Under the pieces are notes generated by a model. The model was not told where the DNA came from. It saw only the letters and a list, made by a program, of their open reading frames with translations, and did no database searches. Positions 1 through 50,970 of a DNA stretch of 50,970 nt are shown here, in pieces (position 1 is the first letter of the stretch; each line of letters starts with the position of its first letter). The stretch is from Candidatus Pelagibacter communis. Its GTDB lineage: Bacteria > Pseudomonadota > Alphaproteobacteria > Pelagibacterales > Pelagibacteraceae. Both the position numbers and the translations under genes were made by a program. The stretch is taken from contig NZ_CVSG01000079.1 of the NCBI RefSeq assembly GCF_001179945.1, forward strand, positions 1 to 50,970. The letters are read 5' to 3'.

Positions 1-1
1 A

Positions 2-388
2 AAAATAAATAATAACGATAAATTAAAATTTAGTCTTGCAGCTTCTTTTCAAAATACCATAAACAAAATTCTTTACAAAAAAACAAAGATTGCAATTCAA
101 ATGTTTAAAGAAAAAATTAATACATCAGATATTAATTTAGTTGTAGCTGGAGGTGTGGCTGCGAATATTTCGATAAGAGAAAATTTAAAAAAACTTTCAG
201 ATGAAATGGGATTTAAAACTGTTTATCCCAATTTAAAATTTTGTGGTGATAACGCTGCTATGATTGCCTGGGCTGGTATTAAAAGATTTAAAAAAAATTT
301 ATTAAATAAAATTGATGTCAAAGCCAAATCTAGATGGCCTTTAGATCAAAATGCTCCCTACATGAAAGGGCCAGGTTTAAAGTTATAA
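2..388 (+). CDS. tsaD: tRNA N6-threonylcarbamoyladenosine transferase TsaD, C-terminal part (5' end outside window)
   Basis: The reading frame is open from base 2, so this is the 3' part of a gene that begins before the window. About 128 residues are visible. The end carries the TsaD/Kae1/YgjD signature: VVAGGVAANISIR, followed by CGDNAAMIAWAG, where the Asp is a metal/nucleotide-site residue of the ASKHA fold. TsaD transfers the threonylcarbamoyl group to A37 of ANN-decoding tRNAs, working with TsaB and TsaE. The stop codon overlaps the ATG of the next gene by one base (TAATG), so the two are probably co-transcribed. Identification is by motif and is secure; only the start is missing. Confidence 0.93.
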   Translation, partial: KINNNDKLKFSLAASFQNTINKILYKKTKIAIQMFKEKINTSDINLVVAGGVAANISIRENLKKLSDEMGFKTVYPNLKFCGDNAAMIAWAGIKRFKKNLLNKIDVKAKSRWPLDQNAPYMKGPGLKL

Positions 389-801
389 TGAATTACTGGT
401 TACTTAAGTCTGAACCCGATGTTTGGTCGATTGAGCAACAAAAAAAAGCTGGCATAAAAGGTGCTGCTTGGGATGGAGTTAGAAATTATCAAGCTGCAAA
501 TAATTTGAGAAAAATGAAAAAAGGTGACCTATGTTTTTTCTACCATTCAAATATTGGAAAAGAAATTGTTGGTATAGTTAAAGTAATTAAATCAGCGTTT
601 ACCGATAAAACTGATAAGGAAAAGAGGTTTGTGGCCGTTCAAGTTAGGTTTGTGATTAAATTTAAAACGGCTATTTCTTTGGAAAAAATTAAAGAAAACA
701 AGAAAATTTCTCATTTACCATTGATAAAACAAAGCAGATTGTCAGTTATGCCAATAGACTATAAAAGCTGGAAAATTATTTGTAACATGGGTAAAGTATA
801 A
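388..801 (+). CDS. EVE domain-containing protein
   Basis: A 137-residue protein opening with MNYWLLKSEPDVWS, the hallmark N-terminus of the EVE (formerly DUF55) family, and containing AAWDGVRNYQAANNLRKM and GDLCFFYHSN. EVE domains share the PUA-like fold of YTH domains and are thought to bind modified bases in RNA or DNA. The precise target is not known here. The reading frame extends upstream to 334, but the ATG at 388 gives the canonical family start and overlaps the tsaD stop by one base. Length is normal for a single-domain EVE protein (about 135-150). It sits between tsaD and acs and is probably in the tsaD transcript. Confidence 0.9.
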   Translation: MNYWLLKSEPDVWSIEQQKKAGIKGAAWDGVRNYQAANNLRKMKKGDLCFFYHSNIGKEIVGIVKVIKSAFTDKTDKEKRFVAVQVRFVIKFKTAISLEKIKENKKISHLPLIKQSRLSVMPIDYKSWKIICNMGKV

Positions 802-819
802 AAAAATTTAGGGGTATTT

Positions 820-2955
820 GTGGCTAAAAAAAAAAGAAAGAAAAAATCAAAAATAAAAAAGTCTAGAAAAAAATCTAGAAAAGTAAAAAAGTCTAGAAAA
901 ATAAATAAGCCTAGAAAAAAAACTAAGAAATCTAGAAAAAGAAAAAAATCCAAAAAAAAAGCTAGAAAAGCAAGGCGAATTATTTTTAAAGCTCCTTCAT
1001 ACTCAAAAGATAGTGACGGTAATTCAGTTATAAGAGTTTCAGATAGTTGGGCAAATCATGCCTACGTGAACGATTCTAAATATAAAAAGAAATATAAGCT
1101 GTCCATCAAAGAAAATGACAAGTTTTGGGCTAAGGAAGGTAAAAGAATTACTTGGATGAAAAAGTATACAAAAATAAAAGATGTTAAATACAGCAAAGAC
1201 GAGGTTAAAATAAAGTGGTATTATGATGGGACATTAAATGCTTCAGCGAATTGTATAGATAGACATTTAAAGAAAAATCCTAGCAAAACAGCAATCATTT
1301 GGGTCGGCGATGATCCCGCTGATACAAAGAAAATCTCTTACAAAGAGTTGCACCAAAATGTTTGTAAAGCTGCTAATGGTCTAAAAAGCTTAGGTATACA
1401 AAAAGGCGATAGAGTTACAATTTATCTGACAATGATTCCTGAGTTAGCTTATATTATGTTAGCTTGTGCGAGAATTGGTGCTGTTCACTCAATTATTTTT
1501 GGTGGTTTTTCTCCTGACTCTATAGCCACAAGAATAACTGATTGCGAATCTGAATATTTAATAACTGCAGACGAGGGGGTTAGAGGTGGAAAAATAATTC
1601 CATTAAAAAAAATTGCTGATGAGGCTCTAGATCAATGTCCTGGAGTAAAAAAATGTGTAGTTGTTGAAAGAACTGGAAATCAAGTTGATTGGAATAATGA
1701 GAGAGATGTTTCTTATAAAGAGCTTATTTCATCAGTTCCTGCAAAATGCGAGCCTGAGGAAATGAACGCGGAAGACCCACTTTTTATTTTATATACATCT
1801 GGTTCTACTGGCAAACCAAAAGGGGTTCTACACACTACGGGTGGATACATGGTTTATGCTTCAATGACTCATCAATATATTTTTGACTATAAGTCTAATG
1901 ATATTTATTGGTGCACAGCTGACATAGGTTGGGTAACAGGTCATAGTTATATTATTTACGGGCCTCTCTCAAATGGAGCGACAACTATTATGTTTGAAGG
2001 AGTTCCAAATTATCCAGATAGCTCTAGATGGTGGCAAATAGTAGATAAGTACAAAGTAAATATTTTTTATACTGCTCCAACAGCAATAAGAGCTTTGATG
2101 CGAGAGGGAGATAAGCCAGTAAAAAAAACAAGTAGAAAAACGCTAAAATTATTAGGAACTGTTGGAGAACCTATAAATCCAGAGGCTTGGATGTGGTATT
2201 ACAAAACAGTAGGAGACTCTAGATGTCCAATTGTTGATACTTGGTGGCAAACAGAAACTGGAGGAATTTTAATTGCACCTCAACCTGGTGCCATAGATTT
2301 AAAGCCGGGCTCAGCAACTAAACCTTTTTACGGCATTAAACCAGTTTTAGTTGATAAAGATGGTAAAACTGTAAAAGGAGAAGGTAAAGGAAGACTTTGT
2401 ATGGCTGCTTCTTGGCCAGGTCAAATGCGAACAGTTTATGGAGATCATCAAAGATTTATAGATACTTATTTTTCTCAATTTGATGGAAAATATTTCACTG
2501 GAGACGGATGCAGAAGAGATAAAGATGGATATTATTGGATTACAGGAAGAGTAGATGATGTTATTATTGTATCAGGTCATAACCTCGGAACAGCTGAGAT
2601 TGAAAGTGCATTTGTTGCGCATCCTAAAGTAGCCGAAGCTGCTGTGGTTGGATTTCCGCATAGTATAAAAGGCAATGGGTTATATTGTTATGTGACTTTA
2701 AATGCTGGTGAAAACCCCACAGGAGATTTGGAAAGAGATCTTAAACTATGGGTTAGAAAACAAATAGGTCCAATAGCTACACCTGACGTCATTCAATTTG
2801 CACCTGGATTACCAAAAACAAGATCTGGAAAAATAATGAGAAGAATTTTAAGAAAAATTGCTGCCAACGAGCCTGATAATTTAGGAGACACAACAACCTT
2901 GGCGGATCCTAGTGTAGTGACGTCTCTTGTGGAGAATAGACAAAATAAAGGTTAA
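820..2955 (+). CDS. acs: Acetyl-CoA synthetase with lysine-rich N-terminal extension
   Basis: Acetate-CoA ligase: activates acetate to acetyl-AMP and then acetyl-CoA. It has the AMP-binding P-loop [11 protein letters not shown] (residues 325-335), the [14 protein letters not shown] and [10 protein letters not shown] motifs, and the C-terminal catalytic lysine in PKTRSGK (Lys671). In the family that lysine is the site of inhibitory acetylation. The length is 711 residues, against about 650 for the family, because residues 1 to about 53 are an almost pure Lys/Arg/Ser tail built from SRKK-like units. The start is GTG at 820 with an AGGGG ribosome binding site five bases upstream, which supports translation of the tail. 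It ends 4 bp inside a convergent gene. The Na+/solute symporter at 4006 is a likely uptake partner. Confidence 0.93.
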
Positions 2956-3593
2956 TTAAATTTTATATCTTTTGTTAATTTTTTAAACTCATCTTTCATC
3001 AATCCCCATTTTAAATGAATAGAGTTTAAGACGATTTTTTTATCAAGTGATTTTAATTCATCTGCAATAGGTGACCAGTAATATAATGCTTGACCGCTTT
3101 CCTTAAAGGGATCATCTAAATGATAGTTTAAAAAATTTACTTTATTTATCCTCTCTAAAAAATTTTTTTTACCTCTGTCAAAAATTTCGTCATTTAAACC
3201 ATTTTTTTTTTCATTTTCTATGATATTTAAAAAGACTTTTTTACAGTCATTCTCTTTTAAGTTTTTTTCTGAAATAAGATAGGAGAAAACATAAAAAGCA
3301 CAGTCAGCTAATGCGACCACGTAAATGTTCCACTTTGCAATATTAATTGATTTTAGAAAAACCTCATCCTCCATCATCGCAATATACTTAACTCCTATTC
3401 TTGTTTTCAAGTAGCCGTATAAAGTGGTTTGTGCAACATGTGCTGATCTTTCTTGAATGAAATTTTCTAAATCTTGCTTGGATTTTATTTTTTTAAAAAG
3501 ACCAGATATTTTCCAAATTGGAATTACATATTCCCAAATGTCAATTAGAGTGGTTCTAAGAGTGTTTCGCAATTTATCTAAATTCAATTTCAC
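2952..3593 (-). CDS. Conserved alphaproteobacterial protein of unknown function
   Basis: A 213-residue protein that I do not recognise as a characterised family. The central block reads [18 protein letters not shown], then [17 protein letters not shown]. This resembles an uncharacterised alphaproteobacterial family that, from memory, is often found near acetate metabolism genes; that recollection is inference. No signal peptide or clear catalytic motif is visible. The segment [18 protein letters not shown] is hydrophobic and may be a buried helix or one membrane segment. It is convergent with acs, and the two stop regions overlap by 4 bp, so they are on separate transcripts. Its start region faces the symporter promoter region at 3594-3748. 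Confidence 0.7.
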
Positions 3594-3708
3594 GTTGTAT
3601 ATAAAAAACCCTTTAATTACTTGTCTTATAGCATTTCATATTGGTTTTGGGGTCCTTTTTTCTCTTTAAATTCAACTCATAATCAGTATGCTCCCCAGCA
3701 ATAAGAGT

Positions 3709-3726
3709 ACTTTTTACGTAAAAAGT
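3709..3726. promoter_or_regulatory. Perfect 18-bp palindrome upstream of the symporter operon
   Basis: ACTTTTTACGTAAAAAGT is identical to its reverse complement over all 18 bases. It lies 22 bp before the symporter small-subunit start, in the 155-bp divergent spacer between 3594 and 3748. Its position fits an operator or a weak 5' UTR hairpin. It is too AT-rich to be a terminator. No regulator is identified. A strong ribosome binding site (AGGGGG) follows just before the ATG at 3749. Confidence 0.4.
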
Positions 3727-3748
3727 TAAAAAATAAATAGGGGGAAAT

Positions 3749-4006
3749 ATGTCAAATAAAGACGCATATTGGAATAAGACCAAAAACCATATGATCGTAA
3801 CATTGGTTCTTTGGGCTTTCTTCTCATTAGTGATCTTCATGTTTGGTTCTGAACTGAACACGATGTCTTTTCTTGGCTATCCATTAGCATATTACATGAC
3901 TGCGCAGGGTTCACTTCTTGCCTTTGTGATAATTTTGTTTTGGACTGCAAATAAACAAGAAAAAATCGACGAAGAACATGGTTTCTCAGAAAGAGAGGAT
4001 GACTAA
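3749..4006 (+). CDS. Na+/solute symporter small subunit (DUF4212 family)
   Basis: An 85-residue protein with two hydrophobic membrane segments, around residues 15-35 (VTLVLWAFFSLVIFMFG) and 45-67 (LAYYMTAQGSLLAFVIILFW). A charged C-terminus ends in REDD. Size, the YWNKTKNHM N-terminus and the GYPLAYYMTAQGSL motif match the DUF4212 family (putative solute:sodium symporter small subunit). This family is almost always encoded directly before an SSS-family large subunit, as here: the stop and the next ATG overlap by one base at 4006. It probably helps assembly or stability of the transporter in the inner membrane. The start is supported by a near-consensus AGGGGG ribosome binding site. Confidence 0.88.
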   Translation: MSNKDAYWNKTKNHMIVTLVLWAFFSLVIFMFGSELNTMSFLGYPLAYYMTAQGSLLAFVIILFWTANKQEKIDEEHGFSEREDD

Positions 4007-5862
4007 TGTTTAAAGGAGATTTTATACAAAACCTTCCTAAAATATACGGTACCTACACTGGTGGCTTTATAGTGTTCATCATTTTGATGGCATTAGCAGA
4101 GCAAGCAGGTGTGTCAGCTAAAAACATCGGAGTGATGTTTGTAGCTTTCACGGTATTGATTTATGCCTTAATCGGTTATTTATCAAGAACCATTCAAGTA
4201 GATGCCTACTATGTTGCAGGAAGACAAGTGCCAACCGTGTTTAACGGAATGGCAACAGCAGCTGACTGGATGTCAGGTGCATCATTCGTAGCTTTAGCGG
4301 GTGGAGTTTACTTTGGTGGCTATACTTATATGGCCTTCTTAGTAGGTTGGACAGGCGGATACGTGCTTGTTGCAACTCTAATGGCTCCGTACCTAAGAAA
4401 GTTTGGATGTTACACAGTTCCTGATTTTATCGGAACACGATACGGTGGAAATGCAGTAAGAGCTGCATCAGTATTCGTGCTTTTCATAGCATCATTTACT
4501 TATGTAACAGCACAAATTAATGCTACGGGAACAATTGCTTCTAGAGCTCTTGGAATTCCGTTTGAAGCAGGTGTATGGGTAGGATTAATAAGTATCCTTA
4601 TCTGTTCAATGCTTGGTGGAATGAGAGCTGTAACTTGGACTCAGGTTGCTCAGTACATTGTATTAATCATCGCATACTTAATACCAGTATTCTGGATTAG
4701 TTCTAACGTAGGTGGAGGAATTTTCCCTCACTTAATGTTAGGTGATGAAGTTGCAAGACTTGGTGAACTTGAAAAACAATTTGGACTAGTTAAAAACAGC
4801 GCCGCAGATATGAAAGCAGCTGGTGTACCAGGAGGATTGAAATATATCTCTGGTTCTCACTCTGGAGTACCTGAAGGTGGAATGGCTGTCTGGAAATACT
4901 TATCGTTAGCGATTTGTATGATGGTGGGAACTGCATCGTTACCTCATATCTTAATGAGATACTTTACAACTCCTACAGTAAGAGCAGCAAGAAAATCAGT
5001 AGCTTGGTCGCTATTCTTTATTTTCTTACTATACTCTTCAGCGCCTATGTTAGCGACATTGTCTAAATTAGCATTGATGGATCCAAATCTACCAACTGGA
5101 ATTATCGGAAAATCTATTTCTGAAGTTCAGTCGATAGAGTGGGTACAAAGATGGTCTGAAGTTAAACAAGTATTTATCGCAGACTTTAATGGTGACGGAA
5201 TACTTCAGTTGAACGAATGGTTCATGAGAGGTGACGTTGTAGTATTAGCTACTCCAGAAGTAGCAGGTCTACCGTTCGTAATCTCAGGACTAGTGTTTGC
5301 TGGTGGTATGGCTGCTGCCATGTCAACTGCCGATGGATTAGTTCTTGCGATCTCAAATGCGTTATCACACGACATTTACTACAAGATCATAAATCCAAAA
5401 GCGGAAACTGCTAAAAGACTATTAGTTGCTCGTACACTTCTAGTAATAATCGGAGCTGCTGGTGCTTACATAGCCTCATTCAGGCTAACAAGTATCTTAG
5501 GTTCGGTTGCTTGGGCATTCGACTTTGCAATGTCAGGTTTATTCTTCCCACTTGTACTTGGTGTATGGTGGAAGAGAGCTACTAGAGAAGGTGCGATCGC
5601 CGGTATCATAGCAGGAATTGTATCAGGAACAGTTTACTTAACGTGGGTGTTCCCGAAATTCTCAGTTCCAATATGGGGCGGTGTAAATACTCCTTTCTTA
5701 GGTATTGACCACTTAAGATTTGGTTTAATTGGAGCACCAATTTGTTTAGTTGTAATGGTAGTAGTCAGTTTAATGACTAAAGAACCAAGTCCAGCTACAC
5801 AAAAATTAGTAGACGATACAAGAATACCAACAGGTAAGGCTATTCTTGGTAAGCAACACTAA
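4006..5862 (+). CDS. Sodium:solute symporter large subunit (SSS family, acetate/ActP-like)
   Basis: A 618-residue polytopic inner-membrane protein of the sodium:solute symporter family. Family motifs include YYVAGRQVPTVFNGMATAADWMSGASF near residues 67-93, GTRYGG, and the Na+-site region GLVFAGGMAAAMSTADG. It is of the type that pairs with a DUF4212 small subunit, which is the gene before it. Acetate or another small organic acid is the likely substrate, given acs 1 kb upstream; this is inference. Residues 393-404 (DFNGDGILQLNE) form a textbook EF-hand loop in a soluble insertion. Codon choice is unlike the neighbours, with many C-ending codons (ttc, atc, tac), suggesting high expression. A strong terminator follows. 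Confidence 0.9.
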   Translation: MFKGDFIQNLPKIYGTYTGGFIVFIILMALAEQAGVSAKNIGVMFVAFTVLIYALIGYLSRTIQVDAYYVAGRQVPTVFNGMATAADWMSGASFVALAGGVYFGGYTYMAFLVGWTGGYVLVATLMAPYLRKFGCYTVPDFIGTRYGGNAVRAASVFVLFIASFTYVTAQINATGTIASRALGIPFEAGVWVGLISILICSMLGGMRAVTWTQVAQYIVLIIAYLIPVFWISSNVGGGIFPHLMLGDEVARLGELEKQFGLVKNSAADMKAAGVPGGLKYISGSHSGVPEGGMAVWKYLSLAICMMVGTASLPHILMRYFTTPTVRAARKSVAWSLFFIFLLYSSAPMLATLSKLALMDPNLPTGIIGKSISEVQSIEWVQRWSEVKQVFIADFNGDGILQLNEWFMRGDVVVLATPEVAGLPFVISGLVFAGGMAAAMSTADGLVLAISNALSHDIYYKIINPKAETAKRLLVARTLLVIIGAAGAYIASFRLTSILGSVAWAFDFAMSGLFFPLVLGVWWKRATREGAIAGIIAGIVSGTVYLTWVFPKFSVPIWGGVNTPFLGIDHLRFGLIGAPICLVVMVVVSLMTKEPSPATQKLVDDTRIPTGKAILGKQH

Positions 5863-5881
5863 TTAACAATTACTTAAAATT

Positions 5882-5913
5882 AAAAGGGGCGATTTATTCG
5901 CCCCTTTTTTTTT
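5882..5913 (+). terminator. Rho-independent terminator of the symporter operon
   Basis: The stem AAAGGGGCGA pairs with TCGCCCCTTT around a five-base TTTAT loop, with a run of nine T directly after the C4 block. It starts 20 bp after the symporter stop. This is the strongest terminator hairpin in the window, and it separates the highly expressed symporter from the gene at 5939. Confidence 0.92.
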
Positions 5914-5938
5914 ACCTAAATCATGGTAATTTAGAAAT

Positions 5939-6274
5939 ATGATACCAACTTGGGCAATAGTTTTAGATTATACACTCGGAACAATAATGTGGACTTTAAT
6001 TGGCCGTGCATTCATGAATATTTTTCAAAAAGAGGATTCTACATTTTTTTTCATGAGAATATTTGTAAAAACTACTAACCCTATAATTAATCTATTCAAA
6101 TTCATTACTCCAAGTTTCTTATTTGGGCCTTTTATAGCCTTATACGTTGCATGGTTTTTTTATTTATTCAGATTTTACGCTATGCCTTATATTCTTGGTT
6201 ATGATGTTTGGGGAATGCTAGCATTTCCTTTAGAGAGCGATTTTTCAAGACAATTATATCAACTGTTCAATTAA
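5939..6274 (+). CDS. Small membrane protein, possibly YggT-related
   Basis: A 111-residue integral membrane protein with a hydrophobic N-terminus (TWAIVLDYTLGTIMWTLIG), an internal amphipathic block (VKTTNPIINLFKFITPSFL), and a strong membrane segment (FGPFIALYVAWFFYLF). The TNPIINLFKFITP stretch recalls the YggT family motif (TxPxLxPxRxxxP), but the match is weak and the second half differs. The name is therefore tentative. It lies between the symporter terminator and rpe on the same strand, with 44 bp to rpe, and could share a transcript with rpe. No function is assigned. Confidence 0.65.
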   Translation: MIPTWAIVLDYTLGTIMWTLIGRAFMNIFQKEDSTFFFMRIFVKTTNPIINLFKFITPSFLFGPFIALYVAWFFYLFRFYAMPYILGYDVWGMLAFPLESDFSRQLYQLFN

Positions 6275-6318
6275 TCTTATTTTTTTGACAAAATTTAAGA
6301 TTAAAATATAAATGTAGA

Positions 6319-6981
6319 ATGAGCAGTCTAATCAAAATCTCACCATCTATTTTATCAGCTGATTTTAGTAAATTGGGAGCAGAAGTTATTTCTCTGGAAA
6401 AGGCAGGTGCTGATTATATACACATTGATGTAATGGATGGGCATTTTGTGCCAAATCTCACTATTGGCCCAGAAGTAATTAAAAAACTGAGACCTCTAAC
6501 AAAAAAAGTATTCGATGTTCATTTAATGATTTCTCCAGTAGATAATTTTATTAAAGACTACGCTAATGCAGGAGCGGATATCATTACCTTTCACCCTGAA
6601 GCAACTAAAGACACTTCTAAAACCATAGAATTAATAAAAAAAGAAAACAAAAAAGTTGGAATTTCTCTTAAACCAAAATCAAGCATTGATTTGATAAAAG
6701 ATCATCTAAGTGAAATTGATTTAGTTCTAATAATGAGCGTTGAACCGGGATTTGGAGGACAAAAGTTTATGCCAGAAGTATTAGAAAAAACAAAAAAACT
6801 AAAAGAAATTATTAAGTCAAAAGGCTTTAATATAGACATTGAAATTGATGGAGGGATTAATTTTGAAAATTGCTCATTAGCAAAGCAAGCTGGAGCAAAT
6901 ATTCTTGTTTCAGGATCAACTATTTTTAAAGAGAACAAGGGCGATCTTAAAAAAAATATAGAAATTCTTAGAAAAAATTAA
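6319..6981 (+). CDS. rpe: Ribulose-phosphate 3-epimerase
   Basis: Interconverts ribulose 5-phosphate and xylulose 5-phosphate in the pentose phosphate pathway. The 220-residue TIM barrel is full length. Metal and catalytic residues are visible: His35 and Asp37 in HIDVMDGHFVPN, His68 in DVHLMI, and Asp177 in IDGGIN. The phosphate loop is VEPGFGGQKF (141-150). It is followed by the heparinase-like gene after 3 bp and then purH, an order seen in other alphaproteobacteria. Identification is secure. Confidence 0.97.
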   Translation: MSSLIKISPSILSADFSKLGAEVISLEKAGADYIHIDVMDGHFVPNLTIGPEVIKKLRPLTKKVFDVHLMISPVDNFIKDYANAGADIITFHPEATKDTSKTIELIKKENKKVGISLKPKSSIDLIKDHLSEIDLVLIMSVEPGFGGQKFMPEVLEKTKKLKEIIKSKGFNIDIEIDGGINFENCSLAKQAGANILVSGSTIFKENKGDLKKNIEILRKN

Positions 6982-6984
6982 TAG

Positions 6985-8628
6985 ATGTTTGGCTTTAAAG
7001 GTGCCTATTTTTATTTAGTTGCTGTTCAAATAACTTTTATCAAATTTTTTAAAAAAATTTATTTCCTATCTACACATTATAACAACTCTTTAAAGACAAA
7101 AATACCTACTCAAGTTTTTTTTAATCCAAACCCATTTTTATTATCTCTTATTTCTCCTTATAAAAAAAAATCATTTAGATTTAATGAGATAAGTATTAAT
7201 GACTTTTGGGTGGAAGGTAAAAATAAAAATATTTATGATCATCATAATTTTTTATGGTTGAGTTTAATTGATAGAAAGATAGATGGTAAGAGTATACAGA
7301 AAATTATTTATCTATGGATGTTTAAATATTCAAAATTTAAACGAAGAGTTTGGGAAAACTCTACTTTAAGCAATAGAATTATTAGTTGGATCCTTAATAT
7401 TGATACTATAATTAATAATGGAACGTTTGAATTTAAAAAAAATTTTTTTCAAAATATAATTTTGCAATGTAATCATTTAAAAAAAAATATAGGGTTTGAA
7501 AAAAATCCTCAAAAAAAAATCGAAGCGTTGACTGCACTAATATTATCAGGAATAATTTTTAAAGAATATGAAGAAAATTATAATTTTGGTATTAAAGCTT
7601 TAGAAAAATTTGTTAATTCATACTTTGATGATGATGGTTTCCCATTAACTAGAAGCCCAAATGACCTTATATTTTTTACTAAATATTTTTTATTATGCCA
7701 TGAAAACATAAAAGATGCCCAGCAATATATTCCTGAATTTCTGAATGAAATTATTCAAAAAAATTTGATATGTATTAAATTTTTTAAAACTCCAAATAAT
7801 CAAACACCGCTTTTCAATGGGGCTTCTGAAAAAATGCTTGATCATTATGAAAAATACCTTGAGGATTTTAAAGTAAGTAAAAAAAATAAAAAAGAAATAA
7901 TCGGAGGTATTTTCTATGCAAAATCTAAACAACAAGTTCTATACTTTGACATTGGTGGACCCCCTGGTAAAAATTTCTCAAAAAATTATCAATCAGGTCC
8001 TCTCTCTTTTGAGTATTTTTTAGATGGAATAAAAATAATTACCAATTGCGGATTTGGAAACAATATCTCACCCAAAGCAGAACTTATTAGTCGATTAACT
8101 GCTAGTCAGTCTACATTAACTATTAATGATACTAGTATAACAAAATTTGAGAGGAATAAACTAATCAATAGAGTGTTTGGAAATTCAATTAAAAACACTT
8201 TTAAAACAATTGATTTAAAATTCAAAACTGACAAAGATTTAATTGGTTGTTCAGCCTCTCACAACGGATATGAAAAAAACTTTAATTGTATTCATAAAAG
8301 AGAAGTTTATCTTGATCAAAATAACAATAAATTAAATGGTGTTGATCATATTTTTAAAAAGAAAGATGGAATTCCAATAAGATATGTACTAAGATTTCAT
8401 TTAAATCCTGAACTCTCTGCCGTAAAAACAATTAGTGGAAATAGTGCTTTAATACAAATATCAAAGAATAAATCACTTATTTTTACAATTAAAGATGAAG
8501 AACTTGAAATAGAGAAGAGTATTTATTTAGGAGGAAAAAAAATATTAGATAATACTTGTATTACTATTTCTGGTAATCTAGTAAATAAAGATAAGTTTTT
8601 TAATTGGGAAATTAAGAAAAAAATCTAG
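6985..8628 (+). CDS. Heparinase II/III family protein
   Basis: A 547-residue protein matching the heparinase II/III-like family that typically lies directly before purH in alphaproteobacteria. The N-terminal half (to about residue 300) is helical and aromatic-rich (FNEISINDFWVEG, IYDHHNFLWLSLID), consistent with the alpha/alpha-toroid domain. The C-terminal half is a beta-sandwich with FDIGGPPG and GPLSFEYFLDGIKIITNCGFG. The His-containing AHAG-type segment I would expect before the LSFE motif appears as NYQSG, so lyase activity is doubtful. The real substrate is unknown. No signal peptide is evident. It has a 3-bp spacing to rpe and 2 bp to purH, so it is surely co-transcribed with both. Confidence 0.85.
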   Translation: MFGFKGAYFYLVAVQITFIKFFKKIYFLSTHYNNSLKTKIPTQVFFNPNPFLLSLISPYKKKSFRFNEISINDFWVEGKNKNIYDHHNFLWLSLIDRKIDGKSIQKIIYLWMFKYSKFKRRVWENSTLSNRIISWILNIDTIINNGTFEFKKNFFQNIILQCNHLKKNIGFEKNPQKKIEALTALILSGIIFKEYEENYNFGIKALEKFVNSYFDDDGFPLTRSPNDLIFFTKYFLLCHENIKDAQQYIPEFLNEIIQKNLICIKFFKTPNNQTPLFNGASEKMLDHYEKYLEDFKVSKKNKKEIIGGIFYAKSKQQVLYFDIGGPPGKNFSKNYQSGPLSFEYFLDGIKIITNCGFGNNISPKAELISRLTASQSTLTINDTSITKFERNKLINRVFGNSIKNTFKTIDLKFKTDKDLIGCSASHNGYEKNFNCIHKREVYLDQNNNKLNGVDHIFKKKDGIPIRYVLRFHLNPELSAVKTISGNSALIQISKNKSLIFTIKDEELEIEKSIYLGGKKILDNTCITISGNLVNKDKFFNWEIKKKI

Positions 8629-8630
8629 TA

Positions 8631-10181
8631 ATGAATTTAAAAATCAAAAGTGCCTTGGTTTCTGTATTTGATAAAGAAAATATTCCCATCTTATTAAAAT
8701 GTCTAAAAAAACATAATATCAAAATTATTAGTTCTGGAGGGACTTATAAATCTATAAAAAAACTTGGATACGATTGTATTGAATTATCTCAATATACTGG
8801 ATTCAAAGAAATGCTGGATGGGAGAGTAAAAACTCTTCATCCAAAAATTCATGCTGGAATTTTACATGACAGGAAAAATAAAACTCACAAAAGTGAAATG
8901 TCTGAGAAAAAGTTTCCCTCGATAGATTTGATTGTTGTTAATTTTTATCCATTTCAAAAAGTAGTTTCCGAGACTAAAAATCCAAATAAAATTATTGAAA
9001 ATATAGATATTGGTGGGCCAACAATGGTTCGTGCTGCAGCAAAAAATTTTAAGAATGTAACAATAGTCACAAATAAAAATGATTATTCCTCACTGATAAA
9101 AGAGTTAGAAAAAAAGAACGGAGCAACCTCATTAAAATTTAGAGAGATTATGTCTTCTAAAGCATTTGGTTTAACTGCATACTATGACGCTATGATTGCT
9201 AATTGGTTTAACAATAAATTAGATATTCGATTTCCAGAAAGAAAAACTATCTTTGGACGAAAATTTAAAAATTTAAGATATGGTGAAAATCCACACCAAA
9301 AAAGTTCTATTTATATTAACGATTATGAAGATAAAAAACTTGGATTCACTCAAATTCACGGTAAAGAATTGAGTTATAATAATTTTAACGATATGTTTGC
9401 TTCTTTAGATATCCTTGCGTCTATTAAAGGGAAAGCTGGAACAGTAATTATTAAGCATGCAAATCCTTGTGGCGTTTCAGAACATAAAAATCCTATAAAC
9501 TCGTTTAAAAATGCATATGCATGTGATCCGATAAGTGCTTTTGGCGGAGTTATAGCGTGTAATTATAAAATTAAAAAAAATATTGCGCTAGAGATAAATA
9601 AGAATTTTTTAGAGGTAATACTTGGTAAGGGTTTTGATAAAGATTCTTTGAAAATTTTAAAGAAGAAAAAGAACTTAAGAATAATAGACATATCTAAATT
9701 CAAGCCTAAAAATATTTCGTCAATTAAAATTTTTGATGGATCTTTTTTAATGCAAAATAAAAATAAGATAATCCTTGATAGAAAAAAAATTAAATGTGTG
9801 ACAAAACTAAAACCCAGCAAGAAAGAACTAGCAGAAATAGAATTTGCTTTTAATGTATGTAAGTATGTTAAATCTAACGCAATCGTTTTATCTAATAATT
9901 TTTCAACTATTGGGATTGGAGCAGGTCAGCCAAGTAGGCTCGATAGCTGTAAATTAGCAATACAAAAAGCAAGGCAATTTAAATCAGAAAAAATTAAAAA
10001 TTCGGTTGCCGCTTCAGATGCCTTTTTTCCTTTTACAGATGGTGTACAAGCTCTAATAAAAGCAGGTATAAAAATAATAGTTCAGCCCGGAGGATCAATA
10101 AGAGATCAAGAAGTAATAAGTGTTGCTGATAAAGCAAAGGTTAAAATGCTATTCACAAATATTAGACATTTCAATCATTAA
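8631..10181 (+). CDS. purH: Bifunctional AICAR formyltransferase / IMP cyclohydrolase
   Basis: Catalyses the last two steps of IMP synthesis. The 516-residue length is normal. The N-terminal MGS-like IMP cyclohydrolase domain (about 1-145) shows KSALVSVFDK, SSGGT, DGRVKTLHPKIHAGIL and VNFYPF. The formyltransferase domain has LRYGENPHQ, KHANPCGV (catalytic Lys-His region) and SDAFFPFTDG, ending with GGSIRDQEVI and IRHFNH. It is the last gene of the rpe-heparinase-purH run and converges with phhB, overlapping it by 4 bp. Confidence 0.98.
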   Translation: MNLKIKSALVSVFDKENIPILLKCLKKHNIKIISSGGTYKSIKKLGYDCIELSQYTGFKEMLDGRVKTLHPKIHAGILHDRKNKTHKSEMSEKKFPSIDLIVVNFYPFQKVVSETKNPNKIIENIDIGGPTMVRAAAKNFKNVTIVTNKNDYSSLIKELEKKNGATSLKFREIMSSKAFGLTAYYDAMIANWFNNKLDIRFPERKTIFGRKFKNLRYGENPHQKSSIYINDYEDKKLGFTQIHGKELSYNNFNDMFASLDILASIKGKAGTVIIKHANPCGVSEHKNPINSFKNAYACDPISAFGGVIACNYKIKKNIALEINKNFLEVILGKGFDKDSLKILKKKKNLRIIDISKFKPKNISSIKIFDGSFLMQNKNKIILDRKKIKCVTKLKPSKKELAEIEFAFNVCKYVKSNAIVLSNNFSTIGIGAGQPSRLDSCKLAIQKARQFKSEKIKNSVAASDAFFPFTDGVQALIKAGIKIIVQPGGSIRDQEVISVADKAKVKMLFTNIRHFNH

Positions 10182-10516
10182 TTAATTTTGTCTATTTTAG
10201 CAGCTAAGATAAAATCACTTTCTGCAAGACCTTTTATTGCATGTGTGAAAATTTTTACCTTGCAATAACCCCAACCAAAATTAATATCAGGGTGATGATT
10301 TTCTATCTCCGCAATTTCACTTATTTTGTTTACAAATTTTTGGCTTTCTACAAAGTTTTTAAATTTAAATTCTTTAATTAAATAAAAGTTTTCTTCTTCG
10401 CCTTTTTTTACTTCCCAATCATCTACTTTTTTTAAATATTTATGTATCTCGCTTTTATCAAAGGGAGGGATATTACCGTCGCATGCAATACACTTTTTTT
10501 TTGAAAGATCAGACAT
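10178..10516 (-). CDS. phhB: Pterin-4a-carbinolamine dehydratase
   Basis: A 112-residue protein of the PCD/DCoH family, which dehydrates 4a-hydroxytetrahydropterin. The signature ENHHPDINFGWGYCKVKIFTH is present, with the catalytic His-His-Pro-Asp, followed by GLAESDFILAAKID. The N-terminus contains a CxxC pair (KKCIACDGNIPPF), which is common in proteobacterial members. The start ATG overlaps the stop of the upstream hydrolase by one base (TAATG), so the two are translated from one mRNA. No phenylalanine hydroxylase is visible nearby, so its physiological partner is unclear. Confidence 0.93.
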   Translation of the reverse strand: MSDLSKKKCIACDGNIPPFDKSEIHKYLKKVDDWEVKKGEEENFYLIKEFKFKNFVESQKFVNKISEIAEIENHHPDINFGWGYCKVKIFTHAIKGLAESDFILAAKIDKIN

Positions 10517-11409
10517 TATAAAAAGTTTTTTAACCAGTTAATAACTTCTTTAGGTTTCTCCTCTTGCAAATAATGCCCGCAATCAAGGCCTTCACCAATT
10601 GGTTTTGAATTACTATAATCTCCCCATACGTTTAAAACATCGCCCCAAACTTTTCCAGTATCACTTTTGTTACCCCATAATACTAAAAGAGGGCAACTAA
10701 TCTTATTCTTTTTTTCGTAGTCGATGTTATCCATATCTAAATCACATGAAGGTGATGCTCTATAATCTTCACATGACCCCCTAATAGTTTTATAATTAAA
10801 ACATTTAACATATTCATCTAAAGTTTCTTTACAAAAATCTAAACTTGCTCCTCTCTTTGAAAGCTTTTTTTTCATATAATAATCAGCTGGTATTGAAGAT
10901 AGCATTTTTTCTGGAAGATCATAAGGTTGCATCATTAATAACCAATGCCATTTAGAAATTGACCAACCTTTTTTTTGGACGGTCCAAATATGTCGATTTG
11001 GCATGATATCAAATACTGCTAATTTTTTTACTTTTTCACGAGCGTCTAAAGCCATCCTATGTGCTGTTCTAGCTCCTCGATCATGACCGACTAAGTTAAA
11101 TTTGTCAAAACCTAGAATTTTCATTAAATTAATCTGATCATTTGCCATTGCTCTAAAAGAATAATTTAAATGGTTTTCACCGCCATCCTCTGGACCTATG
11201 CTTTCTCCGTATCCTCTTAGATCCGCAGCTACAATATAAAAGTCATTTTTTAATTCTTCGGCTATCTTATGCCATGTTACATGCGACATAGGATTTCCGT
11301 GCAATAACAGTAATGGCTCTCCAGACCCACCATGTCTAAATGCAATTTCTGCTTTTCCAAAACCTTGATTTTTAATAGTAACTTTTTCTTTTTTAAAATT
11401 TGAAAACAT
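10516..11409 (-). CDS. Haloacetate (fluoroacetate) dehalogenase-like alpha/beta hydrolase
   Basis: A 297-residue alpha/beta hydrolase with the oxyanion region LLLLHGNPMSH and the nucleophile elbow VGHDRGAR. The pattern matches fluoroacetate dehalogenases closely: nucleophile Asp110, carboxylate-binding Arg111 and Arg114, acid Asp134 in DIMP, halide-pocket His155-Trp156 (WHW) and Tyr216 (EDYRA), and general base His279 in DCGHYLQEE. Epoxide hydrolases share the Asp/His pair but would not be expected to carry the paired Arg and the His-Trp-Tyr halide pocket. Predicted reaction: hydrolysis of 2-haloacetates to glycolate, in the cytoplasm. The gene overlaps phhB by one base and is preceded by tRNA-Gly on the same strand. 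The marine natural substrate is unknown. Confidence 0.87.
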   Translation of the reverse strand: MFSNFKKEKVTIKNQGFGKAEIAFRHGGSGEPLLLLHGNPMSHVTWHKIAEELKNDFYIVAADLRGYGESIGPEDGGENHLNYSFRAMANDQINLMKILGFDKFNLVGHDRGARTAHRMALDAREKVKKLAVFDIMPNRHIWTVQKKGWSISKWHWLLMMQPYDLPEKMLSSIPADYYMKKKLSKRGASLDFCKETLDEYVKCFNYKTIRGSCEDYRASPSCDLDMDNIDYEKKNKISCPLLVLWGNKSDTGKVWGDVLNVWGDYSNSKPIGEGLDCGHYLQEEKPKEVINWLKNFL

Positions 11410-11413
11410 AATA

Positions 11414-11488
11414 TGGAGCGGGCAAAGGGACTTGAACCCTCGACCTTCTCGTTGGCAACGAGACGCTCTACCACTGAGCTATGCCCGC
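11414..11488 (-). tRNA. tRNA-Gly (anticodon GCC)
   Basis: On the minus strand the sequence folds as a cloverleaf. The acceptor GCGGGCA pairs with TGCCCGC, the D-arm has AGCTCAGTGGTAGAGC, the anticodon stem-loop is CTCGTTGCCAACGAG with anticodon GCC, and the T-arm is GAGGGTTCAAGTCCCTT. The 3' CCA is encoded. No variable-arm expansion is seen. It ends only a few bases before the start of the haloacetate dehalogenase-like gene on the same strand, so the hydrolase may be read from the tRNA promoter. Confidence 0.97.
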
Positions 11489-11594
11489 TTATAAATCATT
11501 GTTGAAAGTATTAGTTTTTTTCTGTTTAAGCAATAGACAAAATTTGCAAATAATGTCACTACCAGTAATATAAAATTTTTAATATATTAAATTT

Positions 11595-12212
11595 ATGAAA
11601 TCATTTCCTAAAATAATTCCAGTTTTTCCTCTCAGTGGGGTGATCTATTTTCCCAAGACTAATTTACCTTTAAATATTTTTGAACAGCGTTACTTAGATC
11701 TTGTAAATGACACTTACAAAAATAATAAGCTCATGGGAATGGTTCAATCACAAAAAGATGGAAATCGAGTTTATAAAATTGGATGTTTAGGTAAAATTAG
11801 TGACCTTAAAAAAAGTGAAGATGGAAGAATATTAATAAATCTCACTGGAATTACTAGATTTAAAATACTGGAAGAGGTTGAAAATAAAAAATTGTATAGA
11901 GAATTCAAAGTTGATTATAAGAGTTTTGAGGAAGACCTTAAAGATCCATCAGGTGATTTAGACACAGATGATCTTATGAACAAAGCCAAAGCATTTTTTA
12001 GAAAAAATGGATTATTATTAAACTGGAGAGAATTTGAAAAATTAGATAAATCTCAAAGAATAAATACTCTATCAATGATTTCACCAGTTACTAACGAAGA
12101 AAAACAAAAACTTTTAGAAGCTATAACAATAAAAGATAAAGTTAATACTCTAAAAAGCATTATAAGTTTTTACTTACATGAAGTAAATTTTAGTAACCAA
12201 ACTGTTCAATAA
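11595..12212 (+). CDS. Lon N-terminal (LAN) domain protein
   Basis: A 205-residue protein made of the Lon substrate-binding domain alone. It shows IPVFPLSGVIYFPKTNLPLNIFEQRYLDLV at residues 7-36, GMVQSQKDG, and GCLGKISDLKKSEDGRILINLTGITRFKI. It lacks the AAA+ and protease domains of Lon, so it is the stand-alone LON peptidase substrate-binding protein common in alphaproteobacteria. The biochemical role is not established; peptide or protein binding is assumed from the fold. The 106-bp upstream spacer shares a divergent region with tRNA-Gly. It converges on rho with 2 bp between the stops. Confidence 0.9.
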   Translation: MKSFPKIIPVFPLSGVIYFPKTNLPLNIFEQRYLDLVNDTYKNNKLMGMVQSQKDGNRVYKIGCLGKISDLKKSEDGRILINLTGITRFKILEEVENKKLYREFKVDYKSFEEDLKDPSGDLDTDDLMNKAKAFFRKNGLLLNWREFEKLDKSQRINTLSMISPVTNEEKQKLLEAITIKDKVNTLKSIISFYLHEVNFSNQTVQ

Positions 12213-12214
12213 AA

Positions 12215-13489
12215 CTAGTTAGCAGACTTATTCATTGAGTCAAAGAAATCAGAATTGTTTTTCGTATTTTTTAATTTGGAAATTAAAAACTCTATCCCAT
12301 CCATAGTGCCCATAGGGCTAATAATTCTTCTCAAGACATTCATTTTAGATAGTTCATCTTTTGCAAACAACAGTTCCTCTCTTCTTGTTCCTGACCTGGT
12401 AATATCTAGTGCTGGATAAATTCTTTTATCGGCAACTTTTCTATCCAGGATTAATTCAGAATTACCTGTTCCTTTAAATTCCTCAAAAATTACTTCATCC
12501 ATTCTACTTCCAGTATCTATCAAAGCAGTTGAAATAATTGTAAGGGATCCACCCTCTTCTACATTTCTTGCAGCGCCAAAAAATCTTTTGGGTCTTTGCA
12601 AAGCGTTAGCGTCAACACCTCCAGTTAAAACTTTACCTGAACTTGGTATAACAGCGTTGTAGGCTCTACCTAACCTTGTAATTGAATCTAACAAAATAAC
12701 TACATCTTTCTTATGTTCGACCAATCTTTTTGCTTTCTCGATCACCATCTCTGCAACGGCAACGTGCCTAGAGGCTGGCTCATCAAAAGTTGAGGCTACA
12801 ACTTCGCCTTTAACGGACCTTTGCATATCAGTAACTTCTTCAGGTCTTTCATCAATCAACAAAACCATTAAATAACACTCTGGATGATTGGCGGTAATTG
12901 ACTGAGCGATATTCTGAAGAATTATTGTTTTACCAGCTCTTGGTGGTGAAACAATCAAAGATCTTTGTCCTTTTCCTATTGGGCTCACAAGATCAATTAG
13001 TCTAGCAGTGTTATCTGGTTTTTTTTCAATTTTTGATGTTTCCACTTCCAATTTAATTCTCTCGTTTGGGTAAAGAGGTGTCAAATTATCAAATGCAATT
13101 TTATTTTTTCCTTTATCTGAGTCATCAAAATTTATTTTATTTACTTTTAAAAGAGCGAAGTATCTTTCAGCGTCCTTTGGCCCTCTAATCTCTCCCTCAA
13201 CCGAGTCACCAGTTCTTAAACCAAACCTCCTAATCTGGCTAGGGCTTACGTAAATATCATCTGGTCCGGGGAGATAATTTGACTCAATCGCTCTTAAAAA
13301 ACCAAAGCCGTCTTGTAAAACTTCGAGAACACCAATGGCTGTTATTTGCTCATTTTTTTCGGCCAATTTTTTTAAAATAGCGAATAAAATTTCCTGCTTT
13401 CTTAAAGTACTTGGATTTTCTATACCAAGTTTTTCAGCTTCAATAATAAGCTCTGCAGGATTTTTTTGCTTTAGTTCTTGTAAATTCAT
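12215..13489 (-). CDS. rho: Transcription termination factor Rho
   Basis: A 424-residue hexameric RNA helicase that ends transcription. It has the N-terminal Rho domain ([18 protein letters not shown]), the RNA-binding cold-shock-like fold ([33 protein letters not shown]), Walker A SPPRAGKT, Walker [17 protein letters not shown], and the Q/R-loop region [26 protein letters not shown]. It is the last gene of a hemE-hemH-hemJ-rho series on the minus strand, with 65 bp separating it from hemJ. Given how few intrinsic terminators I see in the window, Rho probably handles most transcript ends here. Confidence 0.98.
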
Positions 13490-13554
13490 GTGATTATTTA
13501 GTTTAGGAAATGTTATGAAAATATATGTCTTTTTAGAAAAATTTCAACCCCTAA

Positions 13555-13986
13555 TTATAAAGGTTTAAAAATAACAACAAAAATTACCACAATTAGTATT
13601 ATTGTAGGTATTTCATTGTATATTCTAAAAAATTTTGATGTTTTCTGATTATTGTTTAAGGCAAAATCATTTAAATATTTTCCTAATGTAAAGTGATAAT
13701 AAGTAAGAATAATCACTGCAACGGTTTTTATTTGCATCCACAGTTCTGAAAAAATACCGAAGCCAAGACTATGAATAAGTAAGAGGCCAAACAACCATGA
13801 GATCAACATTGCAGGCATCATGATATAATTATAAAGTTTTCTTTCCATAGTCTTAAAGACTGTTTTTTGAGACTCATGGTCAGCTTCTGAATGATAAACA
13901 AATATTCTTGGAAGATAAAGGAGACCTGCCATCCAAGAAATGACAGATATGAGATGCAAGGATTTAAAAAGAAGATATATGTTCAT
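13555..13986 (-). CDS. hemJ: Protoporphyrinogen IX oxidase HemJ
   Basis: A 143-residue membrane protein of the HemJ (UPF0093) family, which oxidises protoporphyrinogen IX to protoporphyrin IX in the inner membrane. It has four hydrophobic segments. The conserved N-terminal His (His11 in FKSLHLISVISWMAGLLYLPRIF) is the proposed haem ligand. ERKLYNYIMMPAML and the conserved WMQIKT follow. It lies one base after hemH and completes a haem pathway run (hemE, hemH, hemJ), so it is the local replacement for HemG/HemY. Length is typical. Confidence 0.94.
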   Translation of the reverse strand: MNIYLLFKSLHLISVISWMAGLLYLPRIFVYHSEADHESQKTVFKTMERKLYNYIMMPAMLISWLFGLLLIHSLGFGIFSELWMQIKTVAVIILTYYHFTLGKYLNDFALNNNQKTSKFFRIYNEIPTIILIVVIFVVIFKPL

Positions 13987-13987
13987 T

Positions 13988-14980
13988 CTATAAATATTTG
14001 CTTACTAATTTTTCAAATAGTTTAATATGTTCCGAATTATCATTTAAGCAAGGAATTAAATCAAAATTTTTACCACCTTTTTCAATAAAGCTTTCTCTTC
14101 CTTGGATGTTTATTTCCTCTAAGGTTTCAACACAATCAGAAGCAAAACCAGGACAAATCACTAGTAAATTTTTTATTCCTTTTTCCGGTAATTTTTCTAT
14201 AGTTTTATCCGTGTAAGGCGTAAGCCATTCTTGTGGGCCGAATCTTGATTGAAAAGTTGTCTGGATTTCAACTTTGTTAAACTTTTCTTTCATTAGTCTC
14301 GTTGTTTTATGACAATAGCAGTGATACGGGTCTCCCTTGTCAAAATAAGATTTAGGAATTCCATGATAAGAAGAAATTATCAAGTCAGGTTTCCAATTAA
14401 TTTCACTAATTTTTTTTTCAATACTAACAATCAAAGCATCGATGTATGAAGGATTGCTCTCATAGTGTGGTATTATCTGTAGACTTGGTTGCCATCTCAT
14501 CTTCATTAATGATCTGTAAATTTCATCACAAACAGTAGCAGTTGTTGCTGCAGCGTATTGGGGGTAAAGAGGTAAAGCTATTATATTTTCACAACCTTTA
14601 TCTCTCATTGTAACCAGCTTAGATTTTATACTTGGATTCCCATATCTCATTGCAAAATCTACTATTATATTTTCATTTCCTATTTTTTTTTTTAATTTCT
14701 GAGATTGTTGTTTTGTAAAATATAATAATGGGGACTCGTTGCTTTCCTTTCTCCAAATTTTTTTATACGCGTGCGCAGTTTTAGAAGGTCGAAAAGTAAG
14801 AATAAATAAATTTAAAATAATTTGCCAGATTATTGGATTAACTTCTATAACTCTTCTATCAGATAAAAATTCTTTTAAATATTTCCTTATATCCCACCAA
14901 CCAGTTGAATCTGGTGTTCCAAGGTTAATAATTAAAACTCCAGTTTTACCAAATTGAACTTCTGGGTGATTTTTATCCAT
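13988..14980 (-). CDS. hemH: Ferrochelatase
   Basis: Inserts Fe2+ into protoporphyrin IX, the last step of haem synthesis. The 330-residue protein shows GVLIINLGTPDS at the N-terminus, FAMRYGNPSI, PLYPQYAAATTATVCDEI, and the catalytic SYHGIPKSYFDKGDPYHCYCH with the active-site His. It ends with PGFASDCVETLEEI, containing the conserved Glu. It overlaps hemE by 8 bp and is followed by hemJ after one base, so the three haem genes are translationally linked. Confidence 0.97.
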   Translation of the reverse strand: MDKNHPEVQFGKTGVLIINLGTPDSTGWWDIRKYLKEFLSDRRVIEVNPIIWQIILNLFILTFRPSKTAHAYKKIWRKESNESPLLYFTKQQSQKLKKKIGNENIIVDFAMRYGNPSIKSKLVTMRDKGCENIIALPLYPQYAAATTATVCDEIYRSLMKMRWQPSLQIIPHYESNPSYIDALIVSIEKKISEINWKPDLIISSYHGIPKSYFDKGDPYHCYCHKTTRLMKEKFNKVEIQTTFQSRFGPQEWLTPYTDKTIEKLPEKGIKNLLVICPGFASDCVETLEEINIQGRESFIEKGGKNFDLIPCLNDNSEHIKLFEKLVSKYL

Positions 14981-15980
14981 TAAATTTCCTATAAAATTTT
15001 ATTAATCTACTTACTTTATCAGGATCTGTTTCAGGAAGTAACCCGTGACCTAAATTGAAAACATAAGGAATACCCTTAAATGTTTGAATATATTTAGTCG
15101 CCCCCCTAATAATATCTTCGTCAGCTTTTAGTAATATATTGGGATTTAGACCTCCTTGAATAACTACATTTTTTAACTTTTCTCTAGCCCAAACGGGGTC
15201 AATTTCTGGATCTATATTAATTCCATCTGGTTTCACAATTTTATTAAAATCCTCATATTTTTCTTTTATTCCTTTAGGGAAACAAATGGTAGGTATTTTT
15301 TGTTTTCTACAAAAATTTAAAATTTTTTCATTAGGCATGAAACAATATTCACTTAAATTCTCTTTGGGAATTAAGCCTGCCCAAGAATCAAAAACTTGTA
15401 TTACATCTGCTCCAGCGTTTATTTGATTTTTTATATGAATGCATAAAAAGTTAATCAAAATTTCTATTATTTGATTAAGTAATTTTTTATCATGAAGCTT
15501 TAGTAAATTTAGTTCTCCTTGGCTCTTTTTCAAGTTCAACATATAAAATATTAGGGTCCATGGTGCCCCAATAAAAGAAATGAGCGACTTACTTTTTGTT
15601 AATTTTTTTCTCGTAATATCTATTGCTTTATAAATTGGGCTAAGTTTGTTTGAAAAATCATTTTCTTCGATCTTCAAAAATTCATTTAAATTAAAATCAC
15701 CAAGTTTTGGTCCAAAACCTTTTGTAAATCTTACATCTTGTCCTAATGCATATGGCACCATTAAAATATCAGAAAAAATGATTGCTGAGTCTAAATCAAA
15801 TCTTTTAATTGGTTGTAATGTAATTTCAGAGCTCAACTCACTATTTAGGCATAATTTGATAAAATCTTGGTTTTTAGATCTAATTTTTTTAAACTCTGGA
15901 AGATACCTACCCGCTTGTCTCATAAACCAAATAGATTTACAATTGGTTTTATTTAGTAAGATCTTATTAAGATTGCTCAT
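14973..15980 (-). CDS. hemE: Uroporphyrinogen decarboxylase
   Basis: Decarboxylates uroporphyrinogen III to coproporphyrinogen III in the cytoplasm. The 335-residue protein carries WFMRQAGRYLPEF with the substrate-binding Arg residues, IIFSDILMVPYALG (catalytic Asp), FIGAPWTL, VIQVFDSWAG, and NLGHGLLPETDP. First gene of hemE-hemH-hemJ-(rho). It is read away from the AT-rich spacer 15981-16252, which has the layout of the alphaproteobacterial chromosome origin. No strong ribosome binding site is evident before the ATG. Confidence 0.97.
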   Translation of the reverse strand: MSNLNKILLNKTNCKSIWFMRQAGRYLPEFKKIRSKNQDFIKLCLNSELSSEITLQPIKRFDLDSAIIFSDILMVPYALGQDVRFTKGFGPKLGDFNLNEFLKIEENDFSNKLSPIYKAIDITRKKLTKSKSLISFIGAPWTLIFYMLNLKKSQGELNLLKLHDKKLLNQIIEILINFLCIHIKNQINAGADVIQVFDSWAGLIPKENLSEYCFMPNEKILNFCRKQKIPTICFPKGIKEKYEDFNKIVKPDGINIDPEIDPVWAREKLKNVVIQGGLNPNILLKADEDIIRGATKYIQTFKGIPYVFNLGHGLLPETDPDKVSRLIKFYRKFNG

Positions 15981-16252
15981 ATTATATAAAAGTTTTTTAA
16001 AAGTATTGTTTGGGTAATTGGCCCTGTTTAATAGACATATAACTATTTATACAATTTTTATACATAGAAAGATGTATAACTTTTATCAAAAAATGATATT
16101 TTGAAGACTTTATTATTCTTATAAACATTAGTAAAACAACATTATCAACATCTAATAAAATGTTTAAATATTGTTAATTAATGTTAATTTTTTTTACCCT
16201 TATAAATCAAAAAGTGAACAAGTTTATTTATTAATTATTTATCAACATATAT
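15981..16252. other. Candidate chromosomal replication origin (oriC)
   Basis: A 272-bp non-coding, extremely AT-rich spacer between divergent hemE and the PPSR gene. This is the same neighbourhood (hemE / RP001-type gene) as the origins of Caulobacter and Rickettsia. DnaA-box-like sites against TTATCCACA: TTATCAACA at 16142-16150 and 16239-16247 (one mismatch each), an inverted pair TTATACAT/ATGTATAA at 16058-16065 and 16072-16079, and TTATCAAAA at 16083-16091. TTAA units recur exactly every 10 bp at 16164, 16174 and 16184, inside TGTT(T)AA repeats, and could be a duplex-unwinding element. Position is strong evidence; the boxes are supportive only. Confidence 0.7.
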
Positions 16253-17071
16253 ATGAACCAAAAATACAATGTATATCTTGTGTCTGATTCTACCGGTGAA
16301 ACCTTAGATAGGATATTTCTTTCTCTTAAATCGCAATTCTCTAACTTTGAATATGAAAAAAAAGAGTTTGCTTTCGTTAGAACTGGACAACAGATAGATA
16401 AAATAATTAAAGAGTGTGTGGAACAAGAAAACTCATTAATTTTATATACAATAGTAGAAACTAAACTGGCAAAATATATTGCAAATCAAGCTGAAAAGAA
16501 CAACGTTCCATGTTTCGGCATTCTAGGTAATCTTATTCTAAGTTTTTCAAAATTGCTTAATCAAAAAGCAATTCATAAACCTAGTGCACAACACGTATTA
16601 GATGATGATTATTATAAACGTATTGAAGCTATTCAATTCACTATGTCACATGACGATGGAAAGAAAGTAGATGATGTAAATGATGCAGATGTAATTTTGT
16701 TAGGTGTAAGCAGAACTAGTAAAACACCTACCTCCATCTATTTAGCTAACAGGGGATACAAAACTATTAATATACCTCTAGTGCTAGACCAAAGAATACC
16801 ACCGAACTTAACATCTGAAACAAAGGCATGCGTTATCGGTCTTGTAGCAGACCCTGAGCGATTAGCTGATATTAGACGAAATAGAGTTGCTATCATGAAA
16901 GAAAATCAGATTAAAGATTACACAAATTTAGACTTTATTAGAAAAGAGGTAAATGACTCAAAAAACCTTTTTAAAAAAAACAACTGGCCAATAATAGATG
17001 TAACAAGAAGATCTGTTGAAGAAACAGCTGCATCTATTTTAAAAATAATAGAAATAAAAAAACATACATGA
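16253..17071 (+). CDS. Pyruvate, phosphate dikinase regulatory protein (PPSR/DUF299, RP001-type)
   Basis: A 272-residue bifunctional kinase/phosphorylase of the DUF299 family, which controls pyruvate phosphate dikinase or PEP synthase by ADP-dependent phosphorylation. It shows YLVSDSTGETLDRIF at the N-terminus, the P-loop-like GVSRTSKTPTSIYLANRG, and GLVADPERLADIRRNR. Which target enzyme it acts on cannot be told from this window. It is the first gene right of the candidate origin and overlaps maf by 4 bp, starting a PPSR-maf-aroE-coaE-dnaQ run. The last DnaA-like box ends 5 bp before its ATG. Confidence 0.93.
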   Translation: MNQKYNVYLVSDSTGETLDRIFLSLKSQFSNFEYEKKEFAFVRTGQQIDKIIKECVEQENSLILYTIVETKLAKYIANQAEKNNVPCFGILGNLILSFSKLLNQKAIHKPSAQHVLDDDYYKRIEAIQFTMSHDDGKKVDDVNDADVILLGVSRTSKTPTSIYLANRGYKTINIPLVLDQRIPPNLTSETKACVIGLVADPERLADIRRNRVAIMKENQIKDYTNLDFIRKEVNDSKNLFKKNNWPIIDVTRRSVEETAASILKIIEIKKHT

Positions 17072-17652
17072 AATTAATTTTGGCCTCAAAAAGCGGGGTA
17101 AGAAAAAAGATCTTAGATGACAACGGCATTGACTCCGATGTAATTGTTTCAAATGTAGACGAAGACGAAGTAAAAACATCCCTTCTTAACGAGGGAGCAG
17201 ATCCGTTGATAATTTCTAAAAATTTAGCAGAAATAAAATCTATAAAAGTAAGCAGCAAAAATCCTGATAGAGTGGTCTTAGGAGCAGATAGTGTAATTTC
17301 TTTAAATAATGAACTAATTAATAAACCAAAAAGTCGAAACGAGGCATTTGATATTTTAAAAAAATTGAATAATTCAAAACATTATTTAATAAGCTCTGTT
17401 TGTATTTCTAAGAATGGAGCAATGATATGGAACCATACGGACTCTTCTGAGTTGAAAATGAAAAATTTAACAGATGAACAGCTTTTAAACTATTTGAATA
17501 AAATTAAAACTGAAACCTTGTTAGCGTATGGTGTCTATCAAGTCGAGGCCGAGGGTTTAAGATTGTTTGAGTACATAAAAGGTGACCACAACTCAATTAT
17601 GGGTTTGCCTATTAAAGACATTATCAACTATATTAATAAATATAAAAAATGA
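17068..17652 (+). CDS. maf: Maf family nucleotide pyrophosphatase
   Basis: A 194-residue Maf/Ham1-like pyrophosphatase acting on non-canonical or excess nucleoside triphosphates. The N-terminal LILASKSGVRKKILDDNGI is the family's substrate-binding loop (consensus LASxSPRRxxLL), with Gly-Val in place of Pro-Arg. VVLGADSVISLN and KPKSRNEAFDILKKLN carry the acidic catalytic residues, and GVYQVEAEG and IMGLPI follow. It overlaps PPSR and aroE by 4 bp each. The house-cleaning role is known for the family; substrate preference here is not determined. Confidence 0.94.
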   Translation: MKLILASKSGVRKKILDDNGIDSDVIVSNVDEDEVKTSLLNEGADPLIISKNLAEIKSIKVSSKNPDRVVLGADSVISLNNELINKPKSRNEAFDILKKLNNSKHYLISSVCISKNGAMIWNHTDSSELKMKNLTDEQLLNYLNKIKTETLLAYGVYQVEAEGLRLFEYIKGDHNSIMGLPIKDIINYINKYKK

Positions 17653-18470
17653 CAAAAAAATACGGGATAATTGGAAACCCAATAAAACATTCTCTATCTC
17701 CCATTCTACATAATTATTGGTTTAAGAAATACAAAATAGATGCAAATTATTCAATAATTGAAACTGAAAACAGTGAATTACCAAATCTAATAAACAGAAT
17801 TAAGAATAAAGATTTAATTGGTATTAATATTACACTTCCATATAAACAAAAAATTGTCCCACATATTGACGTTCTCATCAATGACGCTGAAATTACAAGT
17901 TCAGTTAATACAATTTTTTTAGATGATAAGGGAACAATTGTTGGAGAAAATACTGATGTTTATGGGTTACAAGCAGCTTATTTGAAAGAGGTTGATGATA
18001 TTAGTAGAAAGAGCGCTTTAGTTATAGGGGCAGGAGGAGTTTCGCCATCAGTAATATTATCTCTTGAAAAATGCGGAGTGAAGAATATTTCTTTAGCAAA
18101 TAGAACGGAAGATAAGTGTATTTTTTTAAAAAAAAAATTTAAATACCTAAACATAATAAATTGGGCAAACTTAAAAAATGAGTTGAAAAATTACGATATT
18201 ATTATTAACGCAACAAGTTTAGGTCTTAAAAATGGACAAGATTTTAATTTCAATTTTGATCAAGTGAAAAACAGCTTAATTTATATTGATACAATTTATA
18301 ATCCTTTAGAGACTAAAACTTTTAAATATTTAAAAGAAAGGAATATTAGAGTATTTAATGGACTTGAGATGTTTATTTATCAGGGACAAAAAGCTTTTTA
18401 TTTATGGACTAAAATTAATCCAGAAATTGACCAAAAATTAATCGAACTCTTGTTGTCTAAGTTAAAATAA
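17649..18470 (+). CDS. aroE: Shikimate dehydrogenase
   Basis: NADPH-dependent reduction of 3-dehydroshikimate in aromatic amino acid synthesis. The 273-residue protein has YGIIGNPIKHSLSPILHN (substrate-binding Ser residues), NITLPYKQKI with the catalytic Lys, NTDVYG, the nucleotide-binding loop VIGAGGVSPS followed by NRT, and INATSLGL. The C-terminal GLEMFIYQGQKAFYLW is typical. It overlaps maf by 4 bp and coaE by one base. Confidence 0.97.
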   Translation: MTKKYGIIGNPIKHSLSPILHNYWFKKYKIDANYSIIETENSELPNLINRIKNKDLIGINITLPYKQKIVPHIDVLINDAEITSSVNTIFLDDKGTIVGENTDVYGLQAAYLKEVDDISRKSALVIGAGGVSPSVILSLEKCGVKNISLANRTEDKCIFLKKKFKYLNIINWANLKNELKNYDIIINATSLGLKNGQDFNFNFDQVKNSLIYIDTIYNPLETKTFKYLKERNIRVFNGLEMFIYQGQKAFYLWTKINPEIDQKLIELLLSKLK

Positions 18471-19036
18471 TGATGAAGGTTGGTATTACAGGTTCTTTAG
18501 CTTCAGGAAAAACAACAGCTAGTAAAATCTTATCAGCAGGCAGAGGACCTCTCTTCAGTGCCGATGAAGTTGTTAAAAAACTTTACACAAAAAATAATTT
18601 TAAAAAGGCTATCGTTAAAAAACTTAATTTAAAAAACTCTTCAAATATTAAAAAATTAATAAAAGAAAAAATCAAGGATGATAAATCAAATATTCTAAGG
18701 CTTGAAAAAATTATTCACCCTTTAGTAAGGAAAGAGATGCAAAAGTTCATAAAAAAAAATATTAAAAAAAAATTTATTTTCCTCGAAATACCCCTTCTTA
18801 TTGAGAGTAATCTTACAAATATTTTTGACATTATTTTTTACATCAAAGCAAAAAAAATTATACGGTTAAAAAGATTTAAACGTAAAGGTGGAAAAAAATC
18901 CATTTTTAATATTTTAAATTCGAAACAATTAGGTGATGTTAAAAAGGCTAGATATTGTGAACATGTAATTGTTAATGAAAAAAATATTAAGATTTTAAAA
19001 AAAAATTTATTGGATATATTTAAAAGATATGAATGA
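18470..19036 (+). CDS. coaE: Dephospho-CoA kinase
   Basis: Phosphorylates dephospho-CoA, the last step of CoA synthesis. The 188-residue P-loop kinase begins MKVGITGSLASGKTTASKIL, where the Walker A is GSLASGKTT rather than the usual GGIGSGKS. SADEVVKKLY and the LEKIIHPLVRKEM motif follow, and LEIPLLIESNL matches the family's DIPLLFE block. ATG codons at 18470 and 18473 are both possible; the first overlaps the aroE stop. The protein is unusually Lys/Asn-rich, as expected at this AT content. It overlaps dnaQ by 8 bp. Confidence 0.93.
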   Translation: MMKVGITGSLASGKTTASKILSAGRGPLFSADEVVKKLYTKNNFKKAIVKKLNLKNSSNIKKLIKEKIKDDKSNILRLEKIIHPLVRKEMQKFIKKNIKKKFIFLEIPLLIESNLTNIFDIIFYIKAKKIIRLKRFKRKGGKKSIFNILNSKQLGDVKKARYCEHVIVNEKNIKILKKNLLDIFKRYE

Positions 19037-19688
19037 AATATTTTTAGATACAGAGACAACTGGCTTATCATTTAAAGATGGACATAGAATTGTGGAGATT
19101 GCCTGTATTGAAACAAAAGATTTAATTGCTACTGGAAATGTATTTCATCGATTAATAAATCCTGAGAGAAATATCCCAGAAGAAGCTTTTAAAATTCATG
19201 GTTTCTCAGAGAAACTTTTAAGCACCAAAGAAAAATTTGATAAAATATCAGATGAATTTTTAAAATTCATTGATGGAAAAAAAATAATCATTCACAATGC
19301 ATCTTTTGATTTAGCTTTTTTAAACGGCGAACTGAGCGCATTAAATAAAAATATAATAGATCCAAAACAAGTTGTAGATTCTCTTGAAATTGCAAGAAAT
19401 AAGTTCCCTGGTATATCTAATTCTTTAGACGCCCTATGTAAAAGATTTAACATCGATATTTCAAAAAGAACTAAACATAATGCGTTACTTGACTGCCAGT
19501 TATTGAGAGAAGTGTACATTAATTTGTTAGACGTGAAGGAACCAAAGTTTAATTTATCTGCTAAACATCCAGAACAAAATTCAATTAATGACAGAAGTTA
19601 TAATAAAAAAGTATTAGAAATTTCTAGTAATGAATCCAACATGCATAAAGAATTTTTAAAAAAAGAATTAAAAAAAAACTATTATTGA
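19029..19688 (+). CDS. dnaQ: DNA polymerase III epsilon subunit (3'-5' exonuclease)
   Basis: Proofreading exonuclease of the replicative polymerase. The 219-residue DEDDh exonuclease shows ExoI IFLDTETTGL (Asp and Glu), IVEIACIE, IHGFSEKLL, ExoII IIHNASFDLAFLN, and ExoIII HNALLDCQLL with catalytic His and Asp. The C-terminus beyond about residue 175 lacks conserved sequence and would hold the alpha-subunit contact. It overlaps coaE by 8 bp and converges with secB (7 bp overlap). In alphaproteobacteria dnaQ next to coaE and secB is a conserved order. Confidence 0.95.
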   Translation: MNEIFLDTETTGLSFKDGHRIVEIACIETKDLIATGNVFHRLINPERNIPEEAFKIHGFSEKLLSTKEKFDKISDEFLKFIDGKKIIIHNASFDLAFLNGELSALNKNIIDPKQVVDSLEIARNKFPGISNSLDALCKRFNIDISKRTKHNALLDCQLLREVYINLLDVKEPKFNLSAKHPEQNSINDRSYNKKVLEISSNESNMHKEFLKKELKKNYY

Positions 19689-20101
19689 CTTTTTTTCATA
19701 TTATAAAGACTAAGAAAATCAACATTTTCACTAATTTTTACATCTTTAAATCCTGAATTTTCAAATAAACTCACAAATATTCTTCTAAGCTCACCATAAA
19801 TTTTCGACGGAACATCAACTAAAATAATTTTTTCTAATTGACTTTTTTCTACTTTGTCATTTTCTAACTCAATAATTGTAGCAAATATAATTTTAGTATT
19901 AATTATCTCAAAATTTTCTTTAGTGGGTGATAAATTAAGGGAGGTTAAAATTTCAATAATATTATGTTTAATTCTATTACTTTTTATATCAATATTAATT
20001 TTGTAGTTAACGATATCTTTTGATAACAAATAAAAAGTTTTTGTATTTGGAATATTAAAGTTTAATTCTTTAATATATTTACCGATAATTTTATAACTCA
20101 T
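19682..20101 (-). CDS. secB: Protein-export chaperone SecB
   Basis: A 139-residue SecB-like chaperone that holds secretory proteins unfolded for SecA. It starts MSYKIIGKYIKELNFNIPNT, matching the SecB beta-strand YVKDLSFENP-like block. VDVPSKIYGELRRIFVSLFENSGF corresponds to the family's PxLLFPYAREVI region, with the Pro-Tyr-Ala core replaced. It is divergent overall, but position next to dnaQ and fxsA (the usual alphaproteobacterial order) supports the call. It overlaps fxsA by 11 bp on the same strand. Confidence 0.85.
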   Translation of the reverse strand: MSYKIIGKYIKELNFNIPNTKTFYLLSKDIVNYKINIDIKSNRIKHNIIEILTSLNLSPTKENFEIINTKIIFATIIELENDKVEKSQLEKIILVDVPSKIYGELRRIFVSLFENSGFKDVKISENVDFLSLYNMKKSQ

Positions 20102-20513
20102 CTTTATCTTTGTTAATTATTTCCCCATCAATCGTTTTAATATTATGTCTAGTTTCGTTTGTTTTTTTTCTTTTTCTAAATATTATTCTTAATAAAATTT
20201 TCCTAGAAAAAGGAAATAATAGAATAAATCCAACACTATCAGTTAAAAAACCAGGGATGATCAAAAACAATGCAGCACAGGCTATAGATGCACCAGACAT
20301 CAATTCAAAAACTGGAGCCTTATTTTGATAAATATTTATAATTCCAGACCTTAAAGTTTGAATACCTTGTATTCTAGCGTAGTAAATACCTATTATCGCG
20401 GTTAGAAAAATAAGAGATATCGTGTTAAAGGCACCAATTTGCTCACCAATTTTGATCATAATAAATATTTCTAGAGCAGGTAACCCTATTAAAATTAAGA
20501 AAAATGTGTTCAT
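20091..20513 (-). CDS. fxsA: FxsA family membrane protein
   Basis: A 140-residue inner-membrane protein of the FxsA family, named for suppression of F exclusion of phage T7 in E. coli; its everyday role is unknown. The N-terminus LILIGLPALEIFIMIKIGEQIGAFNTISLIFLTAIIGIYYAR matches the family, followed by the second hydrophobic pair SGASIACAALFLIIPGFLTDSVGFILLFP. The C-terminus is polar and basic. First gene of an fxsA-secB pair, divergent from the Tim44-like gene. Identification is by topology and motif. Confidence 0.92.
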   Translation of the reverse strand: MNTFFLILIGLPALEIFIMIKIGEQIGAFNTISLIFLTAIIGIYYARIQGIQTLRSGIINIYQNKAPVFELMSGASIACAALFLIIPGFLTDSVGFILLFPFSRKILLRIIFRKRKKTNETRHNIKTIDGEIINKDKDEL

Positions 20514-20557
20514 TTGTCTGATACAAAATTATATTATTCATGTATATTTATCAAATT

Positions 20558-21160
20558 ATGAGCAATAATTTTGGCTATTTAGACATAATTTTATTAGGAA
20601 TGATTGCAGGTTTTATAATCTTGCGATTAAGAAGCATATTAGGAAGAAAAACTGGACATGAGTCCAAAGTTTATCCGAACTTTGCTGAAAAAAAATTCAG
20701 TATGCCTCAAAAAGATACTAAAGCTGCTGAACAAAATCTTGAAATTCTTGAAGGAAAAGACAAAAAGGAATTTTTGAAAGGTGCTGAGATAGCTTATGAA
20801 AGTATTTTAACCTCTTTCGCATCAGGTGATTTGATCAAACTAAAGGCTTTGTTGTCACCGAATATGTTTTCTAATTTTTCTGATGCAATAAAATCTAGAA
20901 ATAAAGATAATATTAAATCGGAATTTACATTTATCGGAGTGAAAGAATCTTCTGTAGAAAAATATGAAAAAATCAAAGACAATTTATTTGCTACTGTAAA
21001 GTTTGTTGCTGAAGTTATATCAGTAAAAAAAGATAAAGATAATAAAATAATCGAGGGAAATCCTGACAAAATTAAATTTGTAACTGATAGTTGGAAATTT
21101 ACAAAAAATATTAACAACAAAAGTCCAAACTGGTATTTATCTGAAATTATCAGTCAGTGA
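20558..21160 (+). CDS. Tim44-like domain protein (TimA)
   Basis: A 200-residue protein with a single N-terminal membrane anchor (YLDIILLGMIAGFIILRLRSILGRKTG) followed by a soluble Tim44-like domain from about residue 75 (FLKGAEIAYESILTSFASGDLIKLKALLS, then FTFIGVKESSVEK). It is the bacterial relative of the mitochondrial import motor component Tim44. In alphaproteobacteria it probably binds membrane or periplasmic partners; function is not settled. I prefer the ATG at 20558 over 20540, because the homologous N-terminus begins just before the anchor. It overlaps the next gene by 4 bp (GTGA). Confidence 0.88.
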   Translation: MSNNFGYLDIILLGMIAGFIILRLRSILGRKTGHESKVYPNFAEKKFSMPQKDTKAAEQNLEILEGKDKKEFLKGAEIAYESILTSFASGDLIKLKALLSPNMFSNFSDAIKSRNKDNIKSEFTFIGVKESSVEKYEKIKDNLFATVKFVAEVISVKKDKDNKIIEGNPDKIKFVTDSWKFTKNINNKSPNWYLSEIISQ

Positions 21161-21573
21161 ATAAAAAAAAAGATCTTTCCCAGGAAGACAAGCAAACTTG
21201 GGAAAATTATATTAAAGATCCATTAGATATTTACGATAAAGATAACAACAATCAAAAGAGAATTAGAAAAGAAAGATTTAAATTTGATCTTCATGGTTTT
21301 ACTCTAGACGAAGCGAACAAAAAAGTGAAAGAAATTTTACTCTTTTGTATCAAGAACAAGTATAAAGAATTGTTATTAATTACAGGTAAGGGATTACATT
21401 CTACAAGTAACAAAGATGTTTATGTTTCAAAAGATTTCGGAAAATTAAAATTTTCTGTTCCAGAATTTATTAAATCTGATCTTGAGACAAATAAACTTAT
21501 CGTTTCGATTAATGAAGCCGAAGTAAAAGATGGTGGAGAAGGTGCAATTTTAATTAAGCTTAAGAATTTATAA
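21157..21573 (+). CDS. Smr/MutS2 domain protein
   Basis: A 138-residue Smr-domain protein, the putative nuclease domain also found at the end of MutS2. Key motifs are [11 protein letters not shown] (family DLHG) and [11 protein letters not shown] (family TGxG). It is longer than the minimal domain, with a charged N-terminal extension. The start is GTG at 21157, overlapping the Tim44-like stop as GTGA. The stop region overlaps convergent hslU by 6 bp. In alphaproteobacteria this gene commonly sits beside the Tim44-like and hslUV genes. The nucleic-acid substrate is unknown. Confidence 0.92.
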
Positions 21574-22944
21574 TATGAACTTTGATAAGTCTGTATCCTT
21601 AACTAAATTACCCAGATTATCTTGAACAAATTTTTTATCTACCGTGATTGTTTCTCCAGACTTATCTGTTGCGTTGAAACTAATATCATCCAATACTTTC
21701 TCAATTATAGTATGAAGTCTTCTCGCTCCAATATTTTCAACTGAGGAATTAACTTCCGCAGATATTTTTGCAAGCATATCAATACCATTATCTGAAAATT
21801 CAAGGTTAACGCCTTCAGTTTTTAAAAGGGCTTTGTATTGTTTTATTAAACTATTATCTGGCTCTTTTAGAATTCTTTTGAAATCATCCTCATTTAGGGC
21901 ATTCAATTCCACTCTAATTGGCAGTCTTCCCTGTAATTCCGGTAATAGATCTGAGGGCTTTGCTAATTGGAAAGCTCCGGATGCAATAAATAAAATATGA
22001 TCAGTTTTTATTGGCCCGTGCTTAGTACTTACTGTAGTCCCTTCAATTAGAGGCAACAAGTCTCTTTGGACTCCTTCTCTAGAAACATCGCCACCTACTC
22101 TGTCACTTCTTGCTGAAACTTTATCAATTTCATCTAAAAAGACTATTCCATTTTCCTCAGTAGCCTTTTTGGCTTCTTTTATAATCTTATCTTCTTCGAT
22201 CATTTTATCAGACTCCTGAGCTACTAAAATTCCGTGGGATTCTTTAACTGACATTTTTTTCTTTTTTCCTTTTTTCCCTCCAATAGATTTACCTAAAATA
22301 TCTCCAAGATTAACCATACCAACATTACCTCCTGGCATTCCCGGTATTTCAAAGCTTTGAATTCCAGATGATGAGTCCTGAACTTCTATTTCAATTTCGT
22401 TATCATCTAGATCACCGTTTCTAAGTCTTTTTCTAAAACTTTCTCTTGTAGCAACACTTGCTTTATTTCCAACTAATGCATCTAATACTTTTTCCTCTGC
22501 TTTTAATTCTGCTTTGGCTTTAACTTCTTTTCTTTTTCTTTCTCTTTCCATAGCAATTGCTATTTCTATCAAATCCCTTACGATCTGTTCTACGTCTCTT
22601 CCAACATACCCAACCTCTGTAAATCTTGTCGCCTCAACCTTTATAAAAGGTGCCTCAGCTAATCTTGAAAGTCTTCTTGATATTTCGGTTTTTCCTACTC
22701 CTGTTGGACCGATCATAAGTATGTTCTTCGGTAATACTTCATCTCTCATTTCATCAGTAAGAGCCTGTCTTCTCCATCTATTTCTTAATGCAACAGCAAC
22801 TGCCTTTTTTGCTTCCTTTTGACCGATTACATATCTATCCAGCTCTGAAACTATTTCTCTTGGAGAAAGAGCGCTGACCTTTGAGTTATCAGCTTTAGAT
22901 CCTTTGACTAGTTTTAAATTTGTTTCTTTTTTTGATTTAGACAT
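21568..22944 (-). CDS. hslU: ATP-dependent protease ATPase subunit HslU
   Basis: The 458-residue AAA+ unfoldase of the HslUV protease. Motifs: [21 protein letters not shown] at the N-terminus, Walker [15 protein letters not shown], the pore loop [15 protein letters not shown] with the GYVG aromatic, Walker [12 protein letters not shown], sensor [29 protein letters not shown], and the C-terminal [15 protein letters not shown] tail that docks into HslV. It follows hslV with no intergenic base. Length is normal. Heat-shock regulation is expected from the family but not evident in the upstream sequence. Confidence 0.98.
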
Positions 22945-23484
22945 TTAAATTTTTTCCATTGTTACATTATTGTTTGTAAATACGCAGATATCTGATGCTA
23001 CTTTTAATGCTTTTCTTGCGATCTCTTCTGCTTTCATATCAGTCTCAATTAATACCTTTGCAGCCGCAAGAGCATAATTTCCTCCAGACCCTATTCCAAT
23101 TATTCCATCCTCTGGTTCTAAAACATCACCGGTTCCAGAAATTATAAAGCTGTGATTTTTATCTGCAACTGCCATTAATGCTTCTAATCTTCTTAAAAAT
23201 TTATCACTTCTCCAATCTTTAGCTAATTCAACAGCTGCTCTTTGTAAGTTACCGGCGTGCTTTTCTAATTTTGCCTCAAGCCTCTCAAACAAAGTTAAAG
23301 CATCGGCAGTTGAGCCAGCAAATCCTGCTATCACACCTCTGCTATCAATTTTTCTAACTTTCTTTGCCTTGCTTTTTAAAACTGTATTACCAAGACTGAC
23401 TTGACCGTCACCTGCTACAATAGTCTCTCCACCCTTTCTAAGAAGGACTATTGTGGTGCCATGCCATTTTTCAGCTGTATTCAT
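22945..23484 (-). CDS. hslV: ATP-dependent protease proteolytic subunit HslV
   Basis: The 179-residue N-terminal-nucleophile peptidase of HslUV. After a 9-residue leader the mature N-terminus would be Thr10 in [13 protein letters not shown], the catalytic threonine. [17 protein letters not shown] and [17 protein letters not shown] are typical, as is the C-terminal [11 protein letters not shown]. It directly precedes hslU. It is divergent from hisB across a 96-bp spacer (23485-23580) in which I see no clear operator. Confidence 0.98.
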
Positions 23485-23580
23485 GGAGTTATATGTGGAG
23501 ATTAATTTGCGATCTTCAATAGTGATTTATTGATAAAATGACCATTTAAATATATATCAAAGGTAAATCAGGCATAGTTT

Positions 23581-24171
23581 ATGAGTAGAAAAGCAAAAAT
23601 AACTAGGAAAACAAAAGAGACCAGTATTTCTGTCGCGGTTAATCTAGATGGCAAAGGAAAGTATAAAATTAAAACTGGAATAGGTTTTTTAGATCACATG
23701 TTGGAGCAATTATCAAAACATTCTCTTATAGATCTAGAAGTTAAAGCAAAAGGTGACACACATATAGATTTACACCACACTACTGAGGATACAGGAATAG
23801 CAATTGGTGAAGCTATTAAAAAAGCAGCAGGTAATCGAAAAGGAATTACGCGATATGCATCTACAATGATTCCTATGGATGAAACTTTAAGCAGAGTTTC
23901 TATAGATGTATCAAATAGACCTTATTTAATCTGGAAAGTAAATCTGCCGGTTGAAAAACTTGGTGAGATGGACACAGAATTGTTTAAAGAGTGGTTCCAA
24001 GCTTTTTCACAATCAGCTGGAGTTACTTTACACATAGAAAATATTTACGGTGAAAATAGTCACCACAAGATTGAGTCGTGTTACAAAGGTTTAGCTAGAT
24101 CATTAAAAGATGCTCTAGCGATTGATAAAAGAATTAAAAATTCAATACCTTCGACAAAAGGCTCTATTTAA
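23581..24171 (+). CDS. hisB: Imidazoleglycerol-phosphate dehydratase
   Basis: The 196-residue monofunctional HisB (no phosphatase domain). Metal-binding motifs [14 protein letters not shown] and [10 protein letters not shown] are both present, as are [17 protein letters not shown] and PMDETLSR. First gene of the hisB-hisH-hisA-hisF-hisE run, the usual alphaproteobacterial order. Five bases separate it from hisH. No leader peptide or attenuator is visible upstream. Confidence 0.97.
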
Positions 24172-24176
24172 AATAG

Positions 24177-24803
24177 ATGAACGTCACAATTGTTGACTAT
24201 CAATCGGGCAATATAAGCTCTGTCATAAATTCTTTTACAGAGGTAGCTAAAGGTAAAGTTAATCTAGAGGTAACTTCGAACATTAATAAAATTAAGTCTT
24301 GTGATAAAATTGTTTTACCAGGGCAAGGTTCATTTAAAAGCTGTATAGAGTCGTTAAATAGAATTTCTGGACTAGTAGACACGCTAAAAGATTTTGCAAT
24401 TATAAATAAGAAACCCTTATTAGGCATCTGTGTAGGCTTACAAATGTTTGCAGATACTGGATACGAAGAAGCAGAAACAAGAGGCTTAGGTTGGATTCCT
24501 GGCAAAGTTTCTAAAATTGATAATCAGAATGGAAAATTTAAACTTCCACACATTGGGTGGAACGAAATTGAAATTCAAAAGGAAAGTAAAATATTTAAAA
24601 ACATAAAAAATAAATCTCATATGTATTTCGTTCATAGTTATGAGTTTATACCTGAGGATAAATCAGTTATCTCAGCAACAACAGACTATTCATCAAAAAT
24701 TGTCTGCTCTGTTGAAAGAGATAATTTATTTGGAACACAGTTTCACCCAGAGAAGAGTGATAAAATCGGATTAAAATTAATTGATAACTTTTTAAGATTA
24801 TAA
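24177..24803 (+). CDS. hisH: Imidazole glycerol phosphate synthase, glutaminase subunit HisH
   Basis: A 208-residue class I glutamine amidotransferase that feeds ammonia to HisF. The nucleophile elbow GICVGLQMF carries the catalytic Cys, and the Cys-His-Glu triad is completed by GTQFHPEKS. VDYQSGNISSV at the N-terminus and LPGQGSF are family motifs. It overlaps hisA by one base (TAATG), as expected for subunits of one pathway block. Confidence 0.97.
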   Translation: MNVTIVDYQSGNISSVINSFTEVAKGKVNLEVTSNINKIKSCDKIVLPGQGSFKSCIESLNRISGLVDTLKDFAIINKKPLLGICVGLQMFADTGYEEAETRGLGWIPGKVSKIDNQNGKFKLPHIGWNEIEIQKESKIFKNIKNKSHMYFVHSYEFIPEDKSVISATTDYSSKIVCSVERDNLFGTQFHPEKSDKIGLKLIDNFLRL

Positions 24804-25528
24804 TGAAAATATTTCCAGCTATAGATATTAAAGACAAGAAGTGTGTAAGATTAATCAAAGGAGACTTTGAAAACAAAACTGAGTACGAAACCTCACCAGT
24901 TAATCAAGCAGGTAAATACAAAGATCATGGTTTCAAAAATTTACACATTGTTGATTTAGATGGTGCATTAACTGGAAAGACAGTTAATTTAGATATTATT
25001 AGAGAAATAGTAAGTAAATACGATTTGAAAGTCGAAATAGGCGGTGGCGTTAGATCTATAAATAGCATCAAGCAATATATCGATGCAGGTGTTGAGAAAG
25101 TAATTTTAGGAAGTGGTGCTATTAAGAATAAAGAATTTTTAAAAGAGTCTTGTGAACAGTTTAAAGATCAAATTGCTTTAGGATTAGACGCGAAGAATGG
25201 AAATCTTTCTGTGTCAGGTTGGAAAGAAAATTTAAATGTTAAAACTATAGATTTTCTTAAGGAAGTAAATCACTATGGAATAAGCCGAGTAATTTATACA
25301 GATATAAACAGAGACGGCATGAAGACTAGTCCTAACTTTGATGAGACTGTAAAAATTGCAGAACTTTCTAATTGTCCTGTTGTGATCTCAGGAGGTGTTT
25401 CCTCAATAAATGATATTAAGAAGGCCAAAGAGTTAAATAATAAAAAAATTGAAGGTATTATTGTTGGTAAGGCTATTTATGATGGTGATATTAAGCTTGA
25501 TGAGTTAGCAAAGGAGATTGATGCTTAA
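24803..25528 (+). CDS. hisA: ProFAR isomerase HisA
   Basis: A 241-residue TIM barrel converting ProFAR to PRFAR. Key residues: catalytic Asp8 in [38 protein letters not shown] with the second catalytic Asp, and VISGGVSS. Start is unambiguous from the one-base overlap with hisH. The end overlaps hisF by 8 bp when hisF begins at 25521. Confidence 0.97.
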
Positions 25529-26279
25529 AAATAGAATTATACCTTGTCTTGATGTTAAAGATGGAAGAGTTGTTAAAGGTATTAACTTTGTTGAATTAAA
25601 AGATGCTGGAGATCCAGTAGAACAAGCTAAAATTTATAGTGACGGTGGTGCTGACGAGATTTGTTTTCTTGATATTACCGCTTCAAATGAGAATAGAGGA
25701 ACGATTATTGATATCGTTAGAAAAACTGCGAAAGAATGTTTTGTTCCTTTAACTGTTGGAGGTGGAGTTAGAACTATTCAAAATATTACCGATTTATTGT
25801 TAGCTGGTGCAGATAAAGTCTCTATTAATACTGCCGCTGTTAAAAATGTCGACTTTGTCGAGGAAGCTTCAAAAAAATTTGGATCTCAATGTATTGTTGT
25901 TGCGATCGACGCAAAAAAAGTTTCAGAAAATAAATGGGAAGTGTTTACACACGGCGGAAGAAATAAAACTGGTATCGATGCAGTGGATTTTGCTAAAAAA
26001 ATAGAAGAAAATGGGGCTGGAGAAATTTTATTAACTTCAATGGATAAAGATGGAACTAAATCTGGTTACGATGTTGATTTATTAAAAACAATTACAAATA
26101 GTACCAATATTCCAGTGATAGCTTCCGGTGGAGTTGGAACTCTAGATCACTTATATGATGGTATAGTTAAAGGTGGAGCAAGTGCAGTTTTAGCGGCTTC
26201 TATCTTTCATTATGGCGAATATAAAATCAAAGATGCTAAAGAATATTTGAATTCTAAAAATGTATCGGTAAGGTTGTAA
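25521..26279 (+). CDS. hisF: Imidazole glycerol phosphate synthase, cyclase subunit HisF
   Basis: A 252-residue TIM barrel that closes the imidazole ring using ammonia from HisH. Catalytic Asp in [15 protein letters not shown] and Asp in [14 protein letters not shown] are both present, with TVGGGVRTI and IASGGVGT. I choose the ATG at 25521 over the TTG one codon earlier, because the AAGGAG ribosome binding site (25511-25516) sits 4 bases before the ATG but only 1 base before the TTG. One base separates it from hisE. Confidence 0.97.
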
Positions 26280-26280
26280 A

Positions 26281-26553
26281 ATGTTTGAAAACTTAGAACA
26301 ATTAGTTAAAACAATCAGAGAGAGAAAAAATTCTTCTCCAGATAAGTCGTATACTAATAAACTTTTGAACGATAAAAACCTAACTGTTTCAAAAGTAAAA
26401 GAGGAAATAGGTGAATTAATAGAATCTGTGGAAAAAAATTCAAATAAGATACACGAAGCTGCTGATGTGGTTTATCATTTGATGGTCTACTTAGAGGCTA
26501 ACGACATAAAAATTGAAGATGTGATGAGCGAACTTAAGAAAAGACAGAAATGA
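26281..26553 (+). CDS. hisE: Phosphoribosyl-ATP pyrophosphatase HisE
   Basis: A 90-residue all-alpha MazG-like pyrophosphatase, catalysing the second step of histidine synthesis. Metal-binding motifs KVKEEIGELIESV (ExxE) and HEAADVVYHLMVYLE (ExxD) are visible. Stand-alone HisE, not fused to HisI, as in other alphaproteobacteria. It overlaps the HIT gene by 4 bp (ATGA). Confidence 0.95.
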   Translation: MFENLEQLVKTIRERKNSSPDKSYTNKLLNDKNLTVSKVKEEIGELIESVEKNSNKIHEAADVVYHLMVYLEANDIKIEDVMSELKKRQK

Positions 26554-26906
26554 GTTATGACAAAAATAATATATTTGCTAAAATTCTAAGGGGAGAAATT
26601 CCGTGTAAAAAAGTTTACGAAAATGATCATGTTTTAGCTTTTCATGATATTAATCCTCAAAAGAAAGTTCATGTTTTAGTTATTCCTAAAGGCGAATACA
26701 TAGATCTTAATGATTTCAACAGCAAAGCTTCAGATAAAGAAATTGTAGAGTTAAACAAAGCAGTGACGCATGTAGCAAACTTGGTGGGTGCAAAAGATAA
26801 AGGATTTCGAGCTTTAACTAATATCGGAAGTGATGGCGGTCAGGAAGTTCCTCACTTACATTTCCATATATTTGCAGGTGAAAAGATTGGAAAGATGGTT
26901 AGTTAA
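26550..26906 (+). CDS. HIT family protein (HinT-like)
   Basis: A 118-residue histidine-triad nucleotide-binding protein. It shows NIFAKILRGEIPCKKVYENDHVLAFHDINPQ at residues 7-37, HVLVIPKG, and the triad HLHFHIFAG. HinT-type members hydrolyse nucleoside phosphoramidates. It is embedded between hisE (4-bp overlap) and a GNAT gene (1-bp overlap), so it is part of the his transcript. Confidence 0.95.
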   Translation: MSYDKNNIFAKILRGEIPCKKVYENDHVLAFHDINPQKKVHVLVIPKGEYIDLNDFNSKASDKEIVELNKAVTHVANLVGAKDKGFRALTNIGSDGGQEVPHLHFHIFAGEKIGKMVS

Positions 26907-27412
26907 TGGTTTCAAGAGTAAAAAGATATTTTTTAGAAATAAAAGATTTTTCAAAAACAGTTGATTTAAATCTTCCAGAAAACTTTAAAATTATTTTGGA
27001 CGATAAAGATAATTTTCATTTAAATAGATTTTTCTACAAACAAATAGGCGTAGATCATTACTGGAGAGATAGATTACTTTGGTCTGATAGCGAGTGGGTA
27101 AAATATGTCACAAATAAAAATTTAGAGACTCATGTTCTTAAAAAAGGTGAAGATCTAGTTGGGTATTATGAGCAAGAATATCACCCCGGATCTAATGAAG
27201 TAGAGCTTATCAATCTCGGAGTGCTAAAAGAATTTAGAGGTCTGAAACTTGGCTCGACTCTTGTAAATCATGCTATCGCAAGTGCATCGAGAAAAAATCC
27301 TGAAAGAATGTGGGTTCATACTTGTAGTTTAGACCATAAACATGCATTACAAAATTATAAATCAAAAGGTTTTGAGATTTTTAAACAAGAAGAAATTGAT
27401 TTTGTAGCTTAG
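26906..27412 (+). CDS. GNAT family N-acetyltransferase
   Basis: A 168-residue protein with the acetyl-CoA pyrophosphate loop LGVLKEFRGLKLGSTLVNHAI (RGxxLG, near residues 111-131), followed by the C-terminal block HALQNYKSKGFEIFKQEE. The acceptor substrate cannot be inferred. Last gene of the hisB-to-GNAT run. It ends 4 bp inside convergent lolA, and a terminator hairpin (27421-27444) follows within the lolA coding sequence. Confidence 0.88.
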   Translation: MVSRVKRYFLEIKDFSKTVDLNLPENFKIILDDKDNFHLNRFFYKQIGVDHYWRDRLLWSDSEWVKYVTNKNLETHVLKKGEDLVGYYEQEYHPGSNEVELINLGVLKEFRGLKLGSTLVNHAIASASRKNPERMWVHTCSLDHKHALQNYKSKGFEIFKQEEIDFVA

Positions 27413-27978
27413 TTTATTTCAGGCACTTTAAAGGTGCCTTTTTTAAAAACGTCATTTTTAGCAATAATTTTCAGGGAGAAAGTTATATTATTGTTGTATT
27501 GATCTTTAATCTCCCATCCTTTCAAATCTAGATTTTTTTTATCAAATAAAACTGCAATTTCGCTTTCACCAAAATAAATAAGCTTAATTATTTGATCATT
27601 TATCTCTAATTCCCCTGATTGCACAATTTCTAAAAGTTTATCTTTATATAAAATATTTAAGAATGGAGATTTTGAAATAGGATAATGGTAAGTTTTATTA
27701 TACCTTTTTTGTGTAATTGCTAACCTCTTATTATTAATAACTAGTTCTTTTTTCTTATCATCAAAGTAATTGCACTTTAGTTTTCCAGGAAACTCTAAAA
27801 GACAACTACCTTTTTCTTTTTTTTCATTAATTAACTGATCAAATGTAAATTCTAAAGAACTTAAGTTATTTAGTTGAGTAACTATTTGATCTTTTTCATT
27901 GGCTAATAAACTCGTTGTTATTAATAAAAAAAACGAGAGTGAAAATATTTTTTTAAAGAACTTCACGTTTACCAACAT
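27409..27978 (-). CDS. lolA: Outer-membrane lipoprotein carrier protein LolA
   Basis: A 189-residue periplasmic chaperone that ferries lipoproteins to the outer membrane. The N-terminal signal peptide (VKFFKKIFSLSFFLLITTSLLA) is cleaved before NEKDQ. The LolA core follows: LEFTFDQLINEKKEKGSCLLEFPGKLKCNYF, resembling the family's F-Q-x-x-G-x-L-x-ikrPg-x-fRw-x-Y. I take ATG 27978, which has AAGG six bases upstream; a TTG 18 bp earlier lacks support. The start lies 26 bp inside ftsK, its usual alphaproteobacterial partner. The 3' end contains the terminator of the opposing his operon. Confidence 0.86.
   Translation of the reverse strand: MLVNVKFFKKIFSLSFFLLITTSLLANEKDQIVTQLNNLSSLEFTFDQLINEKKEKGSCLLEFPGKLKCNYFDDKKKELVINNKRLAITQKRYNKTYHYPISKSPFLNILYKDKLLEIVQSGELEINDQIIKLIYFGESEIAVLFDKKNLDLKGWEIKDQYNNNITFSLKIIAKNDVFKKGTFKVPEIN
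27421..27444 (+). terminator. Terminator of the his operon, nested in lolA
   Basis: The stem AGGCAC/GTGCCT (6 bp) closes a 7-base loop and is followed by TTTTTT. It lies 8 bp beyond the GNAT stop. It falls inside the 3' coding end of lolA on the other strand, so the same bases serve as terminator and as codons. Confidence 0.75.
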
Positions 27979-30034
27979 GATTTGCCTTACTGACAATACC
28001 TTTTTCTTCCATCATATCAATAATTCTAGCAGCTCTATTATATCCGATTTGTAACTTTCTCTGTAAAAAACTAGTAGAGGCTTTTCCCTCTGATTTAATA
28101 ATTTCTACAGCCTGATTAAATAATTCATCCTCATCACCTTCATTTCCAGGGGTTAATGAGCTTTCTGTTGTTTCTTGTGAGGTAATTTCTTCCATATAAT
28201 CTGGCTCTCCCTGTGCTCTTAGCGAGTTTGTAATTTTCTCAATTTCTTGTTCAGAAACATATGGACCGTGAATTCTAACTATTCTGTTTGCGGATGACAT
28301 GAATAACATGTCTCCTCTTCCAAGTAATTGTTCGGCACCCTGCTCCCCTAAGATAGTTCTGCTATCAATCTTGGAACTTACTTGAAAAGATATTCTTGTT
28401 GGAAAATTTGCTTTGATTGTACCAGTTATCACATCAACACTCGGTCTTTGAGTTGCCATGATGATATGTATACCTGCAGCTCTGGCCATTTGAGATAATT
28501 TTTGAATGTAGTTTTCAATTTCTTTTCCAGCTACAAGCATTAGATCTGACATCTCATCAACTACTACAACGATGTAAGGCATTTTAAGTTTGTGCTTAGC
28601 ATTATAGCCATCAATGTTTCTTACCCCTACCTTGCTCATTAATTTATATCTGCTGTTCATTTCCTTTACTGTCCATGATAAAGCCGATGTAGCTTTCTTA
28701 GCATCGGTAATAACCGGAGTTAATAAATGAGGTATTCCTTCATAAGTAGACAGTTCTAACATCTTTGGATCGATTAAAATAAATTTACAAAGATCAGGAC
28801 TTAGTTTGTAAATCAGTGAAACAATTATAGTATTAATACAAACAGACTTCCCCGAACCAGTGGTACCCGCAATTAAAAGATGAGGCATTGAAGTTAAATC
28901 ACCAACAATTGGCATTCCAGAAATGCTTTTACCTAAAGCTATCGGAAGTCTTATATCTTTCTTTAAAAATTTATCATAAGAAATAATTTCTCTTAGCGAT
29001 ACACTCTCTCTTTCCTCGTTTGGAATCTCAATCCCAACAGTGTTTTTTCCTGGAATGACTGAAACTCTTGCAGAAGTTGAACTAGTATTTCTTGCTAAAT
29101 CCTCAGATAAATTAATTATTTTTGATACTTTTACACCAGGCGCTGGTTCAAATTCATAAAGACTTACTACGGGACCATTATTAATTGCTTTAATTTTGCC
29201 GTCTATACCAAAGTCTAATAATATTTTTTCCATAAATTCAGCATCAGGACGATTTTTATTTCCATCAGAACTAAGTTTAGATAAATTTTTTTCTAAATAA
29301 TTTATATCTGGTAATTTATACTTAGTTTTTGTAGTAACCTGATCTTTTTTAGAACTTGTGTCGGTATCAAATGAAAAAGATTGTTGAGGTTTTTCTAAAG
29401 TCTGAGGCTGATCTTCAATATTAATTTTACTAAAATCTGGTTCAATATTTTCTACAGGCTTTCTTCTAAAAAGTGAAATAATTACTGAAAATACTTTTTT
29501 ATAATTTATATCAGCTGAAAATGAAAAGAAAATTATTGTTAATAAAAGTAATCCATAAATTGAATATGTATTATCAATCCATGGAGCCCAAGTATTAATA
29601 AAGTTATATGTTATTTTTCCAACAAAACCTGAATTGCCATTATCAATTAACCAAAAAGAATTATCGAATGTTAAATAGATAAAAACTGTCCCTACAGTCA
29701 AATAAGCTACAACTAAAAATAATTTTAAAATTATTCTTTTTAATTCTTTTTTTATTATCAAATCCAATCCCCAAAATAAAAAGTTAAGCAATAATAAAAA
29801 AGAAGCTAAACCAAAACTTTGCAATAAAAAATCTGCAATGCTGCTTCCATAAATCCCAAAAAAATTCTGAATTTCAAAGCTCCTATCCCCATAAACAAAT
29901 GAAGGATCTTCAGGAGAATATGTTGTAAAAGCGATTGCAAGTGCGACACTTGATAAAACTAAGATTAAACCTAGCAATTCAAAGGTTCGCTTTTTTAAAA
30001 AATTTGTTACACTATCTAAAAAGTTTGTATTCAT
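27953..30034 (-). CDS. ftsK: DNA translocase FtsK
   Basis: A 693-residue septal DNA pump that clears chromosome dimers during division; shorter than many FtsK proteins because the linker is brief. There are about four N-terminal membrane segments in the first 185 residues, and a low-complexity linker around 190-260. The motor shows GPVVSLYEFEPAPGVK, Walker A GTTGSGKS around residues 389-397, and Walker B VVVVDEMSDLMLVAGKE. A C-terminal gamma winged helix (about 625-693, LQRKLQIGYNRAARIIDMMEEKGIV) reads KOPS-type sites. It precedes lolA with overlap and is divergent from the UbiH-like gene across 55 bp. Confidence 0.96.
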   Translation of the reverse strand: MNTNFLDSVTNFLKKRTFELLGLILVLSSVALAIAFTTYSPEDPSFVYGDRSFEIQNFFGIYGSSIADFLLQSFGLASFLLLLNFLFWGLDLIIKKELKRIILKLFLVVAYLTVGTVFIYLTFDNSFWLIDNGNSGFVGKITYNFINTWAPWIDNTYSIYGLLLLTIIFFSFSADINYKKVFSVIISLFRRKPVENIEPDFSKINIEDQPQTLEKPQQSFSFDTDTSSKKDQVTTKTKYKLPDINYLEKNLSKLSSDGNKNRPDAEFMEKILLDFGIDGKIKAINNGPVVSLYEFEPAPGVKVSKIINLSEDLARNTSSTSARVSVIPGKNTVGIEIPNEERESVSLREIISYDKFLKKDIRLPIALGKSISGMPIVGDLTSMPHLLIAGTTGSGKSVCINTIIVSLIYKLSPDLCKFILIDPKMLELSTYEGIPHLLTPVITDAKKATSALSWTVKEMNSRYKLMSKVGVRNIDGYNAKHKLKMPYIVVVVDEMSDLMLVAGKEIENYIQKLSQMARAAGIHIIMATQRPSVDVITGTIKANFPTRISFQVSSKIDSRTILGEQGAEQLLGRGDMLFMSSANRIVRIHGPYVSEQEIEKITNSLRAQGEPDYMEEITSQETTESSLTPGNEGDEDELFNQAVEIIKSEGKASTSFLQRKLQIGYNRAARIIDMMEEKGIVSKANHVGKREVL

Positions 30035-30089
30035 TACGAATCGATTACGTACTTTTTACCATTTTTATGAAAGTGTTAAAAATTTTTAT

Positions 30090-31199
30090 ATGATAAAACA
30101 AAGAATATGCATTGTCGGAGACGGCCTTTCAGGCTTAATGACAGCTGTAGTTCTAGCTAAATTACCGGGTATAGAAGTAAATTTAATTACTAAAAAAGGC
30201 ACAAAAAATGTAGATAAAAGGACTACTGCTATTTCAGATACAAATTATAAGTTCGTCAATCAAAATATTAATAACTTGGAACAAAAGTTGTTTTGGCCTT
30301 CAAAAAAAATTGAGCTTTTTTACGAAACTTCTAAAGAAAATATAAATTTTTTAAATCTCAACGAGGCAAACTCTAATCTTATGTATGTTTTTGAAAATGA
30401 CAAAATTAAAAGTGTATTATTGAAAGAAATTTCAAAAAATAAAATTAAATTAATCAGAAAGGATGTAAAAAACTTAGATGAATTAAAAAATTATGATTTA
30501 ATTATTCTCTGTATAGGTGGACACTCTAAAATTTACAATAACATAACAAAAATTAGATCTATCAAGAAAGATTATAAAGAAATAGCTATTACAGGATATG
30601 TAAAACACAAATTTAAGACTCTCAATACAAGCCAATTCTTTTTAAAAGAAGGTCCGTTGGCTTTACTTCCTTTTTCAAAAAATTATTTCTCTTTTGTTTG
30701 GAGTGTAAAAAAACATTTTTTCGAAAATAATTCAAAAAAAATTACAACTTTAGTAAAAAACAAAATAGTAGAAATATTGAAGAATAAACAAGATATCACT
30801 ATTAGCAATATTCAGTCCTATCCTATTTCTCTTAGTCTAAGACGACAGTATTATCAAAAAAATATATTAATTCTTGGTGAAGGTCTGCACACTATACATC
30901 CAGTGGCCGGTCAGGGCTTTAATCTAGTTCTAAGGGATATAAAAAAATTAAAAGAGATTATAAAATATTACGTGGGTTTAGGTATTTCTATTAAAAATAG
31001 CTATGCCCTAAATGATTTTTATAATAGTAGAAAACCTGAAAATACTATTATGAGTTTAGGCGTTGATGCTACTCATAGTTTTTTTAAACAAAATAAATAT
31101 TTAGATCCCTTCAAAGAAATTATTGTAAAAAATATTAAGAACAACGAGACATTAAAAAAATTCAGTAAAATAATCTCTAATCGAGGTTTATCATTATAA
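30090..31199 (+). CDS. FAD-dependent ubiquinone-biosynthesis-type hydroxylase (UbiH/Coq6 family)
   Basis: A 369-residue flavoprotein monooxygenase with the N-terminal FAD-binding motif CIVGDGLSGLMTAVVLA (GxGxxG), the UbiH-like RTTAISD near residue 45, and the conserved flavin-site block GEGLHTIHPVAGQGFNLVLRD. This family hydroxylates the aromatic ring of ubiquinone precursors; the exact ring position cannot be told from the sequence. In several alphaproteobacteria such a gene neighbours ftsK-lolA, as here. It is followed by mnmE after 4 bp. Confidence 0.87.
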   Translation: MIKQRICIVGDGLSGLMTAVVLAKLPGIEVNLITKKGTKNVDKRTTAISDTNYKFVNQNINNLEQKLFWPSKKIELFYETSKENINFLNLNEANSNLMYVFENDKIKSVLLKEISKNKIKLIRKDVKNLDELKNYDLIILCIGGHSKIYNNITKIRSIKKDYKEIAITGYVKHKFKTLNTSQFFLKEGPLALLPFSKNYFSFVWSVKKHFFENNSKKITTLVKNKIVEILKNKQDITISNIQSYPISLSLRRQYYQKNILILGEGLHTIHPVAGQGFNLVLRDIKKLKEIIKYYVGLGISIKNSYALNDFYNSRKPENTIMSLGVDATHSFFKQNKYLDPFKEIIVKNIKNNETLKKFSKIISNRGLSL

Positions 31200-31203
31200 T
31201 TCA

Positions 31204-32532
31204 ATGAACATTTACGCGTTATCTTCGGGTAGAGGTCCCTCTGGAATAGCTATCGTTAGAATATCAGGCAGTGAAACACTCAAGATTTGTCAAAATTTGA
31301 CCAAGTCTAAAGATATAAAGTCGAACGAAGTTAATTTTTGTAAGTTCTATAACCCTAACAATGGTAATGTAATAGATCCGGAGGCTCTATTATTGTGGTT
31401 TCCCGGGCCAAACAGCTATACTGGAGAAGATTTAGCAGAATTACAAATCCATGGAAGTAACGCAGTAATAAACGCTTTATTGAGAGTCTTATCCGAGCAA
31501 AAAAACTGCAGACTAGCTGAACCAGGTGAGTTCACTAAAATTGCATTTCAAAATGATAAAATCGATTTGTTAAAAGCAGAGAGTATAGGAGATCTAATCC
31601 ATTCCGAGACGGAACTACAAAGACAACAAGCAGTAAAATTAGTTCAGGGAAACGCATCAAATTATTATAATGATCTGAGGGAAAAAATAGTAAAATCTCT
31701 TGCTTTTATAGAAGCAAAAATTGATTTCGCAGAGGAAGATCTTCCAGAAAAAGTACTAAAAGATGCTCATAAATCAATCAAAGAAATTCATTCAGAAATT
31801 ACAAAAATAATTGAAGATAATAAAGTTGGAGAAAAAATTAGAGACGGTTTTAGGATTTCAATTACAGGAGAAGTTAATGCGGGGAAATCATCATTACTAA
31901 ATTTACTTTCAAAAAGAGAAGTAGCTATTGTTTCGGATGAAGCTGGAACAACAAGAGATGTTATAGAAACCTATCTAAATTTAGATGGTTATCCTGTAAT
32001 CTTAGCAGATACCGCTGGTATAAGAGAAGCTAAAAATGAAGTTGAAAAAAAAGGCATTTCTTTAGCTTTAGGTAAATCAAAAGAAGCAGATTTAAATATT
32101 GTAGTAATAGATAATTCATCAAAAAAAATTAACAATGAAATACAGAATATGATTAATAAAGATACTATAATCCTCTTAAATAAATCAGATGTTTCAGATA
32201 AGCAAAATCATAAATTTGATGTTGATACTGTTTTAGCTTCAGTAAAAAATAATAAAAATATCGATAAATTGATAAATTTAGTTAAAGTGAAGTTAAGTAA
32301 AAAATTCACATCAAATAATAGTGCTTTAATTACCAGAGAAAGGCATAGAGCTAAGCTCAATGATTGTTTGAAAGAAATTGATAAGTTTCTTAAAAAGGAT
32401 CAAAATAAAGACCTCGAATTAGCAGCAGAAGACCTGAGAATGGCTACACGACATCTTGGTAGCATCGTTGGTAAGGTAGATGTGGAAGAAATACTTGGAT
32501 CTATATTCAAAGACTTCTGTATCGGTAAATAA
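31204..32532 (+). CDS. mnmE: tRNA modification GTPase MnmE
   Basis: With MnmG it adds the cmnm5 group to U34 of tRNAs. The 442-residue protein has the N-terminal folate-binding domain (IYALSSGRGPSGIAIVRISG), the P-loop G1 GEVNAGKSS (223-230), the switch region DEAGTTRD, G3 DTAG, G4 NKSD, and the C-terminal catalytic CIGK (439-442). All key elements are intact. It is adjacent to mnmG, its partner, after a 42-bp gap. It belongs to the classical origin-proximal block. Confidence 0.98.
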   Translation: MNIYALSSGRGPSGIAIVRISGSETLKICQNLTKSKDIKSNEVNFCKFYNPNNGNVIDPEALLLWFPGPNSYTGEDLAELQIHGSNAVINALLRVLSEQKNCRLAEPGEFTKIAFQNDKIDLLKAESIGDLIHSETELQRQQAVKLVQGNASNYYNDLREKIVKSLAFIEAKIDFAEEDLPEKVLKDAHKSIKEIHSEITKIIEDNKVGEKIRDGFRISITGEVNAGKSSLLNLLSKREVAIVSDEAGTTRDVIETYLNLDGYPVILADTAGIREAKNEVEKKGISLALGKSKEADLNIVVIDNSSKKINNEIQNMINKDTIILLNKSDVSDKQNHKFDVDTVLASVKNNKNIDKLINLVKVKLSKKFTSNNSALITRERHRAKLNDCLKEIDKFLKKDQNKDLELAAEDLRMATRHLGSIVGKVDVEEILGSIFKDFCIGK

Positions 32533-32574
32533 AATACTACTTGTATTCTTAATCTAGACGTTTACATTCACAAC

Positions 32575-34443
32575 ATGACAAAACAAAGCTATGATGTAGT
32601 AGTTATAGGTGGAGGACACGCCGGATGTGAAGCAGCAGCAGCTTCCGCTAGAATGGGCGTAAACACTGCTCTTTTTACCCATAAAATTCAGAATATTGGT
32701 GAAATGTCGTGTAATCCCGCTATAGGAGGACTTGGAAAAGGGCATCTTGTAAGAGAAATCGATGCTTTAGATGGTGTAATGGGTGTAGTGGCTGATAAAT
32801 CAGGTATTCAATTTAGATTATTAAATAGAAGTCGTGGCCCAGCAGTGCAAGGACCAAGGACTCAATCAGACAGAGCTCTTTATAAAGAGCATATGCAAAA
32901 AATTTTGTTAAATTATGAAAATTTAGAGGTCGTAGCCGATCCAGTAGTAAAATTCTTATTTGATAACAATAGAGTTATAGGATTCGTTTGCCAGAGCGGT
33001 AAAGAAATAAGAACTAAAGAACTAATACTTACCACGGGAACTTTTTTGAACGGTTTAATACATATAGGTGAAACACAGATACCAGCTGGTCGTTATGATG
33101 AAAAACCATCTACCGGTTTAAGTGAACAATTAGCAAAATTTAAAATGCAAATTGGAAGATTAAAAACCGGAACACCTCCTAGACTAGACGGTGATACAAT
33201 TAATTATGATGACTTAGAAATGCAGCCTGCTGATGATGATCATTATTATTTTTCTTTCTTGACGAACAAGATCAATAATAAGCAGATTAAATGTGGGATG
33301 ACTTACACAAATAATGATGTTCATAAAATTATTAGTGAAAACATTTCAAGAAGCGCCATGTATTCAGGAAACATAAAAGGAGTAGGACCAAGGTATTGCC
33401 CATCTATAGAGGATAAAATTGTTAAGTTTAAGGAAAAAGAAAGACACCAAATATTCCTAGAACCAGAGGGATTAAAAGACAATACTATTTACCCAAACGG
33501 TATTTCAACATCTCTTCCAGAGGACATACAGCTTAAAATATTAAGCAAAATCAAGGGTTTAGAGCATGTTAAGATGAAGAGGGCTGGATACGCAATTGAA
33601 TATGATTATGTGGATCCAAGAGAGTTAAAAGCAACCTTAGAAACAAAAAAAATTAATTCTTTATTTCTTGCTGGACAAATCAATGGAACCACAGGGTATG
33701 AAGAAGCTGCAGCTCAAGGTTTGATAGCAGGCATTAATGCGGCCTTAAAAATTCGAAATGAAGAGGAGTTTATTTTAGATCGATCAACTTCTTATATTGG
33801 TGTTATGATTGACGACCTCATTACTAAAGGAGTCACAGAACCTTATAGAATGTTTACATCTAGAGCTGAATATAGACTAACTTTAAGAGCTGATAATGCC
33901 GATCAAAGACTAACTGATTTTGGAGTCAATTTAAATTTAGTGAAATCTGAGAGAAAAAAAATATTTAATGAAAAGAAAAAAAATATTTTGGCTCTTAATT
34001 CAATTTTAAAAAATAATTATTTATCACCTAATCAAGCTAAGAAATATGATATCAAAATTGCTATGGATGGTGTAAAAAGATCTTGCTTAGAAATTATGGG
34101 TCAGCGAAAAGTAAATATGGCAAAAATAAGGCAAGTATTTCCTGATATTCCTATTTTTCCAAGACACATAGAAAACCAAGTTGTAATAGACGCCCATTAC
34201 ATGGGTTACCTGGAAAGACAAGATAAAGATATAGAGTCTTTTAAGAAAGACGAGTCCGTTATCATACCTGAGGGCATAGAATATGAAAAACTGAGCGGTC
34301 TATCTAATGAGATCAAGAGCAAGCTGCTACAGGTGAAGCCTAAAACGCTAGGCCAAGCTATCCGTATTGACGGTGTTACGCCAGCAGCTATAATTATTCT
34401 TCTTTCACACATTAAAAAACTTGGATATAAAGCCACTGCTTGA
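32575..34443 (+). CDS. mnmG: tRNA uridine-34 carboxymethylaminomethyl enzyme MnmG (GidA)
   Basis: A 622-residue FAD protein, partner of MnmE. It begins with the dinucleotide-binding motif [14 protein letters not shown] and carries [19 protein letters not shown], the cysteine-containing [17 protein letters not shown], and the signature [18 protein letters not shown]. The C-terminal helical domain is complete ([18 protein letters not shown]). The TGA stop overlaps the rsmG start codon as TGATG. Length is standard. Confidence 0.98.
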
Positions 34444-35057
34444 TGCAGCAGCTTGAAGTCATAAATGTTCTCAAAAAGAGTCTTAATTTTAGTAACGATT
34501 CAATTGAAAAGCTTAAAAAGTTCAAAAATCTAGTTCTAAAAGAAAATCAAAATTATAATTTAATTGCTAAAAGCACAGAGAACCAAATTTGGCATAGACA
34601 TATACTTGATTCAGCTCAATTGGTTAAGTTTATTGATTTTAATGTCAGTTCCTTGGCTGATCTTGGCTCAGGAGCAGGATTTCCGGGTCTCGTAGTAGAA
34701 ATATTCAATAAAAATAAGGCTTTTCACGTGAAATTATATGAAAAATCACCAGTAAAAAGAAGGTTCTTAATAAATGTAATTAAGGAATTGAATTTAAATG
34801 CAGAGGTTTTAGGAGATGTCAGATATGAAGTTATAGATTCTGAGATTATAATTTGTAGGGCTTTTAAAAAATTAAATCAAATAATACAAGTTTCACGTGA
34901 AATCGCCAAAAAACCGCATAAATTAATGATTCTAAAAGGTCAAAATGCACAGGAAGAAATAAAAAATTCTTTTAAAACAAAAAAATACCCTTATAAATTA
35001 GAAAAAAGCATGACAAATAAAGATTCAAAAATAATTTTGATGGAGATTAACAAATAA
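34443..35057 (+). CDS. rsmG: 16S rRNA (guanine527-N7)-methyltransferase RsmG
   Basis: A 204-residue SAM-dependent methyltransferase. It shows NYNLIAKSTENQIWHRHILDSAQL, the SAM loop DLGSGAGFPGLV, and ICRAFKKL. It starts at ATG 34443 (overlapping the mnmG stop); a TTG one codon earlier is unlikely. Two 12-bp parS cores lie inside this gene, encoding the FHVK and VSREI segments. It is adjacent to parA with no gap. Confidence 0.96.
   Translation: MQQLEVINVLKKSLNFSNDSIEKLKKFKNLVLKENQNYNLIAKSTENQIWHRHILDSAQLVKFIDFNVSSLADLGSGAGFPGLVVEIFNKNKAFHVKLYEKSPVKRRFLINVIKELNLNAEVLGDVRYEVIDSEIIICRAFKKLNQIIQVSREIAKKPHKLMILKGQNAQEEIKNSFKTKKYPYKLEKSMTNKDSKIILMEINK
34720..34735. promoter_or_regulatory. parS-like site 1 (ParB binding) within rsmG
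   Basis: A perfect palindromic core TTTCACGTGAAA at 34722-34733, which matches the centre of the parS consensus TGTTTCACGTGAAACA. The outer two bases on each side differ. It lies 323 bp before the start of parA. ParB spreads from such sites to form the partition complex. The bases code for the FHVK segment of RsmG. Confidence 0.75.
34889..34904. promoter_or_regulatory. parS-like site 2 (ParB binding) within rsmG
   Basis: The core TTTCACGTGAAA at 34891-34902 matches 13 of the inner 14 bases of the parS consensus: GTTTCACGTGAAAT against GTTTCACGTGAAAC. It lies 154 bp before parA and 169 bp after site 1. The bases code for VSREI of RsmG. Confidence 0.8.
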
Positions 35058-35855
35058 ATGTCATCATCTTCAATACTAGCGATCATAAATCAAAAAGGTG
35101 GCGTGGGAAAAACCACCACCGTAATAAACTTAGCTGCTTCACTGTCCATTATGGGTCGAAATAATTTAGTTATTGATTTAGATCCACAAGGTAATGCAAC
35201 AACCGGGCTAGGCAAAAACAATAATGATGTAGATAAAAATGTTTACAATCTTTTAATAAAAAAAACTAATATTGAAAATATAATTCAGAAAACAGATATT
35301 AAAAATCTAGATTTAATAGGTTCTCATGTAAACCTTTCTGGCCTAGAAGTTGAAACTGCTAATGACTCTAACAGAGCATTTGTATTGAAAGAAATTTTGA
35401 ATTCAAAAAAAAAAGGTTTATTAAAAAAATACGATAACATTTTTATTGACTGTCCACCGTCTCTAAGCTTGCTTACTATAATGGCATTAGTTGCCTCAGA
35501 TGAATTGTTGGTGCCGTTACAAACAGAATTTTTTGCATTAGAAGGTATTACTCAACTTGTAAAAACAATAGATCGCATTAAAGAAAATCTAAATCCTAGT
35601 CTTAAGATTAGAGGTATTTTGTTGACAATGTTTGACAAAAGAAACAAACTTTCTTCTGAAGTTGATAGAGAGGCAAGAAATTATTTTAAGGAAAAAGTAT
35701 ATCAGACTGTAATTCAAAGAAATGTACGTTTATCTGAAGCACCCTCTCATGGATTACCTTGCGTAATTTATGATAAAAATTGTGTTGGAAGTAAATCTTA
35801 TTTTAAATTGGCTGAAGAATTTTTAAAAAAAGACCAAATTGAAAGTGCCGCATGA
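35058..35855 (+). CDS. parA: Chromosome partitioning protein ParA
   Basis: A 265-residue deviant Walker ATPase that moves ParB-parS complexes. It has the deviant Walker A loop INQKGGVGKTTTVINLA (residues 9-25), DLDPQGNATTGL, and FIDCPPSLSLL. RNVRLSEAPSHGLP is typical of the chromosomal ParA/Soj type. It starts immediately after rsmG and overlaps parB by 4 bp. Confidence 0.98.
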   Translation: MSSSSILAIINQKGGVGKTTTVINLAASLSIMGRNNLVIDLDPQGNATTGLGKNNNDVDKNVYNLLIKKTNIENIIQKTDIKNLDLIGSHVNLSGLEVETANDSNRAFVLKEILNSKKKGLLKKYDNIFIDCPPSLSLLTIMALVASDELLVPLQTEFFALEGITQLVKTIDRIKENLNPSLKIRGILLTMFDKRNKLSSEVDREARNYFKEKVYQTVIQRNVRLSEAPSHGLPCVIYDKNCVGSKSYFKLAEEFLKKDQIESAA

Positions 35856-36703
35856 ATGCTGGAAAGAAGAAAGGTTTAGGTAGAGGACTATCTGCGTTAT
35901 TTGGAGATACCACCCCTAAGGAAAAATCACCTTCCATTAATCAAAATAATATGGCTGCTATCTCCGATTTAACTCGAAACCCATACCAGCCAAGACAAAA
36001 TTTTAAAGAGGAAAAACTTGAAGAATTAGCTAATTCTATAAGGAAAAATGGGATTATTCAGCCAATTGCAGTTAGAGTAAGTAAATCAGGTTCTGAAAAA
36101 TATGAAATAGTAGCAGGTGAGAGAAGATGGCTAGCAGCTCAAAGAGCTGGCTTACACGAAATTCCAATTACAATTCTAGATTTATCAGACGTAGAGTCAT
36201 TAGAAGTTGCGATTGTTGAGAATATCCAAAGAGATGATCTAAATCCTATTGAAGAGGCCAAAGGTTACAAAAGATTAAACGAAGAATTTAATTATGACCA
36301 TGAAAGTATTTCTAAATTAATGTCAAAAAGCAGAAGTCACATCAGTAATACTTTAAGATTGTTAACTTTACCGTCAGATGTAATTGCAATGCTTGAAGAA
36401 GGCACTTTAACATCTGGTCAAGCTAGGCCTTTAATTGGTATTTCTAATGCTTCAGCTATAGCTGAAGAAATTGTATCTAAAAATTATAGTGCTAGAAAAG
36501 TTGAATATCTTACACGTAGTAAAAAAGGTAAAAATGAAAAATCTATTGATACAAATATTTTAAAAACTCAGGAGCGTATTGAAAGAGTACTGGGCCTTAA
36601 AGTTAATATAATTAATAAAAAAAATAATTCTGGTAAGGTTGTTATTCAATATAAAGATTTGGAGCAATTTGAATTAATTTCAGATTTATTGACTAAGAAT
36701 TAG
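35852..36703 (+). CDS. parB: Chromosome partitioning protein ParB
   Basis: A 283-residue CTP-dependent parS-binding clamp. The N-terminal KKGLGRGLSALFGD contacts ParA; RNPYQPRQNF, GIIQPIAVR, AGERRWLAAQRAGL and ENIQRDDLNPIEEAKGYKRL form the CTP-binding domain. The helix-turn-helix is SISKLMSKSRSHISNTLRLL, near residues 149-168. The C-terminal dimer domain is intact. It converges with holA, overlapping by 11 bp. Confidence 0.98.
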   Translation: MNAGKKKGLGRGLSALFGDTTPKEKSPSINQNNMAAISDLTRNPYQPRQNFKEEKLEELANSIRKNGIIQPIAVRVSKSGSEKYEIVAGERRWLAAQRAGLHEIPITILDLSDVESLEVAIVENIQRDDLNPIEEAKGYKRLNEEFNYDHESISKLMSKSRSHISNTLRLLTLPSDVIAMLEEGTLTSGQARPLIGISNASAIAEEIVSKNYSARKVEYLTRSKKGKNEKSIDTNILKTQERIERVLGLKVNIINKKNNSGKVVIQYKDLEQFELISDLLTKN

Positions 36704-37679
36704 CTTCAGAACAAATATCTAACAGTAATTTTTTTATTAATATATTTTTTTCAATAAGGTTATTAGTTTTTATTTTCTTCTCTAGGTCAAAAGTAACTTC
36801 GAACATGTTTCTAATTTTGTATTTATCCCATTTTTTTACTTGACTGGTAATATTCGGCTTGTCCTTCCAAAAGATAGGTGGTTTTAAGCTATTAATTGAA
36901 TCTTCAATATTTGATTTATTAATCTTATGAATTTGCAGAAGTTTTTCCAACCTTTGATTAATAATGTTTAAATAAAGAATATTTTTTTCATAATCCATAG
37001 ATGTATTTGCAAGTAATTTATTAGTATTCGATTTATTACCCAAAAATGCTTCATCTTTTAGTTTATTGAAATCATCATTTATTTTAGCATTAAGGAGCTC
37101 CTCGAGTTTTTCTGATATAATATTCTTATCTAAAAAAAAGGATGTAATTTTTTCTAACTCATTATTTAATTTAGATCTATCGAGATTTGTATGATCTATT
37201 ATTAAATTCAAATTATAGGGTGTTAAGCCGCTATATCCCCTTAATTTTGAATTTATCAATTGTTTGATACTTATCTCATTGTCCTGGTAACATGGAATGC
37301 ATGCACAATTTTTAGATTTTTCCATGTAGTTTCTTAATTTAGATTTTTTATCTAAAGTATCTGAAAATAAAAATATTTTTCTTTCAGAAATAATATTTTC
37401 TATTTCTTGAATTAATTCTAATAATTTATCATTTACGTTTTCAACAAAAAAAATTTTATTCTTTTGAAATAGTGAAATATTTTTAATTTCATTTATCAAT
37501 AGATATCTGTTTTTTATTAGATCTTCTTGTGTGTACCTTAAAATTTCAGAATCTTTATTTTTATCTCTAATTTTTTTTTTAAAGTCTTCTTTTAAACCAA
37601 TATTTTCACCATAAAATAATGCTAATTTTTCATCTAGTGAATTAATATTTTGCTCTAAGACATAACTTTTATAAATCAT
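36693..37679 (-). CDS. holA: DNA polymerase III delta subunit
   Basis: A 328-residue clamp-loader subunit that opens the beta clamp. Divergent and very Lys/Asn-rich, but the LALFYGENIGLKED N-terminus (family x-L-x-G-E-x), FFVENVND, and LRGYSGLTPYNLNLIIDHTNLDRSKLNNELEKI match HolA. Position supports it: holA-lptE-leuS is a conserved alphaproteobacterial operon. Overlaps lptE by 11 bp and converges with parB. Confidence 0.88.
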   Translation of the reverse strand: MIYKSYVLEQNINSLDEKLALFYGENIGLKEDFKKKIRDKNKDSEILRYTQEDLIKNRYLLINEIKNISLFQKNKIFFVENVNDKLLELIQEIENIISERKIFLFSDTLDKKSKLRNYMEKSKNCACIPCYQDNEISIKQLINSKLRGYSGLTPYNLNLIIDHTNLDRSKLNNELEKITSFFLDKNIISEKLEELLNAKINDDFNKLKDEAFLGNKSNTNKLLANTSMDYEKNILYLNIINQRLEKLLQIHKINKSNIEDSINSLKPPIFWKDKPNITSQVKKWDKYKIRNMFEVTFDLEKKIKTNNLIEKNILIKKLLLDICSEANS

Positions 37680-38142
37680 CTAATTTTAGTACAATTTTAT
37701 CTAGGATATTATTTGTTACATCATCAGTTAGAACATCAATAAGTTTTTTTTCATTAGTGAGTGTTTGCGAATACTGACTTGCTACAGAATAGTCTCCAGT
37801 TTTTGCGATTGTAAAAGTAAATACCTTCTCATTAATTAGCTCTTTCACTTTGACCGTAGAAGTAATTGTAATTTGATATTTTGTTATTTCATTATTAATA
37901 TTCTTTTCTTTTACCTCTTTAGATTTTTTGGTTTCTAAATAAATGTCTACTAATTTCTTTTCACTTTTCTTAGAATTGAATATTAGGCTATTTTTAATTT
38001 TGAAGTTTATTCTATTGTCGCCAGAAGTGATAATTTCGTTTATATCAAAGTTATAAATTTCACTTTTATTTACTATTTTGAAACCGCAATTATTAGTTAG
38101 AAGAAACGTCAAAAAGACTAAAAATAGTAATTTTTTTTTCAT
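37669..38142 (-). CDS. lptE: LPS-assembly lipoprotein LptE
   Basis: A 157-residue putative outer-membrane lipoprotein that plugs the LptD barrel. It has a short signal peptide ([15 protein letters not shown]) and a cysteine at TNNCGFKIV, matching the LptE mature start CGFxPL/V. The lipobox is atypical (Asn before Cys). The C-terminus has the family-like [30 protein letters not shown] block. Gene position between leuS and holA is the usual one. Sequence similarity alone is modest. Confidence 0.82.
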
Positions 38143-40655
38143 TTATTATTTTTAATAATGTAATTCAGTATTCTATTTTTTACAAAGATAGTTTTTATAA
38201 CTTTAGATTTATCTATATATTTTTTAGCTTTTGACGAATTGTGGATTATTTCGTTAATTTCTTTTTCCGAAGAATTAGTTTTTATATTAATTATATCCCT
38301 TGTTTTACCATTAATTTGAACGGCTAACTTGACTTGTTCTTCAATCTCATTACCTATTTCGGGCCATTTATTTATTGTTTTACATTCTACTAACTCCAAA
38401 CACTCATAAGCTAAATGGGGGGTGAAAGGAATTAATAATTTTAGAATCTTTATAACATTCTTTTTAAGAATGGATTGGCTTAAGTCAGTTTGGACTGATT
38501 TTTTAAATAGATTATAAACTTCATAAAAATGAGCAATCGAGACGTTAAACCTAAATTCTTTAATTGAATTGTCAATTTTGTTAACAAAGCTATTTATTTC
38601 CAAGTTAAATTTATTATCAATTTCTTTATTAATTTTTTGGTTCTTTTTATTTAGTATAAGATGAATTAAATTATAAAATTTTTGCAAAAATTTATTAGCA
38701 GAATTTACCCCTGTATCAGACCATTGAACATCCTTTTCTGGTGGACTATCTGATAAAATAAACCACCTTACCGCATCTGCACCATACTGATCAATCATAG
38801 CTTCAGGATCAACGGTATTTTTCTTTGATTTTGACATCGACTCGGAAGGACCTACTAAAACCTTTGATTTGTCCGACTTTTTAAAAATATTTTTATCAAT
38901 TTTTTCGATTTCATCAGGATACAAAAAATTTCCATTTTTATCCTTGTATGTCTCATGACAAACCATCCCTTGAGTAAATAAATTTTGAAAAGGTTCCGAG
39001 ATGTCTATATCTTTATTAAATCTAGCAATCCCCTTTGTAAAAAAACGAGAATATAATAAGTGTAATATTGCATGCTCTATACCTCCAATATATTGATCTA
39101 CAGGCATCCAATATTTTATTTTTTCTTCATCAAATGGAGATGAGTCATACTTAGGCGAACAAAATCGCAAAAAATACCATGATGAATCTACAAATGTATC
39201 TAAAGTATCAGTTTCCCTTATTGCTTTTTTTCCAGTAGATTTTTGGATAGTATTTTTCCAATTAGGGTGATTTTCTAAAGGATTTCCATTTGCATTTAAA
39301 TCAACATCTTCTGGTAATTCTATTGGCAATTCACTTTTATCGACAGGCACAACTGAACCATCATCCAGATAAATCATGGGTATAGGACATCCCCAATACC
39401 GCTGCCTAGAAACTCCCCAATCTTTTAACCTGTATTGAATTTTTTTTTGCCCAATAGATTTTTTTTCTATTTCTTGAATTATCTTTGCCTTTGCTTTTTC
39501 AATTTCTAAACCGTCTAGAAAACTTGAATTAATCATTTTTCCATTACCAGTGTATGCTTCATTAAGATCGTCTTTTTTTGTTTCATCGCTGACTACTCTT
39601 ATTATTTCAAGATTATATTTTTTGGCGAATTCAAAATCTCTATGATCATGACCTGGGCAACCAAATATTGCTCCGCTCCCGTAATCCATTAATACGAAGT
39701 TAGCAAAATAGACTGGTAATTTTTTTCCATTAATAAATGGGTGATGGACAAAAAAATTAGTTTTAAAACCAAGCTTTTCAGCACTAGATAAAGCTTCTTC
39801 AGTAGTGCCAGATTTATTGCATTCTTTTTTAAAATTTATAAAGTTTTTATCATTTTCAAATTCTTTACTAAGCTCATGGTCGGCTGATAAAGCAATGAAA
39901 GTAGCGCCAAATATTGTATCAGGTCTAGTTGTGAAGACTCTTAATTTTTTTTTATTGTTCATTAAAAAATCTATTTCACAACCAATAGATTTACCAATCC
40001 AGTTTTTTTGCATAAGTTTTACTTTTTCAGGCCAACCATTAAGTGTCTCTAAATCTTTTAAAAGTTCATTAGAAAATTTTGTGATATTAAAAAACCATTG
40101 AGACAATTTTTTTCTTTCAACAATTGCATTTGACCGCCAACCTCTGCCATTAATTACTTGTTCGTTTGCTAGTACAGTTTTCTCTTTTGGATCCCAATTT
40201 ACATATGTCTCTTTTCTTGAGACTAATCCTTGATTATAAAAATCAATAAATAGCTCTTGTTGATGTTTGTAGTAACTTTTATCACAAGTTGATATTTCTC
40301 TACCCCAATCTATCGAAAGCCCTAAAAGTTTAAGTTGAGATCGCATAGTATCTATATTTTCATTTGTCCATTTTCTTGGATGAAGTTTATTTAATTTGGA
40401 AGCGTTCTCTGCAGGTAAACCAAATGCATCCCATCCCATAGGGTGTAATACGTTATATCCATTTAAAAATTTATATCGTGCTATGACGTCGCCTATTGTA
40501 TAATTTCTGACATGGCCCATGTGGATTTTTCCTGATGGGTATGGAAACATTTCTAAGCAATAATACTTTTTATCTGACTTGGGATTAACAACTGATAATA
40601 ATGCATTATTATTGCGCCATTTTTTTTCTATATTTTTAAAGCTATATCTTTCCAT
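38139..40655 (-). CDS. leuS: Leucyl-tRNA synthetase
   Basis: An 838-residue class I synthetase. It has the ATP-binding HIGH-type motif in [38 protein letters not shown], a CP1 editing domain with [14 protein letters not shown] and the TTRPDT motif, and KMSKS-type [14 protein letters not shown]. Start is ATG at 40655 rather than the TTG one codon upstream. Overlaps lptE by 4 bp. It follows the DUF3576 lipoprotein after 12 bp. Confidence 0.97.
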
Positions 40656-40667
40656 CAAAGCTCTAAA

Positions 40668-41237
40668 TTAATTCTTTTTAGATTTTTTTGAATCTTGTTC
40701 TATTAAAACTGCTTTTGCTAAAATTGATTTTTGTAATTCAAACTTAATTTTAGAGTCAATTTCTCTTATAGTACAATTTTCATTTATCTTACATTTTTTA
40801 TTATGAACAATTATTTTTAAACTATTCGATTGAATCTGGTTAGATAAAAATCTAACAGTAATCTTTATTGAGTCATCGTTACTAGATGTATCACTATACC
40901 AATCTGTTATTATAATTCCGCCAGAGTAATCTACGGTAGCTAAAGGCATAAAATCTATCGTCTCAAGCGAAGCCCTCCAAAGAGGGTTAGAAGTACTAAA
41001 TTCATAAGTAGTCGATTTTTTCCCCGCCATATCTTTTAAACTTATTCCTCTACCTTGCTCAATATTCTGCCGAGCTCTCTCTAAAGCACCGATAGGTCTA
41101 TCTTTAGCTACTTTTTTTGGTTTGAGTGCATTTGGTACTGAACAGTTAGCCAGAAAAACACTAATTAATGATAATAAGACTATAAATTTAATACTACTTT
41201 TGATTGACTTTAAGGATGTAAGATATCTGAAATTCAT
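40668..41237 (-). CDS. DUF3576 domain lipoprotein
   Basis: A 189-residue protein with a signal peptide (around residues 17-31, FIVLLSLISVFLANC) and a lipobox-like LANC, so probably lipidated. The family core NPLWRASLETIDFMPLATVDYSGGIIITDWY is unmistakable for DUF3576. This alphaproteobacterial family usually precedes leuS-lptE-holA, as here. It probably has an envelope role; the function is unknown. It is divergent from the porin gene across 191 bp. Confidence 0.88.
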   Translation of the reverse strand: MNFRYLTSLKSIKSSIKFIVLLSLISVFLANCSVPNALKPKKVAKDRPIGALERARQNIEQGRGISLKDMAGKKSTTYEFSTSNPLWRASLETIDFMPLATVDYSGGIIITDWYSDTSSNDDSIKITVRFLSNQIQSNSLKIIVHNKKCKINENCTIREIDSKIKFELQKSILAKAVLIEQDSKKSKKN

Positions 41238-41428
41238 TTAAATATAATATTACTTATATAGCTCAAAAAGCCAATATTATATAGATTTTTAAAGGGTTGC
41301 AAAAATACCACACATACAAAAAAAAAGGTCATTTTATTAAGTATTAAAAGCAATTTAAAGCCTCACTCATATATAAATCGGGAGTTAATAAATAAATTAT
41401 TAATAATTTATAAAACAAAGGAAATAAT
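41238..41428. promoter_or_regulatory. Divergent promoter region of porin and DUF3576 gene
   Basis: A 191-bp non-coding spacer. It holds a clear ribosome binding site AAAGGA at 41417-41422, six bases before the porin ATG, and long AT-rich tracts, including an A10-like run near 41320. I cannot assign -10/-35 boxes with confidence. No RNA gene or repeat stands out. Confidence 0.5.
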
Positions 41429-42448
41429 ATGAAAATATCAAAAATATTAGTTGCTTTATCTTTCCTATTTGCAGTTTCAACAGCTAACGCTGGTGAATTA
41501 GCTGTAACAGGTAGTATTCAAGCAACTTACCAGTCTGAAACTGACGCGACTACTGGTAACCCACTTGGTATGGACAGAGAATTAAAATTCTCAGCTTCTA
41601 CAGAGTTGGATAACGGTGTGACAGTTTCTGTAATGCAAGATACTGGTGACGATTTAGATTTTGGTAACTCTTTAATTACTTTCGGAAACGTAGGTGGTTT
41701 AGTAGATATCAATATCGGATCTGACGGAAGTCCAATGGACGCGATTGATGATATCACACCAACTGCTTTTGAAGAAGCGAATGGTAGTGGTTCAGGAACA
41801 TACAACGATATCGGTGACGCAGCAGGTGACACAGGTATTGGTGCTAAGTTCTCGCTTCCAGTTTTAGGTACAGTAAACTACAAGTACGTGCCAAAAATGG
41901 ACGGAAACTTGAACAATGAAAAAGAAGCTTCAGCAGATACAAATGCTGCAGTAGGTTCAATGTCAGAAATAACAATTAAAACAAATTTAGCTGACATACC
42001 GGTGTTAGGTTCGTACCTTGACGGTGCAACTTTAACAACTGGTTTTGCAGAACACGACCACAACACAGTAGCTAATATTGATGACGCGTTTGACGTAACA
42101 GCGGCATTAAACTACTCATCTGGTCCATTTAGCTTTGGTGTGCAAAAGAAAGTACACAATGAAGGTGAAACTGGTGCTACTGCATTAGTTGACGCTGTGT
42201 TCTACAAAGACACAATCATTGGTGTTGCTTATGCAATAAATGATGATCTTTCGATCTCATACAACAATTATGAGTCACAAAGACACAATCCAGCAGCAGC
42301 TAACTTAAGACAAGAGTCAACTGCAATAAGCATTGGTTATGCTATCGGTGGAATGAGTATTGGTTTCACAGATGCACAAACTGATAATGCAGCTTACGCA
42401 ACAGGTAATGATGACACAAGAACTTTATCTGTAAAAGTAGCGTTTTAA
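41429..42448 (+). CDS. Outer-membrane porin
   Basis: A 339-residue beta-barrel porin. A 21-residue signal peptide (MKISKILVALSFLFAVSTANA) precedes the mature start GELAVTGSIQ. The mature part alternates polar/hydrophobic strands (FSASTELDNGVTVSVMQDTG, GFAEHDH, ALNYSSGPFSFGVQKKV) and ends in the barrel-assembly signal VKVAF with terminal Phe. It resembles general porins of alphaproteobacteria; specificity is unknown. Codon use favours C-ending codons compared with neighbours, suggesting high expression. A strong ribosome binding site and terminator flank it, so it is a single-gene transcript. Confidence 0.9.
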   Translation: MKISKILVALSFLFAVSTANAGELAVTGSIQATYQSETDATTGNPLGMDRELKFSASTELDNGVTVSVMQDTGDDLDFGNSLITFGNVGGLVDINIGSDGSPMDAIDDITPTAFEEANGSGSGTYNDIGDAAGDTGIGAKFSLPVLGTVNYKYVPKMDGNLNNEKEASADTNAAVGSMSEITIKTNLADIPVLGSYLDGATLTTGFAEHDHNTVANIDDAFDVTAALNYSSGPFSFGVQKKVHNEGETGATALVDAVFYKDTIIGVAYAINDDLSISYNNYESQRHNPAAANLRQESTAISIGYAIGGMSIGFTDAQTDNAAYATGNDDTRTLSVKVAF

Positions 42449-42466
42449 TTAAGTTAGATACTTGAT

Positions 42467-43033
42467 TTAAAAGAGCCGGCTAGAAATAGCCGGCTTTTTT
42501 TTTATCTCAGACATAATTGCTATTCCCTCAGAATTTAACAATTTAGTTTTATTTAAATTAATAAGTTTAATTCCTCCTAAGGGTATCAAATTCTTTTGAT
42601 TTCCAATTAAATTAAACCTAACAACACCGTAAAATTTTTCTGAAGGAGCGTAATCAACACTAAATAATTTTGATAATATTATGTAAGAGCAACCTTGTTT
42701 TCTTTTTTCACTAATCTCTTTGAAATTGTGGGCTGATCCTAGAATTTTTTTGTTAAGTTTCATGAGATTTAATTGTTTAAAACTTTTATTAAATGCTGAT
42801 ATGTATAAACCATCAGATTTTAATAAAATAGCAAGCCTTGTATTATTAGCTACGTAAAACTCTACACCTTTTATTTTGCATTTTTTTCTAAATCTGATGA
42901 GGGAGCTTAAGTTTTCACTTGGTTTTTCGTTTCTATAAATTATGACAAATTTGTTAATTTTTTTTATTTTATTTAAATTAATATCTTTTATATTTTTAAT
43001 AATTAAAAAATATTTTTTTTTATATGCAAACAT
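42467..43033 (-). CDS. ThiE/TenI-like protein (divergent thiamine phosphate synthase fold)
   Basis: A 188-residue protein with the ThiE/TenI barrel rhythm: EFYVANNTRLAILLKSDGLYIS, KKILGSAHNFKEISEKRKQGCSYIILSKLF, VRFNLI, IPLGGIKL. The usual ThiE HLGQ and STHT-type catalytic motifs are altered (YISA, SAHN), so enzyme activity is uncertain and a TenI-like role is equally possible. I take ATG 43033, because upstream codons would run antisense through yggS. Start codons of the two genes touch (CATATG). The 3' end contains the terminator of the porin gene. Confidence 0.75.
   Translation of the reverse strand: MFAYKKKYFLIIKNIKDINLNKIKKINKFVIIYRNEKPSENLSSLIRFRKKCKIKGVEFYVANNTRLAILLKSDGLYISAFNKSFKQLNLMKLNKKILGSAHNFKEISEKRKQGCSYIILSKLFSVDYAPSEKFYGVVRFNLIGNQKNLIPLGGIKLINLNKTKLLNSEGIAIMSEIKKKPAISSRLF
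42472..42503 (+). terminator. Terminator of the porin gene, nested in the ThiE-like gene
   Basis: A 9-bp perfect stem AGCCGGCTA/TAGCCGGCT (42474-42482 and 42487-42495) capped by a GAAA tetraloop, followed by nine T. It is about 25 bp past the porin stop. It overlaps the last codons of the opposing gene (42467-43033). Confidence 0.93.
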
Positions 43034-43684
43034 ATGACTAACATAGTTGAAAGTTTTAAGAAAATACAACTCAATATTAACAAGATTAGTTCTGATAAAA
43101 AAGTAAATGTTATCGCTGTAAGTAAAAAATTTCCTATAACACACATTCAACCTTTATTAGACTACGGACATTTACATTTTGGAGAAAATAAAGTTCAAGA
43201 AGCAATTTCTAAATGGACAGTTATTAAAAAAGATAATGATAATATTAAATTGCATATGGTAGGTAAATTGCAGAGCAATAAAGCTAAAGATGCAGTTAAG
43301 CTATTTGATTACATACATTCTTTAGATAACCAAAAACTTGCAGATACTTTAGCAAAGAATCAAATAAATTTGGGTAAAGAACTTAAATATTTTATTCAAG
43401 TCAATATAGGAAACGAAATTCAAAAATCTGGAGTCCCTGTTAATGAAATCGACTCTTTTTATAACTATTGTATTAACAGCGCAAAGCTTAATGTCATTGG
43501 TCTAATGATCATTCCGCCCAACGATCAACAAACTAAAAAATATTTTCAATCAATAAACGAACTTAATAAATCATTAGCATTAAATGAATTAAGCATGGGT
43601 ATGTCTGCAGATTACCCAGAAGCAATTCTACATGGATCTACTTTTGTAAGAATTGGAAGTTCTATTTTTGGTCCGAGATCTTAA
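43034..43684 (+). CDS. PLP homeostasis protein (YggS/PROSC family)
   Basis: A 216-residue pyridoxal-phosphate-binding protein of the YggS family, which keeps B6 vitamers in balance. The PLP lysine lies in VNVIAVSKKFPI. HFGENKVQEAISKW, HMVGKLQSNKAKDAV, IHSLDN, FIQVNIGNE, GLMIIPP, and ELSMGMSADYPEAILHGSTFVRIGSSIFG are all family motifs. It starts directly against the ThiE-like gene on the other strand and overlaps the L,D-transpeptidase 3' end by 23 bp. Confidence 0.95.
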   Translation: MTNIVESFKKIQLNINKISSDKKVNVIAVSKKFPITHIQPLLDYGHLHFGENKVQEAISKWTVIKKDNDNIKLHMVGKLQSNKAKDAVKLFDYIHSLDNQKLADTLAKNQINLGKELKYFIQVNIGNEIQKSGVPVNEIDSFYNYCINSAKLNVIGLMIIPPNDQQTKKYFQSINELNKSLALNELSMGMSADYPEAILHGSTFVRIGSSIFGPRS

Positions 43685-44162
43685 CAATAGTATTTTTTTT
43701 AATTTTTGAAATAATTTTTAAAAGAGCAATTTTACTAATCGCAATACATCCTAAAGTTTTTTTATAATTTTTTTTCGCAACATGAATAAAAATTGCACTG
43801 CCCTTACCATTTCTAACTGGATTCATATTATAATTTAAAACAAGAATAATATCATACGAATTATCGTACTTATAAAGTTTCTCATGACTATTCTTTGCAG
43901 GTAGGCGTATTAATTTATTATAATTCTTTGAACTTGGGTCATCGCACCAACCCATATTTTTCTTTATTATAATCTTTTTTAATTCAGTTTTGATTTTTTT
44001 AATTCTATCTTTTCTGTATAAGAGAAATTTAATGTTATATTGACCTTTTGGAGTAATTTTATCACCTTCTTTCTTTTTTGCACCAATTCCCCTTTTACCT
44101 AAAGCACATTTTACTTTATATTTATTATACGTAAGAAATTTTTTATTTATCTTAATATGCAT
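43662..44162 (-). CDS. L,D-transpeptidase family protein (YkuD-type)
   Basis: A 166-residue protein with the N-terminal YKVKCALGKRGIGAKKKEGDKITPKGQY, typical of the short proteobacterial YkuD group, and the catalytic motif with His127 and Cys139 (FIHVAKKNYKKTLGCIAIS). It would form or attach 3-3 peptidoglycan cross-links, or act as an anchoring enzyme. No signal peptide is visible, which is common for this short group. Its ATG (44162) and the ATG of the regulator (44157) overlap head to head in ATGCAT. Confidence 0.87.
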   Translation of the reverse strand: MHIKINKKFLTYNKYKVKCALGKRGIGAKKKEGDKITPKGQYNIKFLLYRKDRIKKIKTELKKIIIKKNMGWCDDPSSKNYNKLIRLPAKNSHEKLYKYDNSYDIILVLNYNMNPVRNGKGSAIFIHVAKKNYKKTLGCIAISKIALLKIISKIKKNTIVKISDQK

Positions 44163-44762
44163 CGTTTAAATGTTTTGATTTATGCTTCTAATTCATTTGT
44201 TTCTACATTAAATGAACTTAAGCCTTTTTTAAAGTTTAATCATTTTATATCAGCTCCAAGTGCTAGTTATGATATAATATTATTTCACGATGAAATCTTA
44301 AAAGACAAAAAAATTAAAAACATCATAAATAAAAGCGATTTTTTAAAAGTATGCTTATCGACTCAAAAAAACCAAGCTCTTAAATGCGATGCCATTATAC
44401 AGCTTCCAACAACTTTAAATGAAATCAATAATACATTAGAAAATATTTTTGCTAAAAAAAAATTTATAAAAAATTCTTCAATAAAAGTTAAGAGTTATCT
44501 ACTAAATAAAAATACAAAAAAATTAATTAAAAACAATAACTCAATTATTTTGACTGAAAAAGAGATACAGCTCATAGAATTGCTATTAAATGACAATAGT
44601 CCATTATCTAAAAATGATATCTTGTCATCTGTTTGGAATTATTCTGCAGAAGCAGATACTCATACAGTAGAAACTCATATTTATAGATTGAGAAAAAAAA
44701 TAAATGACGAATTTATGGACGATGAATTTATATTAAACAGTAAAGATGGTTATCACTTATGA
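44157..44762 (+). CDS. OmpR-type winged-helix regulator with degenerate receiver
   Basis: A 201-residue protein. The C-terminal winged helix is clear: ILTEKEIQLIELLLNDNS, LSKNDILSSVW, and ADTHTVETHIYRLRKKI, ending in KDGYHL. The N-terminal 100 residues have receiver-like length and strands, but the acidic pair near the start is missing, and the usual phosphoacceptor position in YDIILFHDEIL reads His. It therefore probably does not use normal phosphorelay. No partner kinase is in the window. Head-to-head overlap with the L,D-transpeptidase gene; followed by an ATGA overlap with the ArfA-like gene. Confidence 0.85.
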   Translation: MHRLNVLIYASNSFVSTLNELKPFLKFNHFISAPSASYDIILFHDEILKDKKIKNIINKSDFLKVCLSTQKNQALKCDAIIQLPTTLNEINNTLENIFAKKKFIKNSSIKVKSYLLNKNTKKLIKNNNSIILTEKEIQLIELLLNDNSPLSKNDILSSVWNYSAEADTHTVETHIYRLRKKINDEFMDDEFILNSKDGYHL

Positions 44763-44866
44763 AAAAAAGAAATAAATATGCTTTAGATTTATTTACTAAA
44801 AAGTATAGAAAAAGGGTTGTAAAACCCAAAAAAGGAAAAGGAAGTTTCAAAAGAAAAAAAAGATAA
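44759..44866 (+). CDS. ArfA-like alternative ribosome-rescue factor
   Basis: A 35-residue basic peptide. Its second half, LFTKKYRKRVVKPKKGKGSF, resembles E. coli ArfA, where the matching stretch has LFRQRVEKNKKGKGSYMRK. ArfA recruits RF2 to ribosomes stalled on non-stop mRNA, with the KGKGS tail lying in the mRNA channel. Start ATG overlaps the regulator stop as ATGA, so it is translationally coupled. A full stop codon is present; E. coli arfA mRNA is normally truncated in its coding region, and no comparable hairpin is seen here. The family call rests on a short motif; the upstream region is shorter than in E. coli ArfA. Confidence 0.72.
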   Translation: MKKRNKYALDLFTKKYRKRVVKPKKGKGSFKRKKR

Positions 44867-44868
44867 AA

Positions 44869-44891
44869 AATCCCTTAATTAATCAATTAAG
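44869..44891 (-). terminator. Possible weak terminator of the PfkB kinase gene
   Basis: On the minus strand CTTAATT-GATT-AATTAAG (arms 44885-44891 and 44874-44880) is followed by GGGA and a T6 run. The stem is nearly all A-T and partly overlaps the kinase stop, so strength is doubtful. Confidence 0.35.
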
Positions 44892-45812
44892 TCTAGCCCC
44901 TATTATTTGAATTACTTTAGATGACATTTCTGTGCCAGTTTCCAAACTTTCTTTAGTAGATTTATTGTTTATCAAACCATGCAAAAAACCACCTGCAAAT
45001 AAATCTCCTGCACCTGTTAAATCTTTTATTTGAAGATTCTTTTTTGCAGGACACTCTACAACTTCATTTTTATTTATTGCAATTGCACCCTTATCACCCC
45101 GCGTGATAACTATTAACTTATTTATTTTTTTGGCAAAATTGATTACATCATCGAATTTTTTCACATCAATAAGTGACATAATTTCTTGCTCATTTGCAAA
45201 AGTAATATCTAATTTATTTTTTACCAACTCTAAAAAATGTGGCTTATGTCTTTCCACACAAAATAAATCAGATAATGACATTGCAACTTTTTTTGAATTA
45301 TTAATTGCTTTTTCAAATGCTTTCTTGGGTTCACCTTCGTCCCAAAGATACCCCTCTAAAAATAAGATTTCACTATCTTTGACTGCATTTTTATCAATAT
45401 CTTGCTCATTAATTCTTCCTGCAGTACCAAGAAAAGTTACCATAGTTCTTTCAGAGTCAGGCGTGATTAATATCAAGCAAGTTCCAGTTGGAACTTCTTC
45501 TTTTTTCTTTGAGTAGAAATATTGCACATTTTCTTTTTTTAAGCCTTCTTCATATTTATTACCTAAATCATCATCACTTACTTTGCCTATAAAACCAACT
45601 TTATTTCCAAGTTGTGAGAGACCTACTATTGAGTTCGCAACTGATCCTCCTGAGACGGTGTCTTCTATTTTAAGACTTGATAATAGTTTTTTAAATTCAG
45701 CCTCATCCACAAGTTTCATTGTGCTTTTTATTAAGTTATTCTGAGAAATAAATTTGTCATCAACTTTACAAATTACATCCACAATTGCATTGCCAATTCC
45801 TAGGATTTTCAT
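44883..45812 (-). CDS. PfkB family carbohydrate kinase, adenosine kinase-like
   Basis: A 309-residue ribokinase-fold kinase. It has the N-terminal GIGNAIVDVICKVDD, SGGSVANSIVGLSQLG (PfkB signature 1) and DLTGAGDLFAGGFL with catalytic Asp270 (signature 2). LEGYLWDEG and FANEQEI match the adenosine-kinase-like branch common in alphaproteobacteria. Substrate is inferred only. It follows nth with no gap, and belongs to the dnaJ-ORF-dapB-nth-kinase series. Confidence 0.9.
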   Translation of the reverse strand: MKILGIGNAIVDVICKVDDKFISQNNLIKSTMKLVDEAEFKKLLSSLKIEDTVSGGSVANSIVGLSQLGNKVGFIGKVSDDDLGNKYEEGLKKENVQYFYSKKKEEVPTGTCLILITPDSERTMVTFLGTAGRINEQDIDKNAVKDSEILFLEGYLWDEGEPKKAFEKAINNSKKVAMSLSDLFCVERHKPHFLELVKNKLDITFANEQEIMSLIDVKKFDDVINFAKKINKLIVITRGDKGAIAINKNEVVECPAKKNLQIKDLTGAGDLFAGGFLHGLINNKSTKESLETGTEMSSKVIQIIGARLN

Positions 45813-46466
45813 TTAAGCTTTTTTTGTTTTAATAGGTTTTGATCTATTTGGATAACAGCTTTTACAAATTTTACAAGTTATTCCATAACAATCCCGGGCC
45901 TTGCAATATTCTCTTCCGTACCAAATTATTTGTAAATGAAGTTTATTCCAGTATTTTTTAGGAAAAATTTTTTTTAAATCCTCTTCTGTCTGAACAACAC
46001 TTTTTCCATTTGTTAAACCCCATCTTTGAGCTAATCTATGGATATGTGTATCGACTGGAAAAGCAGGAAACCCAAAACCTTGAGACATGACAACGCTTGC
46101 AGTTTTATGACCGACACCTGGAAGTTGTTCTAACTCTTCGTAAGTTTTCGGAACTTTACCTTTATACTTTTCAACTAATGTTTTTGATAAGTAGAATATG
46201 CTTTTAGCTTTAACTCTAAATATTCCAATTCTTTTTATTAATCTCTCAATTTTCTTTCTGCCTAGTTTTACAAAATGATGAGGTTTATTATAATTTGGGT
46301 AAATATTTTTTGTAACATTATTGACATTTATATCAGTACACTGGGCAGAGAGAAGAACTGAAACTAAAAGAGTAAAAGTGTTTTTATATTTCAAAGGTAT
46401 AGGCACTTTTGGATATGTTTTATTTAATATCCTTAAAATAATATTAGCTTTTTTTTTATTGTTCAC
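45813..46466 (-). CDS. nth: Endonuclease III
   Basis: A 217-residue DNA glycosylase/AP lyase for oxidised pyrimidines. The helix-hairpin-helix LEQLPGVGHKTA carries catalytic Lys121, and FPVDTHIHRLAQRWG carries Asp139. The FeS-cluster region is unusual: cysteines at 188, 193, 198, 201 and 204, spacing X4-X4-X2-X2, instead of the usual C-X6-C-X2-C-X5-C. Overlaps dapB by 4 bp. It is otherwise full length. Confidence 0.94.
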   Translation of the reverse strand: MNNKKKANIILRILNKTYPKVPIPLKYKNTFTLLVSVLLSAQCTDINVNNVTKNIYPNYNKPHHFVKLGRKKIERLIKRIGIFRVKAKSIFYLSKTLVEKYKGKVPKTYEELEQLPGVGHKTASVVMSQGFGFPAFPVDTHIHRLAQRWGLTNGKSVVQTEEDLKKIFPKKYWNKLHLQIIWYGREYCKARDCYGITCKICKSCYPNRSKPIKTKKA

Positions 46467-47239
46467 TTAAAGTTAAGTAGGTCTCTCATAGAGTAAAGAC
46501 CCGCTTTTTTAGACATTAACCAAGTAGCTGCTGTTAAGGCACCTTCAGAATATAGGGCTCTATCAAAAGATTCGTGGTTAAGCCGTAATATTTCTTTTCC
46601 ACTAGAAAATCTAACTTCATGTTCTCCAATTACTTCACCTTTACGAATAGAGTTAAAATTTATTTTTTGAGAGTAAGGAAAAGTTTTTTTATTTAAATAT
46701 TTTTTACCTATTAATCTATAAAAATTTTTATTTTTCCCGTTCGCTATTCCTCTTCCTAACATTAAAGCTGTCCCAGAAGGGTAATCAATTTTATGTTTAT
46801 GATGAACTTCATGTACCTTACTTAAAAAATTATTACCTAAAGATTTTGAGGTAATTTCTGTCAAATACATAAGCAAGTTTACCCCAAGGCTCATATTACC
46901 AGCTTTAAGAATGGGAATTTTCTTTGAAAAATTTTTGATTAAAATTTCCTGTTTTTTTGTAAACCCTGTTGTACCAATAACTACTCTTTTTTTTTGTTTT
47001 GCTGCCATTTTAAGAATTTCCAACGTACAGTCAGGAACTGTAAAATCTATTATTACGTTTGTTTTTTCAAAAGCTGCAGGTGAATTTATTTCAGGCTTCA
47101 TTCCAGAAATTTTTTTATTTATTTTTCTATTTTCAGTGAGAGAAACGAGTTTAAAAATTTTATTCTTATTTGCAGATTTTACAAGTTGCTGTCCCATTCT
47201 ACCCATACAACCTGTTATAGTTAAATTAATTTTTTTCAT
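46463..47239 (-). CDS. dapB: 4-Hydroxy-tetrahydrodipicolinate reductase
   Basis: A 258-residue NAD(P)H-dependent reductase in the lysine/diaminopimelate pathway. INLTITGCMGRMGQQLVKSA is the nucleotide-binding loop; VVIGTTGF, the catalytic EVHHKHKIDYPSGTAL (His-His and Lys) and GEVIGEHEVRFSS follow. Slightly shorter than the usual 265-270. The start overlaps the stop of a 55-residue membrane protein gene (TAATG). Confidence 0.96.
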   Translation of the reverse strand: MKKINLTITGCMGRMGQQLVKSANKNKIFKLVSLTENRKINKKISGMKPEINSPAAFEKTNVIIDFTVPDCTLEILKMAAKQKKRVVIGTTGFTKKQEILIKNFSKKIPILKAGNMSLGVNLLMYLTEITSKSLGNNFLSKVHEVHHKHKIDYPSGTALMLGRGIANGKNKNFYRLIGKKYLNKKTFPYSQKINFNSIRKGEVIGEHEVRFSSGKEILRLNHESFDRALYSEGALTAATWLMSKKAGLYSMRDLLNFK

Positions 47240-47406
47240 TATTTAATTAAATAAATTATTATAATAATCGCTAGAACAATTATAGTCCATATTGATAAAT
47301 TATTTAAAAATTGTTTTATTTTACTATTCGTAGATAAAAAACCAGGTAAGATTAAAATAAGAACTGCAATAAGAAATATTGCAGACATTATTTGATCAGT
47401 TTCCAT
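47239..47406 (-). CDS. Small two-helix membrane protein (55 residues)
   Basis: An open frame METDQIMSAIFL... with two hydrophobic segments: IMSAIFLIAVLILILPGFL (6-24) and IWTIIVLAIIIIIYLI (39-54), joined by a polar linker (STNSKIKQFLNNLS). It begins 5 bp after the dnaJ stop, and its TAA overlaps the dapB ATG (TAATG), so it sits tightly in the operon and is very likely translated. I do not recognise a named family. Small two-helix proteins of this shape occur near heat-shock or dap genes in other alphaproteobacteria, but this is inference. Confidence 0.65.
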   Translation of the reverse strand: METDQIMSAIFLIAVLILILPGFLSTNSKIKQFLNNLSIWTIIVLAIIIIIYLIK

Positions 47407-47411
47407 TTTAA

Positions 47412-48539
47412 TTATGTTTTTTTCCAGAACTTTTTAGCCTTTTCAAAAAAGCTCTTAATCGCTGGATCTGGCTTGTTAGATTCAATTTCATTAAATTCTT
47501 CTAGTATTTCTCTCTGTCTTTTAGAAAGTGAACTTGGTACTTGGGTGACGACTCTTATATAAAGATCACCGAATATATTTCTTCTTAAGACAGGCATACC
47601 TTTGCCTTTTAATCTAAATTGTTTTCCGTGTTGTGTCCCTGCAGGAATTTTAATTTTTGACTTACCCCCATCAATTGAAGGTACTTCAACTGATGTTCCT
47701 AAGGCTGCATCAGAAAAAGAAATTGGAAGTTCATAATACAAATTTTCATCTGATCTTTTAAATATATTATGATTATCTATTGAAACAAAAAGATATAAAT
47801 CTCCACTAGAACCTCCCTTCGAACCAGCTTCACCTTTGCCAGAAAGCCTTATTCTTGTTCCATCATCAACTCCCTTTGGAATTTTAACTGTTACATTTTC
47901 ATTGGCTTGTACTTTTCCGTTTCCACTACAATTGTTACAAGGTGTTCCTATCATTTCACCATATCCACTACACTGCGGACAAGTTTGTTGAACAGTAAAA
48001 AAACCTTGATTAGTTCTTACTTTACCTCTTCCTGAACAGTAATCACATCTGATAGGCTTAGAACCTTTCGCTGCACCACTTCCAGAGCAAGATTTACAAG
48101 ATTTATATGTCGTGTATCTGACATTTTTTTCAGTCCCATCGTATGCTTCTTCTAAACTTATACTGACATCGTACCTTAAATCATTTCCTCTATTACTTGA
48201 TCTTCTTGAAGAACCGCCTCCTCCAAAATCACTAAAAAAATCTTCAAAAATATCTGAAAAAGATGAACTATCAAATCCACCAAACCCTTGAAATCCACCA
48301 CCTCCACCTGCACCTTCAAAAGCTGCGTGACCAAATTGATCGTAATTAGCTTTTCGCTTGTCATCAGAGAGTATGTGATAAGCTTCGCTTGCCTCTTTAA
48401 ATTTTTCCTCAGAAGCTTTGTCACCTTTAGTTTTGTCTGGATGATATTTAAGGGCTAGTTTTCTATAAGCTTTTTTAATATCGTCTTTAGATGCACCTTT
48501 CGGAATACCTAAGACATCATAACAATCTCTTTTAGCCAC
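47412..48539 (-). CDS. dnaJ: Chaperone protein DnaJ
   Basis: A 375-residue type I Hsp40. The J domain (about 1-70) has YHPDKTKG with the HPD motif. A Gly/Phe-rich region (GAGGGGGFQGFGGFDSSSF) follows, then four CxxCxGxG zinc motifs (CKSCSGSG, CDYCSGRG, CPQCSGYG, CNNCSGNG) and the C-terminal substrate domains. Start is GTG at 48539, supported by an AAGGAG ribosome binding site 7 bases upstream. It follows dnaK after 23 bp. Confidence 0.98.
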   Translation of the reverse strand: MAKRDCYDVLGIPKGASKDDIKKAYRKLALKYHPDKTKGDKASEEKFKEASEAYHILSDDKRKANYDQFGHAAFEGAGGGGGFQGFGGFDSSSFSDIFEDFFSDFGGGGSSRRSSNRGNDLRYDVSISLEEAYDGTEKNVRYTTYKSCKSCSGSGAAKGSKPIRCDYCSGRGKVRTNQGFFTVQQTCPQCSGYGEMIGTPCNNCSGNGKVQANENVTVKIPKGVDDGTRIRLSGKGEAGSKGGSSGDLYLFVSIDNHNIFKRSDENLYYELPISFSDAALGTSVEVPSIDGGKSKIKIPAGTQHGKQFRLKGKGMPVLRRNIFGDLYIRVVTQVPSSLSKRQREILEEFNEIESNKPDPAIKSFFEKAKKFWKKT

Positions 48540-48562
48540 AGGACGTCTCCTTATTTTTTATC

Positions 48563-50488
48563 TTAGGCGCTTTTCTCTTTGTCTTCTTTTACGTCTTCAA
48601 AATCAGCATCTACAACATTATCTTTTTCACCAGGCTTAGTATCTTTTGGCCCACTATCAGATTTGTCATCTTTATTTGGTTTTTGTTGGCTTTTATATAC
48701 AGCTTCACCCAATTTCATAGAAACCTGTATTAAACTTTGTGTTTTTTTCTTTATGTCTTCAATGTCTGTTCCCTCTAAAGATTTTTTAAGATCAGTTATT
48801 CCATTTTCTATCGCTTTTTTCTCTTCAGCAGAAACCTTATCACCATGTTCTTTCAAACTTTTTTCTGTAGAAAAGACTAAACTATCGGCTTGGTTTCTTG
48901 CATCAACTGTCTCTCTTTTCTTCTTATCAGCTTCTTTGTTAGCTTCGGCATCTTTAACCATTTTTTGAATTTCTTCATCAGATAAACCACCTGAGGCTTG
49001 AATTTGAATCTTTTGTTCTTTTCCAGTTCCTTTATCTTTCGCAGATACACTAACTATACCGTTAGCATCAATGTCAAATGTAACTTCAATTTGTGGCGTT
49101 CCTCTAGGTGCTGGAGCTATTCCTACTAACTCGAAGTTTCCAAGGATTTTATTATCTGCTGCCATCTCCCTTTCTCCTTGAAGTACTCTTATTGACACAG
49201 CGGGCTGATTATCTTCAGCTGTGGAAAATACCTGACTTTTTTTAGTTGGTATCGTAGTATTTTTTTCAATTAATTTAGTAGACACTCCTCCAAGAGTTTC
49301 GATTCCCAATGAGAGAGGTGTAACGTCCAATAGTAACACATCCTTAACATCGCCTTGCAATACTCCTCCTTGGATAGCAGCCCCCATCGCAACCACTTCA
49401 TCAGGATTTACACTTTTATTTGGTTCTTTACCGAAGAAATTTTTTACTGTTTCTATAATTTTAGGCATTCTTGTCATTCCGCCTACAAGCACTACTTCGT
49501 TAATTTCAGCTGCAGAAAAACCAGAGTCTTTTAAAGCGGTTTTACAAGGTTCTAAAGTTCTATCGACTAAACTTTGTACTAAAGCTTCAAGTTTTGCTCT
49601 GGTGAATTTTAAATTAAGATGTTTCGGTCCAGTTTTGTCAGCAGTAATAAAAGGTAAATTTATTTCAGTTTGTGCTGCAGAGGAAAGTTCAATCTTTGCT
49701 TTTTCGGCCGCCTCTTTTAGTCTTTGTAGTGCAAGCTTATCTGTTTTTAAGTCAATGCCGTTATCTTTTTTAAACTCAGTAGCAAGATATTCTACAATCG
49801 AGTCGTCAAAATCTTCTCCCCCTAAAAAGGTGTCCCCATTAGTAGACTTTACTTCAAAAACTCCATCACCAATTTCTAAAATAGATATATCAAATGTACC
49901 GCCTCCTAAATCATATACAGCAATTTTTTTTCCACCTTTTTTGTCAAGACCATACGCAAGTGAAGCAGCGGTAGGTTCATTTATAATTCTTAAAACTTCT
50001 AAACCTGCAATTTTTCCTGCATCCTTGGTTGCTTGTCTTTGAGAGTCATTAAAATAAGCTGGCACAGTTATTACTGCTTTAGTTACAGCTTGACCTAAAT
50101 ATTTTTCAGCTGTCTCTTTCATTTTTTGCAAAACAAAAGCAGAAATTTGTGCTGGAGAATACTTTTTTCCTCTTCCTTCAACCCAAGCGTCGCCATTATC
50201 AGATTTAATTATTTTGTATGGGACTTTAGAAATATCTTTTTGCACAGATGGACCATCGAATTTTCTACCAATTAGTCTTTTAACTGCAAAAATTGTATCA
50301 CCAGCATTAGTTACAGCCTGTCTTTTTGCAGGTTGTCCTACCAATTTTTCCTCTTTATCTAAGAATGCAACCACTGATGGGGTCGTTCTAGCACCCTCTA
50401 CGTTTTCTAAAACTTTTGCCTGGCTACCATCCATTATTGCTACGCAAGAATTTGTAGTACCTAAGTCTATTCCAATTACTTTACTCAT
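48563..50488 (-). CDS. dnaK: Chaperone protein DnaK (Hsp70)
   Basis: A 641-residue Hsp70. The ATPase domain begins [19 protein letters not shown], with [33 protein letters not shown], and the [13 protein letters not shown] motif. The hydrophobic linker [21 protein letters not shown] and substrate domain follow, with a Lys/Asp-rich tail. It sits between grpE and dnaJ. A sigma-32-like promoter lies just upstream (50511-50541). Confidence 0.99.
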
Positions 50489-50510
50489 AATTATTGTTCC
50501 TCATGTTAGA

Positions 50511-50541
50511 TTTATATGGGTGCTTTTTTTCTTACTACAAG
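50511..50541 (-). promoter_or_regulatory. Heat-shock (RpoH/sigma-32-type) promoter candidate for dnaK
   Basis: On the minus strand CTTGTAG (50541-50535) is followed after 12 bases by CACCCATATAAA (50522-50511), close to the sigma-32 consensus CTTGAAA-N(11-16)-CCCCATNT. It lies in the 71-bp gap between grpE and dnaK, about 22 bp before the dnaK start. A GAGGAAC ribosome binding site is in between. Confidence 0.6.
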
Positions 50542-50559
50542 CTTATTTTCACCCTTTTT

Positions 50560-50970
50560 TTACGTTTTTTCTGTGCTTTTTGCATTTTTTTTCTTAGCGA
50601 CGCCTACTAAAGCCGGTCTTAACAATCTTTGTCCTAACATATAGCCTGTTTGTATTTCTTGAATAACTGATCCAGCTTCATTTTTCTCATCCTCTATTTC
50701 AGTCATTGCTTGATGAAGATTGGGGTCAAATTTTTTGCCTTTAGCTTCTATTCTCTTAATGTTATTTTTTTCAAAAATTGATACTAAATCTTTCTCTATA
50801 ATATCGATATTTTCAAGAAACTTATCTAAATCTTTGTTATCTTTTAATGCAGTATCGTTTTTAATTGCGTCTTTTGCTCGTTGCAAGTTGTCTAAAATTG
50901 ACAAACTTTCTCTTGCGAAATTAAAAGAGCCAAATTCAAAAGCATCTTTGATTTCTTTTTCAAACCTTCT
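50560..50970 (-). CDS. grpE: Nucleotide exchange factor GrpE, C-terminal part (5' end outside window)
   Basis: The frame is open to the last base of the window, so the N-terminus is missing; about 136 residues are seen. The visible start RRFEKEIKDAFEFGSFNFA continues into ARESLSILDNLQRAKDAI, then GKKFDPNLHQAMTEIED and the signature TGYMLGQRLLRPALVGVAKK. GrpE releases ADP from DnaK. It is upstream of dnaK on the same strand. Confidence 0.95.
   Translation of the reverse strand, partial: RRFEKEIKDAFEFGSFNFARESLSILDNLQRAKDAIKNDTALKDNKDLDKFLENIDIIEKDLVSIFEKNNIKRIEAKGKKFDPNLHQAMTEIEDEKNEAGSVIQEIQTGYMLGQRLLRPALVGVAKKKNAKSTEKT

Follow-up and report, generated by a model that had tools for sequence, protein, structure and literature searches.

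An AT-rich spacer between hemE and a PPSR gene as the probable chromosome origin of a SAR11 bacterium

SAR11 bacteria rank among the most numerous cells of the ocean. The DNA analyzed here (the window, a stretch of 50,970 nucleotides) is one contig (G000:C79) of a SAR11 assembly that comprises 681 kb in 101 contigs and is 59% complete. Its largest gap separates the divergent genes for hemE and for a kinase/pyrophosphorylase (PPSR), the latter of the COG1806/RP001 type, a name taken in part from PMC1914354. Gaps were ranked after greedy selection of 58 ORFs, each 60 amino acids or longer, and the next-largest ones measure 191, 185, and 172 bp. The GC content of the spacer is 17.3%, compared with 30.5% for the whole window, and only 40 of 50,699 windows of equal size have a lower value. 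The preliminary description of this DNA, which had singled out an AT-rich, divergent 272-bp spacer between these genes and called it the largest non-coding gap, is thus confirmed on both points.

Because the assembly is only 59% complete, we used relatives for the tests of origin function. Eighty of them were found via PPSR in named genomes, and nearly all are labeled Pelagibacteraceae, Pelagibacterales, or Pelagibacter (SAR11); one, L064 (PBGQ01000002.1), carries the label Rickettsiales. The hemE of L064 is 36% and its adjoining PPSR 80% identical to the window's proteins, and in all other loci of the set the identity to the window's hemE is at least 51%.

Table 1. Features of the hemE-PPSR region, with positions in the window; box roles, tract, and melting point are predicted from sequence.
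Feature	Sequence	Position	Strand	Remarks
hemE, uroporphyrinogen decarboxylase, flanking		14973..15980	-	PF01208 (URO-D), 5.9e-84
Intergenic spacer, proposed oriC		15981..16252	none	Largest gap in the window, 272 bp
AT-rich end adjoining hemE, proposed first melting point		15981..16000	none	Predicted from sequence
DnaA-trio-like tract after R1		16001..16020	-	Degenerate in the window, 1 of 5 strict triplets
Box R1	TATTAAACA	16025..16033	-	ACA end in 80/80 rows; faces the trio-like tract
Box F1	ATTTATACA	16045..16053	+	ACA end in 89% of 80 rows; first of a tandem pair
Box F2	TTTTATACA	16056..16064	+	ACA end in 95% of 80 rows; identical in 45/80
Box F3	TTATAAACA	16119..16127	+	Identical in 56/79 rows
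Box F4	TTATCAACA	16142..16150	+	Consensus TTATTAACA in 33/80 rows, TTATCAACA in 12/80; first of the two boxes named earlier
Possible ninth box R0	ATTTAAACA	16161..16169	-	TGTT at 16161-16164, each at least 90% conserved
Box R2	TAATTAACA	16172..16180	-	Identical in 53/80 rows; ACA end in all
Box R3	AAATTAACA	16182..16190	-	ACA end in 99% of 80 rows; 10 bp from R2
Box F5	TTATCAACA	16239..16247	+	Consensus TTATTAACA identical in 52/80 rows; ACA end in all
Kinase/pyrophosphorylase (PPSR), flanking		16253..17071	+	PF03618 (Kinase-PPPase), 2.2e-91

A sequence scan found every motif of the preliminary description where it had been placed. Across both strands of the 51 kb, TTATCAACA was found only at 16142 and 16239, TTATACAT lies at 16058 with its reverse complement at 16072 and a 6-base spacer between them, TTATCAAAA lies at 16083, and TTAA is present at 16164, 16174, and 16184, as well as at 16178. 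Although both TTATCAACA boxes are present in the window, this exact form is rare in the relatives, with at least one copy in 12 of 79 spacers and two copies in only one of the 79. Similarly, the head-to-head pair does have its 6-base spacer, but its arm ATGTATAA shows no conservation across the 16 aligned rows inspected, and the TTAA units, correctly located and described as phased, turn out to be parts of reversed TGTTAA-type boxes (R0, R2, and R3). CtrA was considered as the cause of the TTAA spacing and rejected for the window, where that spacing is TTAA-N6-TTAA.

Within the window, 3 of the 17 TTATNNACA sites fall inside the spacer, which makes up 0.5% of the sequence, and the spacer holds three matches to a box matrix, a count reached in 8 of 500 dinucleotide shuffles, which average 0.42. 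Enrichment in the window by itself is thus moderate, and the weight of the box evidence rests on the relatives. DnaA-type boxes cluster more densely than elsewhere in the window, and likewise in what was sampled of G078, G040, and G005, the spacer being the sole maximum of TTATNNACA density in the window and G005 and a joint maximum in G078 and G040, but not in G177, where the spacer is not the densest TTATNNACA stretch. Near dnaA, the scan for box clusters covered only the sampled stretches of this density comparison.

Alignment of the 80 spacers points to at least eight conserved positions that resemble DnaA boxes. The rows are close relatives, mostly from the window's genus, with exceptions such as L071, which has the coordinates of G151 and belongs to genus g2. 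Eight boxes (R1, F1, F2, F3, F4, R2, R3, and F5) stand out, with a mean column identity of 0.898 inside them versus 0.681 in the rest of the same spacer, so that the comparison across SAR11 genomes that had been set as a check finds the box positions conserved. The forms conserved among the relatives are TTAT(T/C/A)AACA and TTTTATACA rather than exact TTATCAACA, and F2 takes in TTATACAT minus its last base.

Elements of the same layout recur in other genera. TTATTCACA stands at the place matching R1 in five other-genus spacers (L165-L169), F1 and F2 form a tandem 11 bp apart and TTAT-type tandem boxes are equally 11 bp apart in L171, L172, and L173, and a reversed box lies at -92 to -94 from PPSR in L161 and L164-L172. 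This last box varies among other genera, where it reads TTATTAACA, TTATAAACA, TTATTCACA, or, in one case, perfect TTATCCACA, a variation that ties the motif to the canonical DnaA box. Judged by its position, R0 is possibly homologous to the reversed box found at about -93 in the other genera. With a box matrix built solely from F3-F5 of close relatives, 9 of 15 other-genus spacers gave a match count that none of 100 shuffles reached (16 were scored, and L161, which belongs to the window's genus as G177 and has the coordinates of L079 in the alignment, was left out). On the protein side, RDHTT, a DNA-contact motif, is kept in domain IV of DnaA in all six SAR11 DnaA proteins.

The hemE end of the spacer, overlooked in the preliminary description, holds the reversed box R1, a 4-nt gap, and then a three-base repeat that resembles a DnaA-trio. 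In the relatives, reading from R1 along the minus strand toward hemE, the 4-nt gap is followed by triplets (CTA and TTA, for instance) in a fixed register, and the AT-rich end lies past this repeat. Strict triplets at +4 nt averaged 2.04 of 5 versus 0.46 in shuffles (the highest of 500 being 0.645) for 107 of 110 spacers, a score to be read with the register having been spotted on the very data later scored and the anchor having been picked by box score rather than by trios; two spacers without an anchor and one that was too short were left out, and a few genomes occur twice. By offset, the triplet score was 1.47-2.04 at +1, +4, +7, and +10 and 0.17-0.77 at the other eight offsets tested, and three consecutive NTN triplets occur at the +4 register in 26 of the 107 spacers. 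By eye, each of the 12 spacers from the sister family f2 combines a CACA-type box with a similar tract and, in the AT-rich end, a TATATA run. Two of the 12 (L242 and L244) carry CTACTACTACTA at the hemE end. The tract is weak in the window and its closest relatives. The basal unwinding system (BUS), as characterized in PMC8287927, has a DnaA-box followed within 16 nt by at least three trios with a middle A; at the +4 register, the only one tested, the NTN strand of the window contains no such run.

The gap itself persists even where one of its flanking genes is missing. All 79 measurable close relatives have a divergent hemE across a gap of 263-283 bp (80 loci were sought, and L007 ends too early to measure), and among a further 30 loci, mostly from other genera, 28 have a divergent hemE across 261-292 bp, with hemE absent within the 1.5 kb examined in the remaining two, L175 and L176. 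No match to PPSR was found in any of 30 genomes of family f2; in the 12 examined (L241-L252), hemE faces maf over a gap of 268-284 bp, and exact TTATNNACA is present in only 5 of these 12 spacers. Conversely, in both single-contig g9 genomes (G009 and G022) hemE does not adjoin PPSR, the best hemE match, which may be a replacement gene, lies hundreds of kilobases off and is 31% identical to that of the window, and the 300 bp upstream of PPSR carry three and four box matches, respectively.

These observations bear on the possibility that the spacer is an ordinary divergent promoter for hemE and PPSR, with the motifs serving as regulator sites, perhaps for DnaA acting as a transcription factor, and the origin located elsewhere nearby. 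The promoters of both genes must indeed lie in the spacer, and box F5, the second of the boxes named earlier, is located at the PPSR start codon, ending 5 bases ahead of it. Other gaps in these genomes are also as well conserved in length and sequence. The spacer as a whole has no conservation advantage over three nearby gaps, which scored 0.78-0.94 per column versus 0.73-0.74 for the spacer, and the first control gap, usable in 5 of 80 loci, was the better conserved (0.920 versus 0.858 over 6 rows). Because control gaps are equally or better conserved, we dropped whole-gap conservation as an argument and kept the comparison of boxes with the rest of the spacer. Against a promoter alone stand the gap of like length that remains without PPSR in 12 of 12 f2 genomes, the box matches that persist without hemE in both g9 genomes, and the chromosome-wide strand switch that falls near the spacer. 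Since the gap outlives either neighboring gene, the spacer appears to be more than a plain promoter region, and we regard the promoter explanation as improbable.

On the scale of the chromosome, six genomes from four genera show a switch in both strand asymmetry and gene orientation no more than tens of kilobases from the locus. In three chromosomes of three other genera, sampled all round by 20-kb stretches, cumulative GC skew reaches its minimum 0-60 kb from PPSR and its maximum at roughly half a chromosome's distance. A skew minimum at the spacer had been suggested as a test; the minimum does lie near the locus in these three chromosomes, but in G177 the raw cumulative skew curve bottoms out ∼140 kb from the spacer, and the local skew of the window has several rises and falls with no window-wide minimum at 16.1 kb. 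At the locus, strand-corrected GC3 skew reverses its sign in G078 and G005 and gives a noisy profile in G040, and likelihood profiles place the GC3 switch 10, 35, and 5 kb from PPSR in G078, G040, and G005, respectively, with 5-95% bootstrap ranges that run from -80 to 55 kb for G078 and from -123 to 295 kb for G040. For the window's own genus, the pooled data (G177, G124, and G150, 200-400 kb each) put the switch at -10 kb (GC3) and +10 kb (TA3), the spacer itself lying 3.8 (GC3) and 5.2 (TA3) lnL units below the best points. Fitted by itself, G124 places the switch at -55 kb (GC3) or +20 kb (TA3). Given these offsets, skew resolves the origin only to tens of kilobases and not to the spacer.

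A rival placement is an origin at dnaA, as in many bacteria, with the spacer serving as a secondary DnaA-binding region; dnaA lies only 63-72 kb from the locus in the four genomes where it was located (G078, G040, G005, and G177), and GC3 in G040 slightly favors it. Gene orientation, however, gives a higher likelihood to PPSR than to dnaA in all three genomes compared (G078, G040, and G005), as does GC3 in two of the three (G078 and G005), and in the pooled fit of the window's genus a point 70 kb off on the dnaA side of G177 falls 27.1 (GC3) and 24.9 (TA3) lnL units below the best. Furthermore, dnaA lies on the opposite side of PPSR in G005 compared with G078 and G040, yet the switch stays near PPSR. 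We therefore consider an origin at dnaA very improbable. Least credible of all, to the point that we give it scarcely any weight, is that the motifs arose mostly by chance in a stretch of 17% GC with only gene order conserved, for although 8 of 500 shuffles reach the box count of the window alone, conservation is much higher in the box columns than in the remainder of the spacer, the trio register is fixed, and boxes recur at like distances in other genera.

The direction of the skew differs between genera. In G177, G124, and G150 (loci L221-L240 and L253-L272), GC3 skew is higher on lagging-strand genes in 6 of 6 arms, whereas the other three genomes, from three other SAR11 genera, have the opposite direction in 6 of 6 arms; TA3 skew runs in one direction in all 12 arms of the six genomes. 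The window itself is too short to decide, its right arm fitting the inversion and its left arm having no difference. This inversion of strand-corrected GC skew in the window's genus makes the GC-skew test suggested earlier unreliable there and is a caution for GC-skew-based origin finding, an approach that was used for a Pelagibacter MAG in PMC9516812.

The strand switch, the conserved boxes, and the survival of the gap after loss of a neighbor in relatives support the origin function first proposed for this spacer, which is very probably the DnaA-dependent chromosome origin (oriC) of this SAR11 bacterium. The box positions, the repeat in the relatives, the strand and orientation switch near the locus, and the persistence of the gap were computed directly, and we infer that the window's own genome behaves like its relatives. 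In such an origin, DnaA would bind eight or nine AT-shifted boxes of the TTATNAACA and TTTTATACA types, arranged in a set order, and R1, near hemE, would direct a DnaA filament onto the adjacent three-base repeat. The AT-rich DNA by hemE may then open, the helicase would be loaded, and forks would leave in both directions. We are evenly divided on a broader generalization, that SAR11 has a pared-down, DnaA-only origin in which AT-shifted boxes in a fixed eight- or nine-box layout take the place of strong canonical ones and a single box with degenerate trios by hemE forms the unwinding element, free of CtrA and IHF control and outliving either neighbor, and that leading-strand GC3 skew has reversed its sign in the window's genus. 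If it is true, origin finders and growth-rate tools that rely on skew may put the origin in the wrong place in this genus. Naming the boxes opens initiation to in vitro tests with SAR11 DnaA, a precise origin provides a fixed point for estimating growth from peak-to-trough ratios in metagenomes, and the layout illustrates how origins of Alphaproteobacteria may function in the absence of CtrA. Among the matches listed, we found no paper on the SAR11 origin by locus, and DoriC may list one.

In PMC1914354, the origins of Caulobacter and Rickettsia are placed between hemE and the COG1806 gene, an address that the preliminary description had claimed for this spacer and that holds, since it is flanked by both hemE and COG1806 (PPSR). 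The spacer resembles Caulobacter crescentus Cori and the Rickettsia origin, as presented there, in this gap, in an AT content above the average (here that of the window), and in several sites like DnaA boxes. It is shorter, at 272 bp compared with the >400 bp stated there for Caulobacter and Rickettsia, and, unlike what is set out there for those origins in terms of TTATNCACA, IHF, and TTAA-N7-TTAA, it has no exact match to any of the three. The consensus DnaA box TTATNCACA is absent from the spacer and from the whole window; in its place are the conserved AT-shifted boxes, with canonical forms in some other genera. Over the 80 loci L002-L081 (1.48 Mb), TTATNCACA was seen 24 times against 60 expected under a third-order model, and 21 times with the spacers masked. 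The box may be avoided in the group, a claim that we withhold because the loci are orthologous and the counts therefore not independent.

The window's spacer likewise has no IHF site (WATCAN5WTR), which was found in 32 of 110 spacers versus 39.5 in shuffles, and no CtrA site (TTAA-N7-TTAA), which was found in 55 of 110 versus 19.5. No CtrA protein scored above the curated cut-off of one Rhodobacterales-named model in 11 of 11 genomes, and Pelagibacter has no ctrA orthologue according to PMC2877005. Because neither the sites nor CtrA was found, we file the spacer as a DnaA-type origin at the alphaproteobacterial hemE address rather than a CtrA-regulated one.

The nearest parallel for the hemE end is BUS, in the form described in PMC8287927: alike are the oriented box, the 4-nt gap, and the fixed-register repeat of the relatives, together with CTACTACTACTA in 2 of 12 f2 spacers, whereas the repeat is degenerate here and falls short of three trios in the window. 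By this analogy the window's tract may work like a BUS, a statement of likeness rather than of membership. Turning to the neighboring genes, the window keeps PPSR, and the new neighbor in f2 is maf, not COG1253, which distinguishes these loci from Wolbachia and the Anaplasmataceae as presented in PMC1914354. The likeness to that group is that a flanking gene may be lost while the origin stays by hemE, and that some of its members have few CtrA sites.
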